DNA from: a virus
Length of the DNA: 23,908 bases
Virus record (IMG/VR): IMGVR_UViG_3300036854_000033
Coordinates: 1-23,908 of that record
Reading direction: 5' to 3' (one strand)
Shown here: positions 1-23,908 of the stretch, one piece after another
Numbering within the stretch: the first letter of the stretch is position 1
How the letters are laid out: each line of letters begins with the position of its first letter
Notes under the pieces: generated by a model
Databases searched by the model: none
What the model was told of the DNA's origin: nothing
Seen by the model: the letters and a program-made list of their open reading frames with translations, nothing else
Position numbers and translations under genes: made by a program

Positions 1-174
1 CGACCCGAAGGTCGGCCATCGTACCGAAAGGAACCACCCGGGCCGGACGCCACCACAACGCCCGAAGAGGGGGCAGGTGCGATCGTACCAGCCGCACGAC
101 CGGCCCGGTGCCGCTTCACCCGCGTGAGGGCACCAGGCCGGTCTCCGCCCCGCCGCTCCCGACGGCGGGGGGTC
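1..174. other. Non-coding left edge
   Basis: These 174 bases follow the stop of the holin candidate. I see no supported gene. The only possible coding start is an ATG on the minus strand at 19-17 (reading MADLRV off the left end), which lacks a clear ribosome binding site. The minus-strand octamer GGTACGAT occurs twice (89-82 and 25-18) and resembles a -10 element (TACGAT), but neither copy has a recognisable -35. A GC-rich hairpin at 148-170 is listed separately. Confidence 0.4.
148..170 (-). terminator. Candidate hairpin terminator after the lysis cassette
   Basis: CCCCGCCG (148-155) pairs perfectly with CGGCGGGG (163-170) around a 7-nt loop, giving an 8-bp all-GC stem a few bases after the stop codon of the last lysis gene. 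There is no U tract, which is common for actinobacterial hairpin terminators. Position and stem strength suggest termination of the lysis transcript; it could also be a 3' stabiliser. Confidence 0.45.
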
Positions 175-543
175 CTACGGCGGCGGGCTGAACGGGCTGG
201 TCGCGTTCGCGCCGTGGATGGCGGGGACGGCCAGGCTGAACACGAAGCCGACAAGGCCGAGCAGGAACGACTCGACCGTGGCGTTGACGACCAGGACGGT
301 TATCACCAGCCAGGCGAGCAGCGCGGCGCCGAGCGCGCCGAGGACGGATTGGAGCTGGGCGTGCCCGGCGGCGGGGGCGCGCAGGCTAGGGATGGCGAGG
401 CAGCCGAGCCCGGCGATGACGAGGATGGCCAGGGCAAGGGTCTGCCGGTGGGAGAACCCGACCCGGTTGGTCAGCGCGGCGGCGACCGCGACGGCGACCG
501 CACCGACCAGGGCGGCGAGCCGGGCAGCGCCCACGTCGGGCAC
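175..543 (-). CDS. Holin candidate, four-helix membrane protein
   Basis: A 122-aa protein with four hydrophobic segments at about residues 7-25, 36-53, 66-87 and 90-108, short loops and a Pro/Ser-rich tail. The GTG start at 543 is chosen because GGAGAGG lies 6 nt upstream and it follows the lysin stop by 2 nt. It is the last gene of a cassette with two lysins, the usual place for an actinophage holin, so the inferred role is forming the membrane lesion that times lysis. No holin family signature is recognisable by eye; the call rests on topology and context. A second membrane protein (antiholin) is not seen nearby, unless it lies beyond the left edge. Confidence 0.7.
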   Translation of the reverse strand: MPDVGAARLAALVGAVAVAVAAALTNRVGFSHRQTLALAILVIAGLGCLAIPSLRAPAAGHAQLQSVLGALGAALLAWLVITVLVVNATVESFLLGLVGFVFSLAVPAIHGANATSPFSPPP

Positions 544-545
544 GC

Positions 546-1475
546 TCAGCCTCTCCGGCCGAAGAACCCGCCCCGGCCGGCAGGCTCGGCGTCGGGCGCT
601 TCGGCGGGCTCGGCGGCGTGGGCGTGCGCGCCGGTTCCAGCGCGGAGGATGCCGAGCGCCTCGCCGAGCTGCGCGTCGAGGGTGGCGACCTGCTCGACGA
701 GGGCGTCGAGGTCGCTGCGCACCGCGTCGACCTTCCGGCCGACGCCTTCCACGCTTGAGTAGTCGTGGGGGTCGGCCGCACCGCCGGACACGTCGCCGAC
801 GCGGACGAGCTGGAAGTTGTGGTCCAGGTACTCCCGGGTCTCTGCGTCCAAGATGCTCAGATCCTCCGGTGGGGGCACGCCGGCCTGCCGCCAGCCGCCG
901 TAGGGTTCCTTGACGATGTCGTCGTAGTCGACCGTGCCGCCGCAGTAGGCGTTCTCGTTGTCGTACTGGTACAGGCAGCGCTTCGGTGACTTCTGCCCGC
1001 CGGACCAGGCGTAGCACTGCCAGCCCCAGGCGACCGTGCCGGGCACGAACCGTTCGATCGCCGAGTAGGGTCCGTACAGGCCCGCGTCGTCGCCCTTGGG
1101 GCGCAGGTAGGCGGCGGCGGCGTCCAGGTAGGCGCCGGCCGCGTTCCACTGGCTCGACGACCAGTAGGCGGGGTCCACGTCGAGGGCGAAGTAGTGGACG
1201 ATCCCGACGGGTGCGCCGGCGTCCCGGGCGGCCTGCCAGGACGCCTTCGCCGCCGCGGTGCCCGCGCTCGGCCCGCCGAGGATGTGGCTCTTCGACTCCT
1301 CAAAGACGATGACGATGTCCAGCCCGGCGTCGAGCAGGCGGTCCGCTTCGGGCTTGCGGAGGTTCTTCGCGCCCTGGTCGGTGATGCAGGTGTACCGGAT
1401 GGCCGCCCGGACGCCGTGCTGGGCGAGGCAGGTCGAGTCGGGATGCGCCCAGGAGTAGTCGACCGCGTCGACCAT
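546..1475 (-). CDS. Endolysin, DUF1906 / GH25-like glycoside hydrolase
   Basis: A 309-aa protein. Residues 1 to about 195 read as a DUF1906 (Rv2525c-like) TIM-barrel domain related to GH25 muramidases. It opens with VDAVDYSW, carries VIVFEESKSH near 55-64 and FALDVDPAYW near 96-105, with acidic residues (D6, E59/E60, D99, D101) at barrel strand ends. It probably cleaves or binds peptidoglycan glycan strands. Residues 224-277 (LVRVGD, DPHDYSSVEG, then a heptad-like helix) match the end of the amidase encoded upstream. The tail after about 280 is Ala/Glu/Pro-rich and ends GRGGFFGRRG. The ATG at 1475 overlaps the preceding stop as TGATG, implying translational coupling. No signal peptide is visible, so export would need the holin. 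Confidence 0.82.
   Translation of the reverse strand: MVDAVDYSWAHPDSTCLAQHGVRAAIRYTCITDQGAKNLRKPEADRLLDAGLDIVIVFEESKSHILGGPSAGTAAAKASWQAARDAGAPVGIVHYFALDVDPAYWSSSQWNAAGAYLDAAAAYLRPKGDDAGLYGPYSAIERFVPGTVAWGWQCYAWSGGQKSPKRCLYQYDNENAYCGGTVDYDDIVKEPYGGWRQAGVPPPEDLSILDAETREYLDHNFQLVRVGDVSGGAADPHDYSSVEGVGRKVDAVRSDLDALVEQVATLDAQLGEALGILRAGTGAHAHAAEPAEAPDAEPAGRGGFFGRRG
645..808 (-). repeat. Shared lysin C-terminal module, copy 2
   Basis: Codes for residues 224-277 of the GH25-like lysin. It shares VRVGD, a GG step, DPHDY, SVEG and a following amphipathic helix with the module at 1732-1893 in the amidase. Direct reading shows protein similarity and short blocks of DNA identity. Confidence 0.65.
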
Positions 1476-1663
1476 CAGCGCCCCCGCCGCCCCCGGCTGC
1501 GGGTCCGGGCCGCCTTCCGGGCCATCCGCGACCGGGCCGCGTGGGTCCGTCCCGCCCAGGAAATCTGCGCGGCCCGTTTCTTGCTCATCCCGCCTCCGCG
1601 CATCCCCTCGTAGGCCCGTGACCGGCTCTGTGGGATGTTGCCGTGCTTCCCGCCGGCTGGCAT
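1475..1663 (-). CDS. Small basic phage protein between the lysins
   Basis: A 62-aa, strongly basic protein (about one third Arg or Lys, no acidic stretch). The central MSKKRAAQISWAG resembles the small actinobacterial/phage proteins of the DUF7218 type that carry an S-K-x-x-A-A-x-I-A-N-A motif, but I cannot assign the family with certainty. The ATG at 1663 has a perfect AGGAGG 8 nt upstream that begins right at the amidase stop. The stop overlaps the next start (TGATG), so it lies in a tight lysis operon. Its function is unknown; nucleic-acid binding is a guess from charge. Confidence 0.75.
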   Translation of the reverse strand: MPAGGKHGNIPQSRSRAYEGMRGGGMSKKRAAQISWAGRTHAARSRMARKAARTRSRGRRGR

Positions 1664-1674
1664 GTCGTCGCCTC

Positions 1675-2628
1675 CTAGTGGGCGTGCTCCCCACCGAACG
1701 TGGGGACCGTCCCGCCGCCGCCGCTGCCGGAGACGGCGGCGAGGATCTGGTCGAGCTTGGCGTCCTGCGCGGCCACGTCGGCGGCGAGCTGGTCGACCTT
1801 CGCCTCCACCTGCTTCGCCTTCTGGAACGCGCCCTCCACGCTCGTGTAGTCGTGCGGGTCGAAGTCGCCGCCTTCCCGGTCGCCGACGCGAACGAGTTCG
1901 ACCAGGTCACGGACCCGGCCAATCGACCCGTCGACCACCTGCGAGGGCTTGGTCTTGTCGATCTTCTCGCCGCGGGACAGCATCCGCCAGAAGTCGTCAA
2001 GCATCGCCTGCTTGTCGGCGTCGGACCACTGTGGCCAGGCCATGAAGTCGTCCCCTCCTGTGGTGAACCCGGGCGGCGGGTTGCCGGCCATCGCGGCGAC
2101 CACGCCGTTCCGGTAGGCGGCCATGTCGAAGCTCGGGTCGATTTTCCTTCCGGGCGGGTCGCACGACTCTTTGTGGCCGGGGACGGTCGTCTGCTTCACT
2201 GTCCAGCCCATCACCTGGCAGATGCACGCGACCATCACCTGGTACTCGGGGTAGGCGAACGAGCCCGGCCCGCTAGAGCCCGCCGGGCTCGGCCCGGTCG
2301 CTTCGATCCCGAAGCTCGACCCGTTGCTCGGGAAACCGGACCGGCTCGCGCCCGCGTGGTTGGCCCGGCCGCAGGCGATCACAACCACGTCCCCGTTGGC
2401 GTGCAACGCCCAGGTGCACAGTGGCCCGGGGAGGTCGCTTCGGCCGTTGGCGAGGACCGAGTCGATGTCGCCGGTGCTGGCCGTGTGGTGGCAGATCACC
2501 GCCCACGGGTCCAGGCTCCCCGCGCTCCGGCTCGACCAGCCGGAGTAGTAGGAGCAGCGCAACCCGGCGTCGACCATCGCGTCAGTGCAGGCCCGGACCA
2601 TGTCCGCGAGGGCGCTCATGCTCGCCAT
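1675..2628 (-). CDS. Endolysin, N-acetylmuramoyl-L-alanine amidase
   Basis: A 317-aa protein with an amidase_2/PGRP-type zinc domain over about residues 20-180. It has AVICHHTAST with candidate zinc ligands at H47/H48, GIEATG with E109, and VPGHKESCDPPGRKIDP with H152 and the C156/D157 position, followed by the usual IDPSFDM. It would hydrolyse the lactyl amide between MurNAc and L-Ala. Residues 190-245 form a linker beginning MAWPQWSDADKQAML. Residues 246-299 (VRVGD, DPHDYTSVEG, then a helix with heptad spacing) are shared with the second lysin. The end is Gly-rich and His-tailed (GGEHAH). The ATG at 2628 follows the 53-aa gene stop by 2 nt. It lacks a signal peptide. Confidence 0.9.
   Translation of the reverse strand: MASMSALADMVRACTDAMVDAGLRCSYYSGWSSRSAGSLDPWAVICHHTASTGDIDSVLANGRSDLPGPLCTWALHANGDVVVIACGRANHAGASRSGFPSNGSSFGIEATGPSPAGSSGPGSFAYPEYQVMVACICQVMGWTVKQTTVPGHKESCDPPGRKIDPSFDMAAYRNGVVAAMAGNPPPGFTTGGDDFMAWPQWSDADKQAMLDDFWRMLSRGEKIDKTKPSQVVDGSIGRVRDLVELVRVGDREGGDFDPHDYTSVEGAFQKAKQVEAKVDQLAADVAAQDAKLDQILAAVSGSGGGGTVPTFGGEHAH
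1732..1893 (-). repeat. Shared lysin C-terminal module, copy 1
   Basis: Codes for residues 246-299 of the amidase, the counterpart of 645-808 in the second lysin. DPHDY[ST]SVEG is the most conserved core and is followed by roughly six helical turns ending DAKLDQIL, against DAQLGEAL in the other copy. Confidence 0.65.
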
Positions 2629-2630
2629 GG

Positions 2631-2792
2631 CTAGCCGTCCCCGTCGTCGCCGGGGAGCCGGTTGCGGCGCCACGGACGGACCTGGGACTGGTCGTTCGGG
2701 TCGAGCCGCTGCTCCAAGTACCAGGCGAGCAGGTCGACGACGGAGATCCGGTCCTCGGGGTAGTCCTCGGGCATCGGGTAGTCCTTGGACAT
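2631..2792 (-). CDS. 53-aa first protein of the lysis operon
   Basis: Reads MSKDYPMPEDYPEDRISVVD, then LLAWYLEQRLDPNDQSQV, then RPWRRNRLPGDDGDG. The N-terminal half is acidic and the C-terminal half mixed. There is no membrane segment and no recognised domain. Its stop lies 2 nt before the amidase start, so it is co-translated with lysis genes. The ATG at 2792 is preceded by a G-rich stretch (GGGTGGGGG about 10 nt upstream), a modest ribosome binding site. Function unknown; being the first gene after a promoter-like region makes it a real but uncharacterised gene. Confidence 0.65.
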   Translation of the reverse strand: MSKDYPMPEDYPEDRISVVDLLAWYLEQRLDPNDQSQVRPWRRNRLPGDDGDG

Positions 2793-2831
2793 CGGCGGCG
2801 CACCCCCACCCGGCCGGGTCGGCTACCCCGG

Positions 2832-2865
2832 ATGGTACGCTCACGACGATGGCCAGCCTGACAGG
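2832..2865 (-). promoter_or_regulatory. Promoter candidate for the lysis operon (CCTGTCAGG box, TACCAT -10)
   Basis: On the minus strand CCTGTCAGG (2865-2857) is followed after exactly 19 nt by TACCAT (2837-2832), a TAnnnT-type -10. This would start an mRNA near 2825, about 33 nt before the ATG of the 53-aa gene. The box lies inside the first codons of the divergent whiB gene. The same box and spacing occur before the GT-B gene. Confidence 0.5.
2836..2841 (+). promoter_or_regulatory. -10 element for a leaderless whiB mRNA
   Basis: TACGCT (TAnnnT) lies exactly 7 nt before the whiB ATG at 2849, and there is no Shine-Dalgarno sequence. Transcription would begin at or next to the A of ATG. No good -35 is seen. 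The element overlaps the minus-strand TACCAT of the lysis promoter, sharing the central TA. Confidence 0.5.
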
Positions 2866-3244
2866 TCCCGACCCGGCGCGGGCGGCGTGCCGGGGCGCGC
2901 CCTTGGAGTGGTTCTTCCCCGCCGAGGCGTTCGGCGTCGAACCGCCCGAGCCGGACCCTCGTGCCGTGGAGCTGTGCGAACGGTGCAGCGAGCGGGGCGT
3001 CTGCTTCGCGTGGGCGGTCGCGACCAACTCGGAAGGGACGTTCGGGGGCACGTCCACGGCGCAGCGGCGAGCGCTGTCCCGCCGGTACGCGCGGACGCTG
3101 TGCCCGGTCTGCCGGGAGCCGGACGGGGTGGTCGTCGTCGGCGACCAGCAGGTGTGCATCCGCTGCGCGGTCGCGTGGCTGGCCGCCCGCGTCCACCCGG
3201 CGAGGGCTAGCCGGGAGCGGGCACCTTCCCGCCCCGCTGGATGA
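2849..3244 (+). CDS. whiB: WhiB-family iron-sulfur transcription factor with extra zinc-knuckle-like tail
   Basis: A 131-aa protein and the only plus-strand gene supported. It has the four WhiB cysteines: C14, then CERCSERGVC giving C43, C46 and C52 (Cx2Cx5C), which bind a 4Fe-4S cluster. The turn normally written GVWGG reads GTFGG at 63-67, followed by the basic segment QRRALSRRYAR. Unusually, residues 85-106 contain a second pattern, CPVC then 14 residues then CIRC, resembling a zinc ribbon. Phage WhiB proteins (for example TM4 gp49) are known to act on host whiB targets and superinfection. The ATG at 2849 is preferred over upstream codons because the WhiB domain begins here and a -10 lies 7 nt before it. 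Its last 38 bp overlap the GT-B gene tail to tail. Confidence 0.9.
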   Translation: MASLTGPDPARAACRGAPLEWFFPAEAFGVEPPEPDPRAVELCERCSERGVCFAWAVATNSEGTFGGTSTAQRRALSRRYARTLCPVCREPDGVVVVGDQQVCIRCAVAWLAARVHPARASRERAPSRPAG

Positions 3245-4352
3245 CCAGGGCGTCCGCCCAGGCTTCCCAAAGCCGCCAGGCGTTGTCCGTCCAGGCGAGC
3301 TGCGCGGCGACCTGCCGGCCGGCTTCGGACAGCTCCGCCCGGTCGGCTTCGGAGTGCAGCAGGCGGCGGAGCTTCCGGTACCAGTCCCGGCCGTCCTTGG
3401 CCAGCCAGCCCGCGCCCAGCTTGTGGAGGACCTGGTACTCGGCGCGGGGGGAGGCGACGAACGGGACGCCGCAAGCGGCCTGTTCCAAGCCTTTCCACCA
3501 CGACTTCCCCCGGTTGAACCGCGTGTCCGCTAAGGGGACCATCCCCACGCCCAGGCCGGCGGCGACCGCCTTCGGCCAGTCGAGCAGCCCGATCCCTCCC
3601 GTCCCCGGCGGGTCGGCGTCCAGCCCGAACGCGCGGCCCGCACCCGTCGGGTCACCGACGATCCGGAAGCGGACCCCCTCGGCGACCAGCCGGGGGACGG
3701 CCGGGCGGGTCACCTGCGGGTCGTTCGGGTGGGAGCCCATCGACGCCGGCCAGCCGAGCCAGTCGGAATCCAGGTGGCGGGTGCCGTAGTAGTGGGGGGC
3801 GAGGTAGTTGCGGACGACCCGGCCGCGGCCGTGGGGGGCGTACACCTTAAGCAGCGCGGGGGTGGAGACGGTGACCAGGGTCGCGTCCCGGCACGCGTCG
3901 GCGAGGAACCGCCAAGAGTTGTGGTAGCCGTCGTCGGCGTAGGCGGCCATGGTGACCGCGACGGAGGCACGGCGGCCGGGGAAGCTCGCCGCCGTGGCCT
4001 CCGTCGAGGGGCGGAGCCTACCAGGGTGGAGGCCGACGAAGGCGGGGTTGTCGGGGTGGATCGCGGCCAGGTCGTCGTCGAGGTCGACGACCACGGCGAC
4101 GCCCTTGGACCGCAGGTAGGGGACGAGGGAGGCGACCCGGCCATCGGTGACGCGTTGCAGGACGACCACCTCCGCGTCGGGCGGGTAGTCGGCGTGGACG
4201 ACGGTGCGGCCTTGCAGCCGCATCGGCATCTGCCGCAGCTCCGGGGGGATGACCCGCACGTCCGCGCCGGCTGCGCGGAGGATCCCACCCGGCCAGATCA
4301 GCCGGGTAGAGCCGCAAGCCTGGTCGTCGGCGGGGATCACGTAGACGCGCAC
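3207..4352 (-). CDS. Glycosyltransferase, GT-B fold (GT1/GT4-like)
   Basis: A 381-aa protein. The N-terminal VRVYVIPADD, then STRLIWPGGILRAAGADVRV, is the opening Rossmann strand and helix typical of phage GT-B enzymes. VVVDLDDDLAAIHP (about 88-100) is the acidic strand end. Near the C terminus, GKSWWKGLEQAACGVPFVAS starts at residue 282 and is the nucleotide-sugar-binding signature of GT4-like enzymes, with E290 as the likely key glutamate. It should transfer a sugar from a nucleotide donor; the acceptor is unknown. The GTG at 4352 is chosen because homologous proteins begin at this strand and the codon lies 7 nt after TATAAC; no ribosome binding site is present. It is a single-gene unit after a 125-bp gap, ending opposite whiB. 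Confidence 0.85.
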   Translation of the reverse strand: MRVYVIPADDQACGSTRLIWPGGILRAAGADVRVIPPELRQMPMRLQGRTVVHADYPPDAEVVVLQRVTDGRVASLVPYLRSKGVAVVVDLDDDLAAIHPDNPAFVGLHPGRLRPSTEATAASFPGRRASVAVTMAAYADDGYHNSWRFLADACRDATLVTVSTPALLKVYAPHGRGRVVRNYLAPHYYGTRHLDSDWLGWPASMGSHPNDPQVTRPAVPRLVAEGVRFRIVGDPTGAGRAFGLDADPPGTGGIGLLDWPKAVAAGLGVGMVPLADTRFNRGKSWWKGLEQAACGVPFVASPRAEYQVLHKLGAGWLAKDGRDWYRKLRRLLHSEADRAELSEAGRQVAAQLAWTDNAWRLWEAWADALVIQRGGKVPAPG

Positions 4353-4355
4353 GCA

Positions 4356-4371
4356 CCGGGTTATAACCCGG
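4356..4371. promoter_or_regulatory. Perfect 16-bp palindrome over the GT-B -10 element
   Basis: CCGGGTTATAACCCGG is an exact inverted repeat. It contains TATAAC on both strands, the minus-strand copy being the proposed -10. Such a site could be an operator occluding the promoter, or simply a symmetric -10 able to fire both ways. Confidence 0.4.
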
Positions 4372-4393
4372 CTTGGCCGCCCGTCCTGACAGG
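4360..4393 (-). promoter_or_regulatory. Promoter candidate for the GT-B gene (CCTGTCAGG box, TATAAC -10)
   Basis: The minus-strand CCTGTCAGG (4393-4385), a 19-nt spacer and TATAAC (4365-4360) are followed after 7 nt by the GTG start at 4352, so the mRNA should be leaderless. TATAAC is 5/6 to the housekeeping -10 and is among the most AT-rich spots in this window. Confidence 0.55.
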
Positions 4394-4440
4394 CGGACTG
4401 GTAGCCTCCCGTCGTGGCCCGGTGGGTCGAGCGCGGGGGT

Positions 4441-4473
4441 GGTGGGGGAACACTGACCCGGGCGCTCCCCACC
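4441..4473 (-). terminator. Weak candidate hairpin after the glycosylation operon
   Basis: GGTGGGG (4441-4447) can pair with CCCCACC (4467-4473) around a 19-nt loop, immediately after the stop of the 59-aa gene. There is no U tract and the loop is large, so this is tentative. It separates the glycosylation operon from the next promoter. Confidence 0.25.
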
Positions 4474-4477
4474 GGGC

Positions 4478-4657
4478 TTAGTCGCTGGTTACGCCGCCCT
4501 GGTCGCCGCGGGCGGCTTCCAGCCGCCGGTCCAGGTCCGCGCGGGACGGGTAGGGCGCGTGGCCGTGCTGTAGCTCCTCGCCGTGCTTGTCGGCGCCGAG
4601 CGTGGCGGCGGCCTCCTCCCGCTGCCGCCCGCGCGTGCGGGTGTCCTTGTCAGCCAT
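4478..4657 (-). CDS. 59-aa hydrophilic protein ending the glycosylation operon
   Basis: Reads MADKDTRTRGRQREEAAATL, then GADKHGEELQHGHAPYPSRA, then DLDRRLEAARGDQGGVTSD. It is very charged, without hydrophobic segments. The ATG at 4657 has GAGGAGG upstream and overlaps the preceding glycosyltransferase stop by 8 nt (ATGGCTGA). Codon third positions are almost all G or C except the stop TAA, consistent with coding. No family recognised; probably a small accessory protein. Too short and charged to be an enzyme. Confidence 0.7.
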   Translation of the reverse strand: MADKDTRTRGRQREEAAATLGADKHGEELQHGHAPYPSRADLDRRLEAARGDQGGVTSD

Positions 4658-5369
4658 GGCTGTCCTCCTCGGCCTGGTCGGTTGCGCCTACCGGGCGCCT
4701 GGCGGCGGCGATGTCAGCGTCGCTGCGGGCGTCGCCGCAGTCGGGCCGCCCCGACGTGTTCGCCAGGGCGTGGCCGTTCGGGGCTTCGACGCGCCCGTCC
4801 GGGTCGCGCGGGTCGGCGTGCCAGACCCAGTACCAGGTCCGCTCGGCGACGTGGAAGATCCGCGCGCCGGCCGCGACGCAGTCCAGGGTGAAACGCCAGT
4901 CCTCCCCGCCGTTGGCGTCACCCTGCTCGGGCGGGCTATAGCCGACCTTCTTGGCCAGCTCCGCGCGGACCAGGATCGTCGAGGTGGTCGCGTGCGGCCA
5001 GGCCGGGTCGAACGGCTTGCCGAAGTTGCCGAGCACATCGGAGCAGTAGCGGTCGTCGAACCAAGAAAACACGTAGTCGGCGCCGGCCATGGTCGCCGCC
5101 TGCTCCAACACCTCAAGGTGGCGGCGCTTGAACATGTCGTCTGAGTCGAGCCAGGCGACCCAGTCGGCGGTGACCATGGCCAGGGCGGCGTTGCGGGCCT
5201 GCCAGGAGCCGGCGCCCTGCCGGTCGACGGCGACGACGAGCTGGTCGTAGCAGCGGGTCTGCCGGCCGGCGCTGGCGACCGCCCGGTCGAGCAGGCTCAT
5301 CCCGCCGGGACCGGAAGGGCGCATCCTCGCCGGGTGGGCGGGGATCGCGACGGCGATCGTGCCGATCAC
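4650..5369 (-). CDS. Glycosyltransferase family 2 (GT-A)
   Basis: A 239-aa protein. The N terminus VIGTIAVAIPAHPARM is the first GT-A strand, SLLDRAVASAGRQT is the usual helix after it, and ADWVAWLDSDDMFKRRHLE places the metal-binding DxD-type motif DSDD at 75-78. Later GGEDWRF and the aromatic RTWYWVWH fit the acceptor side. Family role: transfer of one sugar from a nucleotide donor with Mg/Mn. The GTG start at 5369 overlaps the upstream stop as GTGA. An open frame continues upstream but its translation there is not protein-like. It is co-transcribed with two other GT2 genes; the acceptor is unknown. Confidence 0.85.
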   Translation of the reverse strand: MIGTIAVAIPAHPARMRPSGPGGMSLLDRAVASAGRQTRCYDQLVVAVDRQGAGSWQARNAALAMVTADWVAWLDSDDMFKRRHLEVLEQAATMAGADYVFSWFDDRYCSDVLGNFGKPFDPAWPHATTSTILVRAELAKKVGYSPPEQGDANGGEDWRFTLDCVAAGARIFHVAERTWYWVWHADPRDPDGRVEAPNGHALANTSGRPDCGDARSDADIAAARRPVGATDQAEEDSHG

Positions 5370-5539
5370 GACGGCCACCACCAGTAGGCATGCGTGGCCG
5401 CCCGGCCACGCGGGGTCGTCCAGATAGCCAGCTCGTAGACGGCGACCGTCCCGGCCGGGGTGCGGCACCAGGTGAACCTGCCTCGGTCGGTGATCGGCCG
5501 GAACGTGGAGCCCTGCCGGAGCCACGGCTTGACGGTCAC
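5366..5539 (-). CDS. 57-aa protein between glycosyltransferases
   Basis: Reads VTVKPWLRQGSTFRPITDRG, then RFTWCRTPAGTVAVYELAIW, then TTPRGRAATHAYWWWPS. It is short, basic and Trp-rich, with alternating hydrophobic residues suggesting a small beta structure. It begins with GTG overlapping the upstream stop (GTGA) and ends overlapping the next start (GTGA), so it is embedded in the operon and translationally coupled on both sides. No family recognised. That tight packing and sensible codon use are the evidence that it is a gene. Confidence 0.7.
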   Translation of the reverse strand: MTVKPWLRQGSTFRPITDRGRFTWCRTPAGTVAVYELAIWTTPRGRAATHAYWWWPS

Positions 5540-6285
5540 GTCGACAGCCCGTGCTCGCGGGCGAGCCGGTCGCGTTCGACGGCCTGGTCGGCGGCGCTCC
5601 TGTGCCAGATCGGCGCCGACCCACCGGACGTTCCCGTCTGTGCGGCGCTCCCGCCGGTGTTCGCCCCGTGGATGTAGTAGCGCCACGTCCGAATGCCACA
5701 GACATGGTGGAAGCGGGCGCCAGCGTCGAGCAGGCGGAGCAGCAGCCCGTAGTCCTCGCAGTCGCGCGGCCATTCGACGCTGTACGGCTCGGGCATGCCG
5801 CCGACCCGCCGGACCAGGTCGGTCCGGACGAGGTAGGTCACGGGGATGAAGTTGCCAACGTCACGCAGCCAGCGCTCCTGTTCGGGGCCGAACGGCACGT
5901 CGATGGGGCTGGCGACCAGCCGGCCGTGCCAGGGCGCGGCGAGCGGGTCCCGTCCGCCGACGATCACCGGGTAGGAGTAGACCAGGTCGGCGCCGGTTGC
6001 GGCGGCGGCCATGAGCAGGGTGGACAGGTGGTCGGGGAGGAGTTCGTCGTCGTCGTCCAGCCATGCCATCCAGGTGGTCGACACGGCGGCGAGGCCGACG
6101 TTGCGAGCACGGGCAGCGCCCTCCCCGGCATGGTCTTCGACGACGACGATGCTCGCCGGGCGCCTCGTCTGCCGGCCGACGGAGGCGAGCGCGCGGGCGA
6201 GCATCTGCTCCCGGCCGGGGATCGTGGGGGTGACCACGGTCACGTCGGCGGTCTCCCCACCCAGCTCGTGGACTTCAGGGATCAT
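5536..6285 (-). CDS. Glycosyltransferase family 2 (GT-A)
   Basis: A 249-aa protein. ADVTVVTPTIPGREQMLARA at 13-32 is the classic GT2 opening, followed by ASVGRQT and IVVVEDHAGEGAARARNVGL. MAWLDDDDELLPDHL carries the metal-binding acidic motif at 77-80. WPRDCEDYGLLLRLLDAGARF contains the ED pair expected for the catalytic base region. The ATG at 6285 overlaps the preceding stop (ATGA). Role: sugar transfer from a nucleotide donor, probably to virion protein or surface glycan; specificity cannot be read from sequence. Confidence 0.88.
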   Translation of the reverse strand: MIPEVHELGGETADVTVVTPTIPGREQMLARALASVGRQTRRPASIVVVEDHAGEGAARARNVGLAAVSTTWMAWLDDDDELLPDHLSTLLMAAAATGADLVYSYPVIVGGRDPLAAPWHGRLVASPIDVPFGPEQERWLRDVGNFIPVTYLVRTDLVRRVGGMPEPYSVEWPRDCEDYGLLLRLLDAGARFHHVCGIRTWRYYIHGANTGGSAAQTGTSGGSAPIWHRSAADQAVERDRLAREHGLST

Positions 6286-6995
6286 CCGGTGACTCCTCTA
6301 AGGGCTTCGCGGATACGGGCCGCGTCGGCGGGGAAGCTATCACGCTGCCACGCCAGGTACGCGGCCCGGTCCCAGGCGTCCGCATCGGGGTGGTTGACCC
6401 GCCGGTAGACCTCGTCCATGTCCGCCTTCCCCGCCGCAGGGTGGAGGTGCTCGATGACCACCCGGGGGAGGTAGCACAGTTGCTCGGTCGCCTCGCCGAG
6501 CTGCTTCCACGCGTTGTCGACGTACAGGTGCCGCAGGCCCGGCGGGCTCATCCAGCCGAGCGCCCGGACGATCCGGGCGTCCATGAACACGGCGGTCGGC
6601 AGGGCTCGGCGTTGGAACAGGTCGTCGCCGTAGACGATGCCGTAGCCCGTCTGGATCGCGTCCAGGACCATCTGGTCCCAGCCATGGGTGCGGGGGACGT
6701 GGTCGTCGCCCATGAACCCGACCGCGTGGAAGCCGGCCGCGTAGGCGATGGCGTAGTCGTTGAGCGTCCCGCCGAGCGCGCCGGCCGGGTGGCGGGGGGC
6801 TTCGCAGAGCTGCACGTCGGCAGGCCAGCGGGCGGCGAGGTAGGTGTAGGCGGACAGGAGCGGGTCGTCGTCGTCGACGGCGACGACCAGGTGGCCATCC
6901 CCGGTCGTGGTCCGCTGCCACGCGCTGACCAGCCGGGCGACGTTCCCCGCCCGCTGCCGGGACGGGACGATGACGGCCACCTTCGGCCTACGCAT
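6282..6995 (-). CDS. Glycosyltransferase-like protein (GT-A, GT2-related)
   Basis: A 237-aa protein. KVAVIVPSRQRAGNVARLVS is a GT2-like first strand and helix, LVVAVDDDDPLLSAY (37-51) an acidic donor-site loop, and FMGDDHVPRTHGWD (94-107) the DxD equivalent. ALPTAVFMDARIVRALGWMS follows. This resembles the short phage glycosyltransferases that sense a nucleotide sugar with a GDDH motif. The ATG at 6995 overlaps the epimerase stop by 8 nt (ATGCGTAG), and its stop overlaps the next gene's ATG. It is inferred to act in the same glycan pathway as its neighbours. Confidence 0.82.
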   Translation of the reverse strand: MRRPKVAVIVPSRQRAGNVARLVSAWQRTTTGDGHLVVAVDDDDPLLSAYTYLAARWPADVQLCEAPRHPAGALGGTLNDYAIAYAAGFHAVGFMGDDHVPRTHGWDQMVLDAIQTGYGIVYGDDLFQRRALPTAVFMDARIVRALGWMSPPGLRHLYVDNAWKQLGEATEQLCYLPRVVIEHLHPAAGKADMDEVYRRVNHPDADAWDRAAYLAWQRDSFPADAARIREALRGVTG

Positions 6996-7869
6996 CCAGG
7001 GCCATCCTGATCCCCTCGGTGAGCCGGACCTTCGGATGGTAGTAGTCGGTGAGCAGGGTCGGGTCGCCGACGCGGCGCAGCACCCCGGTCGGGGCGCTGG
7101 GCACGTGGCGCAGCGGCGGGTCGTAGCCGGCGGCGGCGCAGACGAGCGCGGCCAGCTCGTCCATCGACGTGCCGATCCCGGTGCACAGGTTCACCGGGCC
7201 GGTGACCTCCTGGGCGGCGAGGGCGAGGGTCGCCGAGACCACGTCGGAGACGTGGACGAAGTCGCGGACCTGCCGCCCGGATCCCCACACCCGGAACGGG
7301 TCGGCCTTCGCGCGGGCGCGGGCGATGAACGCCCCGAACGGCATGCTCACGCTCTGCCCGGTCCCGTAGCCGGAAAACGGCCGGACGATCGTGGTCCCCA
7401 CCCCGGCGGCGCGCAGCTCGGCGCAGAGCATCTCCCCGGTCAGCTTCACCCACCCATACCAGCCGTCCGGGCGGCCGATGAACTCCGGGAACGCCCCGGT
7501 CGGCTGGTCCGCTTCGGCGAGGGGTGGCGCGGCACGGGAGCCTTGCAGGATCGCCGGGTACACCGCGGAGCTGGACAGGTAGACGAGCCGGCGTGGCTTC
7601 GCCTGCGCGGCCCAGCGGACCACGCAGGCGTCCAGGTCGGCGTTCTCGGTGACGGCGAGGCGGCGCCGGTCGATCCGGAGCCGGTCGGTGACCACGGCGG
7701 CGGCGTGGACGACCAGGTCGTAGCTGGTCGCGTCGTCGGCCAGCCAGTCGCGCAGGTCGGTGGCGTAGCCACGCCGGTCGACGCGGGTGGTCGTCCAGCC
7801 GCGCCGGTCCGCTTCGGCGGCGAACGCCTCGCCGAGGAAGCCGGCCGCGCCGAGAACGAGGAGCTTCAT
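6988..7869 (-). CDS. NAD-dependent sugar epimerase/dehydratase (extended SDR)
   Basis: A 293-aa protein. MKLLVLGAAGFLGEAF gives the GxxGxxG cofactor motif at residues 7-13. LVVHAAAVV follows, then RRLVYLSSSAVYP with the catalytic Ser near 99-101, and DGWYGWVKLTGE with the YxxxK pair Y138/K142. RQVRDFVHVSDVV is the conserved RDFVHVxD of nucleotide-sugar epimerases. Length fits the family. It probably supplies or modifies the nucleotide sugar used by the adjacent transferases; the exact substrate is unknown. The ATG at 7869 overlaps the methyltransferase stop (ATGA); a GTG two codons upstream is possible but less likely. Confidence 0.9.
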   Translation of the reverse strand: MKLLVLGAAGFLGEAFAAEADRRGWTTTRVDRRGYATDLRDWLADDATSYDLVVHAAAVVTDRLRIDRRRLAVTENADLDACVVRWAAQAKPRRLVYLSSSAVYPAILQGSRAAPPLAEADQPTGAFPEFIGRPDGWYGWVKLTGEMLCAELRAAGVGTTIVRPFSGYGTGQSVSMPFGAFIARARAKADPFRVWGSGRQVRDFVHVSDVVSATLALAAQEVTGPVNLCTGIGTSMDELAALVCAAAGYDPPLRHVPSAPTGVLRRVGDPTLLTDYYHPKVRLTEGIRMALDA

Positions 7870-8468
7870 TCGCACACCCAGATCCCGAACGTGTAGACGG
7901 CACGCGGGTCGACGGTAGCAACCAGCAGCGGCGCCCAGCCTGCCTTGGCGAGCATGCCGGTCACGTCAGGGATGTCCCACGCCCAGTAGTGCTCCGGGTT
8001 GTCGTCGTCGTGAGCACCGACCGGGGTGGAGGCGACGAGGAAGCGGGCGTGGGGGCGGAGCTGGATGAGCAGCCCGTCCGGGTCGGCGAGGTGTTCCAGG
8101 GTCTCGGAGCAGACGTAGACGCTCGCCTGGCCGAGCATGGCAAGGGAGCCGGGCAGGGAGCCGGGGACGGTGACGCTCGGCACGAGCGGGCTGGTCCGTC
8201 GGACGCCGAGGGCGTCGCCGAGGACGAGCAGGCTCGCGCCGACCTGGGCGGCGAGCACGGCGGGGATCGCGGCGTCGCCGCAGGACAGGTCGGCGACGAC
8301 GGCGAGGGGGACGTGACCAGCGAGGGCGACCGTGGCCAGGCCGACGGTCGCGCGGACCCGGATGCGGTGGTCCGGCCAGGTGTCGTGCTGGTAGCCGTGC
8401 GGGTAGCGCTCGGCGTACCAGCCGGCCTCGTCGGCGGGTGGGCGGAACTCCCGGAGCTGTCGGCGCAC
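7866..8468 (-). CDS. SAM-dependent methyltransferase (class I)
   Basis: A 200-aa protein. VVADLSCGDAAIP at 57-69 is motif I with the Gly-rich SAM loop in a shortened form (DLSCGD instead of DxGxGxG). VYVCSETLEHLADPD at 117-131 matches the motif of Methyltransf_11/12/23 enzymes. FLVASTPVGAHDDDNPEHYW resembles sugar or small-molecule O-methyltransferases. As first gene of the glycosylation unit it may methylate a sugar. The GTG at 8468 has no ribosome binding site but TAGGCT ends 7 nt before it, suggesting a leaderless start. The preceding tail gene ends 10 nt upstream. Confidence 0.8.
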   Translation of the reverse strand: MRRQLREFRPPADEAGWYAERYPHGYQHDTWPDHRIRVRATVGLATVALAGHVPLAVVADLSCGDAAIPAVLAAQVGASLLVLGDALGVRRTSPLVPSVTVPGSLPGSLAMLGQASVYVCSETLEHLADPDGLLIQLRPHARFLVASTPVGAHDDDNPEHYWAWDIPDVTGMLAKAGWAPLLVATVDPRAVYTFGIWVCE

Positions 8469-8475
8469 GTAGGGG

Positions 8476-8481
8476 AGCCTA
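8476..8481 (-). promoter_or_regulatory. -10 element for a leaderless methyltransferase mRNA
   Basis: The minus-strand TAGGCT overlaps the stop of the tail gene and lies exactly 7 nt before the GTG at 8468. No -35 match is seen. A direct repeat GGTTGCCG (plus strand 8493-8500 and 8503-8510) lies just upstream. It would start the glycosylation operon independently of the tail genes. Confidence 0.35.
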
Positions 8482-9234
8482 GACCACCCGCGGGTTGCCG
8501 TCGGTTGCCGCGGGCGGGTGCAGCAGCTTGGAGCACAGCACGAACACTGCCGGCGTCCACGCGGCCACGGTGCCGGTGCCGGCGCCGGTGCGCCTGACCT
8601 GAATGCGGAACGACGCGGCCACCCGACTCCGGTCGTCCCACGCGCCGCACAGCGCCGGGTGGATCCAGTCGAAGTAGACGATGCTGGCTCGGTTGGCGAC
8701 CAGCGACGCGACGGCGGTGACCTGCCCGGTCTGGGCCTCTAGCAGGCGCACCTCGGCGGTCTGCCCGACGGGGGTGTCGAACTGGGCCTGGACTTGCAGC
8801 ACCTCGTGGACCGGCCAGACGTTCGGCGCGAGCCACACGTCGACCCAGGTCCCGGTCGGCCAGCCGGCCGGGGTGACCGGGTAGGTCGGCTGGTTGAAGG
8901 CGACGGGCACGTTGTGCTCGGGCATGACCAGGCCGCGCCCGCCCGCCGAGGCGGCCAGGAGCACCCCCGCGCCGTCGCCGCGCAACGCGACGCCGTACAG
9001 GTCGGTGGTGGGCTCACCGACGCCGCCGCCGCTCAGGGGCACGTTGCCAAGGGTGAACCAGTCGTGCCCGGTGTCGTCCTGGAAGCGGAGCGCGCCGCCG
9101 ACGAAGTTGCTCGCGCCGAGCGCCCTGGCGGCCTGCAAGACACGGACGGCGTCTTCCAGGCCGCGGACGCGGCGTTCCAGCCAGGTCACGTCCGGGGGGC
9201 GCTGCCCGGTGACCGTGCGGGGTCCCATGGTCAC
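8479..9234 (-). CDS. Minor tail protein with coiled-coil start
   Basis: A 251-aa protein. Residues about 15-45 (TWLERRVRGLEDAVRVLQAA) form a short amphipathic helix, the usual trimerisation start of phage tail fibre proteins. It is followed by beta-rich sequence with GALRFQDDTGHDWFTLG and, near the end, FRIQVRRTGAGTG, which could be a jelly-roll domain. It sits after the other minor tail genes and before the glycosylation genes, fitting a tail-tip or receptor-contact protein. The GTG at 9234 has AAAGGAA 6 nt upstream; an ATG two codons later is the alternative. No enzymatic motif seen. Confidence 0.7.
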   Translation of the reverse strand: MTMGPRTVTGQRPPDVTWLERRVRGLEDAVRVLQAARALGASNFVGGALRFQDDTGHDWFTLGNVPLSGGGVGEPTTDLYGVALRGDGAGVLLAASAGGRGLVMPEHNVPVAFNQPTYPVTPAGWPTGTWVDVWLAPNVWPVHEVLQVQAQFDTPVGQTAEVRLLEAQTGQVTAVASLVANRASIVYFDWIHPALCGAWDDRSRVAASFRIQVRRTGAGTGTVAAWTPAVFVLCSKLLHPPAATDGNPRVV

Positions 9235-9246
9235 GTGCGGTTCCTT

Positions 9247-10395
9247 TCAGGCTTCCACGGTCACGGTCCCTTCGGGGAGGGGTGCTTCCCCGGGGAGGAT
9301 GACGACGGGGTGGATGGTCTCCTCAGCCGGGTCGAGTTCCCAGGCGACCACCCGCGCGATCGTGGCGTAGCCCTGCGGGTGGCGCGGGCCGACCAGGTTC
9401 AGGCCGATGTCGTCGCCGAGGCCGAAGTCGGCGCCGACCATCGGGGTGACGAACGCGCGGGCGGAGAGGGTGATCGCGTCCGCGCCCCGGTTCATGAGCT
9501 TCAACGCGGCCTGCGCGTGGGCGTTCAGGGTGGAGGTGTTGCTGATCGACGTGCTCGGCGTGTAGCGGTACTCGTAGCGGGGCCAGCCGGCGGCGAACAG
9601 GGCGGCGTCGCGGGCGGGGGCGCTTTGGGGGCGGAGGTCGCCTTCCCCGCTGGACGTGGCGATCACGTGGTTCGACCCGTCCCCGTCGGCGTAGCTTTCC
9701 ACAAGCTCGTAGGTGGCCTCGCTCACCCCCGTCGTTTCCAGCCAGGCGACCGGGCCGAAGGTCGGGTCGGCGGCGGAGCCGATCCGTTTGCGGGCGAGGA
9801 AGCGCTTGCGGACCGTGGTCTGGTTGGCGTCCTGCCACTCGGGCAGGATCGTCCACTCGGGGCCGTCGAGCACGCCCATGAGTTCTTGCAGGGCGGTCCG
9901 CACGGTCTTGTCGTCGGTGGCCAGGTAGGTTCGGTCGCGGAGGGTCCCGGTTGCGGGCATGTCCAGGGTCAGGCCGATCCCTTCGGTCGTGTTCGCATCG
10001 TTGACCAGCCCCCTGGCGATCACGTTCACCTCGTCCTGTTGCACCCAGGTGTGGTTGGCGACGAAGCGGCGGGACAGGTAGCCCTCTAGGGTGACGCAGC
10101 CGAGGGTGAGCCCGGCGGCGCTGCCGCCGCGCCGGTCGAGGACGATCCCGGCCCACAGCGGGTTCCCGTCGACGACGGCGACGACCATCGTGCGGCCCTT
10201 CTCCGTCGCGGCTTCCCAGTTGTCGGGTGGCTGCCCGGCGCTCGGGCTGCCGGCGAGGGGCAGGGTGAACTGGGCGGAGGCGGCGTCGCCGAGGATCGCG
10301 CCGAGCCTCCCCGACGGGATGAGGTCGGGCAGCTCGGCGAGGATCGACCCGGTGACCAGGTCGCAGCCGAGCCAGGCGAGGTCGACGTGGGCCAC
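9247..10395 (-). CDS. Minor tail protein (actinophage baseplate / tail-tip type)
   Basis: A 382-aa protein. It has features I associate with actinophage minor tail proteins in this position: LGCDLVTGSILAELPDL at the start, then TLPLAG, GRTMVVAVVDGNPLWAGIVL, LGCVTLEGYLSRRFV and ALQELMGVLDGPEWTI. Related to the ReqiPepy6 Gp37-like group and probably the hub/tail-tip protein after the distal tail protein. The C-terminal part ends in LVGPRHPQGYATIARVVAWE, typical of hub beta domains. The GTG at 10395 lies 4 nt after the previous stop. No lytic domain is visible. Confidence 0.8.
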   Translation of the reverse strand: MAHVDLAWLGCDLVTGSILAELPDLIPSGRLGAILGDAASAQFTLPLAGSPSAGQPPDNWEAATEKGRTMVVAVVDGNPLWAGIVLDRRGGSAAGLTLGCVTLEGYLSRRFVANHTWVQQDEVNVIARGLVNDANTTEGIGLTLDMPATGTLRDRTYLATDDKTVRTALQELMGVLDGPEWTILPEWQDANQTTVRKRFLARKRIGSAADPTFGPVAWLETTGVSEATYELVESYADGDGSNHVIATSSGEGDLRPQSAPARDAALFAAGWPRYEYRYTPSTSISNTSTLNAHAQAALKLMNRGADAITLSARAFVTPMVGADFGLGDDIGLNLVGPRHPQGYATIARVVAWELDPAEETIHPVVILPGEAPLPEGTVTVEA

Positions 10396-10399
10396 GGGC

Positions 10400-11329
10400 T
10401 CAGGCCCACAGCAGGTAGGCGACGGTCACGCTGTCGGAGACGATCGCCGCGTTGGTCTGGTTCCACACGCGGACCAGGAACGTCGTCGCCGAGATCCCGT
10501 ACGGGCCGACGTGCCCGACAGGGATGTTGCTCGACCCGGAGCTGGGCGCCCGGGGGGAGACGAGCCCGCTGACCGGGGTGAAGCCGGCGCCGTGGGTGAC
10601 GGTCAGCACCCCGGTGCCGTCGGTCGTGCCGGTGGCCTCGCCCCAGTGGACCCTGCTCGCCCCCGTCGTCGTCTTCTGCGGCGCGGAGACGAGGTACTGC
10701 CACGCCGCGCCGTCGTAGACCTGTAGCAGCTTCGTGGCCAGGTCGAACACGGTGAGCCCGCCGAACGTGGACAGGGTCGCCCGGTCGGTGGTCGAGCGGA
10801 CGGGGACGATCCCGCCGGTTGCGGCGGTGAACGCCCCGTCGATGGTCACGGCCGGGCTGCCCGCGCCGACCTTCGGCACGTCGATGGACGCGAGCCGGAG
10901 GGAGCTGGCGGGCAGGGCGGGCAGGGCCGGGCTGGGCGCGGGCGTCCCCGCCAGGTACTCCGCTTGGGCGAAGCGGCTGCCGCTCCCGTCTTCGTCGTTG
11001 TCGTAGACGCGGACGTAGACGAGGTCCTTGCGGGGGTTGGTCGCGTCCTGGGCGGTGAGGGTGAGGGTTACGTCGGACGGGAAGGCGACTAGGTAGGGGC
11101 CTTGCACGCTCGTGAGGCCCGGGTCGACGATGCAGGTGCCCGCCTTGACCGTGATCGTCGTCCCGGACAGCTGGACGTTCAGGGAAGTCCCGCCCGGCCG
11201 GACGCCTGCGCGGGCGCCGACCGGGCGGCCGGCGAACAGGCCGAGGGCGGCGAGGCCGGCGCGCAGCTCGTTCGCGGTGTAGGCGGGCGCCCCGGCGGAG
11301 GCGTTGATCCACAGCGGGTCGACGGTCAC
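10400..11329 (-). CDS. Minor tail protein (actinophage)
   Basis: A 309-aa protein. VDPLWINASAGAPAYTANEL, AGTCIVDPGLTSVQGPYLVA, RKDLVYVRVYDNDEDGSG and AEYLAGTPAPSPALPALPA are segments I recognise as characteristic of a conserved actinophage tail-tip/minor tail family. The C-terminal half (from about residue 170) is beta-rich and ends in VWNQTNAAIVSDSVTVAYLL, suggesting a jelly-roll domain. The GTG at 11329 has AGAAAGGA 7 nt upstream. It lies between the distal-tail-like and hub-like genes, probably a baseplate or fibre component. Confidence 0.78.
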   Translation of the reverse strand: MTVDPLWINASAGAPAYTANELRAGLAALGLFAGRPVGARAGVRPGGTSLNVQLSGTTITVKAGTCIVDPGLTSVQGPYLVAFPSDVTLTLTAQDATNPRKDLVYVRVYDNDEDGSGSRFAQAEYLAGTPAPSPALPALPASSLRLASIDVPKVGAGSPAVTIDGAFTAATGGIVPVRSTTDRATLSTFGGLTVFDLATKLLQVYDGAAWQYLVSAPQKTTTGASRVHWGEATGTTDGTGVLTVTHGAGFTPVSGLVSPRAPSSGSSNIPVGHVGPYGISATTFLVRVWNQTNAAIVSDSVTVAYLLWA

Positions 11330-11345
11330 GGGACGGTCCTTTCTG

Positions 11346-12254
11346 TCACAGCCAGGCGTCGCGCCAGCAGAGCGTGGCGAGCGCGTTGGGGCTCGGCGTG
11401 GCCGCGTCGAAGGCGAGTTCGTTGTCGCCCGGGTAGACGGCAGGCCAGTCGCCGGAGACGAGCGAGCGCCGTGACGCGACCCCGTTGAACATGACCGTGT
11501 GCGCGGCCGTGTCGATCTCAAGCCACTGCCCGACCAGGAGCGCGCCGTGGTAGCGGAGGGTGGCCGCCTGGCCGCCGGCCGGGGTGCCGGTCAGGCGGGG
11601 GTCGGTGACCGGCCCGTCGATGACCGCGGAGAGGCCGCTCGCCGCGGTCCCGTGGTTGGTCACGGTCGCGCGGCCGGCGACGACCGAGCCGGAGATCACA
11701 AACGGTGTGGTGAGGGGGACGAGCAGCCCACCGGCCTGGGCGGGGAGGGACAGGGCGACGCAGGTAGGGTCGCCGCCCGCGTAGACGGTCGGGTCGAGGC
11801 AGCGGAACGTGCAACGGGCGAGCGTCCAGCCACGGAACGCGGTCTGCGCGTCCAGCTCAACGCCACGCGGGCGGCCGTAGAGGACGTAGCTGGCCGCGCC
11901 GACCGTCCAGGACAGGGGGACGTCGGTGTGGGACGGTGCCATCGCCGCGGTGAGGCGCTGCTGTAGTCCAAGCCAGCGAGTGGTGCCGGGCAGGTGCCGG
12001 TTCGGGCCGAGGCCGCTGCCCAGCGGGTCCCGGTCGGTGTTGCGGACGAGGAGTTCGATGAGCACGTCACGGGCGCCCGGCCACTCCGCCCCCGACCAGC
12101 TTCCCGGCGCCCAGGCGCGGGGGTTCTCCGCGTCGGCGCGGACCTCGGCGTTCCACGGGTTGAAGCCGAGCAGGACGAACTCCCCGTCGTTCGGGTCGAA
12201 GGTCTCGCCGCGGAGGGTGACGACCACGTCGGGGGTGGGGGCGCAGGCGCTCAC
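11346..12254 (-). CDS. Distal tail protein-like / minor tail protein
   Basis: A 302-aa protein, the first gene after the tape measure, where siphoviruses usually encode the distal tail protein (Dit). FVLLGFNPWNAEVRADAENP and GARDVLIELLVRN match the N-terminal domain of actinophage Dit-like proteins, and FRGWTLARCTFRCLDPTVYA the end of that domain. Residues about 190-300 form a galectin-like beta domain that includes LEIDTAAHTVMFNG and NELAFDA. The GTG at 12254 overlaps the tape measure stop as GTGA. It probably forms the ring joining tail tube and tip. Confidence 0.78.
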   Translation of the reverse strand: MSACAPTPDVVVTLRGETFDPNDGEFVLLGFNPWNAEVRADAENPRAWAPGSWSGAEWPGARDVLIELLVRNTDRDPLGSGLGPNRHLPGTTRWLGLQQRLTAAMAPSHTDVPLSWTVGAASYVLYGRPRGVELDAQTAFRGWTLARCTFRCLDPTVYAGGDPTCVALSLPAQAGGLLVPLTTPFVISGSVVAGRATVTNHGTAASGLSAVIDGPVTDPRLTGTPAGGQAATLRYHGALLVGQWLEIDTAAHTVMFNGVASRRSLVSGDWPAVYPGDNELAFDAATPSPNALATLCWRDAWL

Positions 12255-14914
12255 GTGACCGTGGCCAGGTAACGGGTCCGGGCGGCCCAGCGTAGCTCCG
12301 CCTGGACCTGGCGGGCGTCGAGCCGGTCGGCGCGGGTGTTGACGACCAGGTTGCCGTTGATCGTCAGCCCGCCCGTGCCGACGGCGCGGACGGCGGCAGC
12401 GACGGGCGCGTCGGCGAGCCCGCCGCCGGCCATGGCTGCCGGCTTCCGGCCGGCGGCGATGCCTTGCGCGAACCCTTGCGCGGCGGACTCGCCCATCTCA
12501 CGGAACGCCTTGGACGGCGAGCCGATGCGGAGGAGTTTCTTGGCCGCGCCGAGCGCGCCGCCGACGGCGTTGCGGGCGGCGTCGGCGGCGGCGCCGGCCA
12601 TCGACTGGATGCCGCCGATGAGGCCCTGGATGACGGCCCGGCCGGCGTCGTAGAGCACGGAACCGAGGTTGCCGACCGCCGCGGTGATCCGCCCGCCGAT
12701 GCCGCGCAGGAACGACAGGATGCCGTTCCAGGCGTTGACCGCGCCGGCCTTGATCCGGTCCCAGTGGCGGATGATCGTGACCACCGCGATGCCGATGGGG
12801 CCGGTGAGGATGCCCAGGATCAGCGGCCAGTTGGACCGCAGCCAAGCAAGCACGTTCGCGGCGGCGGTCGTGATCGCGGCTTTGATCGCGTTCCAGGTGG
12901 AGCTGGCGGTCGACTTAAGCCCGGTCCACAAGCCGACTAGGAAGTTTCGGATCTTCGTCCAGTTTTTAATGATGAGGATGGCCACGCCGACGACCGCGGC
13001 GATGATAAGGGCGATCGGGGCAATGGAGATCAGCCAGGCGAGCGCGACCCTGGCGGCGGCGGCGAGGGCCTGGACGCCAAGCCACGCCCAGCGGGCCGCC
13101 TGGACGGCGATCGCGGCGACGGTCCGCGCCCCGGCGGCGACCGCGGACGCGGCGGTCGCCGCCCACGCGGCCACGACCCGGCCGGCGGCGGCGACCGCCT
13201 GGGCGGCCATGACCGCCCAGCGGGCACCCGTGGTCACCATCGACGCGATGGAAGCAAACGACGCGCGGACCGCGGCGGCCTGGGCGACGCCCCACGCGAC
13301 GGCCTGCTTCGCGGCGGAGATGGTCGCCTGCACGCCAAGGGTAATGAAGTGGGGGATGAGCACCCCCGCGATCAGGGCACCAAGGATTTTCAGCGGCACC
13401 TGGAACCGGGTAACCGCGCCGGAGACACCGGCGAGGATGCCGGCGAAGTTGCTGGTCGCGGTCTGCGCCTCCGAGAATTTCAAGATCCAGGGGGTGAGCG
13501 CCTCAGCGATGAACGACACGACCGCGGCGGTGACCTGCAAGATCGGGCCGATCAGGGGGATGATCCCTTGTGTCAGGGCAAGCGCGGCGGCGGTCGTGGA
13601 GACCAGGGCGGGCGCCAGGTCGGCGAGGGCGTCGAGGATGATGGCCAGGGACGGTCCCGCGTCGGTGAGGGCGACGACAAGCTGGCCGGCGACGTTGGCG
13701 GCGAGCAGGCCGAACTGTTCGATGATGGGGACCAGGATCGCGAGCAGTGGCCGCAGCAGCCGACCAACAAGCAAGGCAAGCTGGACGATGACGGGGGCGA
13801 ACGCGGCGGCGACCCGGGCGACGGCAGGGATCAGCGGCAGCAGCGCCGACACGACCTGCACGAGCGCCCGGCCGAGGTTGGCAGCGAACGGGGCGAGGGC
13901 CTTCAAGGCGCCGCCGAGGGGGACGATCGCAACCCGGACAAGCGCGCTAACCAAGCCAAGCAAAGGGCCGATCACCTGCCCCCCGGCAGCGGCGAGGTCG
14001 CTGAGCAGCGTGCCGAGCATGGGGAGGATCTGCCCGATGGCGGGGCCAAGGGCGCCAAGGAACACCCCGGCGAACTTCCCGGCGGCGGCAGCGACGGTCG
14101 ACAGCATCTTGGCGAGTCCAGCGAAGATGCTGACCAGGGCCGGGCCGAGCGCGGCAAGCACGGGAGCGAATGCCGAGGCGAGCTGGCCGATGACGGGCAG
14201 GATCGGTTGCAGGGCCGCCTTGAAGCTGGTCACCAGCCTGGACAGGATCGGCGCTAGCAAGGCAAGTGAGGAGCGCAGGATGGGGGCGAGCTGGCCGAAC
14301 AGGTCCCGGGCGGTGTGGGCAACCTGCACGAGTACGGGGACGAGCGGCTTAGCCATGTCCCGGAACGACTTGGTGATGTCGTCGCGCATGCTGACAAAGG
14401 CGTTCTTGACGGTCTGGCTGCTGCTCGCCGCCTTGATACCGAGGCCGAGCAGGGCAGCCCCGGCCAGCCCGGCGACGCCGACGACGCCGGCCAGCCCGGC
14501 AGCGCCGCCGACCAGTGACGCGGCCATCAGCCCGCCGGACACGACGGCGGCCTTGCCGAGCAGCAGCAGCTCCGCCCTCGCGGCGGACAGGCTGGGGATC
14601 AGCTTGGAGCCCAGCGACTTGCCGCCGACCAGCCCGGCGCGGCCGAGGGAGGCACCGATGAACAGCTCTAGGGTGTGGAAGCGGCCTCGGGTCCGGGTGG
14701 CGGCCTCGTTGGTGAACCGGTCGGCTTCGTCGCGGAGCCGCTTGGTGCCGTCCCGGCCGGCGTCGCCGAGGCTCCGCTCGACCTGTTTCGCCGCGGGCGT
14801 GACCTGGCCGACCAGGGCACGCATGGCGCTGTCGATGCCGGCGTGCAGCTCACGGGCGAACCGGTCGAAGTCGGGGACGATCTGGACGGCGGCCTCACCG
14901 AGGATGTCAGCCAT
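12251..14914 (-). CDS. Tape measure protein
   Basis: An 887-aa protein. The N-terminal 100 residues are charged helix. Residues about 115-165 are hydrophobic and Gly/Ala-rich. A long stretch (about 190-470) of repeated Leu/Ala-Pro amphipathic units (LAPIL, LGPAL and similar) follows, then Ala/Trp-rich and transmembrane-like segments around 590-660 (ISIAPIALIIAAVVGVAI). The C-terminal signature RIGSPSKAFREMGESAAQGF starts at residue 796 and is typical of tape measure proteins. It sets tail length; by the usual 1.5 angstrom per residue the tail would be about 130 nm. The ATG at 14914 overlaps the chaperone stop by 8 nt. Confidence 0.95.
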   Translation of the reverse strand: MADILGEAAVQIVPDFDRFARELHAGIDSAMRALVGQVTPAAKQVERSLGDAGRDGTKRLRDEADRFTNEAATRTRGRFHTLELFIGASLGRAGLVGGKSLGSKLIPSLSAARAELLLLGKAAVVSGGLMAASLVGGAAGLAGVVGVAGLAGAALLGLGIKAASSSQTVKNAFVSMRDDITKSFRDMAKPLVPVLVQVAHTARDLFGQLAPILRSSLALLAPILSRLVTSFKAALQPILPVIGQLASAFAPVLAALGPALVSIFAGLAKMLSTVAAAAGKFAGVFLGALGPAIGQILPMLGTLLSDLAAAGGQVIGPLLGLVSALVRVAIVPLGGALKALAPFAANLGRALVQVVSALLPLIPAVARVAAAFAPVIVQLALLVGRLLRPLLAILVPIIEQFGLLAANVAGQLVVALTDAGPSLAIILDALADLAPALVSTTAAALALTQGIIPLIGPILQVTAAVVSFIAEALTPWILKFSEAQTATSNFAGILAGVSGAVTRFQVPLKILGALIAGVLIPHFITLGVQATISAAKQAVAWGVAQAAAVRASFASIASMVTTGARWAVMAAQAVAAAGRVVAAWAATAASAVAAGARTVAAIAVQAARWAWLGVQALAAAARVALAWLISIAPIALIIAAVVGVAILIIKNWTKIRNFLVGLWTGLKSTASSTWNAIKAAITTAAANVLAWLRSNWPLILGILTGPIGIAVVTIIRHWDRIKAGAVNAWNGILSFLRGIGGRITAAVGNLGSVLYDAGRAVIQGLIGGIQSMAGAAADAARNAVGGALGAAKKLLRIGSPSKAFREMGESAAQGFAQGIAAGRKPAAMAGGGLADAPVAAAVRAVGTGGLTINGNLVVNTRADRLDARQVQAELRWAARTRYLATVT

Positions 14915-15149
14915 CCCGGCCGCCTAGCTGGAAGCCGAGCGCACCGAGCATCCGCTGCGACTCGGTCTCCTCGTCGGCGTACCAGGACGGCGCCCCAGCC
15001 GGCCGCGGCCTGGACGGGCTGACGGGACCGTCCGCACTCTGCCACGCGTCGACGCCGAGGACCCGGCCCAGGTGCGCCCAGGGGAGCTGCTCAGCCTTGA
15101 CGCCCAGGGCGAGCAGCATCGCCTCGGCGGTCGTCTCCTCCACCATCAC
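14907..15149 (-). CDS. Tail assembly chaperone, downstream (frameshifted) part
   Basis: An 80-aa frame starting GTG-ATG at 15149 and overlapping the tape measure ATG by 8 nt. Key reading: the frame stays open and coding-like upstream of that start. From about 15280 it reads WATGPGRWQQLDGRAALAGI, then DLRALPLSRFANLAWAVMVE, with 42 of about 45 codons ending in G or C. So this is most likely the T half of a G-T frameshift protein reached by a -1 shift from the 15146-15703 gene. Independent initiation at 15149 by coupling (GTGA overlap) remains possible. Chaperones of this type bind the tape measure during tail assembly. Confidence 0.75.
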   Translation of the reverse strand: MMVEETTAEAMLLALGVKAEQLPWAHLGRVLGVDAWQSADGPVSPSRPRPAGAPSWYADEETESQRMLGALGFQLGGRDG

Positions 15150-15703
15150 CGCCCAGGCGAGGTTGGCGAACCGGGAAAGGGGGAGGGCGCGGAGGTCGAT
15201 GCCGGCGAGGGCGGCCCGTCCGTCGAGCTGCTGCCACCGGCCGGGGCCGGTGGCCCAGCCGACAAGCCCGAGGACGGCACCGGAGGGATGCCTTCGCCCA
15301 GCCCGAACTGGGAGGGCAACCAGCGGATCACGCCCAGGACGGCCCGCAGGCCGATCTTCCGGTCGGCGACGGCCTCGGCGAAACGGGCCTGCGACTCGGC
15401 CGTGTGGACGGGCGCGAACAGGGCGATGATCGCCTCGCGGACCCGCCCGACGGCGACGTCGTCGTCGCCGTCGAGGACGGCGCTACCGGAGGCTTGCTCC
15501 CCGATCCGGCCCATCTCGGCGGCGAACTGCCGGGCCTTGCCGATCCAGGCGACAAGCGCGTCGACGGGTGGATCGGAGAGGCAGTCGAACACCTGGTCGC
15601 CGACGCGCCAGCGGACCGGCTTGGCGGTGGTGGTGAAGTCGGCGGTGCCGTCCGGGTCGTAGCGGACGGGCTGCTCGGCGGCGAGCCCGGCGGATTCGGT
15701 CAT
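15146..15703 (-). CDS. Tail assembly chaperone, upstream (G-like) part
   Basis: A 185-aa protein lying just upstream of the tape measure region. DGTADFTTTAKPVRWRVGDQ and DALVAWIGKARQFAAEM resemble actinophage tail assembly chaperones. From about residue 145 the frame becomes low-complexity Pro/Ser/Ala (PPVPSSGLSAGPPAPAGG and on), unlike a folded domain, while the -1 frame becomes protein-like. This suggests that the frame is left near residue 139-142 in a fraction of products, giving a fusion of about 265 aa. The ATG at 15703 has GGGAGGTGA just upstream. It is the first gene after a 158-bp gap with promoter-like signals. Confidence 0.8.
   Translation of the reverse strand: MTESAGLAAEQPVRYDPDGTADFTTTAKPVRWRVGDQVFDCLSDPPVDALVAWIGKARQFAAEMGRIGEQASGSAVLDGDDDVAVGRVREAIIALFAPVHTAESQARFAEAVADRKIGLRAVLGVIRWLPSQFGLGEGIPPVPSSGLSAGPPAPAGGSSSTDGPPSPASTSAPSPFPGSPTSPGR
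15281..15290 (-). other. Probable -1 frameshift region in the tail chaperone
   Basis: The minus strand reads CATCCCTCCG here. The zero frame is ATC CCT CCG and the -1 frame is CCC TCC. A prolyl-tRNA on CCT could re-pair on CCC, but the second codon does not re-pair well, so the site is not a canonical heptamer. Another option slightly upstream is G GGC GAA. The position is inferred from where protein-like coding changes frame. Confidence 0.4.
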
Positions 15704-15861
15704 GCGTCACCTCCCAGCGCACGAGGATCGCACGCAAACCCGTGGACGCCTGACAGGCGGACGGGCTACGGTTTCGGCGCCTGCCAGCGCCGGCCGAGCG
15801 GACGTTCCCAGGTGATGCGCTCGGCAGCCGGGAGCGGTGGACACGCGGCGCTGGTAGGCGC
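15704..15861 (-). promoter_or_regulatory. 158-bp intergenic region before the tail operon, with CCTGTCAGG box
   Basis: The minus-strand CCTGTCAGG lies at 15757-15749. A 19-nt gap leads to GATCCT (15729-15724), which keeps the key A and T of a -10 but not its first T. The 14-mer GTCCGCCTGTCAGG is identical to that before the GT-B gene. A hairpin CGGCGC/GCGCCG (15775-15792, 6-nt loop) could end the upstream transcript. A 14-bp palindrome GGTAGGCGCCTACC (15853-15866) covers the preceding stop codon. Together this looks like a boundary between connector and tail transcripts. Confidence 0.4.
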
Positions 15862-16269
15862 CTACCGGCGGCGGGCGGCGACCAGCGCCCGGATCAGGAA
15901 GTGGGAGCCCTGGGCGGGGCCGACCTCCCGGCGGAAGATGAACCGGCCCGCGCCCTTCGGCTTGAAACGGAGCGCACCCGGCCGGTCGGAACCCCTGGCG
16001 CGGCGGGTCACGCGGATGCGGCGGCGGCCTTCGTGCTCGACCAGGGCGTAGCCCAGCGGCGAGCCGACCCGGTAGCCGACCGCGCCGGCCCTGGTGATCC
16101 GCAGGGACCGGGCCAGCCGGCCGGTCCGCTTCCTGACGTACCGTCGGGCCAGGCGCAGGACGTTCTCCGCGCGGGCGTGCAGGTCACGGTCGACCTCGCC
16201 GGGGTGGGCGTGGAGGTAGGCGTGGACGGCGCCGCTGTCCTGGCGGTAGTGGACCCGGACTTGTGCCAT
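15862..16269 (-). CDS. HK97 gp10-like head-tail/tail completion protein
   Basis: A 135-aa basic protein. ARAENVLRLARRYVRKRTGR, then LARSLRI, is the helix and Arg-rich turn of HK97-gp10-like proteins. YRVGSPLGYALVEHEGRRR matches the conserved strand with the EHEG/VHEG motif, and GSHFLIRALVAARR the C-terminal helix. It acts in joining or terminating the tail. The ATG at 16269 directly abuts the TAG of the upstream frame and is in the same frame with it; no strong ribosome binding site is seen, so expression may depend on reinitiation. Confidence 0.82.
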   Translation of the reverse strand: MAQVRVHYRQDSGAVHAYLHAHPGEVDRDLHARAENVLRLARRYVRKRTGRLARSLRITRAGAVGYRVGSPLGYALVEHEGRRRIRVTRRARGSDRPGALRFKPKGAGRFIFRREVGPAQGSHFLIRALVAARRR

Positions 16270-16551
16270 CTACGGGCATTCCGTGAGCAGCGCGACGGCG
16301 AGCTGGTGGGAGACCGCGGCGCAGCCACCGTCCGGGCCGACCATGATCGTCTCCCGCCAGGCCCAGTCGTCGATCCCGTCACCCGGCTGGTCGCCGAGGC
16401 GTTTGAGCTGGTTGAGGTCACGGCGGATCGCCTGCCAGCTCGCCCAGCGGTCCAGCTCAAACTGGACCGTGCTCGCGGTCAGGGCGTCCTCCGCGGGCGG
16501 GTTGCCGCGGTCGTCTGGGACCGGGGTGCAGCGGGCGAGCTGGACGGTCAG
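16270..16551 (-). pseudogene. 3' continuation of the UAG-split connector gene
   Basis: This 93-codon open segment continues in the same frame directly after the TAG at 16554-16552 and ends with TAG before the gp10-like ATG. It reads LTVQLARCTPVPDDRGNPPA and later VGPDGGCAAVSHQLAVALLT. Codon use is typical of the window. No ATG, GTG or TTG occurs until the Met of IMVGPDGG near the end, so it has no usable start of its own (the first codon is CTG). RCTPVPDDRGNPP is a conserved-looking segment of actinophage connector proteins of about 170 residues, so both halves appear to form one ancestral protein. Confidence 0.7.
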
Positions 16552-16791
16552 CTAGGCAACCTGGTAGGGGACCTCGCAGGGGCCACCGCCGGTCGTCTCC
16601 GCCGGGAACGACCGTGACGGGTAGGCCCGGGTGATCGCGACGGCGAGCTGCCCGTCGCAGTCGCACGCGTCCCAGGCGATCTCTGTGCCGGGGACCAGGC
16701 CGGACCGTCCCGCAGGTGGGTCAAGGGCGGCCTGGACGGCGTCGACCAGGCGGAGGGCGACCTTCGTGAACGCGTCGGGGCCGCTGAGCAT
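16552..16791 (-). CDS. 5' part of head-to-tail connector (stopper-like), ended by in-frame UAG
   Basis: A 79-aa frame. MLSGPDAFTKVALRLVDAVQ, then AWDACDCDGQLAVAITRAYP and CEVPYQVA, resembles the N-terminal half of an actinophage connector family that normally runs on into RCxPVPDxxGNPP. Here a TAG follows CEVPYQVA and the expected continuation lies in the same frame after it. A single CAG to TAG change would explain this, as would amber suppression, programmed readthrough or a sequencing error. The ATG at 16791 overlaps the Acb2-like gene stop (TAATG). The intact protein would be 173 aa. Confidence 0.75.
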   Translation of the reverse strand: MLSGPDAFTKVALRLVDAVQAALDPPAGRSGLVPGTEIAWDACDCDGQLAVAITRAYPSRSFPAETTGGGPCEVPYQVA

Positions 16792-17018
16792 TACAGCCGG
16801 TTCCCGGCCGAGTCCATGCGGGCCAGGCCGGCGTTCGCCCAGAACAGCGCCTCCTCTAGTGCGTGGACGGCCAGGCTCAGCTCCCGGGAGTCAGGGACGA
16901 CCTCGTCGAACAGCGTCGCCAGGTCGAGGGTGTGCGCGCGAAGCGCGGCGTGCTCGGCGGCCTTGTCCTCGTCGGGCGGGTGGTGGGCGAAGCGGTTGCG
17001 GAGGTCGGCAGGGTCCAT
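16791..17018 (-). CDS. Acb2/Tad1-family cyclic nucleotide sponge (anti-CBASS/anti-Thoeris)
   Basis: A 75-aa helical protein. It has the family signatures NRFAHHPP at 8-15 and VPDSRELSLAVHALEEALFW at 41-60, followed by ANAGLAR. These match the Acb2/Tad1 hairpin family, in which small oligomeric proteins sequester cyclic oligonucleotide signals made by CBASS (Acb2) or related signals made by Thoeris (Tad1). Acb2 and Tad1 cannot be told apart by eye, and binding is inferred. The ATG at 17018 overlaps the adaptor stop as TGATG and the stop overlaps the next ATG as TAATG, so it is expressed with virion genes. Length is typical of the family. Confidence 0.83.
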   Translation of the reverse strand: MDPADLRNRFAHHPPDEDKAAEHAALRAHTLDLATLFDEVVPDSRELSLAVHALEEALFWANAGLARMDSAGNRL

Positions 17019-17821
17019 CAGGTGCCCACCCTTCTCGCTGGCGCCCGGTCGACGGAGTAGACCCGGGACCGGCCGGGGAGGCGTCCCGGGTTGGTCGTTT
17101 CGATGAGCAGGTCGCACTGGTACAGGCCGAGCCTGCCGGCCTTGGCGACCTCGGCCGGGTCGGGCAGCTCAATCGAGACGCCCTGGCGGACGAGGCTGGT
17201 CAGGCTGCGGGGAAGCTGGCAGTCCTCCCCCGCGAACGCGCGGAGGAACTGGCAGGCAAGCTCCCCGACGGCGAGGGAGGCGAGCAGGGGCGGGTCCTGG
17301 CCGTAGGCGGCGGTCACCGACCAGGTGCCCGGCTGGTCGTCGTCGGCGGACAGGTCGTTGCACCACGGCCAGGTGCCCCCGTCGGTGCGGACGAGCAGCT
17401 TGTTGTTGTCCACCCGGTAGGCGCTTGCGGGCAGGACCGCCCCGTCCAGCTTGACCTGGTCGACGTGGTGGACGGTCCCGGGGAGGATCACCTCGCTGAC
17501 CGCCGCGCAGGAACAGGGGCCTTGGCAGGCGCCGCAGGCGACGTTGAACCACAGCCCGCCGACCAGGGCGGGCCAGGCCGGTTCCGCGGTGTACGGGCCG
17601 GGCCATTCCGTCCAGCCGACGGGGAGGACCAGGTCGTAGCATTCCCGGCGGCAGGGCCGCAGGGTGGTGGTGCACAGGCCGAACTGCCGGCCGGTCTTCG
17701 CCCACAGGACGTGGGTGGCGGCTTCGACGGCCCGGCCGGTCGCGGTCGGGGAGCCGAGGTCGACGAGGCGCTCACAGGTCGACCAGACGACCGGCCAGGG
17801 TTCGCAGGGTCCGAAGTCCAT
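17018..17821 (-). CDS. Head-to-tail adaptor
   Basis: A 267-aa protein. CEPWPVVWSTCERLVDLGSP, then AVEAATHVLWAKTGRQFGLC, is a helical N terminus typical of actinophage head-to-tail adaptors. LVLPVGWTEWPGPYT, EVILPGTVHHVDQVKLDGAV and LPASAYRVDNNKLLVRTDGG form the beta-rich central part, and LPRSLTSLVRQGVSIELPDP the loop that docks on the portal. It is Cys-rich (about a dozen). The ATG at 17821 has AAGG 6 nt upstream. It is followed in coupled order by the Acb2-like, split connector and gp10-like genes, the usual head-tail joining block. Confidence 0.83.
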   Translation of the reverse strand: MDFGPCEPWPVVWSTCERLVDLGSPTATGRAVEAATHVLWAKTGRQFGLCTTTLRPCRRECYDLVLPVGWTEWPGPYTAEPAWPALVGGLWFNVACGACQGPCSCAAVSEVILPGTVHHVDQVKLDGAVLPASAYRVDNNKLLVRTDGGTWPWCNDLSADDDQPGTWSVTAAYGQDPPLLASLAVGELACQFLRAFAGEDCQLPRSLTSLVRQGVSIELPDPAEVAKAGRLGLYQCDLLIETTNPGRLPGRSRVYSVDRAPARRVGT

Positions 17822-17833
17822 GCTCCACCTTAC

Positions 17834-18181
17834 CTAGATGCTCGGGGGGGGTCCGACAGGCCGGTGCACGTTCCAGCGGACCCGGACGCTGGCGTAGCGG
17901 AGGGTGCCGTCCCCGGCCCACAGCTCACCGACGTAGCGGCCGGGGACGGCCAGGTCCGCGGCCTCCCAGGTGTAGACGACCTCGCCGTCGGCTGGGCCGA
18001 GCGCGGCCGTCCGGCTCACCGGGGCGTCCCTGGCTGCCTGCTCGGCGTAGGCGAAGCGGGCCTGGTAGCCGGTCAGGTTGATCGGGGTGCCGTCGGCGTA
18101 CAGGAACGTGTAGGAGAGTGGGTCGGGGACTTCCCCGGCGACGAACGGGCCGGTGCAGACGGTTTGCGGGGGGCAGCTCAT
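17834..18181 (-). CDS. BppU-like immunoglobulin-fold virion protein
   Basis: A 115-aa protein. YTFLYADGTPINLTGYQARF, then ADGEVVYTWEAADLAVPGRY and WNVHRP, follows the pattern of the N-terminal domain of baseplate upper proteins (BppU), a small Ig-like fold that also appears as a stand-alone virion protein in actinophages. The ATG at 18181 overlaps the stop of the repeat protein as ATGA. Probably a decoration or connector-associated protein; it sits between the large repeat protein and the head-to-tail adaptor. Confidence 0.65.
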   Translation of the reverse strand: MSCPPQTVCTGPFVAGEVPDPLSYTFLYADGTPINLTGYQARFAYAEQAARDAPVSRTAALGPADGEVVYTWEAADLAVPGRYVGELWAGDGTLRYASVRVRWNVHRPVGPPPSI

Positions 18182-20553
18182 CGTGGTTCTCCTGACTCCT
18201 GGCCGGTGAGGAACCGGCCAGGCTCGCGGCCGGTGAGGCTGCTCGGCGGCCTGGGCGCAGCGACCGACCGGCGGGGCTCCCGGCCGGTCAGGGCGGTCGC
18301 TGGTTCTTCCCCGGTAGTGTGCGGGTCTGGTTCGCGGCCGTGGCGGTAGATGCGGGACAGGATCGCTGCGGGCACCCGCCCGGTCGAGGTGGTCAGCGAC
18401 CGCTGGGTGAGGTGGCCGGCGGCGAGGACCCGCCGGACCGCCAGGCTGCTGGACGTGGCCCGCTGGGCGGCGCGGGCCACTCCGGCGGCGAGTTTCCGGT
18501 CGGTCCCCGCACTCGACGTACGCTGGTCGGCGCGGCCGGACGCGGCGGCGACCTTCCGGCCGGTCGCGCTGGTCGCCGTCCGCTGGGAGGCGACCGCCGT
18601 GGCGGCGCGGACGGCTGTGCCGGTCGCGCGCGTTGCCGTCCGCTGGGGGCTGAGCGCGGCGGCGGCCGGTGCCTTCTGCCCGGCTGCGGTGGCCGTGGTG
18701 CGCTGCTCAAGCCGTGGCGCGCTGCCGAGCAGCTTCGTCGCGGTCGTCGACGCCCGCTGGACGAGCTGGGCCGCGCCGGTCGTGAGCTTCTTGGCGGCGA
18801 GGCTGTCCGCCGATCGCTGAGCGGCGACCGCCGCGCCCGTGGTGAGCTTCTTCCCGGCCGCCGTTGCCGTGGTCCGCTGGACGGCCTGGCCGGCGCCAGC
18901 CCGGACGGCGACGGCGGCAGCGGTCGCCGCCGACCGCTGCGCGGCGGTCGCCGCTCCCGTGGTCGCCTTCGTCGCCGCCGAGGTTGCGGCGGTCCGCTGC
19001 TCGGCCCGGGGCGCCGCCTGGCCACGTTTGCTGCTCGTCGCGGCGACCGTGGAACGCTGCGCGGCCGTCGGGGCAGCCTGGCCGCGCTTGCTGCTCGTCG
19101 CCTGGTCGGTCGACCGCTGGGCAAGCGCGGGGCTTGCCTGGCCGGTCTTTGCGCCAGAAGCCTGCGTCGCCGACCGCTGGGCGAGCTGGGCGCTGCCGCC
19201 CCGTGCCACGGTCGACGAGCCCTGCTCCCGGGTCTCCGACCGGACGGTGAGCTGGGCCGCGCCGCTGGCCAGTTTCGCTCCGGTCGCCGCCGCCGCGGTC
19301 CGCTGGGCGAGCTGGCCGGTCCCGGCGCGGCTGGTCGGCCCGGCAGTCGCGGTCGCGGTGGACCGCTGGGCAAGCTGGGGGGTGGCCTGGCCGCGTTTGA
19401 CCGCGGTGGTGGTCGTCGCGGTCCGCTGCTCAGCGCTCGGGGCCGCCTGGCCGCGTTTGACCACGGAGGCGACCCCGGCGGACCGCTGGTCGGTCCGGCC
19501 GGCGCCGGTCGTGAGTTTCTTCCCCGCCGCGGTCGTCATGGTCCGCTGGGCGGCGACGGGCGCGCTGCTGGCCAGCTTCGTGCCGCTGCCGGCGGCGACG
19601 CTGCGCTGGGCTCCCAGGGCCGCGCCGGTCGTGAGCTTCGCGCCCGAGGCGGTCGTCGCGGTCCGCTGCGCCAGGCTGGCCGGGCCGCCGTGCACGGCGG
19701 CGACGACCGCGATCGTGCCCAGCTCCAAGCTGCCCGGCTGGGCGCCCCGGGTGCCGAGCTGGGCGCCGCCGAGCGGGGACGGGATACCGGCCCTGGCCGT
19801 CCCCGCCGAGGTAGCCTGCGCCCTGGTGACCAGGTGCCACAGCAGCGGCGGCGGGGGGAAGGACTGGGCCGCCTGCCCCGCCGCTGCTGCGACCGCCGGG
19901 CCAGGCCAGGTCGTGTCCGAGTCGCCGAGGTCGTCGAACCAGGCGGTGATGCCGGACAGGCCGGTGCCGGTGTGGCCGTAGCGGACCCGGTCGGTCGCCG
20001 AGATGGTGTTGAACACGACCGGGAGGATCGTCTCGGTCGGGGTTCCCGGGTCGTCCATGGAGGTCCACAGGCGGACTTCGACCACGCCGTTGACCGTGTC
20101 TCCGAAGAAGCGGGCCTCCACCCGGACCCACTGGTTCAGGGGGATCACGGTCGTCCCCGTCCCGCCGGAGGGGGTGTTCCCGACCGAGTCGCGGACGATG
20201 AGCTGCCGGCTGGGGTTCAGGCTGACCGACGCGAGGGAGCTGGCGCCCGACAGCCAGCGGATCACCTGGAAGGTCGCCGAGGGGGACGCGTCGACGAACA
20301 GGTAGGCCCGCTCAAAGTGGGTGGTGAACGAGCCGCCGAGGGAGGTCGTCCAGGAGCAGTAGCACTCGGCGAGGCTGCCGCCGAGGGACATCTTGAAGCT
20401 GGTGCTGCCGTGGGCGGCGTGGGTTGAGTCGTAGGTGGCGGTCGCGCCCGTGCCCGTGGTGACCAGGTCGAGCTGGTTCCCGCCGCCGCCGGAGTTGGCG
20501 GGGGTGATCCCGGTGCCGTTGGGACCCTCCAAGGCGTTGGTGAGCAGGCCCAC
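18178..20553 (-). CDS. Large virion-associated protein with lectin-like domain and about 22 20-residue repeats
   Basis: A 791-aa protein in three parts. Residues 1 to about 215 are beta-rich, with LNQWVRVEARFFGDTVNGVV and WFDDLGDSDTTWPGP, a LamG/concanavalin-like pattern. Residues 216-295 are an Ala/Gly/Pro linker. Residues 296-736 are degenerate tandem repeats, nearly all exactly 20 aa, each beginning QR[ST] and often continuing as xAxGxKLTTGAAxxA. The last 55 residues carry a second motif, [HT]GxE[PS]. The repeat tract has no aromatic residue before its last position, about 60 basic against about 10 acidic residues, and is mostly Ala, Thr, Ser and Gly. It could be a fibre, a disordered polyanion-binding tail, or both. 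The GTG at 20553 is assumed; its ribosome binding site is weak. Confidence 0.75.
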   Translation of the reverse strand: MGLLTNALEGPNGTGITPANSGGGGNQLDLVTTGTGATATYDSTHAAHGSTSFKMSLGGSLAECYCSWTTSLGGSFTTHFERAYLFVDASPSATFQVIRWLSGASSLASVSLNPSRQLIVRDSVGNTPSGGTGTTVIPLNQWVRVEARFFGDTVNGVVEVRLWTSMDDPGTPTETILPVVFNTISATDRVRYGHTGTGLSGITAWFDDLGDSDTTWPGPAVAAAAGQAAQSFPPPPLLWHLVTRAQATSAGTARAGIPSPLGGAQLGTRGAQPGSLELGTIAVVAAVHGGPASLAQRTATTASGAKLTTGAALGAQRSVAAGSGTKLASSAPVAAQRTMTTAAGKKLTTGAGRTDQRSAGVASVVKRGQAAPSAEQRTATTTTAVKRGQATPQLAQRSTATATAGPTSRAGTGQLAQRTAAAATGAKLASGAAQLTVRSETREQGSSTVARGGSAQLAQRSATQASGAKTGQASPALAQRSTDQATSSKRGQAAPTAAQRSTVAATSSKRGQAAPRAEQRTAATSAATKATTGAATAAQRSAATAAAVAVRAGAGQAVQRTTATAAGKKLTTGAAVAAQRSADSLAAKKLTTGAAQLVQRASTTATKLLGSAPRLEQRTTATAAGQKAPAAAALSPQRTATRATGTAVRAATAVASQRTATSATGRKVAAASGRADQRTSSAGTDRKLAAGVARAAQRATSSSLAVRRVLAAGHLTQRSLTTSTGRVPAAILSRIYRHGREPDPHTTGEEPATALTGREPRRSVAAPRPPSSLTGREPGRFLTGQESGEPR
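18181..18345 (-). repeat. C-terminal [HT]GxE[PS] motif repeats
   Basis: The last 55 codons of the 791-aa protein hold HGREP, TGEEP, TGREP, TGREP and TGQES, three of them preceded by L. They are spaced irregularly (about 7 to 16 residues) and are distinct from the 20-residue repeats. At DNA level the block is seen as recurring CGGCCGGT-like strings. Confidence 0.6.
18346..19668 (-). repeat. About 22 degenerate 60-bp tandem repeats
   Basis: Units start at a CAG-CGG (QR) codon pair that recurs every 60 bp, with units of 18, 21 and 22 codons as the only length exceptions and one copy starting VR instead of QR. The first unit starts at 19668 and the last (22nd) at 18405. Sequence between QR pairs is diverged, so the period is kept more strictly than the sequence. 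Confidence 0.85.
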
Positions 20554-20562
20554 GGCAGCCGC

Positions 20563-21225
20563 CTAGTTGAGGATCTTGCAGCGCAGCTCGTTGGTGACGA
20601 CCTGGTTCGACGCCGAGCTGGCGCCCCACGTCGCGGAGACGCCGATCGCGCGTTCGATGGTCGTGTTGACCCCGGCGACGGCCCTGAGCGCGGCGGTGAC
20701 CGGGAACGGCGCCTCGGCGTTGAAGGTGGTCAGGCTCGCGCCGAACTGGTACTGGCCTTGGCCGTGGAGGGCGCCGGCCGTCCCGATCGCGGTGCAGAAC
20801 CCGGCCCATTCCAGCCACCACGGCCACGCCGCCGGGGTCGTCCCGGTGGTGAACGGCGAGCCGAGGGCGACGTCGCCGGTGATTACCCCGGCGCGGTCGC
20901 CGAACCACAGCCCAAGGGTGAGGATCGCGCCGGTGAGGGAGGAGTATTCGCCGTGGGCGCGGACGTACAGCTTCGTGCCGATGCGGAGCTTCCCCGCAGG
21001 GATGACGGGGAGGGGTTGGGGGCTCACGTCCTTCTTGGCCGTGAAGGTGTTGAACGCGGCGCCGACGGCGGTGTGGAAGGGTGGGACCGGCTCGACCAGG
21101 TAGAAGTCCAGGCCACCGGCGATCCTGGGGATTTCCCGGCCGTGCCGGTCGTAGCCGACGATGCCCGGCTGCAAGGCTTCCTCGCGGCGGGGCCGGTCGA
21201 GCAGGTACGCCTTGCGGGGGTCCAC
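20563..21225 (-). CDS. Virion structural protein, beta-rich
   Basis: A 220-aa protein. VDPRKAYLLDRPRREEALQP starts it, GGLDFYLVEPVPPFHTAVG follows, and RIGTKLYVRAHGEYSSLTGA, then ILTLGLWF, looks like one half of a jelly-roll or carbohydrate-binding beta sandwich. GTTPAAWPWWLEWAGFCTAI and QGQYQFGASLTTF complete it. The GTG at 21225 has a strong AGGAGG 7 nt upstream, starting at the stop of the preceding gene. Not assigned to a named family; the context (virion genes on both sides) makes a particle component likely. Confidence 0.65.
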   Translation of the reverse strand: MDPRKAYLLDRPRREEALQPGIVGYDRHGREIPRIAGGLDFYLVEPVPPFHTAVGAAFNTFTAKKDVSPQPLPVIPAGKLRIGTKLYVRAHGEYSSLTGAILTLGLWFGDRAGVITGDVALGSPFTTGTTPAAWPWWLEWAGFCTAIGTAGALHGQGQYQFGASLTTFNAEAPFPVTAALRAVAGVNTTIERAIGVSATWGASSASNQVVTNELRCKILN

Positions 21226-21236
21226 GTCGCGGCCTC

Positions 21237-21995
21237 CTAAACCGGGCCTACGTCTTCGACGAGCTGGTGGGTGATCGACTGCCAGTCGGACGTGACCGTT
21301 GCCGCCCCGGACGTCTTGGACATCTGCCACTTGAACTGCAGCGTCGCCGGGGTCGGGCCGGTCACGTAGTCGAGCATCTGTGGCGCGACCCCGTAGCGCA
21401 TCGTCTGGGCGACCTGGGCGCGGACCAGGTAGGTCGGGCCGGGGGGGACGTCGGCGAACGCGCCGCCGCCGACGGACACGACCCACTTCGCCTGCCAGGT
21501 GTCGGCGGTCGAGAAGCCGCTGCCGCCGATCAGCAGGTTGGCGGCGAACCAGACGAGGACCTTGAGGCGCCGGTTCACCCCGGGGGTGAACACCCCTCCG
21601 GTGACGATGTCGGAGTAGACCCCGGCGGTGGTGGACAGGGTGACGTTGCCGCCGGTCGCCTTGTCCAGCCAGCCTTTCGCGGCCCGGTCGTCGATCGTGC
21701 GGGCGAGGGTCGCGGCGGAGAGGACCTGGTAGACGGGCGCACCCGGGGAGTGGGCGACCGGGCTGGTGCCTTCCAGGCCACGGCCTCCTGCGAGGATGGA
21801 CAGGGTCGTCCCGGCGATCGTGTCGACTTCCAGGCGTTCGTCGTCGATGACGAGCAGGAACGGCCCGGCGGCAGGCAGGTAGGTGGCCACGTCCACGGTC
21901 GGAGTGGCCGCCCCCGACGCGGCGATGGCGCTCGTCAGGGTCGCGTTGGGGGCTTGCGGCAGGGGGCCGTTGGAGAACTGGACGGGGGTCGCCAA
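21237..21995 (-). CDS. Virion/tail-associated protein with RGLEGT motif
   Basis: A 252-aa protein. FLLVIDDERLEVDTIAGTTL, then SILAGGRGLEGTSPVAHSPG and APVYQVL, is a segment common in actinophage tail-fibre and virion proteins. The C-terminal 130 residues are beta-rich (FKWQMSKTSGAATVTSDWQS). It starts with the rare codon TTG at 21995, preceded by GGGGGTGGG, giving ATPVQFSNGPLPQAP after the start; no better start exists before the upstream stop. Probably a structural or fibre-attachment protein. Confidence 0.65.
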   Translation of the reverse strand: MATPVQFSNGPLPQAPNATLTSAIAASGAATPTVDVATYLPAAGPFLLVIDDERLEVDTIAGTTLSILAGGRGLEGTSPVAHSPGAPVYQVLSAATLARTIDDRAAKGWLDKATGGNVTLSTTAGVYSDIVTGGVFTPGVNRRLKVLVWFAANLLIGGSGFSTADTWQAKWVVSVGGGAFADVPPGPTYLVRAQVAQTMRYGVAPQMLDYVTGPTPATLQFKWQMSKTSGAATVTSDWQSITHQLVEDVGPV

Positions 21996-22010
21996 TCCTG
22001 TCCCACCCCC

Positions 22011-22196
22011 TTAGTTCCAGACCTGGTGCTGGGACAGGATCGCGTCGAGCGCCTGGATCGGCTGCTCGCCCTGGTTGCGCTTCATCTCGTACTGGTTTTC
22101 CAGGACTTTGTTGGCAGGCATATAGAGCTTGGCGTTCGCGTCGGTGATCGTCACAACCTGCTCATACTGCTCGGTTTGGAAGTTCCAAAGGTTCAC
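22011..22196 (-). CDS. 61-aa low-GC phage protein of unknown function
   Basis: Starts VNLWNFQTEQYEQVVTITDA and continues NAKLYMPANKVLENQYEMKR, ending in SQHQVWN. Its composition is unusual: by direct count GC is about 56% over 186 bp, against roughly 70% or more around it, with many Asn, Gln, Lys and Tyr codons. The GTG at 22196 has GGTGAG 6 nt before it and follows the previous stop by 7 nt. The protein is soluble and probably helical at the end. No family recognised. The composition may reflect amino-acid constraint rather than recent transfer. Confidence 0.7.
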   Translation of the reverse strand: MNLWNFQTEQYEQVVTITDANAKLYMPANKVLENQYEMKRNQGEQPIQALDAILSQHQVWN

Positions 22197-22203
22197 GGCC
22201 GGC

Positions 22204-22833
22204 TCACCCGGGCAGGCTGACGGTGAGGGCAGTCACCTGGTACTGGCCGGCGCCGCCGAACACTTCGCTGGTGAGCAGCTGGATGTCGCCGTCGCCGATC
22301 GCGGTCAGGTCGATCGCGGCGCCGCCGGAGGTGAGGGCGAGCTGCAAGGTGTCCGCGGTCGCGCCGACGACGAAGTAGACGATCCCCTCAGCCAGGGGGG
22401 CAGGCAGGCCCGCGCCGATCGTCGGCCAGACGGCCACCTGGTTGCCGTTGACCAGGCCGTGCGTCGCCGAGGTGAGCGTGTTCGCAGTCACGTCGGCGGC
22501 GTCGACGCTGAACGCGCGGCGGGCCGCCGACCCGGCGGGGACGAACCCCCGGAAGGTCCCCGCCGTGATCGCCGACCAAAGGCCGACGTAGAGGACGGTC
22601 ACGCCGGCCGGGACCGTGAACGTGTACGGGGTGCCGGACAGGCTCTTCGCCCCCGCGCTCGCCGCGGCCCAGGTGACGGGCAGGCGGGCGTAGCCGCCGC
22701 CGGCCAGCTCGTTCGCGCCGGTCGTCGACGGGTCACCGGAGTGGAGGCTGATGTGGGTGACCAGGGTCGCCAGCCCGGCCGCGCTGCCGTCGAGCAGGGC
22801 GTTCTTGGTCGGGTCGGTGAGGACGGCTGCCAC
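22204..22833 (-). CDS. Tail-fibre-like protein
   Basis: A 209-aa protein. THISLHSGDPSTTGANELAG, then GGYARLPVTWAAASAG, is a segment found across phage and prophage tail-fibre-like proteins (Gp77-like group). GTPYTFTVPAGVTVLYVGLW and FRGFVPAGSA complete the first jelly-roll-like half, and the second half from about residue 110 (DAADVTANTLTSATHGLVNG) is another beta domain. The GTG at 22833 has AAGGGAG upstream, right after the preceding stop. It sits directly after the tail-tube-like gene. Confidence 0.72.
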   Translation of the reverse strand: MAAVLTDPTKNALLDGSAAGLATLVTHISLHSGDPSTTGANELAGGGYARLPVTWAAASAGAKSLSGTPYTFTVPAGVTVLYVGLWSAITAGTFRGFVPAGSAARRAFSVDAADVTANTLTSATHGLVNGNQVAVWPTIGAGLPAPLAEGIVYFVVGATADTLQLALTSGGAAIDLTAIGDGDIQLLTSEVFGGAGQYQVTALTVSLPG

Positions 22834-22846
22834 GCCCGGCTCCCTT

Positions 22847-23518
22847 CTAGGTCAGGACCGTCCCGCCGCACACGGGGATCGGCGGCGCGGTCGTGGTCAC
22901 CGCGGCCAGCCAGTGCTCCCCCGTCTGGACGGTCGCCGGGGTGATCCAGCTGGTTCCCGTGCCAGGGCCGTCCCCCCACAAGGTTGACGGGGCGAACGTG
23001 TCGCCGATGAACTGGACGGTGGTCGGCTCGTTGGCGACGTTGTGGTCGCCGAGGCGGCCGTTCCCCACGTTCGGCCAGGCGTTGTAGAGGAACTGCTGCA
23101 CCCCGGTCGGGGAACACGCCCCCGCCCCGGCGATCCGCTGCCACACCTCAAGGGACCAGTGGTTCGCGCTCGCGCCTTCCTTGAGGGCGAAACCGGCACC
23201 GGTGACCAGGGGGGAGCCGACGGACAGCAGCCGCATGCTCAGGCCGAGTTCCATCATCTCCGGGTCGATGGTGCACAGGTCGACGGTGAGGGTGATGCGC
23301 TTGAGGATGTCCGGGTCCTTCTCGTTGATGCATAGGGCTCCGGCGGCGTTGCGCTGGATGAACTCGTCCCCGTCCTCGTACTGCGGGCTCTGGCCGATCT
23401 GGATGAACCCTTCGGAGACGATCACCTTCCCGGCCGCTCCGGTGACGGGCACGCCGCACGTGTCCAGCTTGACCATCCGCATGACCGTGCCCTTGATCGG
23501 GCTGACGCACTGCGACAT
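22847..23518 (-). CDS. Major tail protein (tail tube)-like
   Basis: A 223-aa protein. MSQCVSPIKGTVMRMVKLDT, YEDGDEFIQRNAAGALCINE, LKRITLTVDLCTIDPEMMEL and SLEVWQRIAGAGACSPTGVQ, followed by QFLYNAWPNV, correspond to a family I know as actinophage major tail proteins, with conserved Cys residues. If correct, it polymerises into the tail tube. The oddity is position: it lies upstream of the connector genes, and no tube gene is present between the gp10-like gene and the chaperone, where it is expected. A related capsid-side structural protein is the alternative. The ATG at 23518 follows the previous stop by 15 nt. Confidence 0.6.
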   Translation of the reverse strand: MSQCVSPIKGTVMRMVKLDTCGVPVTGAAGKVIVSEGFIQIGQSPQYEDGDEFIQRNAAGALCINEKDPDILKRITLTVDLCTIDPEMMELGLSMRLLSVGSPLVTGAGFALKEGASANHWSLEVWQRIAGAGACSPTGVQQFLYNAWPNVGNGRLGDHNVANEPTTVQFIGDTFAPSTLWGDGPGTGTSWITPATVQTGEHWLAAVTTTAPPIPVCGGTVLT

Positions 23519-23533
23519 GGGGGTCGGTCCCTC

Positions 23534-23908
23534 CTACGTGCTGGTGAGGTTGACGGCGACGGCGACGGCGCAGCAGTCGAAGCCGACCAGGTAGGTCCGC
23601 TCGGCGACGCCGGTGATCGTGTTCTCCGCCCGGTTGAAGCTCTCCGGGCGGGTGAAGGAGCGGACCGCGGAGCGGTAGGCGAACACGGGGCCGGTGCCGA
23701 CCAGCCAGGCCGAGTCCGCCGTCGGGGCGGCGCCCAGGGGGGAAGTGCCCGGGTAGCCTGCCCCGGCGGCGACCCGGTTCCCGGCGGGGGTTTCCAGCCG
23801 GGCGCCGTTGCGGACGACCAGGCCGAAGGCGACCAGGGCGGGGAGGGCGAGGCGGGGGACGTGGACGACGCCGAGGGCGCGGGTGCAGTCGCCGAGCAGC
23901 TGCTCTAG
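23534..23908 (-). CDS. Virion structural protein, C-terminal part (5' end outside window)
   Basis: An incomplete frame of 124 aa entering from the right edge. Near the edge it reads GVVHVPRLALPALVAFGLVV, then GAGYPGTSPLGAAP, WLVGTGPVFAYRSAVRSF and AERTYLVGFDCCAVAVAVNL before TAG. The last part (GPVFAYRS, then AERTYxxGxDCC) resembles actinophage capsid- or tail-associated proteins that precede the tail-tube-like gene; an exact family cannot be given. The stop lies 15 nt before the next gene, so it belongs to the same operon. Confidence 0.55.
   Translation of the reverse strand, partial: LEQLLGDCTRALGVVHVPRLALPALVAFGLVVRNGARLETPAGNRVAAGAGYPGTSPLGAAPTADSAWLVGTGPVFAYRSAVRSFTRPESFNRAENTITGVAERTYLVGFDCCAVAVAVNLTST

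Follow-up and report, generated by a model that had tools for sequence, protein, structure and literature searches.

Phage fibers largely determine which cells get recognized, and the fiber shafts known so far are mostly collagen-like, coiled-coil, or triple-beta structures. In lactococcal phage TP901-1, the BppU_N domain of BppU docks on the baseplate. Fiber I of phage GP4 is reportedly a neck fiber, in which a rope protein is said to link or thread gp80-type units. LSH1 has a gp80-like fibril together with an Ig-fold module, and appendages with polarity opposite to that of classical trimeric fibers have been suggested (PMC13243795). Bead-chain neck fibers exist in cyanophage A-1(L) (PMC10966104).

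The stretch of DNA analyzed here (the window) is a virus contig of 23.9 kb, in which the interval between the genes for the major tail protein and the head-tail adaptor (the slot) encodes a protein with 20-residue repeats. Its locus shares elements with several known systems. Like GP4 fiber I (PF23140, gp80) and gp34-36 of LSH1, the appendage block combines a gene of the gp80 type with one for a small Ig-type protein, but no GP4 chain matches the repeat protein, and the gp80 likeness belongs to the neighbor gene alone. Homology places the neighboring small protein in BppU_N, the domain of BppU in TP901-1; unlike BppU, it is a separate small protein or, in one relative, is fused to a GDSL esterase, and its gene lies beside that of the adaptor instead of downstream of Dit. 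Like the collagen-like and coiled-coil fibers (PF01391; L272, L274, and phage Sunny), the protein combines a long low-complexity periodic rod of variable length with globular domains in the slot, yet its period is 20 rather than 3 or 7 and no family model covers it. In Microbacterium phage Leaf, gp66 resembles it in slot, 20-residue period, N-terminal enzymatic or binding head, and a phrog_1084-type small protein next to it, and differs in unit (GGxxWSGxAxG; profile P = 0.09), in its phosphodiesterase head, and in a tract that is not cationic. These comparisons suggest an undescribed version of a known type of part, an interchangeable appendage shaft, rather than a new mechanism.

Gene neighborhood of the repeat protein

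All virion genes of the window lie on the minus strand. The gene order is major tail protein, gp80-type protein, two or three open reading frames (ORFs), repeat protein, 115-aa protein, and head-tail adaptor, beyond which lie genes for the tape measure, a Dit-type protein, and other tail proteins, and then two endolysin-type genes. The relevant features are as follows.

22847..23518, minus: major tail protein (phrog_792, E = 2e-37; alignments)
22204..22833, minus: GP4 fiber I gp80-like protein, in the slot (PF23140, E = 5.6e-10, above the cutoff; phrog_240)
21237..21995, minus: virion structural protein, in the slot (phrog_23837, E = 3e-6; phrog_1101, E = 2e-5)
20563..21486, minus: further slot ORF (ORF only; true start probably downstream of 21237)
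18178..20553, minus: whole ORF of the repeat protein, 791 aa, a proposed virion appendage protein
19888..20553, minus: N-terminal head, aa 1 to 222, a probable ConA-like (lectin-type) beta-sandwich, weak (single-sequence AlphaFold2 and Foldseek)
19669..19887, minus: linker, aa 223 to 295 (sequence)
18349..19668, minus: QR repeat tract, 22 units of 20 residues, aa 296 to 735, proposed stalk
18178..18348, minus: C-terminal tail with repeated TGREP motif, aa 736 to 791 plus stop, proposed docking (conserved in contigs L304 and L315)
17834..18181, minus: BppU_N-type small protein, 115 aa, proposed virion-docking partner (45% identity to L315:14125-14463)
17018..17821, minus: head-tail adaptor (phrog_783, E = 3e-69)

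The repeat gene, which starts with GTG, thus stands between the genes for the major tail protein and the head-tail adaptor, in agreement with the initial annotation of its product as a virion-cluster protein. The adaptor matches 846 phage records, nearly all of them actinophages. The 115-aa protein has its own BppU_N match below the cutoff and matches phrog_1084 at E = 0.0027; the slot ORF at 20563..21486 has no family match.

An old 20-residue register

The tract comprises 22 units, 21 of which open with QR (residues 296 to 717) and one with VR (residue 437). Its self-identity reaches 0.37 at lag 20 and 0.30 at lag 40 (maximum over 500 shuffles, 0.22), its autocorrelation peaks solely at these two lags, and runs of four QR pairs spaced exactly 60 bases apart number 11 in the window versus 0 in 100 shuffles. 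The spacing is 20 residues in 18 of 21 cases and 21, 22, and 18 in the remaining three; the repeats described earlier as about 22 and strictly spaced are therefore right in number and period, the strictness being overstated. Composition is as first reported (about 60 basic versus 10 acidic residues, free of aromatics until the last residue): the tract is rich in Ala, Thr, Ser, and Gly, contains 62 Arg plus Lys versus 10 Asp plus Glu between aa 296 and 735, with Arg in each unit and Lys in most, and lacks Phe, Trp, and Tyr except for the final residue, Y735. A charge-hydropathy test places it marginally on the ordered side.

At positions where two adjacent units agree in amino acid, they use the same codon at a frequency of 0.589, versus 0.536 expected from codon usage (z = 1.3), and for distant units the corresponding values are 0.546 and 0.545. 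Since codon choice at shared residues matches the codon-usage expectation, the units are old and their synonymous sites saturated, and QR, K11, and A7 persist across them despite this saturation. The Arg codon of QR varies (CGG, CGC, CGT, or CGA), which places the constraint on the protein rather than on the DNA; the Ser and Thr codons after QR vary too. The 20-residue register is old and maintained at the protein level. Saturation thus bears out the divergence seen earlier between QR pairs and, together with the varied QR codons, the proposal of selection on the register rather than recent slippage.

Homologues with a common tail and neighbor

Two further slot proteins were recovered from the IMG/VR contigs L304 (identical to L306, also from IMG/VR) and L315, whose major tail proteins are 45 to 46% identical to that of the window. 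Their open frames encode 642 aa in L304 and 766 aa in L315, and both, like the window protein, score highest at lag 20, with identities of 0.32 in L304 and 0.33 in L315. The window, L304, and L315 repeat proteins have a GREP-motif tail in common: the C-terminal tails VLSRWPVTAARTRVQGREPVTAVSGREP... (L304) and VLTRYPVTTVRTRIRGREPVTV... (L315) align to ILSRIYRHGREPDPHTTGEEPATALTGREP... of the window with z of 7.5 and 6.9, respectively, in local alignments against shuffles, none of 500 shuffles aligning as well. The gene that follows encodes a homologue of the 115-aa protein (45% identity, E = 4e-26, in L315; 40% identity, E = 1.5e-14, in L304). L315:14125-14463 passes the Pfam BppU_N cutoff (E = 4e-7), and in L304:12430-14322 the BppU_N-type domain is joined to a GDSL/SGNH esterase (E = 7e-12).

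The repeat unit of L304 and L315 reads TxYxPxxxVAVxAGxAAATG. Its resemblance to the window unit is merely suggestive: the profile comparisons score P = 0.07 to 0.18 against column-shuffled profiles, and the comparisons with L304 and L315 both select one register, with the conserved TG pairs aligned. Extension of the tail alignment into the last unit gives nearly that register, with TG 4 to 5 residues before the tail. Because the two registers nearly agree, we treat the repeat units of the window and of L304/L315 as probably homologous; since the unit profile does not exceed shuffles, homology of the proteins rests on the tail, the neighbor gene, and synteny. The heads differ, the window having its own, L304 another, and L315 almost none. 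Basic and acidic residues in the repeat tracts number 0 and 1 in L304 and 1 and 14 in L315; these tracts are nearly uncharged, and the cationic character of the window tract is therefore local and not conserved.

A variable slot between the major tail protein and the adaptor

Both flanking genes were found in 78 viral contigs, in 43 of which the slot is in effect empty (shorter than 150 bases) and in 21 at least 1 kb long. It is empty in the cultured phages MementoMori, Phorgeous, Salete, and Pam4; holds a phosphoesterase in Hendrix, Rasputia, and StrawberryJamm, an SGNH hydrolase in ReqiPine5, and a GDPD protein in Leaf; carries collagen fibers in L274 and L272, the latter matching Pfam Collagen at 1e-14; and in Sunny encodes a heptad-like tract with a period of 14 residues. 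Repeats of 20 residues are found in the slot proteins of Leaf, L278, L304/L306, and L315. As a control, of 1,197 frames from elsewhere in these contigs, 37 exceed the periodicity threshold, and only 2 of the 37 peak at lag 20. The slot is variable, and rods are swapped between phages at this one locus. Because it is empty or repeat-free in some cultured phages, the repeat gene is accessory. The initial annotation had named, as refuting its reading, homologues lacking the tract at this locus in phages with normal virions; repeat-free loci do exist in viable phages (empty in MementoMori, occupied in Hendrix by an enzyme without repeats and unrelated to the repeat protein), yet they leave the fiber reading unrefuted.

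Leaf gp66, annotated as a minor tail protein, has a GDPD domain followed by the 20-residue repeats, and the small protein after it matches phrog_1084 weakly (E = 0.015). In L278, a gene of the gp80 type (E = 3.5e-4, below the cutoff) lies close to that for the major tail protein. Unit profiles of the window, Leaf, and L278 showed no similarity beyond composition, and since they match no better than shuffles, we do not call Leaf and L278 homologous to the window.

Other slot contents were also observed. The slot protein L313:10122-11612 has 23-residue repeats (VDTAAARLALRAAVTTVDLGAAT-like), a period other than 20. L315:10790-11344, also in the slot, encodes a carbohydrate-binding domain (CBM_4_9, E = 1e-7), and the slot protein L278:4662-5561, without a Pfam match, looks glycoside hydrolase-like by eye.

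Searches for relatives and fold

The initial annotation recognized no described family with this unit, and database searches agree: the repeat protein has no family match in Pfam (none at E = 0.01), PHROGs, or NCBIfam and no match to any PDB chain, GP4 included. Whole-protein searches of viral contigs, genome contigs, phages, plasmids, and the PDB returned no relative. The head alone matched nothing in phages, and in 396 actinobacterial genomes it matched just fragments with in-frame stops (E of about 0.01). In viral and genome contigs, a DNA pattern of QR at 60-base spacing yielded, among the matches listed, chance matches and 60-base CRISPR-like arrays, and a profile search over all sequences fetched from the pattern scans found no relative of the repeat protein. 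The adaptor had no match in 296 actinobacterial genomes, and its alignment is too diverse for use in a pattern search. Literature searches on tail fibers turned up no 20-residue repeats.

A single-sequence AlphaFold2 model of the head is all-beta, with about 14 strands and a pLDDT of 40. Its Foldseek matches lean to ConA-type folds (legume lectins, a sialidase CBM) and include coronavirus spike chains, the best at E = 0.009 and none below E = 0.001; the head has no Pfam match. A lectin-like domain upstream of the repeats, as first suggested, is plausible on this model, the lean of the matches pointing weakly in its direction. The AlphaFold2 model of the repeats, built from a three-row alignment, has a pLDDT of 52, shows a long helix over part of its length, and is unreliable. 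Both models being of low confidence, no fold is established for head or repeats. Beta-type alternation of conserved positions reaches significance for the Leaf units (P = 0.007) and, in residue size, for those of L278, but not for those of the window (P = 0.13 to 0.20), L304, or L315; therefore, we claim no secondary structure.

Two known shaft types were considered for the tract and rejected: a collagen-like fiber (period 20, without Gly-X-Y and without a Pfam match) and a coiled-coil stalk (no heptad or hendecad beside the peaks at 20 and 40).

A probable modular appendage component

The best explanation, and in our judgment quite a probable one, is that the repeat protein is a modular component of a fiber or other appendage of a long-tailed actinophage, made up of a head, a 22-unit stalk, and a docking tail. 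The periodic fiber proposed initially finds support in the register, the slot, and the homologues with lag-20 repeats. A globular, probably lectin-like N-terminal head would sit on an elongated stalk and bind or process envelope sugars. The 20-residue period would serve as a structural register that sets shaft length and stacking, letters between the anchors could drift freely, and the shaft would be exchangeable for collagen-like or coiled-coil rods. The short conserved C-terminal tail may dock to the particle via the BppU_N-type neighbor. We infer presence in the particle, polarity, oligomeric state, and sugar binding; the appendage may sit at the neck, as in GP4 fiber I and A-1(L), or on the tail.

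One sub-case of this explanation, which we consider possible if rather doubtful, casts the protein as the rope or linker of a GP4 fiber I-like neck fiber at the head-tail joint, holding gp80-type units, instead of a tail-tip or side fiber. A gp80-type gene (PF23140) in the gene block of both the window and L278, next to the adaptor gene, would fit such a rope, as would the comparable gp80-like and Ig-fold module of LSH1 (PMC13243795) and the precedent of bead chains on the neck of A-1(L) (PMC10966104). Against it, the slot ORFs scanned in L304 and L315 (part of the ORFs) include no gp80-type match, and gp80-type domains are widespread in actinophages. A related and equally tentative idea is that the 20-residue unit represents a distinct, undescribed actinophage shaft fold to which three or more unit types unrelated in sequence (window/L304/L315, Leaf, and L278) have led within this one slot; in the window, it might serve as a neck-fiber rope stringing gp80-type units.

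An old, low-complexity, largely disordered linker that spaces the head from the particle, with no defined repeat fold, appears improbable. The Ala/Thr/Ser/Gly-rich composition, the poor AlphaFold2 models, and the units of 18, 21, and 22 residues could all be expected of it, but a 20-residue register that persists through synonymous saturation is rare for disordered spacers, period 20 recurs both in homologues and in unrelated slot proteins, and charge-hydropathy places the tract just among ordered sequences. Least probable of all is a cationic tail binding anionic polymers (teichoic acids, capsule, or packaged DNA) with an incidental period: the net charge of +52 over 440 residues, with an Arg in each unit and a Lys in the majority, invites this reading, first put forward in the initial annotation, but as a conserved function it is not supported, given the essentially uncharged homologous tracts of L304 and L315 and the net charges of -7 in Leaf and -4 in L278, period 20 being retained and charge not.

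A recurrent 20-residue shaft unit in an exchangeable slot would add a shaft type to those described. This interval, bounded by the genes for the major tail protein and the adaptor, is a defined place in which to seek host-recognition modules in unclassified actinophages.

Additional observations

The 60-base-spaced CAGCG pattern in genome contigs (L164, L174, L205, and others) corresponds mostly to CRISPR-like repeat arrays of 60 bases, which are a trap when 20-residue repeats are sought by pattern. In the window, the two endolysin-type ORFs are adjacent on the minus strand (546-2000, phrog_13480, E = 6e-21; 1675-3501, phrog_880, E = 2e-29). Between the tail and lysis genes, positions 3207-8468 of the minus strand may form a glycan-modification block, judged by eye from the translations: four ORFs look glycosyltransferase-like (3207-4472, 4650-5705, 5536-6285, and 6282-6995), followed by a possible NAD-dependent epimerase (6988-7875) and a possible methyltransferase (7866-8468).
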